DNA of 64,000 nt from Streptomyces sp. PCS3-D2 (lineage in GTDB: Bacteria; Actinomycetota; Actinomycetes; Streptomycetales; Streptomycetaceae): assembly GCF_000612545.2 (NCBI RefSeq), contig NZ_CP097800.1, positions 2,229,001 through 2,293,000 on the forward strand, in the 5' to 3' direction. Below the pieces are notes generated by a model. It was given only the letters and a program-made list of their open reading frames with translations. It was not told the origin of the DNA and did not search any database. Shown here piece by piece: positions 1-64,000 of the stretch. The position numbers and the translations under genes were made by a program. How positions within the stretch are numbered: the stretch's first letter is position 1; each line of letters begins with the position of its first letter.

Positions 1-103
1 CCATGGCAGCGGCCGCGGTGATGAAGATGACGTGGCCGAGGTGGTCGGGCTGGGGCGAGGATCCGCCGCCGGACGCCGGGGACTGCGCAGTACTGCTGGT
101 CAA
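1..103 (-). CDS. MFS sugar-porter transporter, N-terminal fragment (runs off left edge)
   Basis: Thirty-four codons can be read leftwards from a TTG at 103, preceded by GGAG (positions 113-110) at a normal spacing of 6 nt. The peptide has a Ser/Gly/Pro-rich start followed by DHLGHVIFITAAAAM, which I recognise as the beginning of transmembrane helix 1 of Streptomyces sugar-porter MFS proteins; in those the next residues are a GGFLFGYD-type motif, which lies outside this window. It is transcribed in the same direction as smc, 184 bp downstream of it. The assignment rests on a short but characteristic stretch. The helix-1 glycine motif cannot be checked here. Confidence 0.6.
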   Translation of the reverse strand, partial: MTSSTAQSPASGGGSSPQPDHLGHVIFITAAAAM

Positions 104-287
104 GGTGTGCTCCGTGGGGGTTTCGTCCGTCCTTACAGTGGCGCACAGTTCAAGATCGGGCACCACCCGAAGTCGGGGGACAGCGGAGCGAGCCTATTCG
201 TTCAATTTCTGAAGTCAAGGCCAGGGATGAAGCGCGCAGGAAGCACAGAGCGGCCATCTAGAATTCACTTCTTGAACTAAACGCTCG

Positions 288-3200
288 TCAGCGGAGCCGC
301 TGGCTGATGACCTTGGAGACGCCGTCGCCCTGCATCGATACGCCGTAGAGCGCGTCCGCGACCTCCATCGTCCGCTTCTGGTGGGTGATCACGATCAGCT
401 GTGAGCTCTCCTGGAGTTCCTCCATGATCCGGATCAACCGCTGCAGGTTGGTGTCGTCGAGGGCGGCCTCGACCTCGTCCATGACGTAGAACGGGCTGGG
501 GCGCGCCTTGAAGATCGACACCAGCATGGCCACGGCCGTCAGCGAACGCTCGCCGCCGGAGAGCAACGACAGGCGCTTGACCTTCTTGCCCGGCGGGCGG
601 GCCTCCACGTCCACCCCCGTCGTGAGCATGTTGTCCGGGTCGGTCAGCACCAACCTGCCCTCGCCGCCCGGGAACAAGCGCGCGAAGACCCCCTCGAATT
701 CTCGGGCGGTGTCCCGGTATGCCTCGGTGAACACCTGCTCGACTCGCTCGTCGACCTCCTTCACCACGTGAAGGAGATCGGCCCGTGTCTTACGGAGATC
801 CTCCAACTGCTCGCTGAGGAACGCGTGGCGCTCTTCCAGCGCCGCGAACTCCTCCAGGGCCAGCGGATTGACCTTGCCGAGCTGCTGGTACGCCCGTTCG
901 GCCGCCTTGAACCGCTTCTCCTGCTGCGCCCGGACGAAGGGTCCCGGCCGGTTGCGGGGGTGCTCGGGGTCCTGCGGGAGCTCCTCGCCGTCCGCCGGCG
1001 GGGACGGGGGCACCGGCTGGTCCGGACCGTACTCGGCCACGAGCGCACGGGACTCCATGCCGAACTCCTCCAGTGCCTTGGCCTCCAGGGCCTCGATGCG
1101 CAGCCGCTGCTCGGCGCCGAGGACTTCCCCGCGGTGGACGGAGTCGGTGAGTTTGTCGAGCTCGCCCTTCAGGTCGCGGCCGTCGTTGCGCGCGTCGGTG
1201 AGCTCGCGCTCACGCAGCCCCTTGGCCCGCTCGGCCAGGGCCCGCTCCTCGTCGGCCCTGCCGAGCGAGACCTCCACATGGGCGAGGAGCTGGCGGGCCC
1301 CCTCGGCCACCGCGCGGGCCACGTCCGCCTCGTGGCGCCGACGGGCCCGGCGGCGCTCGGCGCGGGCCCGGGCCTCGCGTTCGGCGCGGGCCGCCCGGTC
1401 GAGGGAATCGGCCCGGCCGGCGAGTCCCTTGACCCGCTCCTCGTGGGTACGCAGCTGGAGCCGGGCCTCCATCTCGGTCTGGCGGGCGTTGGCCCCGTCG
1501 GCCGCGAGCCGGTCCCGGCGGGAGCCGTCGGGCTCCTCCTCCACCGGCATCTCCTCGGCCACGGCGAGCCGCTCCGCGCACTCCTCGACCTCGGTCAGCG
1601 CCTGCTCCAGGGCATCCTGGGCCTTGGCCGCGGCGGCGGCGCCCCGCTCGGCCTCGCCGGCCGCGCCCTTCGCCTGCCCGGCGAGCCGCCCGAGCTGCTG
1701 AGCCACCCCGGCACGGGCCTGCTCCGCGGCCCGCCGCCGCTCGGCGAGTTCCTCGACCAGGGCGGCCGCGTCCTGCCGCCGGGACTGCGCGGCGGCCTGC
1801 GCGGCGGCAAGCTCCGTGCACCGCCCGCCCAGTACGGCCAGCTCCGCCGCAGCCTCGTCGACGGCGGCCTGCACCTCGATCAGGCTGGGCGCCCCGGCGG
1901 ATCCGCCCTGCGCGAGGTGCGCACCGAGGAGGTCGCCCCCGACGGTCACGGCCACCGCGTCGGGGCGCCGCGCGACCAGCGCCTCGGCCTCGTCGAGCGT
2001 GTCGACGACGACGTGGTCGCGCAGCACCCATGCCAGCGCCCGCCGCACCTCGGCGTCCCCGGACACCAGCGCGGCGACCGGTACGGGCGCGGTCACCGCG
2101 TCCGAAGCGGGGGCCTGGTGGGGCACCCCCGCCCCGTCCGGCACGGACGCGTGCCCGCCGCCCCCGCCCGCGCGGGCCGCGGGGACGGGCCCCGGGCCGC
2201 ACCCCTCGTCGACGGCCTCCGCCGCAGCCGTCGGCGTCACCCGTGCGCCCGGTCCGGGACGGCCCCCGTCGGCGCCGGCAGCGCCGAGCCCGCCGCCCCG
2301 GCCCGGCCGGAGGGCGGCACCGCCCGCACCCGGGAGGGCAGCACCGTCCGGCACTCCCGGATCCTCGGTCCCGCCCGGTAGGACGGCCGGTGGGGCGATC
2401 AGGAGCGTGGCACGCCCCGCGTCCGCGTCGCGCAGGTGGCGGATGGCCCCGGCCGCCGCCGACGGGGAGGCCACGGCCAGCGCGTCCGCCGCCGAGCCCA
2501 GCGCGGCGGCCACGGCGGCTTCGTACCCCGGGGTCACCGTCAGCCGCTGCGCGGCCGGCCCGAGCACGCCGGCCAGCCGCTCCCGGGCCGCGAGCAGCGC
2601 TCCGGTGCCGTCCTTGCGACGCAGCCCCAGGGCCAGCGCGTCCCGCCGGGCCGACACCGCCGCCCGGGACCGCTCCGCCGCCGCCAGCGCCTCGCGCGCG
2701 GCGCCGAGCGCGGCTTCGGCCTCCTTCAGCTCTGCCCGCGCCGCCTCGTGGTCCGTCTCCGCCGACGGGTCGTCGAGCCCGCCGACCTCCTCCGCCAGTG
2801 CCTCGTACTCGGCCTGCGCGGCTTCGGCCCGGCGCTGCGCCTCGTCCCGGGCCAGGGCGAGCCGGTCGATCTCCGCCTGGGCCGCCCCGGCCCGCGAACG
2901 GGCCGCGCCGAGCCGCCCGGTCAACCGGGCCAGCCCCTCGCGCCGGTCGGCGATGGCCCGCGCGGCGTCCCGCAGTCTGCGCTCCTCCTCGGCCAGCTCC
3001 CGCTCCAGCTCCGCACGGTGCCCGGTGGTGTCCTCCAGGGCCCGCGAGGCCGCCTCCAGAGCGGCCGTCAGCTCCGCCTCCTGCTCGCGGATCCGCTCGG
3101 CCTCCCGCTCCAGGTCCTCGGGGTCGCGGCCCCGGCGCTCCTCCTCCACGGGTGCCGTCGCGCTCTTGATCCGCGCGTCGGCGAGGGACGCGGTGCCCCG

Positions 3201-4100
3201 TACCCGTTCGGCGAGCTGCGACAGCTCGTACCAGGTCTGCTGCGCCCGCTGGAGCCGCGGCGCGAGTTCCCTGACCGCCTGCTCCAGTTCGGCCTCGCGC
3301 CGCAGTGCGTCCGCGAGGCGGGCTTCGGCGGCCTCCTTGCGCTCCTTCAGTGCCGCTTCGTCCGCGATCTCCGCTGCGAGCGCCCGCCGCAGGGCGACCA
3401 GGTCGTCGGCGAGCAGGCGCAGCCGCGCGTCGCGCAGGTCGGCCTGGATCACGGCCGCCCGTCGGGCGACCGCCGCCTGCCGCCCCAGGGGCTTGAGCTG
3501 CCTGCGCAGTTCGTCGCCGAGGTCCTGCACACGGGCGAGGTTGGCCTGCATCGCATCGAGCTTCCGCAGCGCCTTCTCCTTGCGCTTGCGGTGCTTCAGT
3601 ACGCCCGCCGCCTCCTCGATGAAGGCGCGGCGGCCCATGGGGTCGGCGTGCAGGACGGAGTCCAGCTGGCCCTGGCCGACGATGACGTGCATCTCGCGGC
3701 CGATACCGGAGTCGGAGAGCAGCTCCTGGATGTCGAGCAGTCGGCAGGTGTAACCGTTGATCTGGTACTCGCTGCTGCCGCCGCGGAACATGATCCGGGT
3801 GATGGTGACTTCGGCGTAGTCGATGGGCAGCGCGCCGTCGGAGTTGTCGATCGTCAGGGAGACCTCGGCACGCCCGAGCGGCGGGCGGCCGGTGGTCCCG
3901 GCGAAGATGACGTCCTCCATCTTCCCGCCGCGCAGGGACTTGGCCCCCTGTTCGCCCATGACCCAGGACAGCGCGTCGACGACGTTGGACTTGCCCGAGC
4001 CGTTCGGACCCACGACGCAGGTGATGCCGGGTTCGAAGCGCAGGGTGGTGGCCGAGGCGAAGGACTTGAAGCCACGCAGGGTCAGGGACTTGAGGTGCAC
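288..4100 (-). CDS. smc: Chromosome segregation ATPase Smc with an enlarged hinge
   Basis: SMC/condensin core subunit, which dimerises through its hinge and with ScpA/ScpB organises and segregates the chromosome. The 1270-residue product starts MHLKSLTLRGFKSFA. The Walker A GPNGSGKSN is at residues 31-39. Two long Ala/Arg/Glu-rich coiled-coil arms flank a hinge at about 500-735. The C-terminal head has the signature LSGGERSL and the Walker B region FYVMDEVEAALDD. Most Streptomyces Smc proteins are about 1180-1190 residues, so this one is some 80-90 residues longer. The excess lies in the hinge at about residues 573-672 (genomic 2085-2384), where a Gly/Pro/Ala low-complexity segment replaces a short loop before conserved hinge sequence resumes (HVVVDTLDEAEALV, then GGSAGAPSL). 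The reading frame is open throughout. Confidence 0.97.
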   Translation of the reverse strand: MHLKSLTLRGFKSFASATTLRFEPGITCVVGPNGSGKSNVVDALSWVMGEQGAKSLRGGKMEDVIFAGTTGRPPLGRAEVSLTIDNSDGALPIDYAEVTITRIMFRGGSSEYQINGYTCRLLDIQELLSDSGIGREMHVIVGQGQLDSVLHADPMGRRAFIEEAAGVLKHRKRKEKALRKLDAMQANLARVQDLGDELRRQLKPLGRQAAVARRAAVIQADLRDARLRLLADDLVALRRALAAEIADEAALKERKEAAEARLADALRREAELEQAVRELAPRLQRAQQTWYELSQLAERVRGTASLADARIKSATAPVEEERRGRDPEDLEREAERIREQEAELTAALEAASRALEDTTGHRAELERELAEEERRLRDAARAIADRREGLARLTGRLGAARSRAGAAQAEIDRLALARDEAQRRAEAAQAEYEALAEEVGGLDDPSAETDHEAARAELKEAEAALGAAREALAAAERSRAAVSARRDALALGLRRKDGTGALLAARERLAGVLGPAAQRLTVTPGYEAAVAAALGSAADALAVASPSAAAGAIRHLRDADAGRATLLIAPPAVLPGGTEDPGVPDGAALPGAGGAALRPGRGGGLGAAGADGGRPGPGARVTPTAAAEAVDEGCGPGPVPAARAGGGGGHASVPDGAGVPHQAPASDAVTAPVPVAALVSGDAEVRRALAWVLRDHVVVDTLDEAEALVARRPDAVAVTVGGDLLGAHLAQGGSAGAPSLIEVQAAVDEAAAELAVLGGRCTELAAAQAAAQSRRQDAAALVEELAERRRAAEQARAGVAQQLGRLAGQAKGAAGEAERGAAAAAKAQDALEQALTEVEECAERLAVAEEMPVEEEPDGSRRDRLAADGANARQTEMEARLQLRTHEERVKGLAGRADSLDRAARAEREARARAERRRARRRHEADVARAVAEGARQLLAHVEVSLGRADEERALAERAKGLRERELTDARNDGRDLKGELDKLTDSVHRGEVLGAEQRLRIEALEAKALEEFGMESRALVAEYGPDQPVPPSPPADGEELPQDPEHPRNRPGPFVRAQQEKRFKAAERAYQQLGKVNPLALEEFAALEERHAFLSEQLEDLRKTRADLLHVVKEVDERVEQVFTEAYRDTAREFEGVFARLFPGGEGRLVLTDPDNMLTTGVDVEARPPGKKVKRLSLLSGGERSLTAVAMLVSIFKARPSPFYVMDEVEAALDDTNLQRLIRIMEELQESSQLIVITHQKRTMEVADALYGVSMQGDGVSKVISQRLR

Positions 4101-4220
4101 GCCGCCGGACTCTACCTTTCACGTTCGGTTTCACCCGTGAAGGTGCAGGGCACGACTGACGTCGAAGGCATCAGGCCCCCCGCCCGGCCCTGTGGTCCCT
4201 GATGCGGAGCCCAAAGGAAG

Positions 4221-4242
4221 AAGGGACGCCGAAGCGTCCCTT
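4221..4242 (-). terminator. Hairpin after the small conserved gene
   Basis: A perfect 9-bp stem (AAGGGACGC / GCGTCCCTT) closes a 4-nt CGAA loop. It lies 44 bp downstream of the stop of the minus-strand gene at 4286-4504 and upstream of smc. There is no U-run, as is common for Streptomyces hairpin terminators. Confidence 0.6.
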
Positions 4243-4285
4243 GCAGATCATGCCGGGCTGGATTCGAGCGACGAGTGAGCGCGGA

Positions 4286-4504
4286 TCAGGTGAGCGCAGG
4301 CTCCGCCTGGGGTACGTCGATGTCGATGCTGTCCAGCAGCGAGTCTCCGTCGTGCTGAGCGGCGGCCGCGTTCAGCGCGTCATTTTCGGACTGAATCCGT
4401 ACGAGCTCGGACTCGAGGTCCTGGACGCGCTGCTGAAGCCGTCGCATCTCGGCGAGGAGTCGCGGGTCGGAACCGCCGACGTAACCGAGAAGCGCCTTTG
4501 CCAT
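4286..4504 (-). CDS. Small conserved actinobacterial protein (72 aa)
   Basis: The product is 72 residues beginning MAKALLGYVGGSDPRLLAEM, followed by a predicted coiled-coil helix (about residues 15-45, heptads of Leu with Arg/Gln/Glu) and an acidic tail. The start at 4504 is chosen over an upstream in-frame ATG because GGAGGA lies about 9 nt before it (4519-4514) and the recognisable conserved sequence begins here. I recognise it as a conserved small Streptomyces protein found beside smc and acylphosphatase, but I know of no function. The helix suggests an oligomer or adaptor, which is inference only. Confidence 0.85.
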   Translation of the reverse strand: MAKALLGYVGGSDPRLLAEMRRLQQRVQDLESELVRIQSENDALNAAAAQHDGDSLLDSIDIDVPQAEPALT

Positions 4505-4852
4505 GATGGATGGTCCTCCACACTGAGTGACCGACCGAAGCGGTGTGGGTCGTGAGGGAATCGCACCCGCGGATGTCCGGCAGCGACGGTCAGTCACTGC
4601 GCTTACTACTGCCAGCACTGCCAAACAGCTCAGGTGCGCGGGGCTTCCAGCGTCTCACCAAAAAGTTTGACGGTCAACACGATCACGCCCCGTATCGGCG
4701 GGCAGCCCGGCCCTCGCAAGGGGCGTGGAGATCATCCTTGTCTCCGAGCCTTCCATGGATCGCCCCCGCCGGCAACGCGTCGACGGCGAATGCCCAGTTC
4801 CGACCGGGTCCGGGCGATCAGAGATGTGATGAGTTCATGATCAGTCGATCCC

Positions 4853-5134
4853 TCACCGCATCCCGAACCCGTCGTAGCCACCGCGCGGTGTGCCCCAGAT
4901 CTCTGTCACCCCGTCCACCCGGCCGGGCGTGTCGGGGGAGCGCAGCCAGTCCAGCAGCCGGTGGCAATTCTCACGTTGACCTTCGGCCACCACCTGCACC
5001 CGCCCGTCGTCGAGGTTGAGGGCGAAGCCGACCATCCCGCCGATCTCCATGGCGTTCTCCCTGGTGAACCAGCGGAATCCCACTCCCTGCACCCGGCCGC
5101 GCACCCAGGCGGTCAGGCGGACGTCTTCATTCAT
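4853..5134 (-). CDS. acyP: Acylphosphatase
   Basis: A 93-residue acylphosphatase, which hydrolyses carboxyl-phosphate bonds such as acetyl phosphate and carbamoyl phosphate. The family signature [11 protein letters not shown] (residues 13-23) contains the catalytic arginine of the phosphate-binding loop. The second conserved region is [13 protein letters not shown] (about residues 40-52) with its essential asparagine. Length and domain are typical. It is a single-gene unit between the small smc-adjacent gene and the secreted CAP protein, and about 350 bp without genes separate it from the former. The start ATG at 5134 gives the usual short N-terminus. Confidence 0.95.
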
Positions 5135-5215
5135 GCGTGAACGCTAACCGGGCGCGAACTTTCCGGTCACATCGCCCCCAGCGCCCCATGGCGTACAGTC
5201 GCGCACCAATGAACT

Positions 5216-5229
5216 CACCCATTTGGGTG
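5216..5229. promoter_or_regulatory. Palindrome upstream of the CAP-domain gene
   Basis: CACCCA-TT-TGGGTG is a perfect 6-bp inverted repeat, 43 bp upstream of the CAP-domain start and in the divergent promoter region shared with acyP. It is a candidate operator; no regulator is implied by the neighbours. Confidence 0.35.
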
Positions 5230-5272
5230 GGTAAGGGACGATCTTGATCCGGCCAGGAAGGGCACGACACCG

Positions 5273-6268
5273 ATGGGACGTCACGGACTCCACGCCGCGC
5301 CGCGCCGCGGCGGCAAGCACGGCACCGCCCTGCGCACCGGCCTGCTGGGGGTCTCGGTGGCCGTCGCCCTCGGCACCGCGGCCGTCACCACCGGCATGGT
5401 GCCGGTCGGCGCCTCGTTCCCCTATGTGGGTGTCAGCGGTACGGAAGCCACCGCCGCGAAGACCGGCGCGGCCCAGGCCGCGCCGGACCCCGACGCCCCT
5501 TCCGTGATCGACCGGCAGGGCGGCCTCGCGAGCCTGTCCGGCCGCGGCGCGGCGACCAGCGGCGCACCCACCGCCCCCGCGACCCCGGCGGCCCCGTCCT
5601 CCGCGCCGGCCTCGCCCTCCCCGTCGGACTCCCCCTCGGTTTCGGCACCGCCGACCCGCTCCGAGCCTGCTCCGCCGAAGGCCTCCTCCGGCGCCGTCCC
5701 GCCGTCCGCCTCGCCGAGCACCACAGGCCGGACCCCGGCCGCACCGACGCCCGCCCCGGAGCGGACCCAGGCGCCGGCACCCGCCGCGCCGACCCCGACC
5801 CCCACCCCGACGGCGACCCCGACCGCGACCGCGCAGGCACCCACGGCGCCGGCGCCCGCAGCCACCGCGACCCGGCCGAGCCTCGACACCCACTCCGCCG
5901 AGGAGGCGGCCGTGGTGACCCTGGTGAACGAGGAGCGCGCCCGGGCGGGCTGCGGCCCGGTCCGCGCCAACCCACCACTGGCGGCCCTGGCCGGCGCCTT
6001 TAGCCAGGACATGGCCAACCGCGGCTTCTTCGGCCACGAGGACCCCGACGGCAACACCCCCTGGGACCGCGCCGCCGCGGCAGGCCTCTCGGGCCTCGGC
6101 GGCGAGAACATAGCCCGCGGCCAGGGCGACGCGGAGTCCGTGATGAACGCCTGGATGAACAGCCCGGAGCACAGGGCGAACATCCTCAACTGCGAGTTCC
6201 GCAGGCTGGGTGTCGGCGCCCACTTCGCCGCCGGCGGGCCTTGGTGGACCCAGGATTTCGGCCTCTGA
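5273..6268 (+). CDS. Secreted CAP/SCP-domain protein with a Pro/Ala/Ser/Thr linker
   Basis: A 331-residue extracytoplasmic protein. The N-terminus is basic (RRGGKHG), followed by a hydrophobic segment (about residues 22-45) that acts as signal peptide or anchor. A long Pro/Ala/Ser/Thr linker (about 75-205) follows, then a C-terminal CAP domain (about 210-331) with LVNEERARAGC, a GFFGHEDPDG histidine motif, the CAP signature SPEHRANILN and the terminal WWTQDFG. CAP proteins are secreted and bind lipids, glycans or proteins; the function here is not deducible. AGGAAGG precedes the ATG by about 11 nt. The linker resembles cell-wall-spanning stalks. Confidence 0.9.
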   Translation: MGRHGLHAAPRRGGKHGTALRTGLLGVSVAVALGTAAVTTGMVPVGASFPYVGVSGTEATAAKTGAAQAAPDPDAPSVIDRQGGLASLSGRGAATSGAPTAPATPAAPSSAPASPSPSDSPSVSAPPTRSEPAPPKASSGAVPPSASPSTTGRTPAAPTPAPERTQAPAPAAPTPTPTPTATPTATAQAPTAPAPAATATRPSLDTHSAEEAAVVTLVNEERARAGCGPVRANPPLAALAGAFSQDMANRGFFGHEDPDGNTPWDRAAAAGLSGLGGENIARGQGDAESVMNAWMNSPEHRANILNCEFRRLGVGAHFAAGGPWWTQDFGL

Positions 6269-6331
6269 CCCGACCCTGCGGGGCGGGACGGCGGGGCGGC
6301 CGACTCCGCGGGGATCAGGCCTCCGGGGGGA

Positions 6332-6943
6332 TCAGACGGACGCGGCGGCCAGGGCCGCGCGGCCCGCGACGACGACACGGGTGTGCTCGGCCACCCGGCG
6401 GCCCAGGTGCTCCGCGGTCGCGATGTCGGCCTTGTGGACGGCGTCCGCACCCTCGTCGGAGTTGGACTGGGCGGCCGCGCCGGAGAAGAAGCCCAGGCGG
6501 TTGAGGTCGTTCTCGGAGGCCGTGCTGGCGTTCCAGCCCGGCTTCAGGCCCAGGTTGACCCAGTTCATGCCGTGCTGTGCGGCCAGCACCTGGAAGAACT
6601 GCAGCGTGTGCAGCTTGTCGCCGCTCTTCGAGGCGGAGTTGGTGAAGCCCGCCGCGAGCTTGTCCTGCCAGGCGTCACCGAACCAGCGCTTCGAGGAGGC
6701 CTCGGCGAAGGCGTGGAAGGCACCCGAAGCGGTGCCCATGTACGTCGGGGAACCGAAGACGATCGCGTCGGAGGCGTCGAGCAGCTCCCACTGCGCGTCG
6801 TCGATCTCGTCGACCTTGATCAGGTGGACGGTCGCCCCGGCCTCGACGGCGCCGTTGCGGACCGCCTCGGCGACGACGGCGGTGTGGCCGTAGCCGGAGT
6901 GGTAGGCGATCGCGACGACGGGGGTGTGCGTGGTACCGGACAA
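6332..6943 (-). CDS. Flavodoxin-like NAD(P)H:quinone reductase, WrbA-type
   Basis: A 203-residue FMN-binding flavodoxin-fold oxidoreductase. The FMN phosphate loop is YHSGYGHTAVVAEA near the N-terminus, the second FMN loop is FGSPTYMGTASGAFHAF, and LGFFSGA follows further on. The start is TTG at 6943 because AGGAGA lies about 8 nt before it and the conserved sequence begins right after; an ATG at 7012 would add 23 unrelated residues. It diverges from an HxlR regulator 125 bp away, a very common pairing in which the regulator controls the reductase, often in response to quinones or aldehydes. Members reduce quinones by two electrons; the exact substrate is unknown. Confidence 0.88.
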   Translation of the reverse strand: MSGTTHTPVVAIAYHSGYGHTAVVAEAVRNGAVEAGATVHLIKVDEIDDAQWELLDASDAIVFGSPTYMGTASGAFHAFAEASSKRWFGDAWQDKLAAGFTNSASKSGDKLHTLQFFQVLAAQHGMNWVNLGLKPGWNASTASENDLNRLGFFSGAAAQSNSDEGADAVHKADIATAEHLGRRVAEHTRVVVAGRAALAAASV

Positions 6944-7011
6944 GGCTGATCTCTCCTTCGGAAAGGCGTCCGCCGCAGCACGGGACGTGCCGCGACGGAA
7001 GAAGAGAATCA

Positions 7012-7043
7012 CTAACTTTCAGAAAGCGCAACCTGTCAGTTAG
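7012..7043. promoter_or_regulatory. Inverted repeat between the reductase and hxlR
   Basis: CTAACT (7012-7017) and AGTTAG (7038-7043) form an inverted repeat with a 20-bp spacer in the divergent intergenic region. Spaced half-sites like this fit HxlR/DUF24 dimers. It is the best operator candidate for the adjacent regulator on both genes. Confidence 0.45.
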
Positions 7044-7056
7044 CACTGGCTGCGGG

Positions 7057-7062
7057 TACGCT
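7057..7062 (+). promoter_or_regulatory. -10 element of a likely leaderless hxlR transcript
   Basis: TACGCT lies exactly 6 nt before the ATG at 7069, with a TGTCAG-like -35 about 17 bp upstream, and there is no Shine-Dalgarno sequence. This geometry puts the transcription start on the A of the ATG. Confidence 0.4.
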
Positions 7063-7068
7063 TGCCCC

Positions 7069-7473
7069 ATGGAGACCCCTGTCTGTACCGAAGCCGAGCA
7101 CGGCGACCTGCCGTTCGACGTGTTCGCCCGCTCCTGCCCGTCCCGCGAGACGCTGGAACACGTCACCGGCCGCTGGGGCAGCCTCACCGTGGGCGCCCTG
7201 CGCGAGGGACCGGTCCGCTTCAACGAGCTGCGCCGCCGGGTGGACGGCGTGAGCGAGAAGATGCTGTCGCAGACCCTGCACGCGCTGGAGCGCGACGGAA
7301 TCGTCCACCGCGAGGCCCAGCCGACCAACCCGCCGCGCGTGGACTACGAACTGACCCCCCTCGGCGTCGAGGTGGCCGACCGCCTCCTGGCCCTCATCCA
7401 CCACCTGGAGGGGAGCATGCCGGCGGTGCTGTCCGCCCGCGACTCCTACGACGCGGCCCGCGGCGGGCGCTGA
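7069..7473 (+). CDS. HxlR-family transcriptional regulator
   Basis: A 134-residue winged-helix protein of the HxlR (DUF24) family. The early [15 protein letters not shown] carries the characteristic N-terminal cysteine (redox- or aldehyde-sensing in relatives such as YodB/HypR) followed by the first helix. [21 protein letters not shown] is the recognition helix region, and the wing ends near [14 protein letters not shown]. It is divergent from the WrbA-like reductase. Its 3' end overlaps the mutM 3' end on the other strand by 28 bp. There is no ribosome-binding site before the ATG, consistent with leaderless expression. Confidence 0.92.
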
Positions 7474-8315
7474 CAGCGCGGGCAGAAGTAGCTCGACCTG
7501 TTCATCCAGGGCCTGCGCCGCATCGGGGTGCCACAGCGGCGGCAGGGTTCGTCCTCGCGTCCGTAGGCGTCGAGCGACCGATCGAAGTACCCCGACTGCC
7601 CGTTCACGTTGACGTACAGGCTGTCGAAACTCGTGCCTCCCACGGCGAGGGCCGCGTTCATGACGTCGCGGACGTGACCGAGGAGTTCCGCGCTCCGGGG
7701 GCGCGTGAGGTTCGCCGTCGGGCGCTCGTAGTGCAGCTTCGAGCGCCACAGCGCCTCGTCCGCGTAGATGTTGCCGACCCCGCTGATCAGCGACTGGTCC
7801 AGCAGCGCCCGCTTGACGGTGGTCCGCCTGGCGCGCAGCGCGAGGTGGTAGGCCGCCTCGTCGAACAGCGGGTCCAGGGGATCGCGCGCGATGTGCGCGA
7901 TGACGTCGGGCAGACCCTCGGCGCTGTCGGCGACGGTCTCGTGCAGCGACAGACCGCCGAAGGTCCGCTGGTCCACGAAGCGCAGCTCCGTCCCGGCGTC
8001 GTCCCCGAAGCGCAGCCGGATCCGCAGGTGCTTCTCGTCGGGAGCGTCCTCGGGCTGGACGAGCAACTGGCCGCTCATGCCCAGATGCCCGAGCACCGAC
8101 AGGTCGCGCCCCGCCAGCGGCAGCCACAGGTACTTCCCGCGCCGCTGCGGCACCCCGAGGGTCTCCCCCCTCAGGCGGGCCGCGAAGTCGGCACCGCCGC
8201 CCGGATGGCGCCTCACCGCACGCGGGTGCAGGACCTCGACGGCCTCGACGGTCCGTCCGGCGACCCAGCGCTCCAGCCCCCGCCGTACGACTTCGACTTC
8301 GGGCAGCTCAGGCAC
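7446..8315 (-). CDS. mutM: Formamidopyrimidine-DNA glycosylase MutM/Fpg
   Basis: A bifunctional DNA glycosylase/AP lyase that removes 8-oxoguanine and formamidopyrimidines. The 289-residue product starts with the invariant PELPEVE (catalytic Pro2 and Glu3 after Met removal) and has the RGKYLWLPL lysine loop. The helix-two-turn-helix includes [13 protein letters not shown]. The C-terminal zinc finger has cysteines near 258, 261, 278 and 281 (CRRC and CPRC). The start is the GTG at 8315, with GGAGG 7 nt upstream; longer upstream reading would destroy the N-terminal catalytic proline. The gene follows rnc in the same direction. Confidence 0.96.
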
Positions 8316-8381
8316 GGGGAACCTCCGGTGGATGCGGATCTGGGCGCTGCCGCGAGCGTACCGGCCGTCCGGGAACGGCAA

Positions 8382-8410
8382 CGCCCGCCCCTGCAGCGCA
8401 GGGGCGGGCG
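8382..8410 (-). terminator. GC-rich hairpin between rnc and mutM
   Basis: A perfect 12-bp stem (CGCCCGCCCCTG / CAGGGGCGGGCG) with a 5-nt loop sits 20 bp after the rnc stop and 66 bp before mutM. It probably terminates or attenuates rnc-to-mutM readthrough, or stabilises a 3' end. Confidence 0.6.
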
Positions 8411-8430
8411 AGGAGATGCCCGAAGGAAGG

Positions 8431-9270
8431 TCAGGCGTCCGGCGCCGGATCGGCGGGCGTCGGCGCCCCGCCGTCCGTGGCCTCGGCCGGAGCCGGGCCC
8501 TGTGCCGGAGCGGCGGCCGCTGCCGCCGCGGCCCGCTCGTCCGCCGCAGCGCGGATCCCGCGCCATGCGGACTCCGCGGCCTGCTGTTCCGCTTCCTTCT
8601 TGCTGCGGCCGGTGCCGGTGCCGTACGAGACACCACCGACGCGGGCGGCAGCAGTGAAGGTCTTCTCGTGGTCCGGACCGGTCTCGGTGACCAGGTACTC
8701 CGGCACGCCAAGACCTTCGGCCGCCGTGAGCTCCTGGAGGCTGGTCTTCCAGTCCAGGCCGGCCCCGAGGTTCGAGGACTTCTCGATGAGCGGGTCGAAG
8801 AGCCGGTGGACCAGCTCCGAGGCCGCGTCGAGACCCTGGTCGAGGTAGACCGCGCCGATGACCGCTTCAAGGGTGTCGGCGAGGATGGAGGCCTTGTCCC
8901 GGCCGCCCGTGCCCTCTTCGCCCCGGCCGAGCCGGATGAAGGAGCCGAGGTCGAGGCCGCGCCCGACTTCCGCCAGTGCGCGCGAGTTGACCACCGCGGC
9001 CCGAAGCTTGGCCAGCTGGCCTTCGGGGAGGTCCGGGTGGGTCGTGTACAGCGTGTCCGTGACCACCAGGCCCAGCACGGAGTCCCCGAGGAACTCCAGG
9101 CGTTCGTTGGTGGGCAGGCCGCCGTTCTCGTACGCGTACGAGCGGTGGGTCAGTGCACGCACCAGAAGGGCGGACTCGAGTCGGTACCCGAGCCGCCCTT
9201 CCAGAAGCGTGTGGGACGAGGCCGCGTTGTTACTGTCTGCCTGCTTCTCAGCTTTGGACAGCTCAGACAT
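8431..9270 (-). CDS. rnc: Ribonuclease III
   Basis: A double-strand-specific endoribonuclease that processes rRNA precursors; in Streptomyces it is also known as AbsB, a global regulator of antibiotic synthesis. The 279-residue product has the RNase III signature [14 protein letters not shown] (from about residue 55) with catalytic acidic residues. A second acidic cluster, [15 protein letters not shown], follows. The double-stranded-RNA-binding domain (about 165-240) ends in [16 protein letters not shown], and a 35-residue Ala/Pro tail is appended. The start at 9270 ([10 protein letters not shown]) is preferred over an upstream ATG at 9375, which would run through rpmF. It follows rpmF by 19 bp. 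Confidence 0.96.
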
Positions 9271-9289
9271 TGCGCCTCTCACCAGCCGC

Positions 9290-9463
9290 TCAGACCTCGA
9301 GGACCTGGCGCTTGTTGTAGGTGCCGCAGCTCGGGCACGCGATGTGCTGGAGCTTCGGCTCCTGGCAACGCTCACACGAAACCAGGGTGGGGACCGCAGC
9401 CTTCCACTGCGACCGGCGGTGGCGCGTGTTGCTGCGCGACATCTTCCGCTTCGGAACAGCCAC
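9290..9463 (-). CDS. rpmF: 50S ribosomal protein L32
   Basis: A 57-residue L32 protein reading (M)[16 protein letters not shown] at its start, with paired cysteine motifs CERC and CPSC that form the zinc ribbon of the C+ type, ending KRQVLEV. The start is GTG at 9463 with AGGAGAAG upstream. It lies 2 nt after the DUF177 gene stop and 19 bp before rnc, the classical yceD-rpmF-rnc arrangement. The cysteines indicate the zinc-dependent paralogue rather than a zinc-free one. Confidence 0.97.
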
Positions 9464-9465
9464 GG

Positions 9466-10131
9466 CTACTTCTCCTGCTTCTCGGCGGCGCTCTGAACGT
9501 CGTCAGATGCAGTGCCGCTCATGTTGTCCTTCTCGCCGTCCTGATCGGTAACGACGAGTTCCTGCAAAGCCGCCCAACGGATGTCGACGGCGTCGTGGTG
9601 GTGGTCCGGGTCGTCGTTGAGGCTGAGCCCGCAATCGGGGCACAGTCCCAGACAGTCCTCCCGGCACACCGGCTGCATCGGCAGTGCGAGCACCACCGCA
9701 TCACGCAGCACGGGTTCGAGGTCGAACAATCCGTCCTCGAGGAAGAGCGTGTCCTCGTCGTCCTCGGCGTCGTCGGCCGGCTCCGCTTTGGCGCGGCCCC
9801 GGTCGTCGGCGTCAGGGTACGAGAACATCTCCTGGAAGTCCGCCTTGAGCTCGCGCCCGACGGCCTCCAGACACCTTACGCACTCCCCCGTCGCCGATGC
9901 ACGGACGGTGCCTGTGACAAGCACCCCTTCCATGACCGACTCAAGGCGGAGGCTGAGCTTCACCGGAGCGCCTTCCGGCACTCCGATCACGCCGGCCAGA
10001 CCGAGGTCCGCCGGTGCGTCGATCTCACGGGACAGCCGCTGCATGGCACCAGGACGCCGGCCCAGCTCGTGCGTGTCGAACACGAGGGGGTTGCGGTGGT
10101 CGAGGCGGGTATTCAGGGCCGTTCCTGCTTT
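9466..10131 (-). CDS. DUF177 / YceD-family protein
   Basis: About 221 residues. The conserved start region is [19 protein letters not shown]. An acidic middle (about residues 110-140, DDAEDDED) and the cysteine motif [13 protein letters not shown] follow, with [10 protein letters not shown] near the end. YceD/DUF177 proteins are linked to 23S rRNA processing or stability and are almost always cotranscribed with rpmF, as here (2 nt apart). The start is uncertain. GTG at 10131 is given, but ATG at 10176 and a site near [12 protein letters not shown] are possible, and none has a strong ribosome-binding site. Confidence 0.88.
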
Positions 10132-10245
10132 CACAGATCGCTGAAGATCAAAGATTCCGCCGCTCAAGGGCAGCATGGATCGCGACGCATACGCGCGACC
10201 GAACAGCCAGGATACCCGGACCGGGGCCGTGCGCCCAATCCGGTG

Positions 10246-11337
10246 TCAGCGGCCCTGTTCGTACTGGCGCAGCTGATCCAGGTTGATCATGCTCGTGTCG
10301 AAGAAGCTGGTCTCATCGAGCGAGGGCTGCTGGGCCTGCTGCTCGGCCTGCTGATGCTGCTGGTGCTGCTGCGGCTGGTGGTAGGCGGCGTACGGGTCGG
10401 GCTGCTGCTGGTAGGCGGCGTACGGGTCCGGCTGCTGCTGGTAGCCCCCGTACGGGTCCGGGTAGGGCGCGGCATAGGCCGCCGCGGTGGAGCCGGTGCC
10501 GGCACCGGGGTAGGCGTCCTGCTGCTGGGCGGCGGGCTGCTGGTAGCCGTACGCGTCGTAGGGGGACTCCGGCCGGGCCGGTACGGGCGGCTGCACGTGA
10601 GCGGGCTCCGGCTCCGCGAGGCCCGCCAGGAAGTCGGAGTCGCTCGCCGAGCGGGACGGCTGGCCCGCGGCCGCGTCCTGGGCCGCCATGTGCACGCCCA
10701 GGTCGTCCGTCGGGACCCGGCCGAGCAGCTTCTGGCGGCCGCGGCCCACGGCCTCCAGGGTCTTGGAGAGCACCGCTTCGAAGGTCGCCAGCTTGGTGTC
10801 CACGTACGCGTCCGCCTGCTGCCGCTGCGTCTCGGGGTCGTGGCTGCGCTCGGGGGCGTCCGCGTCCGGGTAGCCGTCCTCGTCCAGACCCGGGCCGCGG
10901 CCCAGGAGCTTCTCCCGGCCCCGGTCCACCGAGCCGATCGTCTTGGTCAGCACGACCTCGAAGTTCGCGAGCTTGCTGTCGACGTAGTCGTCGGCTTCAG
11001 CCCGGATCTCCTCGGCCTCCCGGCGGGCCTCCTCCACGATGCGGTCGGCCTCGGCCTGCGAGCGCCGCGCGATCTCGGTGTCGGCGATCAGCGATCCGCG
11101 CTGGTCGTGGGCCGCGTCGATGATCCGCTCCGCCTCCCGGCGGGCCTCCTCCACCATCTGCTCCCGGCCGCCGAGCAGCTCCTGGGCCTGCGCGAGCGAG
11201 CCGGGGAGCGCCTGGCGCACCTCTTCGAGCTGGGCGAGCAGCTCGGCGCGGTTGATCACGCAGGAGGCCGACATCGGCATGGACCGGGCGCCGCCGACGG
11301 CTGCGACGATCTCGTCGAGCTTCTTCTGCACGTCCAT
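10246..11337 (-). CDS. SepIVA/DivIVA-like coiled-coil cell-division protein
   Basis: A 363-residue protein. The N-terminus is MDVQKKLDEIVAAVGGARSM, then a long coiled coil (about residues 30-125) rich in EEARREAERII-type heptads. Two repeated segments follow, ADDYVDSKLANFEVVLTKT and ADAYVDTKLATFEAVLSKT, each ahead of a G-R-x-K-LLGR motif, then a Pro/Gln/Tyr tail (about 235-340). In mycobacteria the DivIVA-domain septation factor SepIVA is encoded at the same place, between coaD and the DUF177 gene, so I infer a septation or polar-growth scaffold. The start ATG 11337 excludes a non-homologous upstream extension. The ribosome-binding site is weak. Confidence 0.88.
   Translation of the reverse strand: MDVQKKLDEIVAAVGGARSMPMSASCVINRAELLAQLEEVRQALPGSLAQAQELLGGREQMVEEARREAERIIDAAHDQRGSLIADTEIARRSQAEADRIVEEARREAEEIRAEADDYVDSKLANFEVVLTKTIGSVDRGREKLLGRGPGLDEDGYPDADAPERSHDPETQRQQADAYVDTKLATFEAVLSKTLEAVGRGRQKLLGRVPTDDLGVHMAAQDAAAGQPSRSASDSDFLAGLAEPEPAHVQPPVPARPESPYDAYGYQQPAAQQQDAYPGAGTGSTAAAYAAPYPDPYGGYQQQPDPYAAYQQQPDPYAAYHQPQQHQQHQQAEQQAQQPSLDETSFFDTSMINLDQLRQYEQGR
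10381..10460. repeat. 30-bp tandem repeat in the SepIVA-like tail
   Basis: Nearly 2.7 copies of a 30-bp unit (two full copies at 10381-10410 and 10411-10440 differ at one base; the third is partial) encode a repeated PDPYAAYQQQ decapeptide. The region is a likely site of copy-number variation among strains. Confidence 0.8.
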
Positions 11338-11420
11338 GGGGGCTCGCACTCTCTCGGCCTCAGGCGGTTCCCGAGACGGACGGGTCGACTGTAAGGCCAG
11401 CGGGCGGGCCCCCGACACCG

Positions 11421-11437
11421 GCTGACGCCTCGTCAGC
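11421..11437 (-). terminator. Hairpin just after coaD
   Basis: A perfect 7-bp stem (GCTGACG / CGTCAGC) with a 3-nt loop lies 4 bp beyond the coaD stop codon, between coaD and the SepIVA-like gene. Confidence 0.5.
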
Positions 11438-11440
11438 AGA

Positions 11441-11920
11441 TCAGCGCTCGCGCAGCCGCTCCAGGAGCGCCGCGTGCACGTGTGCCGGCAGCAGGTGGGC
11501 GACGTCTCCGCCCCAGGCCGCCACTTCCTTGACCAGCGAGGAGGACAGGAAGCTGTAGGAGGGAATGGTCGGGACGAACAATGTCTCGACGCCCGACAGC
11601 CCCAGGTTCATCTGGGCCATCTGGAGCTCGTAGTCGAAGTCGCTGACCGCGCGCAGGCCCTTGACGATGGCCGGGATGTCCCGCTGCTTGCAGAAGTCGA
11701 CGAGCAGTCCCCGGAAGGCCTCCACCTGGACGTTTCCGTAGTCCACCGTCGCCTCGCGGATCAGCTCGATCCGCTCCTCGACCGTGAACAGGCCCTTCTT
11801 CGACTCGTTGATCCCCACGGCGACGTGCACGACGTCGTACAGCCTGGAGGCGCGTCCGATGATGTCGAGGTGTCCGTTGTGGATGGGGTCGAAGGACCCC
11901 GGACAGACGGCGCGGCGCAA
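11441..11920 (-). CDS. coaD: Phosphopantetheine adenylyltransferase
   Basis: The penultimate step of coenzyme A synthesis: it adenylates 4'-phosphopantetheine to dephospho-CoA. The product has the nucleotidyltransferase fold motif CPGSFDPIHNGHLDII with the (T/H)xGH signature, then GINESKKGLFTVEERIEL and the C-terminal YSFLSSSLVKE region. The start chosen is the TTG at 11920, giving 159 residues (LRRAVCPGSFDP), because GAGGGAG lies 5 nt upstream and the family normally begins there. An ATG at 11938 overlapping the rsmD stop (ATGA) would add six residues. It is translationally coupled to rsmD. Confidence 0.94.
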   Translation of the reverse strand: MRRAVCPGSFDPIHNGHLDIIGRASRLYDVVHVAVGINESKKGLFTVEERIELIREATVDYGNVQVEAFRGLLVDFCKQRDIPAIVKGLRAVSDFDYELQMAQMNLGLSGVETLFVPTIPSYSFLSSSLVKEVAAWGGDVAHLLPAHVHAALLERLRER

Positions 11921-11934
11921 CTGAACTCCCTCGT

Positions 11935-12513
11935 TCATGAGTCTTCGCGGGTGAAGGCGGCGCGGCCGTACCACAGGGTGCCCTCGCCGTACGTCCGCGA
12001 CCGGAGCGGCTCGAAGCCCTCGGGCCACGGAAAGGCGCCGCTCCTCGTGCTGCGCTCCACGGTGACGAGCGCGCCGTCCGTGATCCAGCCATTGGACCGG
12101 AGTGTGAGCAGGATCTCCCGCAGGTCCGCGCTGTCCACCGCGTACGGCGGGTCCAGGAAGACGACGTCGTACGGGTCCCCGCCCGCGCGAGCGGCCACGA
12201 TCTGCTCGGCCCTGCCGGCCCGGAACTCGGCCCCGGGCAGGCCCAGCGTCCTGATGTTGTCGCGGATCGCCTTGGCGGCCTTCGGGTCCGACTCGACCAG
12301 GAAGGCGTGGTCCGCGCCTCGGGAGAGGGCTTCCAGGCCGACGGCGCCGGAGCCGCCGTACAGGTCGAGCACCCGTGCCCCTTCGACTCCGTGCAGCGAC
12401 TCCCAGGTGGAGAAGAGGCCTTCGCGCATCCGGTCCGAGGTCGGCCGGGTGCCGGTGCCGGGGGGCACGGCCAGCCGTCGCCCGCCGGCGCTGCCGGCGA
12501 TCACGCGGGTCAT
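11935..12513 (-). CDS. rsmD: 16S rRNA (guanine-966-N2)-methyltransferase
   Basis: A 192-residue SAM-dependent methyltransferase of the RsmD family that methylates G966 of 16S rRNA. It begins TRVIAGSAGGRRLAVPPG. The SAM-binding motif I is VLDLYGGSGAVGLEALSRG (from about residue 48) and the catalytic motif DPPY is at 121-124. The start at 12513 (MTRVIAG) is chosen over an upstream ATG because family homology starts here. It sits between recG and coaD, the standard actinobacterial order, with the coaD start region overlapping its stop. Confidence 0.95.
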   Translation of the reverse strand: MTRVIAGSAGGRRLAVPPGTGTRPTSDRMREGLFSTWESLHGVEGARVLDLYGGSGAVGLEALSRGADHAFLVESDPKAAKAIRDNIRTLGLPGAEFRAGRAEQIVAARAGGDPYDVVFLDPPYAVDSADLREILLTLRSNGWITDGALVTVERSTRSGAFPWPEGFEPLRSRTYGEGTLWYGRAAFTREDS

Positions 12514-12586
12514 CTGGGGTCCTTCGGTACGGCGGCAGGGGCAGCCGGGCGGTCCGCCGCGGCACTCCAACGATAGGTCGTACCGC

Positions 12587-15500
12587 TCAGCCCTTCTCCA
12601 GGTACCGCTCGCGCTCGGTGTCGAGGAGGGCGTCCAGCGCGGTCCGCAGGCCCGGCAGCCGCTCCAGAGCGGGGTCCGCGGCCACCACCCGGGTGGCTTC
12701 GTCCCGGGCCTGGGCGATGACCTCCTCGTCGTCGATGACGGCGAGCATGCGCAGCGAGGAGCGAACCCCCGACTGGGCCTGGCCCAGGACGTCGCCCTCG
12801 CGGCGCTGTTCGAGGTCGATCCGGGAGAGCTCGAAGCCGTCGAGGGTGGCGGCGACAGCGGCCAGCCTGGCCCGGGCGGGACTCGCCTCGTGCATCTCGC
12901 TGACCAGCAGGCACAGGCCTGGGGCGGAGCCGCGTCCGACGCGACCGCGCAGCTGGTGGAGCTGGGAGACGCCGAACCGGTCCGCGTCCATGATCACCAT
13001 GACGGTGGCGTTGGGGACGTTCACGCCGACCTCGATGACGGTGGTGGCGACCAGCACCTTCACCTCGCCGGCCGTGAACCGGCGCATGACGTCGTCCTTG
13101 TCGGCGGGGTCCATCCGGCCGTGCAGCACCTCGACGCTCAGGCCGGCCAGCGGGCCCTGGCCGAGCTGCTCGGCGATCTCCAGGACGGCGAGCGGCGGCC
13201 TCCGGTCGGCGTCGTCCGCGGCCTGCTTCTTCCTTGGGTCGTCCTCCCCGTCCCCGATGCGCGGGCAGACCACGTACGCCTGGTGGCCCTTCTCCACCTC
13301 CTCGCGGACCCGCTCCCAGGCCCGGGCGAGGAAGTGCGGCTTGTCCTTGGCCGGCACCACATGGGTGGCGATCGGCGAGCGCCCGGCGGGCAACTGGTCG
13401 AGGACGGAGGTCTCCAGGTCGCCGAAGACGGTCATGGCGACGGTGCGCGGGATCGGGGTGGCGGTCATCACCAGCAGGTGCGGTGGCTGCTTGCCCTTGG
13501 AGCGCAGCGCGTCGCGCTGCTCTACGCCGAAGCGGTGCTGCTCGTCCACGACGACCAGGCCGAGGTCGTCGAACCGCACTTTGTCCTCGATCAGCGCGTG
13601 CGTGCCGATGACGATCCCGGCCTCCTTGGTGACCAGGTCGAGCAGGGCCTGCCGGCGTGCCGGCATCCCCATCGACCCGGTGAGCAGCACGACCTTGGTG
13701 CCCTGTTCGCAGCCGCCGAGCATGCCGCCTTCGGCCAGTCCGCCCATCATCTCGACGATGGAGCGGTGGTGCTGCTGGGCGAGCACCTCGGTGGGCGCGA
13801 GCATCGCCGCCTGCCCGCCGGAGTCCACGACGGCCAGCATCGCCCGCAGGGCCACCATGGTGTTGTGCGTCACGGTGAAGTGGTCCGTCACGTACGCGTG
13901 GCTCGGATGCTCGACCCGGATGCACTGCACCGGCTTGGGGCCCACGTGCTCCACGGCCCGGATGGCGCGCCGCCGAGTGCCGGACTCCGGCCGCGGCCGC
14001 TTGCGGGCCGCCTCGCGTCGCAGCCGGAACGGCTCGAACTCGTCGGGCAGCGCCACGGAGACGCCGGACACCGCCTCACCGGGCAGCACCCGGGCATCTC
14101 CGCCGAGGGAGCGCACGAGCCAGGCCACGTCCTGTGCCAACCGGAGGGAGGCGGAGCGGAACGAGATGCCCGCTCCGTCCGCTTGTACCGTCCCGTCCGC
14201 GTCCATGAGGCCTTGCAGGACCGCAAGGCGGTCCTTGACCGGTGCGTTCTTGTAGACGTCCGGAACGAAGATGTCGTGCGGGGCCACGCCCCGCAGCCCC
14301 AGGCCCCGTACCGCCCGGCCGACCGGACCGGGCCCGGCGGCCGCCTCGTGGTGCGGGGCGAGCGCGGCCTCGGCCGCCGCCAGGATCTCCCGGTCCGCGG
14401 TGGACAGGTCCAGGTCGTGCCGGAAGGAGCCGGCTCCGAGGAGCACGCCCGTCAGGTAGGGATCGAGGGGCCGGCGGTCACCGGTCCCGAGATCCACGGG
14501 AACGGCCACCGGCAGGTACCACCTGGCAGAACCGTCGGCCTCGTGGAGGTCCGCCCTGATCTCCCTCGTGGTCAGCACCGCGGGTTCCTGGCCGCGGCTC
14601 CATCCGCGGCTCGTGCCGACGATCCACAGGTGTTCGTCGTCGCACTCGACAGTGCTCCCGTCCGAGAGCACCACCCGCCACACCTCGCGCTCCCCCTGCG
14701 GGAAGACTGCCCCCACGCGGGCGGTCTCACCGGATGGCACCACCACCTCGTCCCCCACCCCGATGTCTCCCATCGGCCGGAAACCCGTGGGGGTGAGCAC
14801 CAGTGAATCGAGGGGCTGGGCCTTGCCCGAGCCGACCTCGCCCTGGAGGAGACGGTGCATGGGGTGGCTGGTGGCGAGGTCGTCGAAGATCTCCTTCGAG
14901 ACCTTCTGCTGGCCCTCGGTGAGGGTGAAGGGCAGGGTGGCGTCGAAGGCGTCGAGCAGGCCGCCGGGGGCGGGGCGGCGCGGTACGGCCGGGAGCTGGG
15001 CGTCGGCGTGGCGGCGGCGGGCCAGGGCGACCTGGAGGACGAAGGCCTCGTCCCACTTCAGTCGCTGCCGGGCGTCCTCGATGTCGGCCTTGGCGGCCGG
15101 CCGGTGGATCTTCAGCAGGGCTTCGGGGAGCGGGAGCAGCCCGCGGCCCTCGCGCAGGGCGGGCGGCAGCGGGTCGACGACCTCCCTGGCGCTGGGCAGC
15201 ACGGCGTCCACGCATTTGGCGATCTTCCAGGATTCCAGCTTCGCGCAGGCCGGGTAGATCGGGATCAGCTGGTTGGCGAAGGCGGTGGCGGCGTCCCGGT
15301 CGGAGGCGTCAGCGCCGAGCGGTTCGTACGCCGGGTGCGCGAGTTGGAGCTTGCGGTTGAACAGGGAGACCTTGCCGGCGAACATCGCGCGGCTGCCCGG
15401 GAGCAGTTCCTTGTGCGGCTTGTGGACGCCGGCGCCGAAGAAGACCAGCTGGAGCCGGCCGCTGCCGTCGGTGATGGTCACCTCCAGCCGCTTGCCCCGG

Positions 15501-15739
15501 CCCCCGTTGAAGGTCAGGACGCGGGCGTCGGCGACCTGCGCGACAACGGTCACGTGCTCGTCGATCTGGCCGGCGAGCTCGGCCAGCGGGGTCAGCTCGC
15601 CGCGCTCGGCGTACCGCCTCGGGTAGTGGTGGAGCAGGTCCAGGGCCGTGTGCAGGCCGAGCTGCTCGGCCAGCACCTTGGCGGTGGCGGGACCGAGTGT
15701 CTTCTTGAGGTCTTCGTCGAGCGCGGGCACGTGTTCCAT
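12587..15739 (-). CDS. recG: ATP-dependent DNA helicase RecG, interrupted by an intein
   Basis: RecG remodels stalled forks and branch-migrates recombination intermediates. The 1050-residue precursor comprises a wedge/OB domain (HVTVVAQVADARV, about residues 62-130), then a helicase core split by a 320-residue intein at residues 307-626. The extein alone would be about 730 residues, normal for the family. Walker A is GEVGSGK followed by T only after splicing. Walker B is VVDEQHRFGVEQRDAL, and the motif VIEVGVNVPNATVMV and the Q-x-x-G-R-x-G-R motif (QLRGRVGRG) follow. The start ATG at 15739 has a weak ribosome-binding site but gives the expected (M)EHVPALDEDL beginning. It lies 26 bp after the DAK/FakA-like gene. 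Helicase activity should depend on splicing, since the P-loop is split between Lys and Thr. Confidence 0.95.
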   Translation of the reverse strand: MEHVPALDEDLKKTLGPATAKVLAEQLGLHTALDLLHHYPRRYAERGELTPLAELAGQIDEHVTVVAQVADARVLTFNGGRGKRLEVTITDGSGRLQLVFFGAGVHKPHKELLPGSRAMFAGKVSLFNRKLQLAHPAYEPLGADASDRDAATAFANQLIPIYPACAKLESWKIAKCVDAVLPSAREVVDPLPPALREGRGLLPLPEALLKIHRPAAKADIEDARQRLKWDEAFVLQVALARRRHADAQLPAVPRRPAPGGLLDAFDATLPFTLTEGQQKVSKEIFDDLATSHPMHRLLQGEVGSGKAQPLDSLVLTPTGFRPMGDIGVGDEVVVPSGETARVGAVFPQGEREVWRVVLSDGSTVECDDEHLWIVGTSRGWSRGQEPAVLTTREIRADLHEADGSARWYLPVAVPVDLGTGDRRPLDPYLTGVLLGAGSFRHDLDLSTADREILAAAEAALAPHHEAAAGPGPVGRAVRGLGLRGVAPHDIFVPDVYKNAPVKDRLAVLQGLMDADGTVQADGAGISFRSASLRLAQDVAWLVRSLGGDARVLPGEAVSGVSVALPDEFEPFRLRREAARKRPRPESGTRRRAIRAVEHVGPKPVQCIRVEHPSHAYVTDHFTVTHNTMVALRAMLAVVDSGGQAAMLAPTEVLAQQHHRSIVEMMGGLAEGGMLGGCEQGTKVVLLTGSMGMPARRQALLDLVTKEAGIVIGTHALIEDKVRFDDLGLVVVDEQHRFGVEQRDALRSKGKQPPHLLVMTATPIPRTVAMTVFGDLETSVLDQLPAGRSPIATHVVPAKDKPHFLARAWERVREEVEKGHQAYVVCPRIGDGEDDPRKKQAADDADRRPPLAVLEIAEQLGQGPLAGLSVEVLHGRMDPADKDDVMRRFTAGEVKVLVATTVIEVGVNVPNATVMVIMDADRFGVSQLHQLRGRVGRGSAPGLCLLVSEMHEASPARARLAAVAATLDGFELSRIDLEQRREGDVLGQAQSGVRSSLRMLAVIDDEEVIAQARDEATRVVAADPALERLPGLRTALDALLDTERERYLEKG
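13862..14821 (-). other. Class 3-type intein inside the RecG P-loop
   Basis: A 320-residue in-frame insert splits GSGK from T. It begins AQPLDSLVLTPTGF, so there is no Cys, Ser or Thr at position 1, and ends FTVTHN before Thr+1. The three class 3 marker residues are visible. A Trp is in block B (VECDDEHLWIV), a Cys in block F (PVQCIRVEHPSH), and a Thr just before the terminal His-Asn. Between the splicing blocks is a LAGLIDADG-type homing-endonuclease remnant. The second motif LQGLMDADGTV looks intact. The first, GVLLGAGSF, has Ala where the catalytic Asp of LLGDG would be. I infer an intein able to splice whose endonuclease is probably inactive. Confidence 0.93.
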
Positions 15740-15765
15740 TGCACACCATGGCGCTGACAAGCCCG

Positions 15766-17466
15766 CTATTCCACCCCGATGAGGAGCGGCGCCGAGTACC
15801 GACCGCCCCGGTAGGTGACGGTGTCCACCGCCAGGTGCCCGGACTGCACGTGGGCCTGGAGGTGTTCGGCGACGGCGTCCGGCACCTCCGGACCGAGGAC
15901 CAGGGTGACGAGTTCGCCGCCGGAGCCGAGCATCCGGTCCAGCACCGCCACGGCGGTCTCGGCCAGGCCCGCTCCGATCACGGCGACGTCGCCGTCGATC
16001 AGACCGAGCACGTCTCCGGCCTGGCAGATACCGGCCGAGGTGAAGGACTGGCGTTCGGCGACGGCCAGTTCCCCGTAGCGGGTGGCGCCGGCGGCCGCGG
16101 TCATGGCGACCACGTCCTCGTCGAAGCTGCCCTGCGGGTCGTGCACGGCGAGCGCGGCCAGGCCCTGGACCGCGGAGCGGGTGGGGATCACCGCGACGCG
16201 CACGCCCTCGGCACGGGCCTGTTCGGCGGCGGTGGCCGCGGCCGCGCGCAGTTCCGCGCGGCCCGGCAGGAGCACCACCTCGCGGGCGTGGGCGCGGCGT
16301 ACGGCGTCGAGGAGCTCGGCAGCGGCCGGGACCTCGCCGGGGCGCACGAGCACGGTGGTCGCGCCGGCCCCGGCGCACAGGTCCACCAGTCCCTCGCCGG
16401 GGACCAGGGCAACCACGGCGCGCTGGGCGCGCTCGCCGCGGCCGCGGCGGCGCTCGTCGCCGAAGTGCGTGATCCGGATCCGGTAGGGCCGTCCGGCGAC
16501 GACCCCGGCCTCCACGGCCGCACCGGGGTCGTCGACGTGGACGTGGACGTTCCACAGCCCGTCGCCGCCGACGACGACCAGAGAGTCGCCGAGGCCGTCG
16601 AGCTGTGCGCGCAGTTCCGCGACCGCCGCGTCCGAGGCCTCCAGCAGGTAGATCACCTCGTACGCGGGCCCGTCCTCGTGCTGTTCGCAGGGGTCGGTCG
16701 GCCGCGGGCCGGACACCGCGGGCCGGCCGGCCGCCGGTTCGGCGGCCGGCTCCTGGCCGGACAGGGCCTGCCAGAGGGCGCCGAGCACGGCGACCAGTCC
16801 GCAGCCTCCGGCGTCGACCACCCCGGCCCGGCCCAGCGCGGCGAGCTGCCCGGGGGTCTCGGCGAGTGCGGCGCGGGCGCCGTCATAGGCGGCGCGGGCC
16901 ACGTCGGCCGCGGTACCGGCGGCCTCCGAGGCCGCTTCGCCGGCCCGGGCGGCGGCGCCCGCGACGGTGAGCATGGTGCCCTCCACCGGATGGGCGACGG
17001 CCGCGTACGCCTCTTCCGCGGCCCGGCTGAGTGCGCGGGCGAGCAGCCCGCCGGGGCCGGTCCGCCCGCCTCCGGACTCGGCCTCGGGCTCGGCCTCGGG
17101 CTCGGCCTCGGGCTCGGCGCCGAGCACGTCGGCCACTCCGCGCAGCAGCTGCGCGAGGATCGTCCCGGAGTTCCCCCGGGCGCCGACGAGCGCGCCGTGC
17201 GCCCAGGCCCGTACGGCCTCGGACAGGGTGGTCGGCGCCACGGTCCGGCCGGCCGCGTCCCCGAAGGTGTCCGCCAGCGCGCGGTCGGCCGACTCGGCGG
17301 TGAGGTAGAGGTTGGTGCCGGTGTCCGCGTCGGCGACCGGGTAGACGTTGATCGCGTCGATGTCCTCGCGGGCCCGCCCCAGCGCGGCCAGGGCGAGCGA
17401 GCTCCAGGTGCGCACTGCCTCGGCGTCGAGCTCGTCTGCGGGCTGCGGCTGCGGCTCGTGCGGCAC
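15766..17466 (-). CDS. DAK2/DegV-type protein, fatty-acid kinase FakA-like
   Basis: A 566-residue protein with an N-terminal DhaL/DAK2 domain (residues about 15-250) whose Mg-ATP loop is NVYPVADADTGTNLYLT (about 40-56). GARGNSGTILAQLLRG and GVVDAGGCGLV follow. A C-terminal FakA-type region contains the nucleotide-like segments VVALVPGEGLVDL and VLLPGRAE. FakA proteins phosphorylate fatty acids bound to FakB partners; no FakB is visible nearby. The start is GTG 17466 with AAGGAGG upstream. An EPEAEPEAEPEAE stretch is encoded by a 12-bp tandem repeat. It is directly upstream of recG (26 bp), a conserved pair. Confidence 0.9.
   Translation of the reverse strand: MPHEPQPQPADELDAEAVRTWSSLALAALGRAREDIDAINVYPVADADTGTNLYLTAESADRALADTFGDAAGRTVAPTTLSEAVRAWAHGALVGARGNSGTILAQLLRGVADVLGAEPEAEPEAEPEAESGGGRTGPGGLLARALSRAAEEAYAAVAHPVEGTMLTVAGAAARAGEAASEAAGTAADVARAAYDGARAALAETPGQLAALGRAGVVDAGGCGLVAVLGALWQALSGQEPAAEPAAGRPAVSGPRPTDPCEQHEDGPAYEVIYLLEASDAAVAELRAQLDGLGDSLVVVGGDGLWNVHVHVDDPGAAVEAGVVAGRPYRIRITHFGDERRRGRGERAQRAVVALVPGEGLVDLCAGAGATTVLVRPGEVPAAAELLDAVRRAHAREVVLLPGRAELRAAAATAAEQARAEGVRVAVIPTRSAVQGLAALAVHDPQGSFDEDVVAMTAAAGATRYGELAVAERQSFTSAGICQAGDVLGLIDGDVAVIGAGLAETAVAVLDRMLGSGGELVTLVLGPEVPDAVAEHLQAHVQSGHLAVDTVTYRGGRYSAPLLIGVE
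17077..17112. repeat. 12-bp tandem repeat within the DAK gene
   Basis: Three exact head-to-tail copies of CTCGGCCTCGGG encode the Glu-Pro-Glu-Ala repeats. A change in copy number would keep the frame. Confidence 0.85.
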
Positions 17467-17642
17467 CGGGCGTTCCTCCTTGTGCGGGCCAGGGTTCACC
17501 GCAGGGTAACGAAGGACCGCGCTCCCGGGGCCGGGACCGCGGGGCGGGGTTGCCGGCCGCCATGGTAGTTTTCTTGGACGGGCGCAGTCGTTGTATGCTG
17601 CTCCGGTTGCCCGATGAGAGTCGGGTCTTTCCCCGGCAAACC

Positions 17643-17694
17643 ACTTCAGACCTCTGATCCGGTGCGCCGGATTCACTGTAATTGCATCTGAAGT
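17643..17694 (+). promoter_or_regulatory. Nested hairpins in the rpmB 5' leader
   Basis: An outer inverted repeat, ACTTCAGA (17643-17650) with TCTGAAGT (17687-17694), encloses an inner perfect hairpin, ATCCGG-TGCG-CCGGAT (17657-17672). The structure ends 4 nt before the GGAG ribosome-binding site of rpmB. It could be an autoregulatory r-protein leader; a TATGCT -10-like element lies at 17594-17599. Confidence 0.45.
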
Positions 17695-17708
17695 CTTTGG
17701 AGTGACCT

Positions 17709-17894
17709 GTGGCTGCCAACTGCGACGTTTGCGCCAAGGGGCCGAGCTTCGGCAACAACATCTCCCACTCGCACCGCCGCACCTCGCGTCGCTGGAACCC
17801 GAACATCCAGCGCGTTCGTGCCGTGGTCAATGGGACGCCGAAGCGCCTCAACGCCTGCACCTCGTGCATCAAGGCCGGCAAGGTCTCGCGCTGA
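17709..17894 (+). CDS. rpmB: 50S ribosomal protein L28
   Basis: A 61-residue L28 beginning (M)[16 protein letters not shown], with CDVC and CTSC cysteine pairs for zinc (C+ form) and the signature [15 protein letters not shown]. The start is GTG at 17709 with GGAGTG 7-10 nt upstream. It stands alone on the plus strand between the divergent DAK-recG block and a strong terminator. The leader contains a nested hairpin. Confidence 0.97.
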
Positions 17895-17929
17895 CGCCCG
17901 TCGTAGCGCAGCCCCTTCCGGTTGCCAAG

Positions 17930-17962
17930 AAGGCCGGTTCACCTCTGGTGAACCGGCCTTTT
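17930..17962 (+). terminator. Strong hairpin terminator after rpmB
   Basis: A 14-bp stem, AAGGCCGGTTCACC / GGTGAACCGGCCTT, with a 3-nt TCT loop is followed by TT. It lies 35 bp after the rpmB stop and between convergent rpmB and thiD, so it probably serves both. Confidence 0.85.
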
Positions 17963-18012
17963 GCCTTGTCCGGGGGGTTCCGGAGGCCGCAACCCCGGGG
18001 GCCGGGGCAGGA

Positions 18013-18813
18013 TCACCGCAATCGCCAGGCGTGATCCACCGGGCCGATGCCCCCGCCGAGTGCGAAGCCGCCGGCGATGCCGCCCGTCACGTACTCCTTG
18101 GCGGCCGTGACGGCTTCCGGGACCGACAGGCCCTTGGCCAGGCCGGCCGCGATGGCGCTGGCGAGGGTGCAGCCCGTCCCGTGGGTGTGCCGGTTGGAGT
18201 GCCGAGGAGCACGCAGCCACCGTTCCGCGGCGCCGTCGGTGAGCAGGTCCACGGCCTCGTCGCCGTGCGCCGCGAGGTGCCCGCCCTTGATCAGCGCCCA
18301 GCGGGGTCCGTGGCCGAGGATCGCGTCGGCGGCACGGCGCATGTCGTCCTCGCTCTCCACCACGATGCCGGTGAGCTGGGCGACCTCGTCCAGGTTGGGC
18401 GTGGCCACGGTGGCCCGCGGCAGCAGCTCCGTGCGTACGGCGTCCAGCGCCGAGGCGGCGAGCAGGGCGTCCCCGTGCTTGGAGACGCCGACGGGGTCGA
18501 CGACGGCCGGGGCCGCGGTGTCGGCCAACAACGCGGCCACCGTCTCGACGAGCAGGCTGGAGGAGAGCATGCCGGTCTTCACGGCGTCCACGCCGATGTC
18601 GTCCACGACGGCCCGGTACTGGGCCGTGACGGCCTCGGCGGGCAGCTCCCAGGCTCCCCGTACCCCGAGTGAGTTCTGCGCGGTCACGGCGGTCACCACG
18701 CTCATGCCGTGCACGCCGAGCGCCAGCATGGTCTTGAGGTCGGCCTGGATGCCCGCGCCGCCGCCGGAGTCCGATCCGGCGACGGTCAGGCACAGCGGCG
18801 GTGCCGTGTTCAC
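18013..18813 (-). CDS. thiD: Hydroxymethylpyrimidine (phosphate) kinase
   Basis: Phosphorylates HMP and HMP-P to HMP-PP for thiamine synthesis. The 266-residue ribokinase-fold protein starts (M)[20 protein letters not shown], the pyrimidine-binding loop, followed by GIQADLKTM. The C-terminal ATP/anion-hole motif is [20 protein letters not shown]. The start is GTG at 18813, which overlaps the thiL stop by 4 bp (GTGA), showing translational coupling. I saw no TPP riboswitch upstream of the pair, so regulation is not evident from sequence. Confidence 0.95.
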
Positions 18814-19793
18814 GTCGTGCCGTCCTGGGCGACCGGGTCGGCTCCGAAGTGGTCCCAGCCGCCGGTGCTGGTCCAGGGCGCGCCGTCGACGGTCACCTGG
18901 GGCAGGGCCGAGCGGTTGAGGACCTCGCCGATGACCTTCCAGCGCGCGGGGAGCTTCACGTCGGGCGGGAAGGTCGCCACGATCGCGTGGTCCTCTCCCC
19001 CGGTGAGCACCCACTGCAGCGGGTCCACGCCGACGGCCTGGCCGATGTCGTGCATCTGCGTCGGGATGTCGACGGCGGCCGAGCGCAGGTCGATGCGTAC
19101 CTTGCTGGCCTCGGCGATGTGCCCGAGGTCGGCGATCAGGCCGTCGCTGACGTCGGTCATGGCACTGGCGCCGAGCCCGGCGGCCGCGGGACCGGCGTGG
19201 TACGGCGGTTCGGGACGCCGGTGGGCCTCCACGAACGCCCGCGGGGAGCGGAAGCCGCGCGAGAGCACGGCGAAGCCGGCCGCGGACCAGCCGAGCCAGC
19301 CGGTGACGGCGACGACGTCGCCGGGCTGGGCGCCGGAACGCAGGACCGGCTCGTGGTTGCGCAGGTCGCCGAGAGCGGTGATGGAGACGGTGATGGTGTC
19401 CCCGCGGACCACGTCCCCGCCGACCACGGCGGCGCCGGCGACCTGGCACTCGTCGCGGATGCCGTCCATGAGCTCGGTGGGCCAGGTGACCGGGAGTTCG
19501 GCGGGCACGACGAGGCCGAGCAGCAGCGCGGTCGGCACCGCGCCCATGGCCGCGATGTCCGCCAGGTTCTGCGCGGCGGCCTTGCGGCCGACGTCGTAGG
19601 CCGTGGACCAGTCGCGCCGGAAGTGCCGGCCCTCCAGCAGGATGTCGGTGCTCGCCACGACGCGCCGGTCGGGGGCCGACACCACGGCGGCGTCGTCGCC
19701 CGGTCCGAGCCGGACCGCCGGGGTGGTGGTGAGCCGTGAGGTGAGCTCCCTGATCAGCCCGAACTCCCCCAGCTCGCCGACAGTGCCCTTCAT
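18810..19793 (-). CDS. thiL: Thiamine-monophosphate kinase
   Basis: Converts thiamine monophosphate to thiamine pyrophosphate. The 327-residue PurM-like protein has [16 protein letters not shown], the substrate loop [11 protein letters not shown], the catalytic region [15 protein letters not shown], and [17 protein letters not shown] in the C-terminal domain. The start ATG 19793 has AGAAGGGG upstream. It is the first gene of the thiL-thiD pair and overlaps thiD by 4 bp. The 245-bp divergent region to the Lrp-like gene holds its promoter, but I recognise no specific operator. Confidence 0.95.
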
Positions 19794-20038
19794 CGCTGTG
19801 CCCCTTCTTGCCCAGTCCGCTTGCGGTCGCGAGCCGTCACAGCTCTGGGTACCGTCAACAGATACGTCAACTTGTGCTCTCCGTACGCCCCGCTGTGCGT
19901 GGCGCCGGGCCCGCAGGTCTCCCCGTGGCGCACGGCGACGCGGTACCGTGGCGTCCCTTCTTCCCCCGGCCCTGTCCATCGTGTGGGGTCCACCCGAAGA
20001 TTAGGGGAAATGATCCTCGTGGCCGCCCTGGAGGTTCC

Positions 20039-20272
20039 GTGGTACAGGCGTACATCCTCATCCAGACCGAAGTGGGCAAGGCGTCGTTCGTCGCCGAGTC
20101 CATCGGCCAGATCCCGGGGGTGATCCAGGCCGAGGACGTGACAGGTCCGTACGACGTGATCGTGCGCGCCCAGGCCGACACCGTGGACGAGCTCGGCCGT
20201 ATGGTCGTGGCCAAGGTCCAGCAGGTGGAGGGCATCACCCGCACCCTGACCTGTCCGGTGGTCCATCTGTAG
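20039..20272 (+). CDS. Stand-alone Lrp/AsnC ligand-binding (RAM) domain protein
   Basis: A 77-residue protein, (M)VQAYILIQTEVGKASFVAE, which is a complete alpha-beta RAM/ACT-like effector domain of the Lrp/AsnC family without a helix-turn-helix. Family hallmarks are the GVIQAEDVTGPYDVIV strand-loop and the terminal TRTLTCPVV. The start is GTG 20039 with GGAGG 4 nt upstream of the start region. Such stand-alone proteins form rings and bind small ligands, mostly amino acids; the physiological role here is unknown. It is followed 20 bp later by the DUF3515 lipoprotein. Confidence 0.93.
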   Translation: MVQAYILIQTEVGKASFVAESIGQIPGVIQAEDVTGPYDVIVRAQADTVDELGRMVVAKVQQVEGITRTLTCPVVHL

Positions 20273-20292
20273 CCCCCGTCTACTCTTGGCCG

Positions 20293-20787
20293 GTGATGTC
20301 CCTCCACCGCCGGCCCGTCCGTGTCCTGGCCATGCCCGTCGCCCTGGTCCTGTCCGCCCTGGCCGCATGCACCCCGGGCGACACCGGGGCCCGGGTGGAA
20401 CCGCCACCCGCACCGCCGGCCGACGTCGCGGGGTTCTGTGCGGCACTGCACAAGGAGCTCCCGGAGACGGTGGCCGGCCTGGCCCGGACCCGGACCGAAC
20501 CGGAGTCCGACCTGACCGCCTCGTGGGGCGGCTCGGCGATCGTACTGCGGTGCGGGATCGCCAAGCCTCCCAAGATGCTGGATCCGAAGCAGGAGGGCGT
20601 CCATGTGAACGACGTGGCCTGGCTGCTGGAGAAGCTCGGCGACGGCGGTTTCCGTTTCACCACCGGGCTGCGGCTGGCCTACACGGAGGTGCGGGTCGAC
20701 GAGGAGCATGCCACGGACGCGGGGATGCTCGTCGGTCTGTCCACGGCCATCGCCGCGACCGTGCCCGAGGGCATCGCCTCCTACTGA
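20293..20787 (+). CDS. DUF3515 lipoprotein
   Basis: A 164-residue putative lipoprotein. A signal peptide with a basic n-region (HRRPVR) is followed by VALVLSALAAC, whose Cys fits a lipobox (LAAC). The body belongs to the actinobacterial DUF3515 family and has AGFCAALHKELPETV and the paired cysteines FC..LRC. The function is unknown. The start can be GTG 20293 or ATG 20296. A TACTCT element ends 6 nt before the GTG, so a leaderless transcript is possible in addition to readthrough from the Lrp-like gene. It converges on ddlA. Confidence 0.85.
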   Translation: MMSLHRRPVRVLAMPVALVLSALAACTPGDTGARVEPPPAPPADVAGFCAALHKELPETVAGLARTRTEPESDLTASWGGSAIVLRCGIAKPPKMLDPKQEGVHVNDVAWLLEKLGDGGFRFTTGLRLAYTEVRVDEEHATDAGMLVGLSTAIAATVPEGIASY

Positions 20788-20798
20788 GCTCCGGCACA

Positions 20799-20845
20799 CC
20801 GCCGCCCGCCGCCCGCCCTCGTGCAAGGCGGCCGGCGGGCGGCGG
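20799..20845. terminator. Bidirectional GC hairpin between the DUF3515 gene and ddlA
   Basis: The 13-nt arms CCGCCGCCCGCCG (20799-20811) and CGGCGGGCGGCGG (20833-20845) are perfectly complementary and lie between two convergent stop codons. Confidence 0.7.
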
Positions 20846-20854
20846 TACGCGGTG

Positions 20855-22012
20855 CTAGCGCAGCCCCGTGGAGCGGCGCAGGGCGGCCTGGATCAGGCGG
20901 TCCACCAGCTCGGGGTACGCGACGCCGGACTTCTCCCACATCAGCGGGTACATCGAGATCGGCGTGAAACCGGGCATGGTGTTGATCTCGTTGATGACGA
21001 ATTCGCCGTCCTCGGTGAGGAAGAAGTCGGCCCGCACGAGGCCCTCGCAGGACGCCGCCTCGAAGGCCTCGACCGCGAGCCGCTGCACCTCGGCCGTCTG
21101 CTCCGGGGTGAGCGGGGCGGGCACGATCCCGGAGGCGGAGTCGATGTACTTCGCCTCGAAGTCGTAGAAGTCGTGGCTGGACACCGGCGGGATCTCGGCG
21201 GGCACGCTCGCGCGCGGCCCGTCCTCGAACTCCAGGACGCCGCACTCGATCTCGCGGCCGCGCAGCAGCGCCTCCACGATGATCTTCGGGTCGTGGCGGC
21301 GGGCCTCCCTGACCGCGGCCTCCAGACCGGAGGCGTCGTCGACCTTGGTGATGCCGATCGAGGAGCCGGCCCGGGCGGGCTTCACGAAGAGCGGCCAGCC
21401 GTGCTCGGCGGCGAAGTCCAGGATCCTGGCCGTGGCGGCCTCCCGGTCGGCTTCCCACTCGCGGGGGCGGATGGTCACGTAGGGGCCGACGCGCAACCCG
21501 AAGGACGTGAACACCCGCTTCATGTAGTCCTTGTCCTGCCCGACGGCGGACGCGAGGACGCCCGAGCCGACGTACGGGATGCCGGAGAGCTCCAGAAGGC
21601 CCTGGAGGGTGCCGTCCTCGCCGTAGGGGCCGTGCAGCACGGGGAAGACGACGTCGACCTCGCCCAGGGCCTTCGGGACGGCTCCGGGCTCGGTGTAGAC
21701 GACCTGGCGGCTGGCCGGGTCGACCGAGAGCACGACGGCGCCGTCCTCGGACTCGGCGAGCTCCTCGACGCTCGGGAGCCTGCGGTCTGAGATGGCCATC
21801 CGCGCGGGCTCGTCCGCGGTCAGCGCCCACCGGCCGTCCGTGGTGATGCCGATGGGCAGCACCTCGTACCTGGACCGGTCGATGGAGCGCAGCACGGCGC
21901 CCGCCGTGACGACCGAGATGGCGTGTTCCGAGCTGCGGCCGCCGAACACGACGGCAACGCGGGGCTTGCGGCCCTGCTGCTCAGGGGTCTGGGGGAGGTT
22001 CTCGCTGCTCAT
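20855..22012 (-). CDS. ddlA: D-alanine--D-alanine ligase
   Basis: Makes D-Ala-D-Ala for peptidoglycan. The 385-residue ATP-grasp ligase has RVAVVFGGRSSEHAISVVTAG at the N-terminus, the HGPYGEDGTLQGLLELSGIPYVG loop, FVKPARAGSSIGITKV for ATP, and the C-terminal metal/phosphate motif NEINTMPGFTPISMYP with RADFF. The Tyr in PYGEDG and the loop composition fit a D-Ala:D-Ala enzyme rather than a D-lactate enzyme, so there is no sign of vancomycin-type resistance. The start MSSENLPQ at 22012 matches relatives; ATG 22036 would add eight residues. Confidence 0.96.
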   Translation of the reverse strand: MSSENLPQTPEQQGRKPRVAVVFGGRSSEHAISVVTAGAVLRSIDRSRYEVLPIGITTDGRWALTADEPARMAISDRRLPSVEELAESEDGAVVLSVDPASRQVVYTEPGAVPKALGEVDVVFPVLHGPYGEDGTLQGLLELSGIPYVGSGVLASAVGQDKDYMKRVFTSFGLRVGPYVTIRPREWEADREAATARILDFAAEHGWPLFVKPARAGSSIGITKVDDASGLEAAVREARRHDPKIIVEALLRGREIECGVLEFEDGPRASVPAEIPPVSSHDFYDFEAKYIDSASGIVPAPLTPEQTAEVQRLAVEAFEAASCEGLVRADFFLTEDGEFVINEINTMPGFTPISMYPLMWEKSGVAYPELVDRLIQAALRRSTGLR

Positions 22013-22051
22013 ATCGGCATGAGAGTACCCGCTCATGCGTCCGGGAAGGAG

Positions 22052-23062
22052 TCAGCGACGTTCCGGTTTGGCGCTGCGGCCCATCAGCTCCTTCAGGGCC
22101 ACGAGGGTGGGCTTGCCGTGATGGACGATGTCCACGACCGTCTCGGTGATCGGCATGTCGACCCCGTGGCGGCCCGCCAGATCGGCCACCGACTGGCAGG
22201 ACTTGACTCCCTCGGCGGTCTGCTTGGTGACCGCGATGGTCTCCTCCAGGGTCATTCCGCGGCCGAGGTTGGTGCCGAAGGTGTGGTTCCGGGAGAGGGG
22301 CGAGGAGCAGGTGGCGACCAGGTCACCGAGGCCCGCGAGGCCGGAGAAGGTGAGCGGGTCGGCCCCCATGGCCACGCCCAGGCGGGTCGCTTCGGCCAGT
22401 CCGCGGGTGATGAGCGAGCCCTTGGTGTTGTCGCCGAGGCCCATGCCGTCCGCGATGCCGACGGCGAGGCCGATGACGTTCTTGACGGCACCGCCGAGCT
22501 CGCAGCCGATGACGTCGGTGCTCGTGTACGGGCGGAAGTAGGCGGTGTGGCAAGCGGCCTGCAGGCGCTGGGCGACGGCCTCGTCCACACAGGCGACGAC
22601 GGAGGCCGCGGGCTGGCGGGCGGCGATCTCGGCGGCCAGGTTGGGGCCGGTGACGACGGCGATGCGCTCGGCGGGGACCTTGGCCACCTCCTCGATGACC
22701 TCGCTCATCCGCTTGGCGGTGCCGAGTTCGATGCCCTTCATGAGGGAAACGAGGACCGTGTCGGGGGCCAGCAGCGGCGCCCAGGCGGCCAGGTTGTCGC
22801 GCAGGGTCTGGGAGGGGACGGCCAGGACGGTGAAGTCGGCGCCGGCGGCGGCCTCGGCCGGGTCGCCGGTGGCTCGGATGTTCGCGGGGAGTTCGACGTC
22901 GGGGAAGTAGTCCGGGTTGGTCCGGCCGGTGTTGATGGCGTCGACGACCTCGCCGCGGCGGCCCCACAGGGTCACCTCGCAGCCGGCGTCGGCGAGCACG
23001 ATGGCGAAGGCCGTGCCCCAGGAGCCCGTGCCGAAGACGGTCGCCTTCGTAGGACGTGTCAC
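22052..23062 (-). CDS. gpsA: Glycerol-3-phosphate dehydrogenase [NAD(P)+]
   Basis: Reduces dihydroxyacetone phosphate to sn-glycerol-3-phosphate for phospholipid synthesis. The 336-residue protein has the Rossmann motif VFGTGSWGTAFA (about residues 9-20), VPSQTLRDNL, SLMKGIELGT, TGPNLAAEIA, the catalytic lysine region CELGGAVKNVIGLAVG, and SRNHTFGTNLG. The start is GTG 23062, overlapping the plsC stop by 4 bp (GTGA), so it is coupled to plsC. Together the two supply phosphatidic acid precursors. Confidence 0.96.
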   Translation of the reverse strand: MTRPTKATVFGTGSWGTAFAIVLADAGCEVTLWGRRGEVVDAINTGRTNPDYFPDVELPANIRATGDPAEAAAGADFTVLAVPSQTLRDNLAAWAPLLAPDTVLVSLMKGIELGTAKRMSEVIEEVAKVPAERIAVVTGPNLAAEIAARQPAASVVACVDEAVAQRLQAACHTAYFRPYTSTDVIGCELGGAVKNVIGLAVGIADGMGLGDNTKGSLITRGLAEATRLGVAMGADPLTFSGLAGLGDLVATCSSPLSRNHTFGTNLGRGMTLEETIAVTKQTAEGVKSCQSVADLAGRHGVDMPITETVVDIVHHGKPTLVALKELMGRSAKPERR

Positions 23063-23811
23063 TTCTTGCCCTCCCCTGCGGCCTTGCGCCGCTGTTCCGC
23101 CCTGGCGTGGCGATGGTCGTACGGCTGCGCGGGCGCGGTCTCCCCGCGCACCTCCTCCAGGAGGCCGGTGATGGCCGCCATGACCACCTCGGTGACTTCC
23201 TTGAGGACGTCCGGAGTCGGCTCCCGGTCGTAGTAGGCGGAGAGGTCGACGGGCGGTCCGGCGAGCACCCGGAGGGTCTTGCGCGGAAACAGCCGGACCT
23301 TGTTCTCCTTGGCGTAGGGAGGCATGACCAGGTTGGCTCCCCACTGGGCCACCGGGATGACGGGGGCCCGGGTCATCAGCGCGACGCGGGCCACGCCGGT
23401 CTTGCCGGCCATCGGCCACATCTCGGGATCGCGGGTGAGGGTGCCCTCCGGGTAGAAGGCCACGCATTCGCCGCGCTCGATCGCGTCCACGGCGGCCCGG
23501 AACGCATCGAGGGCGTTGGTGCTCTCCCGGTAGACGGGGATCTGGCCGCTGCCGCGCAGGATCGCCCCGACGAAGGGGACCTTGAAGAGGGCGGCCTTGG
23601 CGAGCAGTCGGGGCACCCGGCCGGTGTTGTACTGGAAGTGCGCGTAGGAGAGCGGGTCCAGGTACGAGTTGTGGTTGACGGCGGTGATGAAGCCGCCCTC
23701 GGCCGGAATGTGCTCCATTCCCCGCCAGTCCCGCTTGAAGAGCACTACCAGCGGCGGTTTTGCGATGACCGCCGCCAGGCGGTACCAGAAGCCGATTCTG
23801 CGGCGGGACAC
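23059..23811 (-). CDS. plsC: 1-acyl-sn-glycerol-3-phosphate acyltransferase
   Basis: A 250-residue PlsC-type acyltransferase. The catalytic HX4D box is NHNSYLD (His47, Asp52). The glycerol-phosphate motif is FYPEGTLTRDP and a third block is APVIPVAQWGAN. An N-terminal hydrophobic helix (about residues 8-25) suggests membrane association. The start is GTG 23811, (M)SRRRIGFWYR, with GAGGAAGG upstream, rather than the ATG at 23904. It is upstream of and coupled to gpsA and divergent from cofC. Confidence 0.93.
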   Translation of the reverse strand: MSRRRIGFWYRLAAVIAKPPLVVLFKRDWRGMEHIPAEGGFITAVNHNSYLDPLSYAHFQYNTGRVPRLLAKAALFKVPFVGAILRGSGQIPVYRESTNALDAFRAAVDAIERGECVAFYPEGTLTRDPEMWPMAGKTGVARVALMTRAPVIPVAQWGANLVMPPYAKENKVRLFPRKTLRVLAGPPVDLSAYYDREPTPDVLKEVTEVVMAAITGLLEEVRGETAPAQPYDHRHARAEQRRKAAGEGKK

Positions 23812-23980
23812 TCGGACACCTTCCTCTAGGACCGGTGCGCGGCTGGGGCACCTCGTCGTCGGCCGGACAAGTGTCACCCCGGGCCCGGTCTCTGTCGAGA
23901 ACACGGTACGCCCCGCTCACACCGCCGGGCTCCCGGGCTGCCCGGGCAAAGGCGACAATGGGCCGACACATGACCCGGCC

Positions 23981-24862
23981 ATGACCTGTCCTTGGCCCGG
24001 GGAGGGCGCGGCGCGCACCGGAGGAAAGGGGTCCGACACGAACGCCGTCTGGAGTCTGGTGGTCCCGTTGAAGCCCCTGTCGGTGGCCAAGAGCCGTCTG
24101 GCGGCAGCGGTGGGGGCCTCACGCCCGGGTCTGGCCCTGGCCTTCGCCCAGGACACCGTCGCGGGGGCGCTGGCCTGCGCCGCGGTCGCGGACGTGGTGG
24201 TGGTCACGGACGATCCCGCGGCCGGGGTGGAACTGGCCAGGTTGGGGGCGCGGATCGTCCCGGACGTCCCGGCGGCCGGGCTCAACGCGGCCCTGGTCCA
24301 CGGTGCACGGGCGGCGCGGGAACGGCGGCCCGCCGCCGCGGTCGCGGCGATGAACGCCGACCTTCCGGCACTGCGACCCCCGGAATTGCTACGCGTGCTC
24401 GAAAACGCCTCGGTATTTCCACGCGCATTTCTGGCGGATGCCGCCGGAATCGGGACGACTCTGCTTTCCGCAGCGGCGGACGTGGAATTGGCCCCTTCCT
24501 TCGGGGGCCCTTCGCGGGCGAGGCATTCCGCCTCGGGGGCCGTCGAAATCGCACTGACGGACGTCGACAGCGTGCGAAGGGATGTGGACACCGCGGCGGA
24601 CCTGCGGACGGCGCTCGCCCTGGGCGTGGGGCGTCACACGGCCCGATACAGTGCGGCTATGCAGGCGACCGCGTACACGTACGACTCCCAGACCCGCAGC
24701 GGCAGTGTGCTGCTGGACGACGGCACCCCGGTGTCCTTCGAGGCCCCGGCGTTCGACGCGGGCGGTCTGCGGCTGTTGCGTCCCGGACAGCGGGTCCGCA
24801 TCGAGACGGACGGCGCGGGCGCGGAGCTGCGGATCACGCTGATCACGCTCCAGACCTTCTGA
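23981..24862 (+). CDS. cofC: 2-phospho-L-lactate guanylyltransferase CofC, in frame with a small C-terminal domain
   Basis: CofC guanylylates 2-phospholactate (or PEP) in coenzyme F420 synthesis. The CofC part spans residues about 20-226 with VVPLKPLSVAKSRLAAAVG, VVTDDP, MNADLPALRPPELLRVL and FLADAAGIGTTLL. The frame then continues without a stop into 67 residues (MQATAYTYDSQTRSGSVL onward), which look like a separate small beta-rich protein. The N-terminus is also odd. The family start falls at an in-frame ACG (24038) just after a strong GGAGGAAAGGGG, while the only ATG in frame is 23981 with no ribosome-binding site. Other cof genes are not in the window. Confidence 0.82.
   Translation: MTCPWPGEGAARTGGKGSDTNAVWSLVVPLKPLSVAKSRLAAAVGASRPGLALAFAQDTVAGALACAAVADVVVVTDDPAAGVELARLGARIVPDVPAAGLNAALVHGARAARERRPAAAVAAMNADLPALRPPELLRVLENASVFPRAFLADAAGIGTTLLSAAADVELAPSFGGPSRARHSASGAVEIALTDVDSVRRDVDTAADLRTALALGVGRHTARYSAAMQATAYTYDSQTRSGSVLLDDGTPVSFEAPAFDAGGLRLLRPGQRVRIETDGAGAELRITLITLQTF
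24659..24862 (+). CDS. Possible separate 67-aa protein at the 3' end of the cofC frame
   Basis: From ATG 24659 the frame encodes MQATAYTYDSQTRSGSVL, a DGTPVSFEAPAFD segment and GGLRLLRPGQRVRIE, ending LITLQTF. This is cold-shock/OB-like in rhythm, but I cannot name a family. TACAGT (24647-24652) lies exactly 6 nt before this ATG, ideal for a leaderless transcript, and there is no stop codon separating it from cofC. It is therefore either a genuine C-terminal fusion or a nested independent start. Confidence 0.5.
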   Translation: MQATAYTYDSQTRSGSVLLDDGTPVSFEAPAFDAGGLRLLRPGQRVRIETDGAGAELRITLITLQTF

Positions 24863-24914
24863 ACCGGTCCGGCACGGCGTCCGCGGGGCACCCGGCGACC
24901 CCGGAACGCACCGC

Positions 24915-24946
24915 GGGCCGGCTTCCCCGAGGAGGGAAGCCGGCCC
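24915..24946. terminator. Bidirectional hairpin between cofC and hupS
   Basis: The 13-bp stem GGGCCGGCTTCCC / GGGAAGCCGGCCC with a 6-nt loop lies between two convergent genes, 20 bp from the hupS stop. Confidence 0.8.
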
Positions 24947-24966
24947 GGCGTGTGTGACTCGTGCCC

Positions 24967-25644
24967 CTACTTCTTGCGGGCGGTGGTCTTCTTCGCGGTG
25001 GCCTTGCGGGTCGCCGTCTTCTTGGCCGGCGCCTTCGTCGCCGCGGTGGCCTTCTTGGCCGCCGGGGCGGTCTTCTTCGCGGCGGCGGTGGTCTTCTTCG
25101 CCGCGGCCGTGGCCTTCTTGGCGGTGGTGGTCTTCTTGGCGGTCGCCGTCGCCTTCTTCGCCGCGGCCGTGCTCTTCGCCGCCGTCTTCTTGGCGGTCGC
25201 GGTGGTCTTCTTCGCCGCGGTCTTCTTTGCGACCGTGGTCTTTGCCGCCGCCTTCTTGGCGGTGGTGGCCTTCTTCGCGGCGGCCTTCTTGACCGTCGCG
25301 GAGGCACCGCCGGTGAGGCTGCCCTTCGGCGCCTTCTTCACCGACACCTCGCCGCCCTTGGGCAGCTTCTTGGTGCCGCTGACCAGGTCCTTGAAGCCCT
25401 GGCCGGCTCGGAATCGGGGCACCGAGGTCTTCTTGACCCGGACGCGCTCACCCGTCTGCGGGTTGCGGGCGTAACGGGCCGGACGGTCGACCTTCTCGAA
25501 CGAGCCGAAGCCCGTGACCGAGACCCGGTCGCCCGCGACGGTAGCGCGGACGATGGCGTCCAGTACCGCGTCGACAGCGTCCGCGGCCTGCTGGCGGCCG
25601 CCCAGCTTGTCGGCAATCGCTTCTACGAGCTGCGCCTTGTTCAC
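24967..25644 (-). CDS. hupS: HU-family nucleoid protein HupS with a lysine-rich tail
   Basis: A 225-residue chromosome-compacting protein. Residues 1-95 are a standard HU fold, (M)NKAQLVEAIADKLGGRQQAAD, then VSVTGFGSFEKVDRPARYARNPQTGE and the DNA-binding arm. Residues about 120-225 are a tail of KKA/KKT/AAK repeats resembling histone H1. Such two-domain HU proteins are typical of actinobacteria; in Streptomyces this is the sporulation-associated paralogue. The start is GTG 25644 with GAAGGGGAAGAC upstream. The promoter region is unusually AT-rich. Confidence 0.96.
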   Translation of the reverse strand: MNKAQLVEAIADKLGGRQQAADAVDAVLDAIVRATVAGDRVSVTGFGSFEKVDRPARYARNPQTGERVRVKKTSVPRFRAGQGFKDLVSGTKKLPKGGEVSVKKAPKGSLTGGASATVKKAAAKKATTAKKAAAKTTVAKKTAAKKTTATAKKTAAKSTAAAKKATATAKKTTTAKKATAAAKKTTAAAKKTAPAAKKATAATKAPAKKTATRKATAKKTTARKK

Positions 25645-25703
25645 GTCTTCCCCTTCGGAGACTTCGCCAGAACGAATGTGTTCAAGCTTATTTCGCACGT
25701 TAG

Positions 25704-25718
25704 GCGGATATATACCGC
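25704..25718 (-). promoter_or_regulatory. AT-rich palindrome upstream of hupS
   Basis: GCGG-ATATATA-CCGC (15 bp) lies about 60 bp upstream of the hupS start. On the minus strand it contains TATATAT, a good -10 candidate. The 25680-25745 stretch is markedly AT-rich for this genome. Confidence 0.4.
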
Positions 25719-25788
25719 AAATCAAACACGAAACGGGCTAATCACCCTAGTGCCGCAACGCCGGAGGCGGTTACGGAGTTCCTTCGCA

Positions 25789-26016
25789 TCAGTCGCCTTC
25801 AGGGAATCGACCCTCGTCGAGGTCCTTCATCAACCTGTCCAGGCGCCTTGCCGCATCGGCGAGATCGTGCTTCGCCGCGGCCGTGACGACCAACAGCTTC
25901 CGGGACAGCGCCATCCTTACGCCCTCCGGGACTTGCAGTGAGCGCACCCGTGTGTGTGCTTCTTTCAGCCGGTCCGCGACGAGTTCGTAGAGCTCGAGTT
26001 GACTGTCGCGTTCCAT
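25789..26016 (-). CDS. Small conserved helical protein (75 aa)
   Basis: The 75-residue product MERDSQLELYELVADRLKEA is followed by VRSLQVPEGVRMALSRKLLV and an amphipathic C-terminal helix. It looks all-helical and charged. I recognise it as conserved beside hupS and leuD in Streptomyces but know of no function. The start at 26016 is preferred to ATG 26067, because homologues begin at MERDSQLEL. It is monocistronic, between the leuCD terminator and hupS. Confidence 0.8.
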   Translation of the reverse strand: MERDSQLELYELVADRLKEAHTRVRSLQVPEGVRMALSRKLLVVTAAAKHDLADAARRLDRLMKDLDEGRFPEGD

Positions 26017-26073
26017 GCACAGATTGTGCCATCTGGGGCGAGTTGTCGCCTCACGGGGCCTCAACAAACGACT

Positions 26074-26101
26074 GTGCCCCCCGCCGGAGGGCGGGGGGCA
26101 C
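26074..26101. terminator. Hairpin downstream of leuCD
   Basis: A 12-bp stem (GTGCCCCCCGCC / GGCGGGGGGCAC) with a GGAG loop lies 53 bp after the leuD stop. Confidence 0.8.
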
Positions 26102-26153
26102 GGTGTTGTCGACGCGATCAGCCGGGGCTGAATAAGCGCTGATCAGGCAGGAA

Positions 26154-26747
26154 TCAGGCCTGAATCGTGCTCGGTTTGAAGGCGGGGCGGGTGCTTTCGT
26201 AGGTGGCGATGTCCGCTTCGTTCTGAAGGGTGAGCGAGATGTCGTCGAGGCCTTCGAGGAGGCGCCAGCGGGCGTTGTCGTCGAGTTCGAACTCGGCCAC
26301 GACGCCTTCGGCGCGCACCTGGCGGTCGACGAGGTCGACGGTGATCTCGGCGGTGGGGTCGGCCTCGGTCAGCTTCCACAGACGCTCGACGGTCTCCTGC
26401 GGCAGGACCACGGTCAGCAGGCCGTTCTTCAGCGAGTTCCCGCGGAAGATGTCGGCGAAGCGGGAGGAGATGACCGCCTTGAAGCCGAAGTTCTGCAGGG
26501 CCCAGACGGCGTGCTCGCGCGAGGATCCGGTGCCGAAGTCGGGGCCGGCGACGAGCACGGTCGCACCGGCGCGCTCCGGACGGTTCGTGACGAACTCCGG
26601 GTCCTTGCGCCAGGCCTCGAAGAGCCCGTCCTCGAAGCCGTCGCGGGTGATCTTCTTGAGCCAGTGGGCCGGGATGATCTGGTCGGTGTCGACGTTGCTG
26701 CGGCGCAGCGGGACGGCCCGGCCGGTGTGGACGGTGAAGGCTTCCAT
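26154..26747 (-). CDS. leuD: 3-isopropylmalate dehydratase small subunit
   Basis: With LeuC, it isomerises 2-isopropylmalate to 3-isopropylmalate in leucine synthesis. The 197-residue aconitase swivel domain has [32 protein letters not shown] with the substrate-recognition loop, and [19 protein letters not shown]. It follows leuC after 3 bp. Expression is expected from the leuC promoter under NdgR control. Confidence 0.97.
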
Positions 26748-26750
26748 GGT

Positions 26751-28175
26751 TCAGACTCCGGCGGTCGCGTCGGCGGCGGACAGGTCGGCGGGCGAGGCCA
26801 GATGGCCCAGCACCGCTGTGGCGGCGGCCACCTGCGGGGACACCAGGTGGGTACGCCCGCCCTTGCCCTGCCGGCCCTCGAAGTTGCGGTTGGAGGTGGA
26901 CGCGGAGCGTTCACCGGGCGCCAGTTGGTCGGGGTTCATGCCCAGGCACATCGAACAGCCCGCGTGCCGCCACTCGGCCCCGGCCTCCTTGAAGACCTTG
27001 TCCAGGCCCTCTTCCACGGCCTGGAGGGCCACGCGGACCGACCCCGGAACGACGAGCATCCGTACCCCGTCGGCGACTTTGCGGCCCTCGATGATCCCGG
27101 CCACGGCGCGCAGGTCCTCGATGCGGCCGTTGGTGCAGGAACCTACGAAGACGGTGTCGACCGTGATGTCGCGCAGCGGCTGCCCGGCGGTCAACCCCAT
27201 GTACTCCAGGGCCTTTTCGGCGGCGAGGCGCTCCGAAGCGTCCTCGTACGAAGCCGGGTCGGGGACGCTGGCCGACAGCGGCGCGCCCTGGCCCGGGTTG
27301 GTGCCCCAGGTGACGAACGGGGACAGCGCGGAGCCGTCGATGACGACCTCGGCGTCGAAGACCGCGTCCTCGTCGGTGCGCAGGGTCTTCCAGTACGCGA
27401 CGGCCGCGTCCCAGTCCTCGCCCACCGGGGCGTGGTCGCGGCCCCGGAGGTAGTCGAAGGTGGTCTGATCGGGGGCGATCATGCCCGCCCGGGCGCCGGC
27501 CTCGATCGACATGTTGCAGATGGTCATGCGGGCTTCCATCGAGAGCTTCTCGACGGCCTCGCCGCGGTACTCCAGGATGTAGCCCTGGCCACCGCCGGTG
27601 CCGATCCTCGCGATGATCGCCAGGATCAGGTCCTTCGCGGTGACCCCGTCGGCCAGCTCTCCGGTGACCGTGATCGCCATGGTCTTCGGACGGGCCAGCG
27701 GCAGGGTCTGGGTGGCCAGCACGTGCTCGACCTGACTCGTGCCGATACCGAAGGCCAGCGCACCGAAGGCACCGTGCGTGGAGGTGTGCGAGTCACCGCA
27801 GACCACCGTCATGCCCGGCTGGGTCAACCCCAGCTGCGGCCCCACGACGTGGACCACGCCCTGCTCGACGTCGCCCAGCGGATGCAGGCGCACACCGAAC
27901 TCGGCGCAGTTCCTGCGCAGCGTCTCCAGCTGCGCCCGGGAGACCGGGTCCGCGATCGGCTTGTCGATGTCGAGGGTGGGGGTGTTGTGGTCCTCGGTCG
28001 CGATGGTGAGGTCGAGGCGCCGGACCTTGCGGCCGGCCTGGCGCAGCCCCTCGAAGGCCTGCGGGCTGGTCACCTCGTGCAGCAGGTGCAGATCGATGAA
28101 GAGGAGGTCGGGCTCGCCCTCGGCGCGCCGGACGACATGGTCGTCCCAGACCTTCTCCGCGAGTGTCCTACCCAT
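26751..28175 (-). CDS. leuC: 3-isopropylmalate dehydratase large subunit
   Basis: A 474-residue 4Fe-4S hydro-lyase of the aconitase superfamily. It contains [18 protein letters not shown], the [22 protein letters not shown] motif and the cluster ligands in SCTNGR and GCSMCLGMN, ending with [10 protein letters not shown]. The start ATG 28175 has GGAGGGAAAG upstream; an ATG at 28214 would add 13 unrelated residues. The gene is divergent from ndgR, whose product activates leuCD in Streptomyces (established for S. coelicolor). Confidence 0.97.
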
Positions 28176-28328
28176 CGCTTTCCCTCCGGCCGGCGGGTTG
28201 TGCCGGCGCTTCATAGAGATCTCGTGCCGCCAGACGCCCGTACCCCACGTCCCGGACGACGGCTCGGACCCAGTGGTTCGTGGACCCGCACATACAGACT
28301 CGCTGGTTCTTGGAAAAATTGAACTTGC

Positions 28329-28345
28329 GTTTCACAGTGTGAGAC
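28329..28345. promoter_or_regulatory. Probable NdgR operator between leuC and ndgR
   Basis: GTTTCACA-G-TGTGAGAC is a 17-bp palindrome with one mismatch in eight pairs, 14 bp upstream of the ndgR start and in the leuC promoter region. Its position fits IclR-type autoregulation and control of leuCD. Confidence 0.6.
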
Positions 28346-28359
28346 GTGAATATCGTTTC

Positions 28360-29076
28360 ATGGACAACTCTAGCGGCGTCGGCGTTCTCGACAAGGCAGC
28401 TCTGGTATTGAGCGCACTGGAGTCCGGTCCGGCCACCCTCGCCGGGCTGGTCGCGGCGACAGGGCTCGCACGACCCACGGCACATCGCCTTGCCGTGGCA
28501 CTGGAACACCACCGGATGGTGGCGAGGGACATGCAGGGCCGGTTCATCCTCGGCCCGCGGCTGGCGGAGCTCGCCGCCGCGGCCGGCGAGGACCGACTGC
28601 TGGCCACGGCGGGACCGGTACTCACCCACCTCCGTGATGTGACGGGCGAGAGCGCACAGCTCTACCGTCGCCAGGGAGACATGCGTATCTGCGTGGCGGC
28701 GGCGGAACGACTGTCGGGCCTTCGGGACACCGTCCCGGTCGGCTCCACGCTGCCGATGAAGGCCGGCTCGGCCGCCCAGATCCTGATGGCCTGGGAGGAG
28801 CCCGAGCGCCTCCACCGCGGCCTGCAGGGCGCGCGCTTCACGGCGACGGCTCTCTCGGGCGTACGGCGCCGCGGCTGGGCGCAGTCGATCGGCGAGCGGG
28901 AGCCCGGTGTGGCATCCGTCTCGGCGCCGGTGCGCGGGCCGTCGAACCGCGTGGTGGCCTCGGTGTCGGTGTCCGGGCCGATCGAGCGGCTGACCCGCCA
29001 CCCGGGCCGCATGCACGCCCAGGCCGTCATCGACGCGGCTGCACGGCTGACGGAGGCGCTGCGCCGCTCCGGCTGA
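28360..29076 (+). CDS. ndgR: IclR-family regulator NdgR
   Basis: A 238-residue IclR-like regulator. The winged helix-turn-helix is at about residues 8-65 (VLDKAALVLSALESGPATLA and GLARPTAHRLAVALEHHRMV). The effector domain begins near LATAGPVLTHLRDVTGESAQ and ends SVSGPIERL. NdgR controls leucine and other amino-acid genes, including leuCD, and influences antibiotic production (known from S. coelicolor). No Shine-Dalgarno sequence precedes the ATG at 28360, so a leaderless or near-leaderless transcript is likely. The palindrome at 28329-28345 overlaps its promoter. Confidence 0.95.
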   Translation: MDNSSGVGVLDKAALVLSALESGPATLAGLVAATGLARPTAHRLAVALEHHRMVARDMQGRFILGPRLAELAAAAGEDRLLATAGPVLTHLRDVTGESAQLYRRQGDMRICVAAAERLSGLRDTVPVGSTLPMKAGSAAQILMAWEEPERLHRGLQGARFTATALSGVRRRGWAQSIGEREPGVASVSAPVRGPSNRVVASVSVSGPIERLTRHPGRMHAQAVIDAAARLTEALRRSG

Positions 29077-29191
29077 CGCCGGCCCCCCATCCCTTCACCC
29101 CCGGGCCCGGGGGCGCGTACGACGCCGCACACGTCCGAACACGCGCCGCCGGGCCCGCACTTGCGTCCGCGCCGGCCCGACGGAACACAGC

Positions 29192-29228
29192 GAAGAGGCC
29201 CTCCGCGGTGAACGCGGAGGGCCTCTTC
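29192..29228. terminator. Bidirectional terminator between ndgR and the tRNA cluster
   Basis: A perfect 16-bp stem (GAAGAGGCCCTCCGCG / CGCGGAGGGCCTCTTC) with a 5-nt loop ends 6 bp before the last tRNA gene of the minus-strand cluster. Confidence 0.88.
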
Positions 29229-29234
29229 CATGCG

Positions 29235-29307
29235 TACCCCCGACCGGATTCGAACCGGCGCTACCGCCTTGAGAGGGCGGCGTGCTAGGCCGCTACACAA
29301 CGGGGGC
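29235..29307 (-). tRNA. tRNA-Glu (CUC)
   Basis: 73 nt. The acceptor is GCCCCCG / CGGGGGT plus discriminator A. The anticodon loop is CUCUCAA on a CCGCC/GGCGG stem, and the T arm is GGTTCGAATCC. CCA is not encoded. It is identical to the two Glu copies upstream in the cluster. Confidence 0.96.
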
Positions 29308-29321
29308 TTGCTTGTACTGCG

Positions 29322-29393
29322 CTGGGCTACCAGGACTCGAACCTAGAACAAAGGAACCAGAAACCTTCGTGTTGCCAATTACACCATAGCCCA
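29322..29393 (-). tRNA. tRNA-Gln (CUG), variant 1
   Basis: 72 nt. The acceptor is TGGGCTA / TAGCCCA plus discriminator G. The anticodon loop is UUCUGGU with anticodon CUG, on the stem AAGGU/UCCUU. CCA is not encoded. Confidence 0.95.
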
Positions 29394-29414
29394 ATGTGGT
29401 CTATACCAGACCAG

Positions 29415-29487
29415 TACCCCCGACCGGATTCGAACCGGCGCTACCGCCTTGAGAGGGCGGCGTGCTAGGCCGCTACACAACGGGGGC
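29415..29487 (-). tRNA. tRNA-Glu (CUC), second copy
   Basis: Same 73-nt sequence as the copy at 29235-29307, with anticodon CUC. Confidence 0.96.
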
Positions 29488-29550
29488 CCTAGCGATCCTG
29501 CATCAAGACGTCCGGGAGCTACCCAAAGGAGATCTTGCGGGAAGGATCTG

Positions 29551-29623
29551 TACCCCCGACCGGATTCGAACCGGCGCTACCGCCTTGAGAGGGCGGCGTG
29601 CTAGGCCGCTACACAACGGGGGC
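29551..29623 (-). tRNA. tRNA-Glu (CUC), third copy
   Basis: Same 73-nt sequence as the other two, with anticodon CUC. It is separated by 63 bp from the second copy and by 27 bp from the tRNA-Gln upstream of it. Confidence 0.96.
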
Positions 29624-29650
29624 AAAGCACTGCGTTACTGCTGCACTGCG

Positions 29651-29722
29651 CTGGGGTACCAGGACTCGAACCTAGAATAAGGGAACCAGAAACCCTCGTG
29701 TTGCCAATTACACTATACCCCA
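29651..29722 (-). tRNA. tRNA-Gln (CUG), variant 2
   Basis: 72 nt. The acceptor is TGGGGTA / TACCCCA plus discriminator G, with anticodon CUG. It is the first tRNA of the minus-strand cluster. It differs from variant 1 by paired changes in the acceptor (C-G to G-C) and the anticodon stem (A-U to G-C). Confidence 0.95.
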
Positions 29723-29806
29723 CCGAAAGTCAAGCCCTTGGGGCTTTTGTTTCGAGTGGCGCCTCCGTCCGGCCTTTCGGCCCGCTCCGGCGGCGCAGAA
29801 AGAACA

Positions 29807-30535
29807 TTACCGGATGCCTGACCGTGCTCCAAAACGGGTATCCCGTGCCAGCAGCTCCGGCAGTCGGTCAAGGCCTTCGATGCGGTGCGCCCCCTCGGGT
29901 CCCGGACCCCGGCCGCCGGCCCGGTCGATCCAGACGGCCAGCAGCCCCGCGTCACGGGCTCCGCGCGCGTCGATCTCGGGTTGGTCCCCCACGTACGCCA
30001 CCTCCCCCGGCGGCAGTCCGAGCGCCTCGCACGCGGCCAGGAACGCCTCCGCCTCGGGCTTGCTCACACCGAGTTCGACGGCGCAGACCAGCACCTCGAA
30101 GCGCTCGCGCAGCCCCAGGTGGCGCAGCTTGGGGTCCTGGTTGGCGGCGGAGGAGTTGGAGAGCACCCCGTGCCGGTACCCGGCCGCGAGGGCGTCGAGC
30201 GCCGGAACCACGTCGGGGAAGACCGTCCAGGCGGCCTTGTAGTGCTCGACGTAACTGTCGAACCAGGCGTCGGCCTCGGCCTCGGTCATCCCGGGCTCGT
30301 CGAGGAACTCCCGCACCCGCTCCTGCCGCTGCCCCTGGAAGGTGCCCACCCCCGCCGCGAAGCGCGCCCAGTGACGGTCGGTGATCTCCCGCCAGCGGGC
30401 GAGTGCCTGTGCGGGCGTCCCGTGCCACCCGGCCGGTCGGACGGCCCCCAGCTGTGCGGCGAGCCCGGTCGCGTCGGCCCCCGTGTAGTCGAAGAGGGTG
30501 TCGTCGATGTCCCACAGCACGGCGCGGATCGGCAT
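29807..30535 (-). CDS. HAD-superfamily hydrolase
   Basis: A 242-residue HAD phosphatase-like protein. Motif I is LWDIDDTLFDYTG (nucleophile Asp9, acid-base Asp11). A helical cap follows (about residues 20-100). Motif II is GVLSNSS, motif III the lysine in SKPEAEAFL, and motif IV GDQPEIDARGARDAG. All catalytic residues are present. The substrate is unknown; small phosphorylated metabolites are typical. It lies downstream of gltX after a terminator-like hairpin and upstream of the tRNA cluster. Confidence 0.9.
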   Translation of the reverse strand: MPIRAVLWDIDDTLFDYTGADATGLAAQLGAVRPAGWHGTPAQALARWREITDRHWARFAAGVGTFQGQRQERVREFLDEPGMTEAEADAWFDSYVEHYKAAWTVFPDVVPALDALAAGYRHGVLSNSSAANQDPKLRHLGLRERFEVLVCAVELGVSKPEAEAFLAACEALGLPPGEVAYVGDQPEIDARGARDAGLLAVWIDRAGGRGPGPEGAHRIEGLDRLPELLARDTRFGARSGIR

Positions 30536-30693
30536 GTGCCCGAGCCTACGCCGCGGGCACCCGCGCGGGGGCCGCGACGGGGAAGTCCGTCACGGGACGG
30601 GGTGCGCGGCACGGTCCCGCGGGCGCGTGGCGGCCGTTTCCGCGGCACCGCCGGTCCGCTGCCGGGCAGGCTCTGCGCACCGCGGGCGGAACG

Positions 30694-30736
30694 CCGCAGG
30701 GGGCGGCGGCCGGGGTACGGACGCCGCCCCCTGCGG
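30694..30736 (-). terminator. Terminator after gltX
   Basis: A perfect 15-bp stem (CCGCAGGGGGCGGCG / CGCCGCCCCCTGCGG) with a 13-nt loop lies 20 bp after the gltX stop. Confidence 0.8.
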
Positions 30737-30756
30737 GACGTACGGGGACGCGCGGC

Positions 30757-32232
30757 TCAGCCGGCCAGCTTGGCCAGGGCCGCGTCGATGCGGGCCAGCG
30801 AGCGCTCCTTGCCCAGGATCTCCAGGGACTCGAAGAGCGGCAGGCCGACCGTGCGGCCGGTGACGGCCACGCGGACGGGGGCCTGGGCCTTGCCGAGCTT
30901 GAGGCCGTGGGCCTCACCGGCGGTCAGGACGGCCTGCTTGAGGGACTCGGGGTCAGACCAGTCGGCGCCGGCCAGCTTCTCGCGGGCGGTGGTCAGCAGG
31001 GCCGCCGGCTCGCCCTTCATCGCCTTGTCCCAGGAGGCCTGGTCCTCGACGGGCTCCTTGCGGAACAGGAAGTCGACGTTGGCGGTGATCTCCGACAGTA
31101 CGCCCACCCGCGTCTGGGCGTACGGCGCGATGCGCTCCCAGGCCTCCGCGTCGAAGTCCTCGGGCTCCCAGTTGGCGTGCGGAGCCTGCAGCCACGGGGC
31201 GCAGCGGTCCGCGAACACCTTCGGGTCGAGCAGGCGGATGTGGTCGCCGTTGATCGACTCGGCCTTCTTGAGGTCGAAGCGCGCCGGGTTGGCGTTCACG
31301 CCGTCGATGTCGAACTTCCGGACCATCTCCTCGATCGAGAAGACGTCCTGGTCCTTGGAGAAGGACCAGCCGAGGAGCGAGAGGTAGTTCAGCAGGCCCT
31401 CGGGGAGGAAGCCGCGCTCGCGGTACAGGTTGAGCGAGGCCTCGGGGTCGCGCTTGGACAGCTTCTTGTTGCCCTCGCCCATCACGTACGGCAGGTGTCC
31501 GAAGGCGGGGGTGCCCTTGGCGACGCCCAGCTCGATCAGCGCCGCGTAGAGGGCGATCTGGCGCGGGGTCGAGGAGAGGAGGTCCTCGCCGCGCAGGACG
31601 TGCGTGATCTCCATCAGCGCGTCGTCCACGGGGTTGACCAGGGTGTAGAGCGGGGCGCCGTTGGCCCGGACGATGCCGAAGTCCGGCACGTTCTCCGGGG
31701 TGAAGGTCAGCTCGCCGCGGACCAGGTCGGTGAAGGTGATGGGCTCGTCGGGCATCCGGAAGCGGACGATCGCGGGGCGGTGCTCGCCCTGGTACGCCTC
31801 GATCTGGACGGTGCTGAGCTCGCGGCAGTGGCCGTCGTAGCCGGAGGGCCTGCCGGCCGCGCGGGCGGCGGCGCGGCGCGCGTCGAGCTCCTCGGTGCTG
31901 CAGTAGCAGTGGTAGGCATAGCCGCCGTCCAGCAGCTTCTGCGCGACGTCCCGGTAGATGTCCATGCGCTCGGACTGGCGGTACGGGGCGTGCGGGCCGC
32001 CGACCTCGGGGCCCTCGTCCCACGTGAAGCCGAGCCAGCGCAGCGAGTCGAGCAGCTGGTCGTAGGACTCCTCGGAGTCGCGGGCCGCGTCGGTGTCCTC
32101 GATGCGGAAGACGAACGTACCGCCGTGGTGGCGCGCGAACGCCCAGTTGAAGAGGGCGGTGCGGACCAGGCCCACATGGGGGTTGCCGGTCGGGGAGGGA
32201 CAGAAACGTACGCGGACTGGTCCGTTAACCAC
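30757..32232 (-). CDS. gltX: Glutamyl-tRNA synthetase
   Basis: A 491-residue class I synthetase. The HIGH-equivalent is [11 protein letters not shown] (12-22), FRIEDTD is at 43-49, and the KMSKS-equivalent is KLSKR (257-261). A cysteine cluster, HCYC (108-111) with Cys136, resembles the zinc-binding insert. The start is GTG 32232, overlapping the FAH-protein stop by 8 bp. Since GatCAB is usual in actinobacteria, it probably also charges tRNA-Gln with glutamate (non-discriminating); the nearby Glu and Gln tRNA cluster is a fitting neighbour. Confidence 0.96.
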
Positions 32233-33013
32233 GCTTGATCACCTTGTTGGTGAGAGTGCCGATGCCTTCGATGGTGACGGCGACCTCGTCGCCGACGTTG
32301 AGGGGGCCGACTCCGGCCGGGGTCCCCGTGAGGATGACGTCGCCGGGGAGCAGCGTCATGGCCTCGGTGATGTGGACGACCAGGTCCTCGATGGAGCGGA
32401 CCATGTCACTGGTGCGGCCCAGCTGGCGCTGCCGGCCGTTGACCGTGCACTGGATGGCCAGGTCGCTCGGGTCGAGGTCGGTCTCGATCCACGGGCCGAG
32501 GGGGCAGGAGCTGTCGAAGCCCTTGGCCCGGGCCCACTGCTTCTCCCGCTGCTGGACGTCGCGCGCCGTGACGTCGTTGGCGCAGGTGTAGCCGAGGATG
32601 ACGTCCCTGACGCGCTCCTTGGGGACCTCTCGGCACATGCGGCCGATGACCACGGCGAGCTCCGCCTCGTGGTGCAGGTCCTGGGAGAAGGAGGGGTAGG
32701 TGATCGGGTCACCCGGGCCGACCACCGAGGTGGACGGCTTGAAGAAGGTGATGGGGGCGTCCGGGACCTCGTTGCCGAGCTCTGCCGCGTGCTCCGCGTA
32801 GTTGCGGCCGATGGCCACGACCTTGTTCGGGAGCACGGGCGGCAGGAGCCGGACCTTGCTCAGCGGGACCTTGGTGCCCGAGAGCTCGAAGTCCGCGAAC
32901 GGGATGCCCTTGATGATGTCGAGCACGAGCGACGCTTCGTTGCCGGGGGCGGCGTCGCCCTCGACCGCGCCGAACGCGACATTGCCGTCGATCGAGAACC
33001 TGGCGATGCGCAC
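32225..33013 (-). CDS. Fumarylacetoacetate hydrolase (FAH) family protein
   Basis: A 262-residue FAH-fold protein. [15 protein letters not shown] starts the catalytic domain (about residue 66). [15 protein letters not shown] and the metal ligands [11 protein letters not shown] follow, then [25 protein letters not shown] and [11 protein letters not shown]. Members hydrolyse, decarboxylate or isomerise acylpyruvates and related beta-diketo acids; many are oxaloacetate decarboxylases or tautomerases. It is upstream of and coupled to gltX (8-bp overlap). Confidence 0.9.
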
Positions 33014-33110
33014 GTGTTGCGTCTGCCCCTCTGTATTTCCGCTGGCTGGAGTCTGCGTTCCCCAGGCTAACGCGGCAGGCGGCAGCGCCTCACGTTCCGT
33101 GCGGGACGGC

Positions 33111-33296
33111 TTACTGCGCGGCGGCGACCGGCGCGTCCATCAGGACGGTGCGCCGGGGGTTGGCGGTCTGCGTCGGCAGCTCGACGGCGTGCTCCGGGGA
33201 GGCCGGTGCCGCCTGCAGCTCCTCGGCGTCCTTGAGGTGCGCGAGGGTGGTGCGGCGGGGGTTGGCTATGTTGCGGAACATCGTCGTGGTCTTCAT
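33111..33296 (-). CDS. 61-residue peptide with a duplicated NPRRT motif
   Basis: MKTTTMFRNIANPRRTTL is followed by an Ala/Glu/Pro-rich middle and a second TANPRRTVLMDAPVAAAQ at the C-terminus. The octapeptide ANPRRT(T/V)L thus occurs twice in 61 residues. There is no signal peptide or membrane segment. GAGGA lies about 12 nt before the ATG. It stands alone between the FAH gene and the cvn1 promoter region. I recognise a conserved small Streptomyces protein but no function. The repeated motif could be a partner-binding tag or a modified core, but no modification enzyme is adjacent. Confidence 0.75.
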   Translation of the reverse strand: MKTTTMFRNIANPRRTTLAHLKDAEELQAAPASPEHAVELPTQTANPRRTVLMDAPVAAAQ

Positions 33297-33875
33297 CGGA
33301 GTTCGGGGTCCTCGGTTCGGTCCTGTGGATGTCGGCGGGCGCGAGAGACCGGCCCTGACGCCAACCCTTCAAGGGGCAAGGCTAAACATCTGAATCCCCC
33401 GGCGAACCGGGAAGTAATGGCCACGGCTATGTGAGTTTGCTCACCCGCGACCGGACATTGCCCCCATAAAGGACAGTCAACGAGGGGCGAAGAAACGGAC
33501 ATTGCGCCACTGAATGCGTCATTCCGCTCCTGATCATCGCGACTGGGACACCTTGACAGCCGCGTTGTTTGGATGACGTAAGTCCGTTTTCAACCGAATG
33601 CGGTCACACATCGTGTAGCGCGAGCGTCACAAGCCGTGACCGACTCTCCGGGGGACCACGCGCACCTTGTTGGAGATCCGCCACTGTGCTGGAATTCGCG
33701 GGACCGCCGCGGGACTCAGTCCGGCGCGCAGGTGGCGCGACTCAGCGCCGAGCGGCGGAAAGAAAGGGAGACGCGCCGGTCACCGACGACCACCATGGGG
33801 CCGAAAGCGCCCCACGACTCGACACCGTTCCGCCGTTCACCCGGCGGGGCGCCTGGTCCAGAGGTTGCGACGCTA
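33297..33875 (+). other. 579-bp intergenic region upstream of cvnA1
   Basis: I see no convincing gene here. The region contains GTGAG-TTTG-CTCAC (33431-33444), a perfect 5-bp inverted repeat. It also has two direct copies of CGGACATTGC (33452-33461 and 33496-33505) 44 bp apart. The 12-mer GTGCTGGAATTC (33686-33697) recurs before the second conservon. It probably carries promoters for cvn1 (plus) and the 61-residue peptide (minus). In-frame ORF extension of cvnA1 back to 33636 is possible but has no homology that I recognise. Confidence 0.5.
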
Positions 33876-36800
33876 GTGCAGGGACGATTCAAGAGGGATG
33901 GCAAGGGGTCTCCCCAGGCCCGCCAGGGCCGTGGGGAAGCTGCGGCGGAGCAGGAGCCGCGCGGCGGGACCGACCGTGGCTCCTCGCCCCAGCACGCCCA
34001 GAACCGCGGGCCGGCCGTCGAAGGCGCAGGCCCCGACGCTGCCGCTGCGGTGAAGGCCAAGGGCCGCGTGAAGTCCGTCAAGGCCTTGAAGGCCAAGGAC
34101 AAGGACAAGGCCGGTGCGGCCGAGCATGACGCGGCGATACCCAAGGCCCCCAGCGGGCCCGGTTCTCGCCTCGCCATGCAGAACTGGCGCATCAGCACGC
34201 GACTCGTGTCGCTGCTGACCCTGCCGGTCGTCGCCGCCACCACGCTCGGTGGCTTCCGTATCAACGACTCGCTCAACGAGATCGCGCAGCTGGAGCACAT
34301 GCAGCTGCTGACGACCATGACGCGTCAGGCCACCAACCTGGCCGCCATGCTCCAGGAGGAGCGCGACCTCTCCGCGGGTCCGCTGTCGCTGTCGCAGGGC
34401 AAGACCAACAGCAGTGTCGACGGTGCGCGCACGCAGACCGACACCGCCGTCGAAGCCTTCGCCGCCGCGACCGACCGGATCGACAGCACGGGGGAGCGGG
34501 ACGACACCCTCAAGTCGATCCGCAACAACGTGCTGCAGATCGGCCGTCAGGTCGCCAACCTCAAGACGATCCGCGACAAGGCGTACGTCAACGGCGCCCA
34601 GCAGACCGTCAGCGAGTACAACGCGATGATCGTCTCGCTGCTCTCGCTCTCCCAGGACATGGCGCAGGCCACCTCCAACCCGGAGATGATCAAGCGTACC
34701 CGTGCCCTGGCCGCGTTCTCCGCCGCCAAGGAATACGCCTCCATCCAGCGCGCGATCATCGCCGCCTCGCTGCCCGAGACCTCGGACAAGCAGGGCAAGC
34801 TCGAGGAGAACGACCGTCTCTACGCCCTCTCCGCCCAGAAGGGCGAGCAGCAGGCGAAGACCACCTTCGAGCTCGTCTACCAGGGCCGCACCGAGGAGCT
34901 CCTCGCGGGCCTGGGCGACAGCAACTCCGAGATCTCCAGCGCGGACCACTACGCCCGCCGCGTGCTGGCCAGCCAGGACGCCTTCCTCCGCGAGAAGAAC
35001 CGGTCCTGGCTGGACTGGTACGACGCCGACGGCACCAAGCTCCAGGCGATGAAGGTCATCGAGCTGACCCTCCTGGAGGAGATGGAGCAGAAGGCCCGCG
35101 AGCTGAAGAACGAGGCCCAGCAGGACGCCATCATCAACGGTGCGCTGATCCTCCTCGTCCTCGGTGTCTCCATCGTCGGCGCCTTCGTCATGGCCCGCTC
35201 GATGATCCGCTCGCTGCGCCGCCTGCAGGACACCGCGACCCGGGTCGCCCAGGACCGTCTGCCCGAGCTCGTCAAGCAGCTCTCCGAGTCCGACCCGCAG
35301 GACGTGGACACCTCGGTGGAGTCGGTCGGCGTGCACACCCGCGACGAGATCGGCCAGGTGGCCGCGGCGTTCGACGACGTGCACCGCGAGGCCGTCCGCC
35401 TCGCTGCCGAGCAGGCACTTCTGCGAGGCAACGTCAACGCGATGTTCACCAACCTCTCGCGCCGCTCGCAGGGCCTCATCCAGCGTCAGCTCTCGCTCAT
35501 CTCCGAGCTGGAGTCACGCGAGGCCGACCCGGACCAGCTGTCCTCCCTCTTCAAGCTCGACCACCTCGCGACCCGCATGCGCCGTAACGGCGAGAACCTC
35601 CTCGTCCTCGCGGGCGAGGAGCCGGGCCGCCGGTGGACCCGCCCCGTCCCGCTCGTCGACGTGCTCCGCGCCGCCGCGTCCGAGGTGGAGCAGTACGAGC
35701 GCGTCGAGCTGGCCTCGGTGCCCGGCACCGATGTCGCCGGCCGCGTCGTCAACGACCTCGTGCACGTGCTCGCAGAGCTGCTGGAGAACGCCACCTCGTT
35801 CTCCTCCCCGCAGACCAAGGTCAAGGTCACCGGCCACGCGCTGCCCGACGGCCGCGTGCTCGTCGAGATCCACGACACCGGTATCGGCCTCTCCCCCGAG
35901 GACCTCGCCGCGATCAACGAGCGGCTCGCGTCGCCGCCCACCGTGGACGTCTCCGTCTCCCGCCGCATGGGTCTGTTCGTGGTCGGCCGCCTGTCCCTGC
36001 GACACGGCATCCGCATCCAGCTGCGTCCCTCCGACTCGGGTGGTACGACGGCCCTCGTCATGCTCCCGGTCGACGTCGCCCAGGGCGGCAAGAAGCCTGG
36101 CCCGACGCCGGGCCAGGGCGGTGCCCAGGGCGGACCCGGTACCCAGGGCGGTTCTGCCGGCCAGGCTTCCGTGCCCGGTCCGGGCGCACGTCCCACCGTG
36201 GGCGCGGGCCCGCAGCGCGGCCAGGTCGGCGGAGGTGGCCAGCGCGCCGCCCTGCCCGGTCGGGACGGCGCTCCCGGCCCGCAGCGTCCCCAGGGGGGCC
36301 GGCCCCCGCAGCAGGGCGGTCCGGGTGCTCCCGGCGTCCGTCCGCAGCCGGGCCAGACCACCGCGGGACAGGGCCAGGGTGCCTTCGGTTCCGGCCCGCT
36401 GCCGACGCGCGGCCCGGTGCCCAGCGTCGGCTACGGCGGCGGCCCGCAGGGCCGTCCGGCCTCCCCCGGCGGCTCCGGCTTCCAGCAGGGCAGTGGCTTC
36501 GAGCGTCCGCAGCAGCACCAGCCGCAGCAGGCTCAGCAGCAGCCGACCGGTCCCGCGGCCCAGGCCCCGGGCGGTCAACTGCCGCCGCGCGGCGGCGCCC
36601 GTCCGGAGCTGCCCGGCCCGCAGGCCACCAGTTGGGGCTCCGACCAGGCCCGCGGCCACGACGAGCTCTCGGGCCCCGGCTCGACGTCGGAGTTCGCGCG
36701 CCCGGACTTCAACGCCCCGATGCCTCAGGGCGACGGCGCGGGCAGCACCACCGGGCAGTTCGAGCGTCCGGACGTGCGGGGCCCCGTCGACCCGTCCACC

Positions 36801-37490
36801 ACCGGCCAGTTCGAGCGGCCGGGCTACCAGCCCCAGCGGCCCGGCGGCCCCGGTGTCGGCGGGTTCGCCCGCCAGCCCCAGGCCCAGCGGCCCGGTGGCG
36901 AGTACGCGCCTGCCCAGCCCGAGGCCCCGCGACTGCCCCAGCCGCAGCGGCCCGAGGCACTGCCGCCGGCCCAGAGCTCCGGCGAGGCCCGCAGCCCGAT
37001 CTTCGACACCCTGGAGTCGAACTGGTTCCGCGAGGAGGGGCAGCAGTCCCCCGCGCAGGTCCCGGGCGTACCCCACCAGCCGCAGCAGTCCGCACCGACG
37101 GCCCCGCAGCAGCACCAGTTGCCGCAGCGCGGCCAGGAGCACGCGGCCGACCAGGCCCAGACGACGACCGGCAGCATGCCGACCGTAAGCTGGAAGTCCT
37201 CCCCGAACGACGAGCTGATGCGGCAGGCCGAGCGCGTGCGCCAGCCCGCCGCGGGCGGCATCACGACGTCGGGGCTGCCCCGCCGGGTCCCGCGGGCGAA
37301 CCTCGTGGCCGGCACCGCGCAGCAGCAGGCCGACGCGCAGGCGGGTCCGCAGGTCTCGCGGGCGCCGGACGACGTCCGCGGCCGTCTGACCAACCTCCGA
37401 CGCGGTATCCAGCAGGGCCGTCAGGCTGGCAACAACAGCCAGACGACCGGCAGTTACCACATCGACCCCACTTACCAGCAGGAGCGATAG
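33876..37490 (+). CDS. cvnA1: Conservon sensor kinase-like protein CvnA (first copy)
   Basis: A 1204-residue membrane protein. A basic low-complexity N-terminus precedes TM1 at about 107-128 (LVSLLTLPVVAATTLGGF), an extracellular nitrate/nitrite-sensing (NIT-like) domain (about 130-415) and TM2 at about 417-441 (GALILLVLGVSIVGAFVMA). A HAMP-like linker and a GHKL ATPase domain (about 610-735; N box ELLENATSFSSP, G1 box HDTGIGLSPEDL) follow. The Pro/Gln/Gly tail runs about 470 residues and ends with LPRRVPRANLV and RAPDDVRGRLTNLRRG. There is no canonical HisKA box, as usual for CvnA. The start is GTG 33876, as relatives begin QGRFKRDG. It is first in a four-gene operon; conservon numbering is from remembered S. 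coelicolor order. Confidence 0.9.
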   Translation: MQGRFKRDGKGSPQARQGRGEAAAEQEPRGGTDRGSSPQHAQNRGPAVEGAGPDAAAAVKAKGRVKSVKALKAKDKDKAGAAEHDAAIPKAPSGPGSRLAMQNWRISTRLVSLLTLPVVAATTLGGFRINDSLNEIAQLEHMQLLTTMTRQATNLAAMLQEERDLSAGPLSLSQGKTNSSVDGARTQTDTAVEAFAAATDRIDSTGERDDTLKSIRNNVLQIGRQVANLKTIRDKAYVNGAQQTVSEYNAMIVSLLSLSQDMAQATSNPEMIKRTRALAAFSAAKEYASIQRAIIAASLPETSDKQGKLEENDRLYALSAQKGEQQAKTTFELVYQGRTEELLAGLGDSNSEISSADHYARRVLASQDAFLREKNRSWLDWYDADGTKLQAMKVIELTLLEEMEQKARELKNEAQQDAIINGALILLVLGVSIVGAFVMARSMIRSLRRLQDTATRVAQDRLPELVKQLSESDPQDVDTSVESVGVHTRDEIGQVAAAFDDVHREAVRLAAEQALLRGNVNAMFTNLSRRSQGLIQRQLSLISELESREADPDQLSSLFKLDHLATRMRRNGENLLVLAGEEPGRRWTRPVPLVDVLRAAASEVEQYERVELASVPGTDVAGRVVNDLVHVLAELLENATSFSSPQTKVKVTGHALPDGRVLVEIHDTGIGLSPEDLAAINERLASPPTVDVSVSRRMGLFVVGRLSLRHGIRIQLRPSDSGGTTALVMLPVDVAQGGKKPGPTPGQGGAQGGPGTQGGSAGQASVPGPGARPTVGAGPQRGQVGGGGQRAALPGRDGAPGPQRPQGGRPPQQGGPGAPGVRPQPGQTTAGQGQGAFGSGPLPTRGPVPSVGYGGGPQGRPASPGGSGFQQGSGFERPQQHQPQQAQQQPTGPAAQAPGGQLPPRGGARPELPGPQATSWGSDQARGHDELSGPGSTSEFARPDFNAPMPQGDGAGSTTGQFERPDVRGPVDPSTTGQFERPGYQPQRPGGPGVGGFARQPQAQRPGGEYAPAQPEAPRLPQPQRPEALPPAQSSGEARSPIFDTLESNWFREEGQQSPAQVPGVPHQPQQSAPTAPQQHQLPQRGQEHAADQAQTTTGSMPTVSWKSSPNDELMRQAERVRQPAAGGITTSGLPRRVPRANLVAGTAQQQADAQAGPQVSRAPDDVRGRLTNLRRGIQQGRQAGNNSQTTGSYHIDPTYQQER

Positions 37491-37913
37491 TTGAGTTCGA
37501 TGAGCCAGGCGGCACAGAACCTGAACTGGTTGATCACCAACTTCGTGGACAACACCCCCGGGGTGTCGCACACGGTGGTGGTCTCCGCCGACGGCCTCCT
37601 TCTGGCCATGTCCGAGGGTTTCCCCCGCGATCGCGCCGATCAGCTGGCGGCCGTGGCCTCCGGTCTGACCTCGCTGACCGCCGGTGCCTCCCGCATCTTC
37701 GAGGGCGGCGCCGTCAATCAGACCGTGGTCGAGATGGACCGGGGATTCCTGTTCCTCATGTCCGTCTCCGACGGGTCCTCGCTGGCCGTGCTGGCGCACC
37801 CGGAGTGCGACATCGGCCTCGTGGGCTACGAGATGGCTCTTCTGGTGGATCGCGCGGGCAGTGTCCTCACCCCGGACCTGCGCGCCGAACTGCAGGGAAG
37901 CCTGCTCGGCTGA
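37491..37913 (+). CDS. cvnB1: Roadblock/LC7-domain protein CvnB (first copy)
   Basis: A 140-residue MglB-like roadblock protein, MSSMSQAAQNLNWLITNFV, with HTVVVSADGLLLAMS and the helix DRADQLAAVASGLTSL. Such proteins act as GTPase-activating or scaffold partners of the CvnD GTPase. The TTG start at 37491 is supported by AGGAG ending 6 nt upstream and immediately follows the cvnA1 stop. ATG 37500 is the alternative. Its DNA is nearly identical to cvnB2. Confidence 0.95.
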   Translation: MSSMSQAAQNLNWLITNFVDNTPGVSHTVVVSADGLLLAMSEGFPRDRADQLAAVASGLTSLTAGASRIFEGGAVNQTVVEMDRGFLFLMSVSDGSSLAVLAHPECDIGLVGYEMALLVDRAGSVLTPDLRAELQGSLLG

Positions 37914-38065
37914 CTTCCCCTCCCCCGGCCGGACGGTACTACCGGCCGGGGGACCGGGGCCCACGCCCCGGAATCCAGTACCACCGCCAGGCCGTCATAC
38001 CGCTCCCCCCACCGGCCGCCCCGTCAGACGGCACGCTGACCACTGCTGTCCAGCCCGGAGGATCC

Positions 38066-38458
38066 ATGACCCCGCCCCCCGCCTACCCCGATGCGTACGG
38101 AGATTCGTACTCGGAAGGCGATCAGCCGTTGGTGCGTCCCTACGCGATGACCGGCGGCCGGACCCGGCCCCGCTACCAGCTCGCCATCGAGGCGCTGGTC
38201 AGCACCACCGCCGATCCGATGCACCTGTCCGGCCTGCTCCCCGAGCACCAGCGCATCTGCACCCTGTGCCGCGAGGTCAAGTCGGTCGCCGAGGTCTCCG
38301 CGCTGCTGTCCATGCCACTCGGTGTGGCGCGCATCCTCGTGGCCGACCTGGCCGAGGCCGGCATGGTGGCCATCCACCAGCCAGGCAATGGAGAGGCCGG
38401 CGGCACGCCGGATGTAACGCTGCTCGAAAGGGTGCTCAGTGGCCTTCGGAACATCTAG
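38066..38458 (+). CDS. cvnC1: DUF742 protein CvnC (first copy)
   Basis: A 130-residue DUF742 protein. A short Pro/Tyr-rich N-terminus is followed by LVRPYAMTGGRTRPRYQLAIEALVS, LLPEHQRICTLC and a winged-helix-like region (EVSALLSMPLGVARILVADL), ending LLERVLSGLRNI. The start ATG 38066 follows GGAGG 5 nt away. It overlaps cvnD1 by 20 bp, a fixed feature of these operons. The function is unknown beyond forming a complex with the other Cvn proteins. Confidence 0.93.
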   Translation: MTPPPAYPDAYGDSYSEGDQPLVRPYAMTGGRTRPRYQLAIEALVSTTADPMHLSGLLPEHQRICTLCREVKSVAEVSALLSMPLGVARILVADLAEAGMVAIHQPGNGEAGGTPDVTLLERVLSGLRNI

Positions 38459-39020
38459 CGGAGCGGCTCCCCGCTCCACCACCTCCGCGAAGATCGTGGT
38501 GGCGGGCGGCTTCGGCGTGGGCAAGACCACGTTCGTCGGAGCCGTGTCCGAGATCAACCCGCTGCGCACCGAAGCCGTCATGACGTCCGCGAGCGCGGGC
38601 ATCGACGACCTCACCCACACCGGTGACAAGACGACCACCACGGTCGCCATGGACTTCGGCCGCATCACGCTCGACCAGGACCTGATCCTCTACCTGTTCG
38701 GCACGCCCGGCCAGGACCGCTTCTGGTTCATGTGGGACGACCTCGTCCGCGGCGCCATCGGGGCGATCGTGCTCGTCGACACGCGCCGCCTCGCCGACTG
38801 CTTCCCCGCGGTCGACTACTTCGAGAACAGCGGCCTGCCCTTCGTGGTGGCTCTCAACGGCTTCGAGGGGCACCAGCCCTACACGCCGGAGGAAGTCCGC
38901 GAGGCCCTGCAGATCGGGCCCGGCGCGCCGATCATCACCACCGACGCCCGCCACCGCGCGGACGCCAAGAGCGCGCTGATCACGCTCGTCGAGCACGCCC
39001 TCATGGCACGTCTGAAGTAA
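38439..39020 (+). CDS. cvnD1: Ras-like small GTPase CvnD (first copy)
   Basis: A 193-residue MglA-like GTPase. The P-loop is VVAGGFGVGKTTFVG (G1, from about residue 20), FGTPGQDRFWFMWDD is the DxxG-region equivalent (here with TPGQ), and ALNGFEGH replaces the canonical NKxD. The start is GTG 38439 inside cvnC1. The atypical G3 and G4 motifs are normal for CvnD proteins. It is the last gene of conservon 1 and is followed by a strong terminator. It shares 307 identical base pairs with cvnD2. Confidence 0.95.
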   Translation: MAFGTSSGAAPRSTTSAKIVVAGGFGVGKTTFVGAVSEINPLRTEAVMTSASAGIDDLTHTGDKTTTTVAMDFGRITLDQDLILYLFGTPGQDRFWFMWDDLVRGAIGAIVLVDTRRLADCFPAVDYFENSGLPFVVALNGFEGHQPYTPEEVREALQIGPGAPIITTDARHRADAKSALITLVEHALMARLK

Positions 39021-39056
39021 CGGGCCCGGGCGGCGGTGCGGCGCCAACTGCCGTAC

Positions 39057-39098
39057 GACAGGGGCGGGCTGTGTCCTATGACACGGCCCGCCCCTGTC
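39057..39098 (+). terminator. Terminator after conservon 1
   Basis: The stem GACAGGGGCGGGC / GCCCGCCCCTGTC has a further inner GTGTC/GACAC pairing and a CTAT loop. It lies 37 bp after the cvnD1 stop. Confidence 0.85.
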
Positions 39099-39276
39099 GT
39101 TCATAACGTTTCGACAGAGAATTGAAGCCGGTTGGCAACGGGATGCGTTCGGCTGGTACCGCTGTGCTCACAACCCACCCGACATTTGCAGCGGGACGCT
39201 CTTTATGTCCGGTTTATGTGAGGCATAGGTCTCCAGGACTCACGGATTTCAACTGTTTGGAACAGGGCCGTCAACC

Positions 39277-39333
39277 GTGCTGGAATTCAACGAACTAGCT
39301 AGTAGTACCGCCGAGAGGTTGTTGGTCGAGTGA
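39277..39333 (+). CDS. Possible 18-residue upstream ORF coupled to cvnA2
   Basis: GTG at 39277 opens a frame reading (M)LEFNELASSTAERLLVE and stopping with a TGA that overlaps the cvnA2 GTG start (GTGA). AGGG lies about 10 nt upstream. It may provide translational coupling, but no homologue is known to me. The remainder of the 309-bp space from 39021 holds the cvn1 terminator and, presumably, the cvn2 promoter. Confidence 0.3.
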   Translation: MLEFNELASSTAERLLVE

Positions 39334-42300
39334 GGCGAAGCAACGCAAGCCCCGCGGATGAATCCGCGCGCGGCAACTTCACCCCGCCGCCGCGAGCGGC
39401 CGCGTCGCCCGCCGACGTGCCCGTGGAACCGCCGGTGAAGAGCGGGAGCACCAGCAGGTTCTCTCCCCGCAACTGGCGCGTGCCGACCCGCCTGAACGCC
39501 ATCCTGCTCGTGCCGGCCCTCGTGGGCCTGGTCATGGGCGGCTTCCAGGTGAAGGGCTCCGTCGACACCTGGAACGAGGCCAAGGACGCCGAGCAGATAG
39601 CCCGGGTCGTCCAGGCCGCCTCGGAGTACAGCCAGGCACTGCTCAACGAGCGTGACCTCACTGCCGAGCCGCTCCTGAACGGCCAGACCAACGACGCCAG
39701 GGTCAGCAAGGCCTACGCGGCGACCGGCGCGGCCAAGGAGAAGTTCGACGAGGCCGTCAAGAACCTGCCCGAGAACCAGGGTATGGAGCGGCGCCTGGAG
39801 CTCTTCCGCGCGGAGGAGCCCAAGCTGACGGACGTCCGCCAGACGGCCTACCAGGCCGGTATCGAGAGCCCCAAGAAGAACCCGCCTTCTTCGTTCGGCC
39901 CGATTCCGACCGAAGAGGGCTACGTCACCGTCCAGCACTACCTCATGCAGTTCGCCAACGAGCTCGGTCTCGGCACCGGGAACGTGACCTCGTACGGCCG
40001 CATGGTCTACGCGATCCAGCTGGCCAAGGCGGCGAACTCGCTCCAGCGCTCCGTCGGCACGCACCTGCTGGTGCGCCCGAGCACCGACGAGAACACCCGC
40101 AAGGCCCAGCTCGTGGCCTTCTCCTCGTACGCCTACCTCGAGGACATCGCCATCGGCGAGTACGTCGCGGCGGGTACCGAGGAGGACGTGAACCGTCTGA
40201 AGACGGTCATGGCGAAGAAGTCCGAAGAGGGCGCCGCCAAGCTCGCCGAGGCCAAGGCCGCCGCCGAGCAGGCCGGCACCCCCTTCAAGACCCCGCCCGT
40301 CTCGCCGGTCAACAAGTCGATCCTGACCGGCATGACCGAGGCGATCGCCAGCGGCGAGCCCAAGAAGAAGATCATCGAGGGTGGCACTACGCCTGCGGCG
40401 TGGCAGTTCGCCGCCACCTCCAAGTTCGACGGCTACGACGAGATCGAGAAGGAACTCCTCGAGAAGGCCGTCAACGACGCCGTGGCGGTCTCCGACGACG
40501 CCCGCGCCGACGCCATCACCAACGGCGCCATCGTCGTCGTGGCCCTGCTGGCGGCCTTCATCCTGGCCGGCATGATGGCCCGCCAGATGGGCCGTGCCAT
40601 GGGCACCCTGCGCACCGCCGCCTTCGACGTCGCCGAGCAGCGCCTGCCGTCGCTCGTCGACCAGCTCTCGCGCGCCGATCCGGGCAAGGTCGACACCCGC
40701 GTACTGCCGATCCCGATCGACTCGCAGGACGAGATCGGTGAGGTCGCCCGCGCCTTCGACCAGGTCCACCGCGAAGCGGTGCGGCTCGCCGCGGAGCAGG
40801 CGCTGCTGCGGGGCAACGTCAACGCGATCTTCACGAACCTCTCCATCCGCAACCAGTCGTTGATCGAGGGCCAGCTGACCCTGATCACCGACCTGGAGAA
40901 CAACGAGGCCGACCCGGACCAGCTGGAGAACCTCTTCCGCCTGGACCACCTGGCCACCCGCATGCGCCGCAACGGCGAGAACCTCCTCATCCTCGCGGGC
41001 GAGGAGCCGGGCCGCCGCTGGGACCAGCCGGTGCCCCTCGTCGACGTGCTCCGCGCCGCCTCCTCCGAGGTGGAGCAGTACGAGCGCATCGAGCTCTCCG
41101 GTGTCTCCGAGGCCGAGATCCACGGCCAGGCCGTGACCGACCTCGTGCACCTGCTCGCCGAGCTGCTGGAGAACGCCACCACCTTCTCCTCCCCGCAGAC
41201 CAAGGTCCGCGTCAACGCCACGCGTCTGCCCGACGGCCGCGTGATGGTCGAGATCCACGACAAGGGCATCGGCCTCACCGCCGAGGACTTCGCGGACATC
41301 AACCACAAGCTCGCCAACCCGCCGACCGTGGACGCCGCCATCTCGCAGCGCATGGGTCTGTTCGTGGTCGGCCGGCTGGCGGACCGCCACAACATCCGCG
41401 TCCAGCTGCGTCCCTCGGGCGAGGCCGCGGGCACCACTTCGCTGATCATGCTTCCCGACGCGATCACGCACGGTGGCGGTGGCGAGGGCATCCCGGACGA
41501 CGACTTCACGGTCTCCCAGATCATTCCGGAGCAGAAGGCCCAGCAGGCCGCTCCGATGCGCACGGCCGCGGAGCTCGGCTTCGACGACTCGCGCTACGAG
41601 CAGGGCGGCGAGCCGCACGGCCTCGACCCGGTCGGGCGTTCGCTCGGCCGCGAGGAGCGGCGGGCCGCGCTGGAGGCCCAGGTCGGCTTCCCGCAGGAGC
41701 AGCAGGGCTACGCCGACCAGGGCGGCCAGGACTATCCGGAACCTCAGCCCGAGCACGGGTACCAGCCGTACCAGGGTTACGAGCAGCAGTCCGAGCAGGG
41801 ATACGAACCCGCGTACGACGGACAGGGTGCGCAGCCTGGGTACGAGGCGTACCCGCAGCAGGACTACGCCTATACGGAAGACGGCTACCCGGACCAGCAG
41901 GCGAGCACGCAGAGCTACGACGGAAGCTACGAAGCCCAGTCGGGGCAAGCCGAGTGGCCCGAACAGAACACGTATCCGGCTGCCTACCAGCAGGATTACG
42001 GGACTGAATCGGAATCCCAGGCCGTCCCCGAACCGGCCGCAGAGCGCGTAGGCTTCGACCGTCCGGGCGCCGCTGCCGACACCGGTCACGAAATGACCGG
42101 GGCGGGCCTGCCGCGACGCGGCAGCCAGCAGCAGTGGCAGTCGGCACAGCAGGAAGCGGAGTCCTCCGGGTCCCTCTTCGAGCAGCGGTCGCCGCGTCAG
42201 CGCCAGGCCGCGGCGGCGGAGCAGGACCAGGACGGTGGCACGCCGTGGCGCTCGGGTAACGACGAGCGCTGGCAGCAGGCCGCCAAACTCCGTGAGCCGA

Positions 42301-42515
42301 AGGCGGGCGGGGTCACCTCGTCCGGCCTCCCTCGGCGAGTGCCCAAGGCCAACCTGGTCGAGGGTGCAGCGGAGACGACCCCGCAGGGCGGCCCCCAGGT
42401 CTCCCGCGCTCCGGAGGACGTCCGCGGCAGGTTGAGCAACCTGCGGCGGGGTGTCCAGCAGGGACGCAGCGCGGGTACTGAGCAGTCAAGTAACAGCTAT
42501 GACCAGGAGCGTTAG
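39330..42515 (+). CDS. cvnA2: Conservon sensor kinase-like protein CvnA (second copy)
   Basis: A 1061-residue paralogue of the first CvnA with the same layout. TM1 is at about residues 55-75 (LNAILLVPALVGLVMGGF). The NIT-like sensory domain follows, then TM2 at about 391-413 (GAIVVVALLAAFILAGMMA), a HAMP-like segment and the GHKL ATPase (N box ELLENATTFSSP, G1 HDKGIGLTAEDF). The long Tyr/Gln/Gly/Glu tail ends LPRRVPKANLV and RAPEDVRGRLSNLRRG. The extracytoplasmic part diverges from CvnA1 while the cytoplasmic kinase core is highly similar, suggesting different input but shared output. The start is GTG 39330; GAGAGG lies about 11 nt upstream. Confidence 0.93.
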   Translation: MRRSNASPADESARGNFTPPPRAAASPADVPVEPPVKSGSTSRFSPRNWRVPTRLNAILLVPALVGLVMGGFQVKGSVDTWNEAKDAEQIARVVQAASEYSQALLNERDLTAEPLLNGQTNDARVSKAYAATGAAKEKFDEAVKNLPENQGMERRLELFRAEEPKLTDVRQTAYQAGIESPKKNPPSSFGPIPTEEGYVTVQHYLMQFANELGLGTGNVTSYGRMVYAIQLAKAANSLQRSVGTHLLVRPSTDENTRKAQLVAFSSYAYLEDIAIGEYVAAGTEEDVNRLKTVMAKKSEEGAAKLAEAKAAAEQAGTPFKTPPVSPVNKSILTGMTEAIASGEPKKKIIEGGTTPAAWQFAATSKFDGYDEIEKELLEKAVNDAVAVSDDARADAITNGAIVVVALLAAFILAGMMARQMGRAMGTLRTAAFDVAEQRLPSLVDQLSRADPGKVDTRVLPIPIDSQDEIGEVARAFDQVHREAVRLAAEQALLRGNVNAIFTNLSIRNQSLIEGQLTLITDLENNEADPDQLENLFRLDHLATRMRRNGENLLILAGEEPGRRWDQPVPLVDVLRAASSEVEQYERIELSGVSEAEIHGQAVTDLVHLLAELLENATTFSSPQTKVRVNATRLPDGRVMVEIHDKGIGLTAEDFADINHKLANPPTVDAAISQRMGLFVVGRLADRHNIRVQLRPSGEAAGTTSLIMLPDAITHGGGGEGIPDDDFTVSQIIPEQKAQQAAPMRTAAELGFDDSRYEQGGEPHGLDPVGRSLGREERRAALEAQVGFPQEQQGYADQGGQDYPEPQPEHGYQPYQGYEQQSEQGYEPAYDGQGAQPGYEAYPQQDYAYTEDGYPDQQASTQSYDGSYEAQSGQAEWPEQNTYPAAYQQDYGTESESQAVPEPAAERVGFDRPGAAADTGHEMTGAGLPRRGSQQQWQSAQQEAESSGSLFEQRSPRQRQAAAAEQDQDGGTPWRSGNDERWQQAAKLREPKAGGVTSSGLPRRVPKANLVEGAAETTPQGGPQVSRAPEDVRGRLSNLRRGVQQGRSAGTEQSSNSYDQER

Positions 42516-42516
42516 T

Positions 42517-42939
42517 GTGAGCCCGATGAGCCAGGCGGCACAGAACCTGAACTGGTTGATCACCAACTTCGTGGACAACACCCCCGGGGTGTCGCACACG
42601 GTGGTGGTCTCCGCCGACGGCCTCCTTCTGGCGATGTCCGACGGATTCCCCCGCGACCGCGCCGATCAGCTGGCGGCCGTGGCCTCCGGTCTGACCTCGC
42701 TGACCGCCGGTGCCTCCCGCATCTTCGAGGGCGGCGCCGTCAACCAGACCGTGGTCGAGATGGACCGGGGATTCCTGTTCCTCATGTCCGTCTCCGACGG
42801 ATCGTCCCTCGCGGTGCTGGCGCACCCGGAGTGCGACATCGGCCTCGTGGGCTACGAGATGGCCCTTCTGGTCGATCGCGCGGGCAGTGTCCTCACCCCG
42901 GACCTGCGCGCCGAACTGCAGGGGAGCCTTCTCAACTAG
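42517..42939 (+). CDS. cvnB2: Roadblock/LC7-domain protein CvnB (second copy)
   Basis: A 140-residue near-copy of CvnB1. By eye the proteins differ at only a few positions (for example Ser-Asp-Gly for Ser-Glu-Gly, and the last residue Asn for Gly). The start is GTG 42517 with AGGAG ending 7 nt upstream and 1 nt after the cvnA2 stop. ATG 42526 is the alternative. It is expected to partner CvnD2, and given its identity it could also cross-talk with the first conservon. Confidence 0.95.
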   Translation: MSPMSQAAQNLNWLITNFVDNTPGVSHTVVVSADGLLLAMSDGFPRDRADQLAAVASGLTSLTAGASRIFEGGAVNQTVVEMDRGFLFLMSVSDGSSLAVLAHPECDIGLVGYEMALLVDRAGSVLTPDLRAELQGSLLN

Positions 42940-43032
42940 CAAACAAGCAGTGCGTTTCGCGCCATCGCACCGTAGGGTGCGGTGGCGCGGCTCCACAGGG
43001 AGTACTGCGTTCTTGGAGTCGGAGGAGGAGAC

Positions 43033-43575
43033 GTGACAACACCCGGAGGACATCCTTATGGCGGCTCGCAGCAGCCGCAGGGTGGGCACGACCAGAACCG
43101 CTTCAACTTCCCCTCCGCGCCAAGCCGGCCCGTGCCGGAGCAGAACCACTACCAGCAGTACGGACAGCCCCAGCAGCCCCAGATGCCCGGTCAGGTGCCT
43201 CCGCGTGCCGCGCGGCAGCCGGCCCCGAAGGCCCACAACCCGCTGGTGCGTCCGTACGCGATGACCGGCGGCCGTACTCGGCCGCGCTACCAGCTCGCCA
43301 TCGAGGCGCTGGTCAGTACCACGGCGGATCCCGCTCGTCTGCAAGGGCAGTTGCCCGAGCACCAGCGCATCTGCCGCCTGTGCCAGGAGATCAAATCCGT
43401 CGCGGAGATCTCGGCACTCCTCTCCATTCCTCTTGGTGTCGCCCGCATTCTCGTAGCCGACCTGGCGGAGGCGGGCCTTGTCGCCATTCACCAGCCCGGC
43501 GGCGACGAGTCTGCCGGTGGCCAGCCAGACGTGACACTGCTCGAAAGGGTGCTCAGTGGACTTCGCAAGCTCTAA
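43033..43575 (+). CDS. cvnC2: DUF742 protein CvnC (second copy)
   Basis: A 180-residue protein, 50 residues longer than CvnC1 because of a Gly/Pro/Gln N-terminal extension (GGSQQPQGGHDQN and so on). The DUF742 core has LVRPYAMTGGRTRPRYQLAIEALVS, LPEHQRICRLCQEIKSVAEISALLSI and LLERVLSGLRKL. The start is GTG 43033 with GGAGGAGGAG immediately upstream. It overlaps cvnD2 by 20 bp, as in conservon 1. The extension is a main difference between the two conservons outside CvnA. Confidence 0.93.
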   Translation: MTTPGGHPYGGSQQPQGGHDQNRFNFPSAPSRPVPEQNHYQQYGQPQQPQMPGQVPPRAARQPAPKAHNPLVRPYAMTGGRTRPRYQLAIEALVSTTADPARLQGQLPEHQRICRLCQEIKSVAEISALLSIPLGVARILVADLAEAGLVAIHQPGGDESAGGQPDVTLLERVLSGLRKL

Positions 43576-44140
43576 CGGCGGAGCGGCTCCCCGCTCCACC
43601 ACCTCCGCGAAGATCGTGGTGGCGGGCGGCTTCGGCGTGGGCAAGACCACGTTCGTCGGAGCCGTGTCCGAGATCAACCCGCTGCGCACCGAAGCCGTCA
43701 TGACGTCCGCGAGCGCGGGCATCGACGACCTCACCCACACCGGTGACAAGACGACCACCACGGTCGCCATGGACTTCGGCCGCATCACGCTCGACCAGGA
43801 CCTGATCCTCTACCTGTTCGGCACGCCCGGCCAGGACCGCTTCTGGTTCATGTGGGACGACCTCGTCCGCGGCGCCATCGGGGCCGTCGTGCTCGTCGAC
43901 ACGCGCCGCCTCGCCGACTGCTTCCCCGCGGTCGACTACTTCGAGAACAGCGGCCTGCCCTTCGTCATCGCCCTCAACGGCTTCGACGGACACCAGCCCT
44001 ACACGCCGGAGGAAGTCCGCGAGGCCCTGCAGATCGGCCCGGACGCCCCGATCATCACCACCGACGCCCGCCACCGCGCGGACGCCAAGAGCGCGCTGAT
44101 CACGCTCGTCGAGCACGCCCTCATGGCACGTCTGCGGTAG
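43556..44140 (+). CDS. cvnD2: Ras-like small GTPase CvnD (second copy)
   Basis: A 194-residue near-copy of CvnD1 with the same P-loop (GGFGVGKTTFVG), TPGQ motif and ALNGFDGH. It differs mainly by an extra residue in the N-terminal region and a few substitutions in the C-terminal half. The start GTG 43556 is within cvnC2. It is followed by a terminator. Confidence 0.95.
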   Translation: MDFASSNGGAAPRSTTSAKIVVAGGFGVGKTTFVGAVSEINPLRTEAVMTSASAGIDDLTHTGDKTTTTVAMDFGRITLDQDLILYLFGTPGQDRFWFMWDDLVRGAIGAVVLVDTRRLADCFPAVDYFENSGLPFVIALNGFDGHQPYTPEEVREALQIGPDAPIITTDARHRADAKSALITLVEHALMARLR

Positions 44141-44159
44141 GCGGCAGCCGTATCCGGCC

Positions 44160-44189
44160 GGCCCCCGCGTCCACGACGCGGGGGCCTTT
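44160..44189 (+). terminator. Terminator after conservon 2
   Basis: A 12-bp stem (GGCCCCCGCGTC / GACGCGGGGGCC) with a 3-nt loop is followed by TTT. Confidence 0.85.
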
Positions 44190-44262
44190 GCCGTACGCGC
44201 ATTCCGCGGAGCCCCCCGGGCAGGCACGGCCGTACGGGCGCCGACACCCGTGCCGACACGCG

Positions 44263-44297
44263 GAAGGCCCCGCACCCTGGACGGGTGCGGGGCCTTC
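44263..44297 (-). terminator. Terminator after accE
   Basis: A perfect 15-bp stem (GAAGGCCCCGCACCC / GGGTGCGGGGCCTTC) with a 5-nt loop lies 25 bp beyond the accE stop. Confidence 0.82.
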
Positions 44298-44321
44298 GGC
44301 GGCTTTTCAGGAGCCCGGGGC

Positions 44322-44522
44322 TCAGCCTTGCCAGCTGTGCGGGGCGCGGAAGCCCGGGGTGCGCTCCAGGCGGCGCCATCCGGCCTGGCGCGGCAGCCGG
44401 GCCGTGGTCTCCTCGGGCGTGGCGGCCGCGCGCGCGAGGAGGATCGCGGTGATCGCGGCCAGCTCCTCGGGGGCGGCGTTGCCCTTCTCGACGCGCAGCA
44501 GGGTGTCAGAGGCGTTGGTCAT
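44322..44522 (-). CDS. accE: Acyl-CoA carboxylase epsilon subunit
   Basis: A 66-residue protein, MTNASDTLLRVEKGNAAPEE, followed by LAAITAILLARAAA and ending WRRLERTPGFRAPHSW. This is the AccE/PccE epsilon family, which binds the beta subunit and stimulates acetyl/propionyl-CoA carboxylase in Streptomyces. It follows accB by 23 bp and completes the operon. The biotinylated alpha subunit AccA is encoded elsewhere. Confidence 0.93.
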   Translation of the reverse strand: MTNASDTLLRVEKGNAAPEELAAITAILLARAAATPEETTARLPRQAGWRRLERTPGFRAPHSWQG

Positions 44523-44545
44523 GGGGTGGCAGATCTCCTTCGCGG

Positions 44546-46129
44546 TTACTGCGGCGGGTTGCCGTGCTTGCGGGACGGCAGATCGGCGTGCTTGTTGCGG
44601 AGCATCGCGAGGGCGCTGACGAGCACCTCGCGGGTCTCGGCGGGGTCGATGACGTCGTCGACGAGGCCGCGCTCGGCCGCGTAGTACGGGTGCATCAGCT
44701 CGGACTTGTACTCCTTGACCATGCGCGTGCGCATGGCCTCGGGGTCCTCGGCGTCCGCGATCTGCTTGCGGAAGATGACGTTGGCAGCGCCCTCGGCGCC
44801 CATCACGGCGATCTCGTTGGTGGGCCAGGCGTAGGTGATGTCGGCGCCGATGGACTGGGAGTCCATGACGATGTAAGCGCCGCCGTAGGCCTTGCGCAGG
44901 ATCAGCGAGATCCGCGGGACGGTGGCGTTGCAGTACGCGTACAGCAGCTTGGCGCCGTGGCGGATGATGCCGCCGTGCTCCTGGTCGACGCCCGGGAGGA
45001 AGCCGGGCACGTCCAGCAGCGTGATGATCGGGATGTTGAAGGCATCGCACATCTGGACGAAGCGCGCGGACTTCTCGGAGGCCTCGATGTCGAGGACACC
45101 GGCGAGGTGCGCGGGCTGGTTGGCGACGATGCCGACGACCTGGCCGTCCATGCGCGCCAGGGCGCAGACGATGTTGCGGGCCCAGCGCTCGTGGATCTCC
45201 AGGACGTCGCCGTCGTCGACGAGCTCCTCGATGACCTTGTGCATGTCGTACGGGCGGTTGCCGTCCGCGGGGACCAGGTCCAGGAGGACCTCGCTGCGGC
45301 GGTCCGCCGGGTCGCTCGTCTCGTGGACGGGCGGGTTCTCGCGGTTGTTCGAGGGGAGCATCGAGATGAGGTAGCGGACCTCGGAGATGCAGGTCTCCTC
45401 GTCGTCGTACGCGAAGTGCGCGACGCCCGAGGTCTCGGCGTGCACGTCGGCGCCGCCGAGGCCGTTCTGGGTGATCTCCTCGCCGGTCACCGCGCGGACC
45501 ACGTCCGGGCCGGTGATGAACATCTGCGAGGTGTCGCGGACCATGAAGACGAAGTCCGTCAGGGCCGGGGAGTACGCGGCTCCGCCGGCGCACGGGCCGA
45601 GCATCACCGAGATCTGCGGGATGACGCCGGAGGCCTTGGTGTTGCGCTGGAAGATGCCGCCGTAGCCGGCCAGGGCGGAGACGCCCTCCTGGATGCGGGC
45701 GCCGGCGCCGTCGTTGAGGGAGACCAGCGGAGCACCGGCCGCGATGGCCATGTCCATGATCTTGTGGATCTTGGTGGCGTGGGCCTCGCCCAGGGCGCCG
45801 CCGAAGATCCGGAAGTCGTGCGCGTAGACGAAGACCGTGCGGCCCTCGACCGTGCCCCAGCCGGTGATGACACCGTCGGTGTACGGCTTCTTGTTCTCGA
45901 GGCCGAAGCCGGTCGCGCGGTGGCGGCGCAGCTGCTCGACCTCCCGGAAGGAACCCTCGTCGAGGAGCAGTGCGATGCGCTCGCGCGCCGTCAGCTTGCC
46001 CTTCGCGTGCTGGGCCTCGGTCGCACGGTCACTCGGTCCACGCCGCGCCTGCTCGCGCAGGGAGTGCAGCTCGGCCACGCGCCCACGGGCGTCCGTCGGC
46101 TCGCTCGGGATCTGGTCCACAACGGTCAT
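44546..46129 (-). CDS. accB: Acyl-CoA carboxylase beta (carboxyltransferase) subunit
   Basis: A 527-residue carboxyltransferase that transfers carboxyl from biotin on AccA to acetyl-, propionyl- or butyryl-CoA, giving malonyl- and methylmalonyl-CoA for fatty acids and polyketides. It has two crotonase-like halves. LNDGAGARIQEGV and GPCAGGAAYSPALTDFVFMV belong to the N domain. The C domain has the oxyanion-hole segment GGIIRHGAKLLYAY, RKAYGGAYIVM, and ENPPVHETSDPADRR at the domain linker. AAGG lies about 8 nt upstream of ATG 46129. The operon partner is accE. Confidence 0.95.
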   Translation of the reverse strand: MTVVDQIPSEPTDARGRVAELHSLREQARRGPSDRATEAQHAKGKLTARERIALLLDEGSFREVEQLRRHRATGFGLENKKPYTDGVITGWGTVEGRTVFVYAHDFRIFGGALGEAHATKIHKIMDMAIAAGAPLVSLNDGAGARIQEGVSALAGYGGIFQRNTKASGVIPQISVMLGPCAGGAAYSPALTDFVFMVRDTSQMFITGPDVVRAVTGEEITQNGLGGADVHAETSGVAHFAYDDEETCISEVRYLISMLPSNNRENPPVHETSDPADRRSEVLLDLVPADGNRPYDMHKVIEELVDDGDVLEIHERWARNIVCALARMDGQVVGIVANQPAHLAGVLDIEASEKSARFVQMCDAFNIPIITLLDVPGFLPGVDQEHGGIIRHGAKLLYAYCNATVPRISLILRKAYGGAYIVMDSQSIGADITYAWPTNEIAVMGAEGAANVIFRKQIADAEDPEAMRTRMVKEYKSELMHPYYAAERGLVDDVIDPAETREVLVSALAMLRNKHADLPSRKHGNPPQ

Positions 46130-46300
46130 GTACCGACCTTACGAAGATCGTGATGAAAAACCTCCGTTCATTCCGCACAGTCTCGGGAGTCTTCCGCTGT
46201 CCGGCCCGCACAGAACAGCCCTGGGAATTAAGGACTCCGCCAGATGGGGCCATCCCTCGTTGTAGGACCTTCACAGAAATCCCCGACACCCCGACCAGTA

Positions 46301-46361
46301 GTTGAAATTTGAACGGAGCGCCTCTACTCTCGACGGTGTCGAAGTCGTTGAAGTTTCAACG
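46301..46361 (+). promoter_or_regulatory. Repeated operator-like palindromes upstream of the YceI gene
   Basis: CGTTGAA-GT-TTCAACG (46346-46361) is a perfect 7-bp inverted repeat, and a related GTTGAA-AT-TTGAAC lies at 46301-46314. Between them are a TACTCT -10-like element (46325-46330) and a third palindrome, TCGAC-GGT-GTCGA (46330-46342). The arrangement brackets the promoter as a MarR- or TetR-type dimer site would. Confidence 0.55.
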
Positions 46362-46407
46362 ATTAGCCTTCCCGCACCCACCCACCACCACCACCGAGGA
46401 GCAGGTC

Positions 46408-47016
46408 ATGGGCCTCTTCAACCGCCGCACCCAGGAGAACACCACCGCCGTCGCCACCCTGGACGTGGACCCGGCGCTCGCCGCCCTCACCGGCGACTAC
46501 GTCATCGACCCGGCCCACAGCAGCATCGGATTCACCGTCCGGCACGCGATGGTGACCAACGTCCGCGGCTCCTTCGCCGACCACGAAGGGACCCTGCACC
46601 TGGACGGCTCCGACCCGGCCCGCTCCACCGCCGCCATCGACGTCAAGATCGCCTCCGTGGACACCGGCATCGCCGACCGCGACGGCCACCTGCGCAGCGC
46701 CGACTTCTTCGACGCCGAGACCTTCCCGCTGATGACCTTCCGCTCCACCGGAGCCGCGTTCCTCGGCGGCGACACCTACCGGATCACCGGCGACCTCACC
46801 ATCCGGGACGTCACCCGTCCGCTCTCCATCGACCTGGATTTCAACGGCTCCGCCACCGACCCGTACGGCAACCAGCGCGTCGGGTTCGAGGGCAGCACCG
46901 ACATCCTGCGCTCGGACTGGGGCCTGACCTGGAACGCGGCGCTGGAGACGGGCGGCGTCGTGGTCAGCGACAAGGTGAAGCTGACCTTCGACATCTCCGC
47001 CATCAAGCAGGCCTGA
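46408..47016 (+). CDS. YceI-family lipid-binding protein
   Basis: A 202-residue YceI-like lipocalin-fold protein with a short Arg/Thr-rich N-terminus. The family core begins TGDYVIDPAHSSIGFTVRH, followed by VRGSFADHEGTLHLDG, HLRSADFFDAETFPLMTF and the terminal SDKVKLTFDISAIK. YceI proteins bind polyisoprenoids or long acyl chains and are often stress induced. There is no signal peptide, so it is probably cytoplasmic. The start ATG 46408 follows GAGGAGCAGG. It is divergent from accB, with strong operator-like palindromes in its promoter. Confidence 0.92.
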   Translation: MGLFNRRTQENTTAVATLDVDPALAALTGDYVIDPAHSSIGFTVRHAMVTNVRGSFADHEGTLHLDGSDPARSTAAIDVKIASVDTGIADRDGHLRSADFFDAETFPLMTFRSTGAAFLGGDTYRITGDLTIRDVTRPLSIDLDFNGSATDPYGNQRVGFEGSTDILRSDWGLTWNAALETGGVVVSDKVKLTFDISAIKQA

Positions 47017-47047
47017 CCGCAGCACGGCGGCCCGGGGGCGGCACGGA

Positions 47048-48397
47048 CTAGAAGCCGCCCCCGTCGAACCCGCCCCCGTCGAACCCGCCGCCGAAGTCCC
47101 CGCCGCCGAAGTCGGACGGGTTGAAGTCGGCCCCGGAGAAGTCCCCGCCGCCGTAGCCGTCACCCGTGCCACCGCCGTAGTCCGCGGCGTACGCGGGCGT
47201 CGACATGGCCGAACCGAGCATGGTGCCCACGAGCAGGCCGGGCAGGATGCCGCCGCCGAAGTAGCCGCCGGCCCAGGGCCCGTACGCCGGGCCGGCATCG
47301 TAGTAGGGCCGCGGTCCGCGGTCGGTGTCGACCGTGCGGACGGCCGGATCCAGCCCGTCGCGCAGCCGCACCGCGTCCGCCGTGCAGACGGGCACCGTAC
47401 GCGCGGCCCCCGCGGCGGGGGCCCACGTCGCGTCCTCGGTGCTCGGCCCGTGGCGCGGGTCGAAGAAGCAGGGCGCGCGGCGCTCGGGCACCGGCTCGCC
47501 CTGTCGGCGCGCGTCCAGACAGGCCAGGGCGTACCGGCCGTCCTCCAGGGCCTGGGTCACCCCGGTGACCTCCTCCGGATACCGGACGGAGGCCATGATC
47601 TGCTTGGCCTTGTCGTAGGAGTCGAGCCCGCGGGCGTAGTCCTCGCGCATGGCATCGTCGGCGCCGGGCTCGCCGGGGCGGAAGTCCAGGCGCTCCAGCT
47701 CCTCGCCGAAGGCCGTGATGTCCTCGTCGACGACCACACTCAGCCGCTCGACGGCCTCGCGCCGGGCCTCTTCCTTCTTCCTGCGGTTCCGGCGGACCAG
47801 CGCGTAGGCGCCGCCACCGCCGATCACGGCCACCGCGCCGAGGGTGACCAGACCGCCGACCGGGACGCCGGCGGCGGCTCCGCCGGTATCCCAGGAGTCG
47901 GGGGCGCTGCCCCTGGTCTGGGTCAGGGCCTGGTCCACGAAGTTGTTGAGCTGGGTGTTCGCGTCGACCGGGGTCCCCGTCTTGACCGCCTCGGTGAGGT
48001 TGCGCACGGCGTTGGGCGGCATGACGGCCCGGTCGGCACCGGCGTTGAAGCCGTCACCGAGCCGGATCGCGTACAGCCCGGTGATGCCCGTCTCCGCACG
48101 GACCGCGGCGAGCACCTTGTCCTGCGGGAAGTCGGCGGTGGCCGGGAGCACGGCGACGAAGACCGGCTTGTCGGCGTCCTTGATCTTCTGGGCCAGGGCA
48201 TCGGCCTCGGCCTCGGGCAGCTGCGCCGCGGCCCGCGGATCGACGTAGACGGGTCCCTCCTTGAGGGCTTCCGCCACCGCCGCGACTCCGGTGGCGGCCG
48301 ATGCCTGCGGTGCGGCCACCAGGGCAGTCGCACCGAGGGACAGCAGCAGACCGGAGAGCAACGCTCCCCAACGTATGGATATCAGCCCGGTCCTCAT
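47048..48397 (-). CDS. TPM-domain membrane protein with Gly/Phe/Asp-rich tail
   Basis: A 449-residue protein. A signal peptide (about residues 1-36, ending APQASAATG) precedes an extracytoplasmic alpha-beta domain (about 40-145, GPVYVDPRAAAQLPEAE). This is TPM/Psb32-like but with divergent sequence. A membrane helix follows at about 165-190 (GLVTLGAVAVIGGGGAYALV), then a cytoplasmic coiled segment with AVERLSVVVDEDITAFGEEL, a second hydrophobic stretch (ILPGLLVGTMLGSAM) and a repetitive GGGF/DGGGF C-terminus. The role is unknown. The start is ATG 48397. It converges on the YceI gene with only 31 bp between stops. Confidence 0.82.
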   Translation of the reverse strand: MRTGLISIRWGALLSGLLLSLGATALVAAPQASAATGVAAVAEALKEGPVYVDPRAAAQLPEAEADALAQKIKDADKPVFVAVLPATADFPQDKVLAAVRAETGITGLYAIRLGDGFNAGADRAVMPPNAVRNLTEAVKTGTPVDANTQLNNFVDQALTQTRGSAPDSWDTGGAAAGVPVGGLVTLGAVAVIGGGGAYALVRRNRRKKEEARREAVERLSVVVDEDITAFGEELERLDFRPGEPGADDAMREDYARGLDSYDKAKQIMASVRYPEEVTGVTQALEDGRYALACLDARRQGEPVPERRAPCFFDPRHGPSTEDATWAPAAGAARTVPVCTADAVRLRDGLDPAVRTVDTDRGPRPYYDAGPAYGPWAGGYFGGGILPGLLVGTMLGSAMSTPAYAADYGGGTGDGYGGGDFSGADFNPSDFGGGDFGGGFDGGGFDGGGF

Positions 48398-48495
48398 GTC
48401 CTTGACGCTACCCGAACCGGGACTTTCCCGTGTGAGCAAGACATAAGGACCTACTGACCCGCACAGTGGCGCCCCGGGGACGCCCGGGACGGCGG

Positions 48496-50115
48496 CTACT
48501 CGGCCGGCTCGACGCCCGCGTGGAGGAGGCCGTAGGTGAACGCGTCCTCCAGGGCCTGCCAGGAGGCGGCGATCACATTGGGGGCGACGCCGACGGTCGA
48601 CCACTCGCGAACCCCGTCCGTCGTGGCGACGAGCACGCGGGTCGTGGACTCCGTGCCGTGCGTGCCCTCCAGGATGCGGACCTTGTAGTCGACCAGCTCG
48701 AACTTGGCGAGCTGCGGGTAGAAGCGCTCCAGCGCCACCCGCAGGGCCCGGTCCAGCGCGTTGACCGGGCCGTTGCCCTCGGCCGTCGCGACGATCCGCT
48801 CGCCCTTGGCCCACAGCTTCACCGTGGCCTCGTTGGCGTGGGTGCCGTCCGGGCGGTCCTCGACGATCGCCCGCCAGGACTCGATGCGGAAGTACCTGCG
48901 GGCCCGCCCCTCGGCCTCGGCCCGCAGCAGCAGCTCGAAGGAGGCGTCGGCCGCCTCGTAGGTGTAGCCCTGGAGCTCGCGCTCCTTGACCCGTTCCACC
49001 ACCCGGGAGATCAGCGCGCGGTCCCCGCCGAGCTCGACGCCGAGCTCCTTGCCCTTGAGCTCGATGGACGCGCGACCGGCCATGTCGGAGACCAGCATCC
49101 GCATGGTGTTCCCGACCCGCTCGGGGTCGATGTGCTGGTAGAGGTCCGGGTCGACCTTGATCGCCGAGGCGTGCAGGCCCGCCTTGTGGGCGAAGGCGGA
49201 GACGCCGACGTAGGGCTGGTGGGTGGAGGGCGTCAGGTTGACGACCTCGGCGATGGCGTGCGAGATCCGGGTCATCTCGGCGAGCGCGCCGTCGGGGAGG
49301 ACCGTGCGCCCGTACTTGATCTCCAGCGCGGCGACGACGGGGAACAGGTTGGCGTTGCCGACGCGCTCACCGTAGCCGTTGGCGGTGCACTGGACGTGGG
49401 TGGCTCCGGCGTCGACGGCGGCGAGGGTGTTGGCGACGGCGCAGCCGGTGTCGTCCTGGGCGTGGATACCGAGGCGGGCGCCGGTGTCGGCGAGGACGGT
49501 GGCGACGGTCGCCGACACCTGGGCGGGCAGCATGCCGCCGTTGGTGTCGCAGAGGATGACGACATCGGCTCCGGCCTCGTGCGCGGTGCGCACGACGGAC
49601 TTCGCGTACTCGGCGTTGGCCCGGTAGCCGTCGAAGAAGTGCTCGCAGTCGACGAAGACCCTGCGGCCCTGGGCCACCAGGTGCGAGACGGTGTCCCGGA
49701 CCATCTCCAGGTTCTCCTCCAGGGTGGTGCGCAGGGCGAGCTCGACGTGGCGGTCGTGGGACTTGGCGACGAGCGTGATCACCGGGGCGCCGGACTCCAG
49801 CAGGGCCCGCACCTGCGGGTCCTGGTCGGCCGAGCCGCCCGCCCGGCGGGTGGCGCCGAAGGCGACCAGCTGGGCGTTCTTGAAGTCGATCTCCGCGCGG
49901 GCGCGGGCGAAGAACTCGGTGTCCCGGGGGTTGGCGCCGGGCCAGCCGCCCTCGATGAAGCCCACTCCGAAGTCGTCCAGATGGCGGGCGATCGTCAGCT
50001 TGTCGGCGACCGTGAGGTTGATGCCCTCGCGCTGGGCGCCGTCGCGCAGGGTGGTGTCGAAGACGTGGAAGCTGTCGTCCAGGACCGCTGCTGCCGCCTC
50101 TGGTGTCGTCGTCAT
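48496..50115 (-). CDS. cimA: Citramalate synthase
   Basis: A 539-residue DRE-TIM metallolyase of the LeuA family that condenses pyruvate and acetyl-CoA to citramalate, the threonine-independent entry to isoleucine synthesis. The catalytic signature is FDTTLRDGAQREG (DTTLRDG at 20-26). GWPGANPRDTEFF, the HxH metal region GIHAQDDTGCAVANTLAAV and CTANGYGERVGNANL follow, and a C-terminal LeuA-type allosteric domain begins around residue 400. FHVFDTTLRDGAQREGI and GYGERVGNANL point to citramalate rather than isopropylmalate synthase. The start ATG 50115 has AGGAG upstream. An attenuator-like leader precedes it. Confidence 0.9.
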   Translation of the reverse strand: MTTTPEAAAAVLDDSFHVFDTTLRDGAQREGINLTVADKLTIARHLDDFGVGFIEGGWPGANPRDTEFFARARAEIDFKNAQLVAFGATRRAGGSADQDPQVRALLESGAPVITLVAKSHDRHVELALRTTLEENLEMVRDTVSHLVAQGRRVFVDCEHFFDGYRANAEYAKSVVRTAHEAGADVVILCDTNGGMLPAQVSATVATVLADTGARLGIHAQDDTGCAVANTLAAVDAGATHVQCTANGYGERVGNANLFPVVAALEIKYGRTVLPDGALAEMTRISHAIAEVVNLTPSTHQPYVGVSAFAHKAGLHASAIKVDPDLYQHIDPERVGNTMRMLVSDMAGRASIELKGKELGVELGGDRALISRVVERVKERELQGYTYEAADASFELLLRAEAEGRARRYFRIESWRAIVEDRPDGTHANEATVKLWAKGERIVATAEGNGPVNALDRALRVALERFYPQLAKFELVDYKVRILEGTHGTESTTRVLVATTDGVREWSTVGVAPNVIAASWQALEDAFTYGLLHAGVEPAE

Positions 50116-50230
50116 GCTGATCTGACTCCTGTCGGATGAGTGGTTCCGGAAACCCGCCCATGGGAAGGCCGCCGTCACTGCCCCCATCATCGCGCGCAGT
50201 CCGCTCCCGGCAGGGATGGGCCGGGAAACG

Positions 50231-50258
50231 AAAAAACCTCTCGCGGGTAGCGAGAGGT
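50231..50258 (-). terminator. Rho-independent terminator in the cimA leader (attenuator)
   Basis: On the minus strand a 9-bp stem (ACCTCTCGC / GCGAGAGGT) with a TACCC loop is followed directly by five T residues. It lies 116 nt upstream of the cimA start and 52 nt downstream of a short leader ORF, so it would stop transcription before cimA. Confidence 0.8.
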
Positions 50259-50310
50259 CTGCACGCGGGTCCGAGGCACGGTGGCCGTGACCGCGAAGTT
50301 CTTCCACGGT

Positions 50311-50352
50311 TCAGCGGCCACTGGGGACCGGCGCGCTGCTGGCGATAATCAT
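50311..50352 (-). CDS. Putative cimA leader peptide (13 aa, tandem Ile codons)
   Basis: ATG at 50352 opens MIIASSAPVPSGR and stops at TGA 50313-50311. Codons 2 and 3 are ATT ATC, both isoleucine, and ATT is a rare codon in such a genome. The ORF lies upstream of a terminator hairpin and the citramalate synthase gene, the geometry of ribosome-mediated attenuation. A clear Shine-Dalgarno sequence is missing, which lowers confidence. Confidence 0.6.
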   Translation of the reverse strand: MIIASSAPVPSGR

Positions 50353-50492
50353 GAGCTGAGCAGGCACGTCCGCAGTGTGCCACACCGCCCGCCGTGCATG
50401 GACAGCCATCTCACCATGCGGTCATGCCCGGTCCGGCGGCGCATCCCCGCACCGCCCCGCGGCCCACCCGGCCCCGTTCCGGCGGACAGAAC

Positions 50493-51113
50493 CTAGGAGC
50501 GGGGGGACAGGGTGTCCGCCAGGAACTCCTGGACGTGGGCCAGGATGGCCGTCCGGTCGAGCGTCGGCAGGCCCACCGCCAACTGGATGCTGAAGCCGTC
50601 GAGCAGGGCCCGGATGCGGGTCGCCACCCGCTCGGCGTCCACCGGGCGGAACTCCCCGCGCGACATGCCCTCGGCGAGCAGCGCCACCAGGTCGCGGTGC
50701 CAGGCGCCCTCGATGGCCGCCTGCCGGTCGCGCTCACGGGGGCCGGCGTTCTGGGAGCGGTTCCACACCTCCAGCCACAGCGTCCAGTGCGGGTCGCGGG
50801 CCTGCGTGGGCACGTACAGGTCCACGTACGCCTGCAGGCGCTCGGTCACCGGGCCTCGACGGGCGAGCAGGGCCCGACGCGCGCCGCCCAGTTCGGCCTC
50901 GCTCCACTCCAGAGTCTGCAGCAGGAGCTCGTCCTTGCTGCGGAAGTAGTAGAGGAGATGGCCGCTGCTCATGCCGACCTCGCGGCCCAGACCGGCCATG
51001 GTCAGGCCGTCCAGCCCGCGCTCGGCGATCGTGGCCATGGCGGCGACGAGTACGTCCTCGCGCGGGGGCGCGTTCTTGCGCGCCGCCCGTACCGGTACTC
51101 CGTCCGCCGCCAT
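50493..51113 (-). CDS. TetR-family regulator (BetI-like)
   Basis: A 206-residue TetR protein. The HTH is at about residues 20-60 (VLVAAMATIAERGLDGLTMA and GREVGMSSGHLLYYFRSKDEL). The C-terminal ligand domain contains LWLEVWNRSQN and the tail FLADTLSPRS. The start ATG 51113 follows GAGGAGTGGTCC. It is last in the ureAB-ureC-aguA-tetR run and is the obvious candidate to bind the large palindromes between ureAB and the NCS1 permease. Confidence 0.92.
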   Translation of the reverse strand: MAADGVPVRAARKNAPPREDVLVAAMATIAERGLDGLTMAGLGREVGMSSGHLLYYFRSKDELLLQTLEWSEAELGGARRALLARRGPVTERLQAYVDLYVPTQARDPHWTLWLEVWNRSQNAGPRERDRQAAIEGAWHRDLVALLAEGMSRGEFRPVDAERVATRIRALLDGFSIQLAVGLPTLDRTAILAHVQEFLADTLSPRS

Positions 51114-51153
51114 GGACCACTCCTCGTCGAATCGGCCGCCGCGCGCCCGCGGG

Positions 51154-52203
51154 TCAGACCTTCGGCTGCTGCTGGGTGATGCAGTGGATGCCGCCACCCC
51201 CGGCGAAAATCGTACGTGCGTCAACGAGGGTCACGGTCCGCTCGGGGAACAGGCCGCGGAAGATCTCGGCCGCCTCCTCGTCCCGCGGGTCGTCGAAGGA
51301 GCACAGCACGACGCCGTCGTTGCACAGGTAGTGGTTGATGTAGGAGTAGTCCACCCACTCGCCGTCCTCCTCCAGGACGGTCGGCGCCGGGATCTCCACG
51401 ACATCCAGCTGCCGGCCGCGGGCGTCGGTGGACGCGCGCAGGATCGCTGCGATGGTCTTGCAGCGCTCGTGGTCCGGGTGGGAGGGGTCGGGCTGGGTGT
51501 GCACCATGACCACGCCGGGGCGGGCGAAGGCCGCGACGATGTCGACGTGGCCCTGCGTGCCGTAGGTGCCGTAGTCGCCGGCCAGGCCGTACGGCAGCCA
51601 GATCGCCTTGGTGGTGCCGAGGTGGGCGTGGATCTCGGCCTCGACCTGCTCTCGGGTCCAGTCGGGGTTGCGGCCCTTGCCCAGCTGGACGGTGTCGGTG
51701 AGCAGCACGGTGCCCTCGCCGTCGACGTGGATGGCGCCGCCCTCGTTGACCAGCGGGCTGCTGAACGTGCGCGTGCCGAGCACGTCGGAGATCTGGCGGG
51801 CGATCTTCGCGTCGTGGTCCCAGCGGGCCCACTCCTGGGCGCCCCAGCCGTTGAAGGTCCAGTCGACGGCGGCCAGTGCGCCGGCGCCGTCGGTGACGAA
51901 GGTCGGGCCGATGTCGCGCATCCAGGCGTCGTCGAGCTCGCGCTCGACCACGTCGAGCGGGTGTCCTTCGCCTGCGCCGGCGATCGCCCGGGCGCCCTCG
52001 GCGTCGCCCGGGGAGACGACGAGGGTCACGGGTTCGTAGGCGCGGACCGCACGGGCGACGGCGCCCCAGGCCCCGCGGGCCTCGGCGAGCTCCTGCTCGT
52101 TGGTGAAGGTCGGGTTCGGGCTGGGCCAGGCCATCCAGGTGCGCTCGTGGGGCGTCCACTCGGCGGGCATCCGGAATCCGTTGTGCACGGGCTTGGTGGT
52201 CAT
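51154..52203 (-). CDS. aguA: Agmatine deiminase
   Basis: A 349-residue peptidylarginine-deiminase-type enzyme that converts agmatine to N-carbamoylputrescine and ammonia. Motifs are MPAEWTPHERTWMAWPS, DDAWMRDIGPTFV, FNGWGAQEWARWDHD, LVNEGGAIHVDGEGTVL, GHVDIVAAF and the nucleophile Cys341 in GGGGIHCITQQQ. All catalytic residues expected for the family are visible. It is cotranscribed with the urease genes (30 bp from ureC) and tetR. No N-carbamoylputrescine amidase (aguB) is adjacent. Confidence 0.94.
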   Translation of the reverse strand: MTTKPVHNGFRMPAEWTPHERTWMAWPSPNPTFTNEQELAEARGAWGAVARAVRAYEPVTLVVSPGDAEGARAIAGAGEGHPLDVVERELDDAWMRDIGPTFVTDGAGALAAVDWTFNGWGAQEWARWDHDAKIARQISDVLGTRTFSSPLVNEGGAIHVDGEGTVLLTDTVQLGKGRNPDWTREQVEAEIHAHLGTTKAIWLPYGLAGDYGTYGTQGHVDIVAAFARPGVVMVHTQPDPSHPDHERCKTIAAILRASTDARGRQLDVVEIPAPTVLEEDGEWVDYSYINHYLCNDGVVLCSFDDPRDEEAAEIFRGLFPERTVTLVDARTIFAGGGGIHCITQQQPKV

Positions 52204-52233
52204 GGCAGGCAGGTCCTTACGGGCTGTGCTGGC

Positions 52234-53976
52234 TTACAGGAAGTACAGGCGGTTGAGGGAGACCGACTCGGCGGCCTCGGAGCGCAGGGGTTCCCCGTCG
52301 AGGGAGACCAGTCCGCTGTGGGCGTCCACGTCGACCGCACCCGTCCGGGAGTTGAGGAGCAGGTCGCCGGGGCCGATGCCGCGGGTGCCGCGGACGGCGA
52401 CCCGGCGGCGGCGGGTCGGCATCGCGTCGCCGCCCAGGGCCGCGGCCGCGGCGGAGACGAAGGCGACGGAGATGTCGGCCGCGGTGGCCCCATAGGCGCC
52501 GAACTGCGGCCCGAGGACGAGGGGTTCGCAGGTGTCGGTGGCGGCGTTGGGGTCGCCGGTGACCCCGTAGGCGGGGAAGCCGGACTTGAGGACCAGCTGC
52601 GGCTTGGCCCCGAAGAACTGGGGGCGCCAGAGCACGAGGTCGGCGAGCTTGCCGACCTCGATCGAGCCGATCTCGTGGGCCAGGCCGTGGGCGATGGCCG
52701 GGTTGATGGTCAGCTTGGCCATGTAGCGCAGTACGCGGGCGTTGTCGTCGCCCTCACCGTCGCCCTCCAACGGGCCGAGCTCGCCCTTCATCTTCGCGGC
52801 CATCGCGAAGGTGCGGCGGATGGTCTCGCCCGCGCGGCCCATGCCCTGGGCGTCGGAGGAGGTGATGCCGATCGCGCCCAGGTCGTGCAGGACGTCCTCG
52901 GCGCCCATCGTCCCGGCCCGGATGCGGTCGCGGGCCATGGCGGCGTCGCCGGGAAGGTCGGGCTTGAGGTCGTGGACGGAGACGATCATCCCGTAGTGCT
53001 CGGCGACGGCGTCCCGGCCGAAGGGGAGCGTCGGATTGGTGGAGGAGCCGATCACGTTCGGCACGCCCGCCATCTTCAGCACGTTCGGGACGTGACCGCC
53101 GCCGCAGCCCTCGATGTGGAAGGCGTGGATGGTCCGGCCGTCCAGCACCCGCAGGGTGTTTTCGACGGAGAGGCATTCGTTGAGGCCGTCGCTGTGCAGG
53201 GCGACCTGGACGTCGTGCTCCTCGGCCACCCGCAGCGCGGTGTCCAGGGCCCGGGTGTGCGCGCCCATGTCCTCGTGCACCTTGAAGCCGCTGGCGCCGC
53301 CCTCGGCGAGGGCCTCGACGAGGGGTGCGGCGTCGGAGGAGGAGCCGCGGGCGAGGAAGCCGATGTTCACGGGCCAGGCGTCGAAGGCGTTGAAGGCGTG
53401 CTTCAGGGCCCACGGGGAGTTGACGCCGACGCCCCACACGGGGCCGAACTCCTGGCCGATGACGGTGGTGACTCCCGCGGCGAGCGAGGCCTCCATGATG
53501 CGCGGGGACAGCAGGTGGACGTGCGTGTCCACGGCGCCGGCGGTGGCGATCAGGCCCTCGCCGGAGACGATCGAGGTACCGGTGCCGACGACGACGTCGA
53601 CGCCGTCGAGGGTGTCGGGGTTGCCGGCCCGGCCGATCGCGTGGATGCGGCCCTCGCGGATGCCGATGGAGACCTTGCGGATGCCGAGGACGGCGTCGAT
53701 GACCAGGACGTTGCTGATCACGACGTCGCAGGTGTCGCGGACCGCGGCCCCCTTCAGGTGCAGGCCGTCGCGGGCGGTCTTGCCGAAGCCCGCCAGGAAC
53801 TCCTCCCCCGGCTTCTGCGCGTCGGCCTCCACGCGGATGGTCAGCCCGGAGTCGCCGAGGCGGACCCGGTCCCCCGCACGAGGGCCGAAGACGGCCGCGT
53901 ACTCGTGCGGATCGATGTGCCGGCTGCCCGGCGCGCAGTGCGCACTGTGGTCGGTGTGCGGGGTCTGCCTGCTCAT
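52234..53976 (-). CDS. ureC: Urease alpha subunit, divergent form
   Basis: A 580-residue urease alpha/amidohydrolase. By motif comparison the nickel ligands appear conserved: His-x-His in VDTHVHLLSP, the carbamylated Lys and a His in GFKVHEDMGA, and His in ALHSDGLNE. The glycine-rich HIEGCGGGHVP and Asp in SSDAQGMGR are also present. The flap motif differs. Canonical CHHLD is VHDLK here, keeping the general-base His but losing the adjacent Cys, and WGAT is MGAH. It lies 11 bp after ureAB. No ureDEFG nickel-insertion genes are in the window. It could be a true urease served by accessory proteins elsewhere, or an enzyme with shifted specificity. Confidence 0.9.
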   Translation of the reverse strand: MSRQTPHTDHSAHCAPGSRHIDPHEYAAVFGPRAGDRVRLGDSGLTIRVEADAQKPGEEFLAGFGKTARDGLHLKGAAVRDTCDVVISNVLVIDAVLGIRKVSIGIREGRIHAIGRAGNPDTLDGVDVVVGTGTSIVSGEGLIATAGAVDTHVHLLSPRIMEASLAAGVTTVIGQEFGPVWGVGVNSPWALKHAFNAFDAWPVNIGFLARGSSSDAAPLVEALAEGGASGFKVHEDMGAHTRALDTALRVAEEHDVQVALHSDGLNECLSVENTLRVLDGRTIHAFHIEGCGGGHVPNVLKMAGVPNVIGSSTNPTLPFGRDAVAEHYGMIVSVHDLKPDLPGDAAMARDRIRAGTMGAEDVLHDLGAIGITSSDAQGMGRAGETIRRTFAMAAKMKGELGPLEGDGEGDDNARVLRYMAKLTINPAIAHGLAHEIGSIEVGKLADLVLWRPQFFGAKPQLVLKSGFPAYGVTGDPNAATDTCEPLVLGPQFGAYGATAADISVAFVSAAAAALGGDAMPTRRRRVAVRGTRGIGPGDLLLNSRTGAVDVDAHSGLVSLDGEPLRSEAAESVSLNRLYFL

Positions 53977-53987
53977 GCCGTGGTCCC

Positions 53988-54725
53988 TTACGGGCGGTCG
54001 GCGGGGCCGGACTGGCCGGCCCCGGTCGGGGTGGCGCCCAGGTAGCCGCAGGCCGCAGCGCGGCGCAGGGCCTCCTCCCTGGCTCCGGGGGCGTCGAGGG
54101 GGCCGTCGACCAGACCCGCGAACCCGATCGCGACGCGATCGCCGCCGATGGGGACCAGACCCACGTCGCCCTCGCCGTGCGGGTCGAACCGTACGGAGGA
54201 GCCGGCCGGCACGCACAGCCGCATGCCGTAGGCCGCGGCGCGGTCGAAGTCCAGGCGCGGGTTCGCCTCGAAGAAGTGGAAGTGCGAGGTCACGCTGATC
54301 GGCACGTCGGCGGTGTTGCGCACGTGCAGGTGCGCGGCGGGCTCCGGCTGAGGGACCCCGGGGCCGGGGACCACGGCGCCGGGGACCACGGCGCCGGGGG
54401 CGTCGTCGCCGAGCGGCACCGCGCCCCGGACGGGGGACGAGACCACGGCGAGGCGGGATCCGTCGTCGAAGACGGCCTCCACGTGCACCTCGGTGACGAC
54501 GTCGGCGACGCCCGGCAGGACGTCGTCGGGGCCCAGCACGCAGCAGGCCTCCTCGATGGCCTCGGCGAGCCGCTTGCCGTCGCGCGCGGCCTCACAGACC
54601 GTGTCCGCGATCAGCGCGGTGGCCTCCGGGACGTTGAGCTTCAGGCCACGGGCCCGCCGGGCCCTGGCCAGTTCCGCAGCGCTGCGGAGGAGCAGGCGGT
54701 CACGCTCCGTAGGGGTCAGCCGCAC
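53988..54725 (-). CDS. ureAB: Urease gamma-beta fusion subunit
   Basis: A 245-residue fusion. The gamma domain (residues 1-100) starts (M)RLTPTERDRLLLRSAAELAR and has LKLNVPEATALIADTV and GVADVVTEVHVEAVFDDG. The beta domain (about 100-225) has LHVRNTADVPISVTSHFHFFEANP, FDRAAAYGMRL and SVRFDPHGEG. The two are joined by a GAVVPGAVVPG-type repeat linker. The start is GTG 54725. It is the first gene of the ureAB-ureC-aguA-tetR operon, divergent from the permease. Confidence 0.93.
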   Translation of the reverse strand: MRLTPTERDRLLLRSAAELARARRARGLKLNVPEATALIADTVCEAARDGKRLAEAIEEACCVLGPDDVLPGVADVVTEVHVEAVFDDGSRLAVVSSPVRGAVPLGDDAPGAVVPGAVVPGPGVPQPEPAAHLHVRNTADVPISVTSHFHFFEANPRLDFDRAAAYGMRLCVPAGSSVRFDPHGEGDVGLVPIGGDRVAIGFAGLVDGPLDAPGAREEALRRAAACGYLGATPTGAGQSGPADRP

Positions 54726-54749
54726 GCCGATCCACCACCTCTTGAGTCG

Positions 54750-54776
54750 AAGAGTTAGAGCATCACTCTAACTCTT
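54750..54776. promoter_or_regulatory. Perfect 11-bp inverted repeat between ureAB and the permease
   Basis: AAGAGTTAGAG (54750-54760) and CTCTAACTCTT (54766-54776) flank a 5-bp CATCA spacer, 25 bp upstream of the ureAB start. It is a very strong operator candidate, probably for the operon's own TetR regulator. Confidence 0.75.
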
Positions 54777-54814
54777 GATTTGGTTGGCGGGAATCATTGA
54801 CCTGAACACAAGGC

Positions 54815-54839
54815 TTGAGCCACATTGAGTGTCGCTCAA
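54815..54839. promoter_or_regulatory. Second inverted repeat upstream of the permease
   Basis: TTGAGCCACA (54815-54824) and TGTCGCTCAA (54830-54839) pair at nine of ten positions around a TTGAG spacer, 42 bp before the permease start. It is either a second regulator site or an mRNA leader hairpin. Confidence 0.55.
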
Positions 54840-54881
54840 ACACAAGCGCAACCACCCCCCGCCCTGCCAAGGGAGTCCCCC

Positions 54882-56306
54882 ATGCCCATCGAACAGCGCG
54901 GAGTCGACACCATCCCGGAGGAGGAGCGGACCAGCGGTCCCCGTGACCTGATATCGATCCTCCTCGGCTCCAATCTGTGCCTCGGTGTGATCGTCTTCGG
55001 CTGGCTGCCCCCGTCCTTCGGACTGGGCCTGTGGCCCTCGGTCACGGCCATCGTCACCGGCACCCTCGTCGGCATCGCCTTCACCGCGCCGCTGGCGCTC
55101 GTCTCCCTGCGCACCGCGACCAACCTCTCCACCTCCAGCGGCGCGCAGTTCGGTGTGCGCGGGCGGCTCGTGGGGTCGGTGGTGGGCCTGCTGCTCTCGC
55201 TCGGCTACACCGCACTCACGCTGTGGATCGGCGGCGACGTGATGGTCGGCACCCTCGCGCGGCTCACCGGCCTCCCGGACACCGGCCTCTCGCGGGCCGT
55301 GATGTACGGCCTGCTCGCCGCGTGCACCGTCGTCGCGGCCGTCTTCGGCTACCGGCTGCTGCTGCGCATGAGCAAGGTGCTGTCCATCGGCATGATGGTG
55401 CTGCTGGCGGTCGGCGTCGTCGCCTACGCCCCGGACTTCACCACCTCCGCGCCGCCCGAGACCCCGTACCTGCTCGGATCCTTCTGGCCGACGTGGCTGC
55501 TGGCCGCGGTCGCCGCCGGGCTCAGCGGGCCCGTCGCCTTCATCACCCTGCTGGGCGATTACACGCGCTACATCTCCCCGCGCCGGCACGGCTCGCGCAG
55601 GGTCCTGTGGGCCACCGCATTCGGTCTGCTGATCGGCCTGCTGGTCCCGCAGCTCTTCGGCACCTACACGGCACTGGCCGCCCGGGCGGGCCTGGACTAC
55701 GCCGGTCCGCTCGTGGCAGCCGCACCGCTGTGGTACCTGCTCCCCCTGCTGGTCGCCGCCGCGGCGGGCTCGGTCGGCAACGCCGGCCTGATGCTCTACT
55801 CCATGGGGCTGGACCTCGACGCGATCGTCCCCCGGGCCACCCGCACCACGGCCACCGTGATCGCCGCGGCCGCCGCGACCGCTTTCGTCTTCATCGGGTC
55901 CTTCGAGTGGGACGTGCAGTCCGCGATGACCTCGTTCGTCCTGGTGCTGACCGCGATCGGCACCCCGTGGGCCGTGATCACCCTGATCGGCCACGTGCGC
56001 TGCCGCGGGGTCTACGACGCCGACGCGCTCCAGGTCTTCAACCGCCGCTCGGTGGGCGGGGTCTACTGGTACCGGGCCGGCTGGAACGTCGCGGCCACCA
56101 CCTCCTGGGGGATCGGGGCCGCCGTCGGCCTGCTCGCCGTGACCACCCCCTCCTACGAGGGTCCGCTGCTCGCCCTCACCGGTGGCGTGGACTGCTCCTT
56201 CGTCCTGTCCGGTCTCACCGGCGGCCTCGTGTACGCCGTGCTCACGGCCCGCCGCGCTGCCGCCCCGGCCCCGGTGGCCGCCGCCGAGGAGCCTGCGAAC
56301 GCCTGA
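54882..56306 (+). CDS. NCS1-family permease (cytosine/purine/allantoin type)
   Basis: A 474-residue, roughly 12-helix membrane transporter of the NCS1 family. The start MPIEQRGVDTIPEEERTSGP precedes a helix with GSNLCLGVIVFGWLPPSFGLG. SSGAQFGVRGRLVG is the family loop, followed by FITLLGDYTRYISP and SVGNAGLMLYSMGLDLDA. NCS1 proteins import nucleobases, allantoin, hydantoins and related ureido compounds with H+ or Na+. Divergence from the urease-agmatine operon suggests a nitrogen-rich substrate. The start ATG 54882 has AAGGGAG upstream; GTG 54825 lies inside the operator region and is rejected. Confidence 0.9.
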   Translation: MPIEQRGVDTIPEEERTSGPRDLISILLGSNLCLGVIVFGWLPPSFGLGLWPSVTAIVTGTLVGIAFTAPLALVSLRTATNLSTSSGAQFGVRGRLVGSVVGLLLSLGYTALTLWIGGDVMVGTLARLTGLPDTGLSRAVMYGLLAACTVVAAVFGYRLLLRMSKVLSIGMMVLLAVGVVAYAPDFTTSAPPETPYLLGSFWPTWLLAAVAAGLSGPVAFITLLGDYTRYISPRRHGSRRVLWATAFGLLIGLLVPQLFGTYTALAARAGLDYAGPLVAAAPLWYLLPLLVAAAAGSVGNAGLMLYSMGLDLDAIVPRATRTTATVIAAAAATAFVFIGSFEWDVQSAMTSFVLVLTAIGTPWAVITLIGHVRCRGVYDADALQVFNRRSVGGVYWYRAGWNVAATTSWGIGAAVGLLAVTTPSYEGPLLALTGGVDCSFVLSGLTGGLVYAVLTARRAAAPAPVAAAEEPANA

Positions 56307-56323
56307 GGTTCCCCGTACGCATG

Positions 56324-56367
56324 CGGGCGGGCCCGCACCCCGGAGATCCGGAGTGCGGGCCCGCCCG
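56324..56367. terminator. Bidirectional terminator between the permease and ilvE
   Basis: The near-perfect 21-nt arms 56324-56344 and 56347-56367 (CGGGCGGGCCCGCAC / GTGCGGGCCCGCCCG core) lie between convergent genes. Confidence 0.85.
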
Positions 56368-56377
56368 TCTGCACGCC

Positions 56378-57463
56378 CTAGCCCAGGGGGTGCATCCAGC
56401 CGTGGGTGTCGGCGGCGTGGCCGGTCTGGAGTTCCAGCAGCGCCTTGCGCAGGCGCATGGTGACCTCGCCGGGCTCGCCGTCGCCCTGGGTCCAGTTGGC
56501 ACGCTCGGACTTGACCGAGCCGACCGGGGTGATGACGGCGGCCGTGCCGCACGCGAACACCTCGGTGAGGGTGCCGTTGGCGTTGTCGCGCTGCCAGTCC
56601 TCGGTGGTCAGGCGGCCTTCTTCGGCGGTGTAGCCGAGGTCGCGGGCGATGGTGAGGAGGGAGTCGCGGGTGATGCCGGGAAGCAGCGAGCCGGTGAGCT
56701 CGGGGGTGACGATGCGGTCCCCGTACACGAAGTACAGGTTCATCCCGCCCATCTCCTCGATCCAGCGGTGCTCGACGGCGTCGAGCCACACCACCTGGTC
56801 GCAGCCGTGCGAGGCGGCCTGGGCCTGCGCGACCAGCGAGGCCGCGTAGTTGCCGCCGGTCTTGGCCGCGCCGGTGCCGCCCTTGACCGCGCGGACGTAG
56901 TCCTCGGAGAGCCAGACGGAGACGGGCTTGACGCCGCCGGGGAAGTACGCGCCGGCGGGCGAGGCGATGACGATGAAGAGGAACTCGTTGGCCGGGCGGA
57001 CGCCGAGGCCGACCTCCGAGGCGAACATGAAGGGCCTGAGGTACAGGGATGCCTCGCCGGAGTCCGGCACCCAGGCGCGGTCCTGCTTGATCAGGGCGTC
57101 GCAGGCCTCGATGAAGAGCTCGACGGGCAGTTCCGGCATCGCCATGCGGCGGGCCGAGGCCTGGAAGCGCGCGGCGTTGGCCTCGGGGCGGAAGGTGGCG
57201 ACGGTGCCGTCGGGCTGGCGGTAGGCCTTGAGGCCCTCGAAGATCGTCTGCGCGTAGTGCAGGGTCATGTTCGCCGGGTCGATCGAGAGCGGCGCGTACG
57301 GGACCAGTTCGGCGTCGTGCCAGCCGCGGCCCTCGGTCCACTTGATCGTCACCATGTGATCGGTGAAGTGGCGGCCGAATCCGGGGCTGGCCAGGATCGC
57401 CTCGCGCTCCGCGTCGGACAGCGGGTTCGAGGAGGGCTTGAGCTCGATCGTGGGCGTCGTCAT
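56378..57463 (-). CDS. ilvE: Branched-chain amino-acid aminotransferase
   Basis: A 361-residue fold-type IV PLP enzyme of the long BCAT subgroup that makes Leu, Ile and Val from their 2-oxo acids. It contains [37 protein letters not shown], the PLP-lysine segment [31 protein letters not shown] and [13 protein letters not shown]. The start ATG 57463 has GAAGGA upstream; an upstream ATG (57538) gives an unrelated extension. It lies downstream of leuB, separated by a terminator. Confidence 0.96.
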
Positions 57464-57637
57464 GAGTGCTTGTCCTTCACCGGTTGTGTATGGCGGACCG
57501 CGCTCACGGCGTACCAGGACGTCCGAGCTTCCCTGCATTCCGCGGCCTCGCGTTCGATTATCGCGCGCGGGCAGGCTTCGGAGAAGCGGGGGGATTGCGG
57601 CCCAGGGGAGATGGTGGCACCCGGGGCCGCACAGGAA

Positions 57638-57670
57638 AAGCCGCCGGGTCCCATTGTGACCCGGCGGCTT
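57638..57670 (-). terminator. Terminator after leuB
   Basis: A 13-bp stem (AAGCCGCCGGGTC / GACCCGGCGGCTT) with a 7-nt loop is followed on the minus strand by TT, 20 bp past the leuB stop. Confidence 0.85.
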
Positions 57671-57690
57671 CCCGAGGTGGAGCGGCCGGG

Positions 57691-58731
57691 TCAGCCGGCT
57701 ACCCGCGCGGCGAGGGCGTCGCCGATCGCGTCGGTGGAGCGGAAGGTTCCGTCCCGTTCGGTGAGGTCGGCGGAGACCGCGTCCTCGATGCGGACGGCCT
57801 CGTCCTCGTAGCCGAGGTGGCGCAGCAGAAGGGCGACCGAGAGGATCGTCGCGGTCGGGTCCGCCTTCCCGGTGCCGGCGATGTCCGGGGCCGAGCCGTG
57901 GACGGGCTCGAACATGGACGGGAAGGCGCCGGTCGGATTGATGTTCCCGGAGGCGGCCAGGCCGATTCCGCCCGTGACGGCCGCGGCCAGGTCGGTGAGG
58001 ATGTCACCGAAGAGGTTGTCCGTGACGATGACGTCGAAGCGCTCCGGCTGCGTGACGAAGAAGATCGTCGCGGCGTCCACGTGCAGGTAGTCGGTGGTGA
58101 CCTCGGGGTACTCCCGGCCGACCTTGTCGAAGATGTTCTTCCACAGGTGGCCCGCGTACACGAGGACGTTGTTCTTGTGAACGAGCGTCAGCTTCTTGCG
58201 GGGGCGGGCATTGGCCCGCTCGTAGGCGTCGCGGACGACGCGCTCGACACCGTACGCGGTGTTGACGCTGACCTCGGTGGCCACCTCGGCGGGGGTGCCG
58301 GTGCGCAGGCTGCCGCCGTTGCCGGTGTACGGACCCTCGGTGCCCTCGCGGACGACGACGAAGTCGATGTCCGGGCGGCCCGCCAGGGGGGTGGCGGTGT
58401 TGGGGAACAGCTTCGACGGCCGCAGGTTGATGAAGTGGTCGAACGCGAAGCGCAGCTTCAGCAGCAGGCCGCGCTCCAGCACGCCGGACGGGACCGAGGG
58501 GTCGCCGATGGCGCCCAGCAGGATCGCGTCGTGGCGCGCCAGGGCTTCGAGTTCCGCGTCCGGGAGGGTCTCGCCGGTGCGGTGCCAGCGCTGGGCGCCG
58601 AGATCGTATTGCTTGGTCTCCAGCTTCACATCCTGGGGCAGGACCGCGGTAAGGACCTTGAGTCCCTGAGCCACGACTTCCTGGCCGATGCCATCACCGG
58701 GGATCACTGCGAGATTGATGCTGGTCGACAT
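57691..58731 (-). CDS. leuB: 3-isopropylmalate dehydrogenase
   Basis: A 346-residue isocitrate/isopropylmalate dehydrogenase that oxidatively decarboxylates 3-isopropylmalate. Motifs are [59 protein letters not shown], the Lys in [24 protein letters not shown], and [19 protein letters not shown] for NAD. Length and residues are typical of the actinobacterial short form. A 35-bp interrupted palindrome lies 31 bp upstream. Confidence 0.96.
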
Positions 58732-58761
58732 GGCGAAACCGTACTCCGTGTCCAGCCCTCA

Positions 58762-58796
58762 GACATTTCGCGTCCACGATATGGACGCGACATGTC
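58762..58796. promoter_or_regulatory. Long interrupted palindrome upstream of leuB
   Basis: TCGCGTCCA (58768-58776) pairs with TGGACGCGA (58782-58790) around CGATA, and outer GACAT/ATGTC (58762-58766, 58792-58796) extends it, with one mismatch (58767/58791). It lies between the stop of a 42-residue gene (11 bp) and leuB (30 bp), so it is either a leuB operator or that gene's terminator. Confidence 0.55.
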
Positions 58797-58807
58797 GTAC
58801 GGGGGTG

Positions 58808-58936
58808 TCAGTGGCCGGTCGAGCCGCCGTTGTCGCGGCGGTCGAGGGCGCGCTGCAGGGCTGCGGCGGCGTTCTTGCGTGCGTCGGCCGAGGCGGAGGC
58901 GTGGCGGACGCGGCGGGCGGTGGTGGTTGCGGGCAT
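58808..58936 (-). CDS. 42-residue conserved basic peptide
   Basis: MPATTTARRVRHASASADAR is followed by KNAAAALQRALDRRDNG and ends STGH. AAGGAG precedes the ATG (58936) by about 10 nt, and codon usage is typical. It is basic, with an amphipathic Ala/Leu/Arg helix. I recall near-identical small proteins upstream of leuB in Streptomyces, but no function is known to me. The 260 bp further upstream (58937-59196) contains no other gene that I can support. Confidence 0.7.
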   Translation of the reverse strand: MPATTTARRVRHASASADARKNAAAALQRALDRRDNGGSTGH

Positions 58937-59196
58937 GGTGATCGACTCCTTGAGATCACGGCGTGGCCGGGCCACGGATGAGGGGTTCCTTCAAGGCGCC
59001 GGAAGAGGCGGGGAGCCGGGCGCCGCAGGGGTTGCCTGCCAGGGGCGCGCGCTCTCGACCGCCATTCGCCTGATCGGCGAGACGTTCGGCTCCTACCAAG
59101 CTAGGGCAGGTCCCGCTGTATGTCTCGGCAATTACTCGGACTTCCTACTATCTGAGACGCCCATCCCCCCGAAGAGACGCCCCCCGAAGGTCCGCT

Positions 59197-60081
59197 TCAG
59201 GTCCTGCCGGAGCGAAGTTCCCTGATCAGAGCCTTGACCGCGAGAGTTGCGGCGGCTTCCGACGTGGTGACATATCCCACCTCGCGCACCGGCCCCAACG
59301 GGCCCAGTCCGGCGATCTCCACGGCCTCCGTCGCGTCCCTCAGGGACAGCTCGGGCATGATCGCCATGCCGAGCCCCCGACCGACCATGGTCAGCACCAT
59401 GGCGTCGTCCTCCGCCTTGACCGTCGCCCGCGGGATCCAGTCCTGCGCCCGCCACCAGGCCCGGGTGTAGGAACCGCAGTTCTCGTCCCAGTCCATGAGG
59501 GGCAGCGACTTCGGGTCGGGGTGCCCCGCCGGGTGCACCAGGTGGTACGCCTCCTGCGCGAGCACCCCCGTCAGCAGGCCGGGCGGCGCCGCGCCCGGCG
59601 AACCGCCCAGGGTGGCGATGCCCAGATCCGCACGGCCCGCCGCCACTTCCCCCGCCGCGCCGGCACCGATCTCGCGGACCACGCGGACCTCCGGGCGGAC
59701 GCCGGGGTGCCGGGCGGTCAGTCGCTCCAGGGCGGGCGGCAGCAGGTGCAGGGCGGCGCTCCGGAACGCCGCGATCCGAAGAACGCCGTCCAGGGCGCCG
59801 CCGCCGTCGCCCCGGCCCGCACTGCGCACCTCCGCGCCCATGACCTCGTACAGCCGCAGGATGCGGCGGGCGTGTCCGACCGCCCGCTCCCCCGCCGGCG
59901 TGGGCGAGGCCCCCGCCCGTCCGCGGTCGAAGAGCACCGCGCCGAGCTTGGCCTCGCTGCCGCGCACCGAGTGCGACACGGCCGACTGGGTGAGGCCGAG
60001 CGCCGCGGCCGCGGCGGAGAAGCCGCGGGCCTCCGCGACGGCCACCAGGATGCGCAGTTCGCGCGGGAGAAGATCGGACAC
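59197..60081 (-). CDS. LysR-family transcriptional regulator
   Basis: A 294-residue LTTR. The winged HTH is at about residues 4-60 (LPRELRILVAVAEARGFSAA, then LTQSAVSHSVRGSEAKLGAVLFDR). The effector domain starts near LDGVLRIAAFRSAALHLLP and contains GRADLGIATLGG and VGRGLGMAIMPEL. The start is GTG 60081 with a GAGGTGGGG region upstream. ATG 60141 would extend it through the operator. It is divergent from the MDR reductase, its likely target. Confidence 0.92.
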   Translation of the reverse strand: MSDLLPRELRILVAVAEARGFSAAAAALGLTQSAVSHSVRGSEAKLGAVLFDRGRAGASPTPAGERAVGHARRILRLYEVMGAEVRSAGRGDGGGALDGVLRIAAFRSAALHLLPPALERLTARHPGVRPEVRVVREIGAGAAGEVAAGRADLGIATLGGSPGAAPPGLLTGVLAQEAYHLVHPAGHPDPKSLPLMDWDENCGSYTRAWWRAQDWIPRATVKAEDDAMVLTMVGRGLGMAIMPELSLRDATEAVEIAGLGPLGPVREVGYVTTSEAAATLAVKALIRELRSGRT

Positions 60082-60101
60082 CGGGGCCCCCACCTCGTGG
60101 T

Positions 60102-60116
60102 ATGAGTGATGCTCAT
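60102..60116. promoter_or_regulatory. T-N11-A LysR box
   Basis: ATGAG-TGATG-CTCAT is a perfect 5-bp palindrome that meets the T-N11-A LTTR consensus. It lies 20 bp upstream of the lysR-type start and in the divergent intergenic region. Confidence 0.6.
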
Positions 60117-60182
60117 GGATGTGTGACGTCCATGAACCCAACCCCCTGCCCGGCCCCCGGATTCCTTCCTAGCGTTGCGGAC

Positions 60183-61196
60183 ATGACCACGAACACCGCT
60201 CGCGCCGTACACCAGATCGCCCGCCCCGAAGGCTTCCCCGCGTCCTCCGACTTCGCCCACGTCTCCTCCCCGGTCCCCGAGCCCCGGCCCGGCACCGCCC
60301 TGGTGGAGAACCTGCTGCTCTCCGTGGACCCCTACCACCGCGGCCTGATGGACGGCGGCGAGGGCGGCTTCGAGCTGAACGCCCCGCTGGAGGGCCGCTC
60401 GGTGGGCCGGGTGATCGCCTCCCGAGACCCGGGCCTGCGCGAGGGCGACCTGGTCTTCCACCGCGAGGGCTGGCGCACGCACGCCCTCGTCACCCTCGGG
60501 AAGGCTGGCGCCCGCACGCTGCGCGGCCATGCGGGCGTACCGCTGGAGGCGTACCTGTCGATCCTCGGCGGCACCGGCCTCACCGCGTACGCCGCACTGA
60601 CCCGGACCGCAGCACTGAGAGAGGGCGAGGACCTGTTCGTCTCCGCCGCCGCGGGCGGCGTCGGCACCGCCACCGGGCACCTCGCACGGCTGCTGGGCGC
60701 GCGGCGCGTCATCGGCAGTGCGGGCTCGGCGGCGAAGGTCCGCCACCTCACGGACGTTCTCGGCTTCGACGCGGCCTTCGACTACCACGACGGCCCGGTC
60801 GGCGAGCAGCTCGCCCAGGCCGCCCCCGAGGGCATCGACGTCTACGTGGACAACGTGGGAGGCGAGCACCTGGAGGGCGCGATCGGCGCACTGCGGGAGT
60901 TCGGCCGAATCGCCTGGGTCGGCGCCGTCTCGACCTACAACGGCGGCCGCTCCCCCGCCGCGCCCCGCAACCTCTTCGAGATCGTGCACAAGTCGCTGCG
61001 CCTGGAGGGCGTAATGGTTCGACATCACACCAATCTTCAGGAGGAGTTGGAGGACCTCCTCGTCCCTCACCTGCGCAGCGGCCGGATCGGCACCGACACC
61101 ACCGTTGTCCAGGGCTTCGAGCACACGGTGGAGGCCTTCCGCGGCATGCTCCGCGGCGAGAACACGGGCAAGATGCTCGTGCGGATCAAGGCCTGA
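60183..61196 (+). CDS. NADP-dependent MDR-family oxidoreductase
   Basis: A 337-residue zinc-free medium-chain reductase of the leukotriene-B4/prostaglandin-reductase type (YfmJ/CurA-like). It has ENLLLSVDPYHRGLM, GRSVGRVIASRDPGLREGDLV, the NADP-binding loop VSAAAGGVGTATGHLARLLGARRVIGSAG, VDNVGGEHLEGAIGAL and FRGMLRGENTGKMLVRI. It reduces enones or quinones with NADPH. TAGCGT ends 7 nt before ATG 60183 and there is no Shine-Dalgarno sequence, so it is probably leaderless. Control by the divergent LysR protein is likely. Confidence 0.9.
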   Translation: MTTNTARAVHQIARPEGFPASSDFAHVSSPVPEPRPGTALVENLLLSVDPYHRGLMDGGEGGFELNAPLEGRSVGRVIASRDPGLREGDLVFHREGWRTHALVTLGKAGARTLRGHAGVPLEAYLSILGGTGLTAYAALTRTAALREGEDLFVSAAAGGVGTATGHLARLLGARRVIGSAGSAAKVRHLTDVLGFDAAFDYHDGPVGEQLAQAAPEGIDVYVDNVGGEHLEGAIGALREFGRIAWVGAVSTYNGGRSPAAPRNLFEIVHKSLRLEGVMVRHHTNLQEELEDLLVPHLRSGRIGTDTTVVQGFEHTVEAFRGMLRGENTGKMLVRIKA

Positions 61197-61212
61197 CTCC
61201 GGCCGCCCGGAA

Positions 61213-61234
61213 GTTCACCGAACTCTTACCGCAC
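61213..61234 (+). promoter_or_regulatory. Possible PHO box (PhoP site) before the phospholipase gene
   Basis: Two adjacent 11-nt units, GTTCACCGAAC and TCTTACCGCAC, follow the Streptomyces PhoP direct-repeat pattern GTTCACC-N4 (first unit perfect in the 7-nt core, second partial). They lie about 80 bp upstream of the phospholipase start. Confidence 0.5.
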
Positions 61235-61315
61235 GGCTGTGGACCTTTGAGGCCACCCCCGCCACCCTTGCCGTCGATGTGCCACCGGGGCACCACAGTT
61301 GGAGGCGAGGGACCA

Positions 61316-63346
61316 GTGACACCGATCAGCCGAAGAGGTTTCGTGGGAATCGGCGCCGGGCTGATGGCGGGGGCCGCGCTACCCGTCACGGCGCCCTCGT
61401 CGGCGGCCGCGGCCTCGGCGAGCGGCACCCTCACCGACGTGCAGCACGTGGTGATCCTGATGCAGGAGAACCGCAGCTTCGACCACTACTTCGGCGGGCT
61501 GAAGGGCGTCCGCGGGTTCGGCGACCGTGCCGCCGGCAACATCCCGGGCGGCTGGGGCACCTTCAACCAGCCCAACTGGGGCGCCCGGCAGTACCCGTGG
61601 AAACTGTCCGCCACCCCGCCGGCCGGCGGGGTGGACGGCGCGACCCTGGCCCAGTGCAGCGGCGACCTCCCGCACAGCTGGACCTCGCAGCACGCCGCCT
61701 GGAACAAGGGCCGGATGGACAACTGGGTCCTGGGGGTCGGCAGCACCCGCACCCTCGGCCACCTGGACCGGGGCGACCTCCCCTTCCACTACGCCCTCGC
61801 CGACAACTACACGGTCTGCGACGCGTACTTCTGCTCCGCCCTCAGCGCGACCGGTCCGAACCGCACCTTCCTGTGGAGCGGGAAGGTCGACGCCGGCAGC
61901 AAGGACGGCGGTGAGGAGTCGGGGCTGACCTGGGAGACGTACGCCGAGGCCCTGCAGCGCGCCGGCGTGACCTGGAAGGTCTACCAGAACGCCCAGGACA
62001 ACTACGGCGACAACGGCCTCGCCTACTTCAGGAACTTCACCGACGCGGCTCCCGGGAACCCGCTGTGGGACCAGGGCATGGCCTCGGTCCCCAAGGTGAC
62101 CGGCTCCACCCCGGACGACATCGCGGCCGCCATCCGCGCCGACGCCGTCGCGGGCACCCTCCCCCAGGTGTCCTGGGTCGTCGCCAGCGAGGCCTTCTCG
62201 GAGCACCCCTACGCCCCGCCCGGCGACGGCGCGCACTTCGTGGACCTGGTCTACCGCGCCCTCGCAGCGAACCCCGAGGTCTTCGACTCCACCGTCCTGA
62301 TCCTCAACTACGACGAGAACGACGGCTTCTTCGACCACGTTCCGCCCCCGGTCGCGCCGCCCGGCACCCCCGGTGAGTACGTGGACGGCGTCCCGATCGG
62401 GCTCGGCTTCCGCGTGCCCATGCTGGTCATGTCCCCGTGGACGCGCGGCGGATGGGTCAGTTCGGAGGTCTTCGACCACACCTCGGTGCTCCGCTTCCTG
62501 GAGACCTGGACCGCCGCCCTCGGCACGCCGGCCACCTGCCCGAACATCAGCGCCTGGCGCCGCCGGGTGGTGGGCGACCTGACCGGCGTCTTCGACTTCG
62601 CGCACCCGGTGTACGGGGTTCCGGCGGGCCTGCCGCCGACCGCCAAGGTGATCGGCCAGGCCACCTGCGCCCCGCTTCCCAATCCGGTGCCGCAGGACAA
62701 CGCCCTCCCTGCGCAGGAGCCGGGCACCCGTCCGGCGCGCGCCCTCCCTTACCAGGTCAACGGCAATCTGGATCGCTTCGAGTTCGGAGCGGCCGGCCAG
62801 ATCACGGCCTGGTTCTCGATGACCAACCAGGGTGCCCAGGCCAAGCGGCCCGCGCACTTCTCGATCCACCCGCACCAGCACCGCGACACGGCGGCCTGGC
62901 AGTACACGGTGGACCCGGGCGACACCTCGACCGACTACTTCCACATCGGTCTCGGCCACGGCTCCGGCAAATACGACATCTCGATGTACGGACCGAACCG
63001 CTTCCTGCGGCGCTTCATCGGCGACGCGTCCAAGGCGGGCCGCGCGATCGAGGTGGCGGCGCGGTTCGCGGTGGAACCCGGTACCGGTAGGACGGCGGTC
63101 TGGTTCAAGATGACGAACTCCTCCGCCTCCCCCGTCACCTTCACGATCCGCTCCAACGCCTACCGTTCGGACGGCCCGTGGACGTACACCGTCCCGGCGC
63201 ACTCCTCCCGCGAGGACTTCTTCAACGCGGTGGCGTACACCAAGGGCTGGTACGACTTCACGATCCTGGCCGACTCCGACAGCACCTGGTCGCGCCGCTA
63301 CACGGGCCATATCGAGACGGGCTCGGCGAGCGTTTCGGGGTCGTGA
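61316..63346 (+). CDS. Tat-exported phosphocholine-type phospholipase C
   Basis: A 676-residue secreted phospholipase C of the phosphoesterase (PF04185-type) family. The N-terminus (M)TPISRRGFVGIGAGLMAGAA is a twin-arginine signal (RR at 6-7). The catalytic domain starts HVVILMQENRSFDHYFGGL and has GTFNQPNWGARQYPW, SATGPNRTFLWSG, LILNYDENDGFFDHVPPP and RVPMLVMSPWTRGG. Two C-terminal beta domains (about 475-570 and 585-670) follow. It hydrolyses phosphatidylcholine or sphingomyelin, scavenging phosphate. The start is GTG 61316 after GGAGGCGAGG. Confidence 0.93.
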   Translation: MTPISRRGFVGIGAGLMAGAALPVTAPSSAAAASASGTLTDVQHVVILMQENRSFDHYFGGLKGVRGFGDRAAGNIPGGWGTFNQPNWGARQYPWKLSATPPAGGVDGATLAQCSGDLPHSWTSQHAAWNKGRMDNWVLGVGSTRTLGHLDRGDLPFHYALADNYTVCDAYFCSALSATGPNRTFLWSGKVDAGSKDGGEESGLTWETYAEALQRAGVTWKVYQNAQDNYGDNGLAYFRNFTDAAPGNPLWDQGMASVPKVTGSTPDDIAAAIRADAVAGTLPQVSWVVASEAFSEHPYAPPGDGAHFVDLVYRALAANPEVFDSTVLILNYDENDGFFDHVPPPVAPPGTPGEYVDGVPIGLGFRVPMLVMSPWTRGGWVSSEVFDHTSVLRFLETWTAALGTPATCPNISAWRRRVVGDLTGVFDFAHPVYGVPAGLPPTAKVIGQATCAPLPNPVPQDNALPAQEPGTRPARALPYQVNGNLDRFEFGAAGQITAWFSMTNQGAQAKRPAHFSIHPHQHRDTAAWQYTVDPGDTSTDYFHIGLGHGSGKYDISMYGPNRFLRRFIGDASKAGRAIEVAARFAVEPGTGRTAVWFKMTNSSASPVTFTIRSNAYRSDGPWTYTVPAHSSREDFFNAVAYTKGWYDFTILADSDSTWSRRYTGHIETGSASVSGS

Positions 63347-63359
63347 CCCCACAGGTGTC

Positions 63360-63896
63360 CTAGAGGACGTCCCCGTCGCGCCAGTCGAAGTCGAGCCGCC
63401 CGGCGGGGTCCGGCCGGACCCCGCCGGGCGGTGTCCACACATGGGTGGAGCCCTCCTCCTCGGGCAGCCGCACCGGTCCCTCCGGGGAGAGCACCCCCAC
63501 CTCGCCCGGCCACACCGACCAGCCCCGGGCCAGGTAGAGCCCGGCGCCCTGTTCCGAGGCCGACAGGGCGCCCAGCACGTAGGCCCCCGCCACGACCTGC
63601 TCCAGCCGCTCCGTCACCCGCCCGCCGAGGCCGCGGCGGCGCAGGTCGGCCCGTACGGCAACGGCCTCGACGTATCCGGTGCGCAGGGCGCGCCCCCGGT
63701 GCACGACCCGCCGCTGTACGACACTTCCGTGCGCGGCGAGCCTGCCGTCCCCGCCGATCAGCACGTGCATGCCGCCGAGCGCGTGCTCGAAGTCCTCGTC
63801 GGCGAAGTCCCCCTCGAAGGCGTCGTCGAGCAGGGTCCGGATCGCGCGGAGCTCGGCGGCGGTCAGTTCCGAGGTGTGCGCGGTGCGCGTGTCCAT
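63360..63896 (-). CDS. AAC(2')-I-like aminoglycoside 2'-N-acetyltransferase
   Basis: A 178-residue GNAT protein that closely resembles mycobacterial AAC(2')-Ic in length and motifs. DDAFEGDFADEDFEHALGGMH, VVQRRVVHRGRALRTGYVEA, VAVRADLRRRGLGGRV (acetyl-CoA loop), GALSASEQGAGLYLARGW and the terminal DFDWRDGDV each have a counterpart there. Such enzymes acetylate the 2'-amino group of gentamicin, tobramycin or kanamycin B; chromosomal members may have another native substrate. The start ATG 63896 follows GGGAGC. No aminoglycoside biosynthesis gene is nearby. Confidence 0.85.
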   Translation of the reverse strand: MDTRTAHTSELTAAELRAIRTLLDDAFEGDFADEDFEHALGGMHVLIGGDGRLAAHGSVVQRRVVHRGRALRTGYVEAVAVRADLRRRGLGGRVTERLEQVVAGAYVLGALSASEQGAGLYLARGWSVWPGEVGVLSPEGPVRLPEEEGSTHVWTPPGGVRPDPAGRLDFDWRDGDVL

Positions 63897-63915
63897 CTCT
63901 GCTCCCGCCAGTCGG

Positions 63916-64000
63916 TTACTCGGCGTACTCGGTGGACCGCGTGCGGGCGTCCGGGCTCCCGGCATCCGGACGCCGCGCTCCGACGCCTTCGCTCATCCCG
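63916..64000 (-). CDS. Possible C-terminal fragment of a gene entering from the right edge
   Basis: A minus-strand frame open from the window edge ends in TAA at 63918-63916, reading MSEGVGARRPDAGSPDA and ending RSTEYAE. It is Arg/Pro-rich and hydrophilic, and I do not recognise it. It could be a genuine C-terminus or chance open frame. Confidence 0.25.
   Translation of the reverse strand, partial: GMSEGVGARRPDAGSPDARTRSTEYAE

Follow-up and report, generated by a model that had tools for sequence, protein, structure and literature searches.

Class 3 inteins, the P-loop as a site for them and RecG as an intein host are all known already. The Lys/Thr position of the P-loop is described as a classic intein site, and more than 48% of actinobacterial genomes are reported to contain inteins (PMC5050341). 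RecG is listed among bacterial intein hosts in a table of a 2018 review (PMC5874633). In a library of open-access papers, five name both inteins and RecG, but none has a phrase naming a RecG intein. In M. smegmatis, peroxide inhibits the class 3 intein in the P-loop of DnaB, whose only two cysteines, Cys48 and Cys118, form a disulfide, and a DxxH motif of class 3 inteins is described in the same paper (PMC6195587). Block positions of class 3 inteins are numbered here as in PMC3196547.

The window is a 64,000-nucleotide stretch of Streptomyces sp. PCS3-D2 DNA, and positions below refer to it. Its recG gene is interrupted by an insert that we interpret, with confidence and on the basis of sequence comparison and predicted structure, as a class 3 intein in the RecG P-loop. 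The intein is most likely still splicing. Its homing endonuclease appears to be decaying and is probably immobile, as expected in the decay phase of the homing cycle.

Position and class 3 signature of the recG insert

The recG precursor gene is found on the minus strand at 12587..15739, with its ATG at 15739 and its stop at 12587, and encodes 1050 residues, namely 730 of RecG and 320 of intein. The N-extein (14822..15739, minus strand, 306 residues) ends in LLQGEVGSGK, which is Walker A without its Thr. The intein (13862..14821, minus strand, 320 residues) runs from AQPLD to FTVTHN. The C-extein (12587..13861, minus strand, 424 residues) starts with TMVALRAM, and its Thr+1 completes Walker A. 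Translation of the minus strand of 13862-14821 gives 320 stop-free codons, in frame between GEVGSGK and TMVALRAM of RecG. The insertion between GSGK and T of Walker A that had been proposed by the first-pass annotation is thus correct, and its coordinates are exact.

The host is identified as RecG by NCBIfam NF008167 (1098 bits, against a cut-off of 995), and it has the Pfam domain set of this helicase (wedge, OB, DEAD, Helicase_C and RecG_dom3_C). The genome contains one full recG match, and the next is a separate 1201-residue frame only 39% identical, so recG is single copy. A relative of the insert is in frame at the identical RecG junction in 80 of 80 loci (the best 80 of 156 confirmed relatives in the genome-collection scan), and all 158 fetched intein-free alleles are uninterrupted across this junction. 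Because of these two observations, a chance origin of the in-frame insert is excluded on sequence comparison. An antisense open frame of 1110 residues (11474-14806, plus strand) lies opposite recG and its neighbours, and most likely arises merely from codon bias in DNA of 70-75% G+C. An Rfam scan of window positions 11000-18000 at gathering thresholds gave no match.

The splicing part comprises an N-terminal half with blocks A and B (residues 1-112, 14486..14821, minus strand), recognized by alignment with class 3 DnaB inteins, by the structural model and by a VIA alignment, and a C-terminal half with blocks F and G (residues 284-320, 13862..13972, minus strand); the boundaries of both are our choice. 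Block B has the form DxxH instead of TxxH, with Asp61 at 14639..14641 and His64 at 14630..14632 (all residues are on the minus strand). Trp66 (14624..14626), two residues past the block B His, is block B position 12, and Cys300 (13922..13924), the putative block F nucleophile, is block F position 4. In an alignment with class 3 DnaB inteins, of the kind that had been suggested as a check, these two residues fall opposite the block B Trp and the block F Cys of 6bs8 and 6rix. Block G consists of Thr318 (position 5) and the His-Asn end, Thr318-His319-Asn320 occupying 13862..13870, and is followed by the nucleophile Thr+1. Trp66, Cys300 and Thr318 form the WCT set of class 3.

These assignments were extended to 100 distinct RecG inteins, 247 to 339 residues long. 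Ala1, Asp61, His64, Trp66, Cys300 and Thr318 are invariant (100/100 each), so that position 1 is never Cys, Ser or Thr. The His-Asn end and Thr+1 were demanded by the pattern with which the 100 inteins were read; the best 80 loci all conformed to it (80/80). The residue at +2 is Met in 99 of the distinct inteins and Leu in 1, the pattern having admitted only these two. Ala1, Thr+1, the Trp, the Cys and the Thr near the C-terminus had all been named in the first-pass annotation, and its central proposal of a class 3-type intein with a damaged homing endonuclease held at every sequence and predicted-structure point tested.

Structural comparisons point the same way. In a PDB sequence search the five best hits are all inteins, with E values of 3e-6 or better, and the mycobacterial DnaB inteins 6rix, 6bs8 and 6riy head the list. 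The model of the window's intein has a pLDDT of 89.5. Its splicing part adopts a predicted HINT fold that, over 123 residues, superimposes at 1.5 A on the solved class 3 Msm DnaB intein (35% identity). The predicted fold including the endonuclease lobe matches PI-SceI. The general intein model PF14890 (Intein_splicing) has no match in the window's genome. In a control, it matched in 6 of 14 genomes, 4 above the cut-off. Its silence was not read as absence of an intein and is taken as a limit of the model; annotation relying on it would miss the window copy.

The order of splicing steps can be proposed by analogy with studied class 3 inteins, in which the block F Cys begins the reaction and two branched intermediates are formed. 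Cys300, activated with His64 and Thr318, would attack the Lys-Ala1 junction, and the N-extein would be transferred to Thr+1 as a branched ester. Asn320 would then cyclise, and the RecG halves would be joined with GEVGSGKT restored.

Occupied and empty recG alleles in the genus

Two joined RecG flanks were used as a query over 198 genomes of the genus. No recG was found in three of them (G001, G050 and G099), which leaves 195 scored genomes, of which 32 are occupied at the RecG site and 163 are empty. All 32 genomes with separated halves were opened, and each holds a RecG intein in frame. The empty set comprises the 158 fetched alleles that run through the junction, one allele (G119) judged from match pieces, in which the flank match is contiguous with an apparent frameshift, and four (G037, G072, G135 and G156) judged from scores alone. 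Intein-free recG alleles, which the first-pass annotation had recommended looking for, are thus the majority. Its suggestion that RecG is a rare intein host does not survive, given the 32 occupied genomes of 195 and the place of RecG in the host table of PMC5874633.

No intein is present in L160, the recG gene nearest to that of the window (identical in 95% of DNA columns). A short search gave a recG tree of 190 rows, on which occupancy needs 19 changes, at least 15 of them forced by starred branches, whereas shuffled labels need 29.9. Occupancy is therefore clustered but patchy. For the 32 occupied genomes, the extein tree is rejected by the intein data (AU p 4e-64), also by the splicing part of the intein alone (AU p 1e-8), and the intein tree is rejected by the extein data (AU p 5e-169). 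Several groups agree between the two trees by eye. Patchy occupancy together with conflicting trees fits repeated horizontal movement at one site, although part of the conflict could come from exchange of whole recG genes, beside homing.

Occupied alleles differ in raw counts from empty ones around the P-loop. All 32 have Met at +2, versus 100 of 158 empty alleles (raw Fisher p 3e-6). A TCN codon encodes the P-loop Ser in 30 of the 32, versus 104 of the 158 (raw p 0.001). In tree-independent pairs these trends are 4.0 to 0 for Met+2 (median p 0.125) and 4.6 to 1.2 for TCN (median p 0.375). Because they are non-significant once the tree is considered, we do not claim that P-loop sequence marks permissive alleles, whether by target preference or by co-conversion. 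Seven other extein serine positions show no association with occupancy, and six of the seven barely vary.

The first-pass annotation had raised splicing as a possible control point. It is conceivable that the intein is retained as a switch of RecG; splicing would then depend on conditions and might, for instance, be blocked by oxidation of Cys300, perhaps against Cys60. The window's intein resembles that of M. smegmatis DnaB in having exactly two cysteines, since Cys60 (14642..14644, minus strand) is the only one besides Cys300. Of 100 distinct RecG inteins, 98 retain Cys60, as do 30 of the 32 from the genus sample. Eroded inteins (247-273 residues, without either endonuclease Asp) occur in six genomes that make up one side of a single branch of the 190-row recG tree, so that no empty allele of the sample falls within this clade. 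However, DnaB Cys48 aligns with Val47 rather than with Cys60, and the best 80 loci were picked partly by a pattern that includes Cys60. Moreover, this residue is dispensable, because two of the 100 RecG inteins have Ser or Ala in its place and a plasmid RecG intein has Ala. The splicing part in the eroded clade has a median dN/dS of 0.31 (15 pairs), versus 0.092 among 91 pairs with intact endonucleases, which is the opposite of tightening selection. Slow loss accounts for retention without a function, and we regard a switch as unlikely. The more specific idea that in some Streptomyces lineages the intein outlived its endonuclease as a useful redox gate, with an unspliced RecG pool released upon Cys300 reduction, is slightly less likely again. 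If true, it would place a post-translational redox gate, comparable to that of mycobacterial DnaB, on the fork-rescue helicase RecG.

Apparent decay of the endonuclease domain and probable maintenance of splicing

The endonuclease domain occupies about residues 117-275 (13997..14473, minus strand) and appears to be a decaying LAGLIDADG-type domain, as judged from a Pfam match, dN/dS ratios and the PI-SceI fold match. LAGLIDADG_3 is the only Pfam domain in the insert (PF14528 match at residues 199-243). The first dodecapeptide motif reads LLGAG and the second MDADG, as had been noted in the first-pass annotation. Ala130 (14432..14434, minus strand) stands in place of the block C catalytic Asp of intact relatives, and Asp209 (14195..14197, minus strand), the block E Asp, is kept; we take these to be the catalytic positions of the two LAGLIDADG motifs. 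Of the two Asp residues that an active LAGLIDADG endonuclease requires, the window copy thus retains only the second. It is also shortened: between residues 165 and 166 (14326..14327, minus strand) it lacks 19 residues that its three close relatives L002, L003 and L016 all have.

Other RecG inteins have lost these Asp residues as well. Among the 100 distinct inteins, Asp is present at the position of Ala130 in 74 and at that of Asp209 in 81. Both are present in 67, only the first is lost in 14, only the second in 7, and both in 12; 80 of the 100 have the full length of 338-339 residues. In the genus sample, which carries no pattern bias, both Asp are present in 17 of 32 inteins, and 14 of 32 have both and are of full length.

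Selection was compared by simple pairwise Nei-Gojobori counts, which are noisy and come from pairs that share branches. For the endonuclease, splicing part and extein, respectively, dN/dS is 0.513, 0.155 and 0.175 between the window and L002, 0.411, 0.140 and 0.158 between the window and L003, and 0.336, 0.179 and 0.120 between the window and L016. The intact controls give 0.135, 0.085 and 0.134 (L002-L003), 0.190, 0.162 and 0.118 (L002-L016), and 0.247, 0.092 and 0.118 (L003-L016). Over the 91 pairs with both Asp and full length, the median endonuclease value is 0.169; one close pair of this kind (L006-L018) reaches 0.635, from 22 changes. The raised endonuclease ratio of the window copy points to relaxation of selection.

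An alternative is that the endonuclease domain is still active, or has another DNA-binding role, despite the Ala. The block E Asp and the overall PI-SceI-like fold do remain, and ratios of 0.34-0.51 stay below 1, but one of the two catalytic Asp is lost along with the 19-residue stretch, and the ratios are higher than in intact relatives. Broken states also recur, with 9-10 changes on the intein tree of 32 rows (5-6 of them forced by starred branches), as drift predicts. We consider this alternative very unlikely.

The preferred reading is a copy late in a homing cycle. Horizontal transfer, through homing or otherwise, would have brought the element into recG P-loops, and those relatives whose LAGLIDADG domain is intact are probably still mobile. 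In the lineage of the window, the first catalytic Asp of the endonuclease and the stretch of 19 residues have gone and the domain appears to be drifting, so that the copy is probably immobile. It probably persists because it splices harmlessly.

That it still splices is suggested by the host gene. For pairs with dS of 0.05-0.6, median extein dN/dS is 0.222 among occupied genes (415 pairs) versus 0.245 among empty ones (9870 pairs), and it is 0.18 between the window and its empty sister. The exteins are thus under equal constraint whether or not the site is filled, and recG is single copy in the window's genome, so the occupied gene presumably yields a functional RecG. Given the split Walker A, the constrained exteins and the intact signature residues, splicing is by far the simplest reading of these sequences. 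Replacements unique to the window copy number 17 for the endonuclease and 10 for the splicing part, compared with 2 and 1 for L002, and this faster change in the splicing part leans slightly against a perfectly maintained splicer. An insert that no longer splices, leaving RecG dead in this strain, might explain these 10 replacements and the long branch of the window's intein (0.25 versus 0.018 for L002), but it is very unlikely and the least probable alternative. The replacements (residues 33, 35, 38, 46, 75, 81, 90, 99, 100 and 314) spare all named catalytic residues, and a long-dead gene would drift from the ratios seen, which are 0.155 for the splicing part compared with L002 and 0.18 for the extein compared with the empty sister. 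These values would still allow a very recent death of RecG.

With splicing as the preferred reading, the window copy is a clean example of the known intein life cycle, in which the splicing half looks intact and the copying half is decaying. One genus offers, at one site, a dense series of empty, intact full-length, single-dead-motif (such as the window copy) and minimal (about 250 residues) states. With such a series, allele swaps in tractable bacteria can test the rise-and-decay model of homing elements, and likewise whether any intein is kept for the benefit of its host. No account of a decay series within a single genus, or of the plasmid and out-of-class copies described below, was met in the literature searched; they follow the known homing cycle.

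Relatives beyond the genus and comparison with known systems

The best 80 of 156 confirmed relatives in the genome-collection scan are 79 from Streptomyces and one from Actinacidiphila. RecG inteins of other genera of the family are also among the matches listed (L314 and L319). In a genome of the same phylum but outside the class (L334), the RecG site is filled and both endonuclease Asp are kept. The intein of this genome is 58% identical to that of the window, compared with 40% and 52% for the compared parts of the N- and C-exteins, and it is thus closer in sequence than are the RecG parts of its host. A RecG-like helicase (L220) is encoded on the 300-kb Rhodococcus rhodochrous plasmid NZ_CP120357.1, which is typed as mobilizable. 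The best NCBIfam matches of this protein are RecG models, under their cut-offs. Its gene region is 1603-5280, the intein looks intact, and the P-loop site is shared with the window. Two further Rhodococcus plasmids have match figures equal to those of L220.

A 40-row tree joins the chromosomal RecG inteins first to the plasmid intein (99/91) and next to that of L134 (98/91); several branches are long, so that deeper placing is unsure. L134, from the Actinomycete genome G477, is a large helicase-like protein with an HPVGAGK/T loop (the slash marks the junction), and carries a near non-RecG relative of the window's intein (50%). Phage records contain 681 weaker relatives, all below 60% identity, and helicases and terminases prevail among the 20 matches listed.

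Class 3-type inteins are also present within a small protein in other genera of the family (L315, L317 and L321; 349 residues in L315 and 296 in L321). The junctions in L315 read VEGN/A...THN/TNDSGSTEGDG, and by our reading of the sequence the host resembles a cell-wall hydrolase carrying a peptidoglycan-binding tail. In each of two single open frames of about 1450 residues (G090:C1:848503-851814 and G128:C2:10114209-10117520), the intein query matches at several separate places, a hint that one protein carries two inteins.

Among known systems, PI-SceI and archaeal VMA inteins are only 15-18% identical to the window's intein. They belong to class 1 and keep Cys1; several titles among the fold matches of this type name C1A variants.

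Class 3-type PhoH inteins of Actinomycetes share the AQP-type start and the HLW and THN blocks, mostly at about 40-44% identity. Unlike the window's intein, they are inserted before the Thr (Ser in L150) of TLNDAFIILDEAQN, which by our reading is near Walker B and not in Walker A. They occur in many Actinomycetes, including Streptomyces (L027, L138-L141, L143-L153, L316, L318, L320 and L322-L324), and are mostly 330-360 residues long where measured. No paper joining intein, Streptomyces and PhoH was found in the open-access library searched.

The plasmid-borne RecG-like intein L220 agrees with that of the window in host family, in its site (GDVGSGK/T) and in the WCT set, at 52% identity, but it has 353 residues and both endonuclease Asp. 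The RecG intein of S. avidinii (L031, the same intein as L002) is inserted at the same site and is 81% identical; it differs in having both catalytic Asp and the 19-residue stretch.

The class 3 DnaB inteins (Msm DnaBi1, 6bs8; MchDnaB-1, 6rix and 6riy) have a different host, DnaB instead of RecG, and their splicing parts are 32-35% identical to that of the window. Msm DnaBi1 has the same P-loop insertion just before +1, Ala1, the DxxH motif, the WCT set, the His-Asn end and the HINT fold. The +1 residue is Ser in the DnaB inteins and Thr in the window, the second Cys is placed differently, and, in contrast to them, the window's intein still has a recognisable, though damaged, endonuclease domain.
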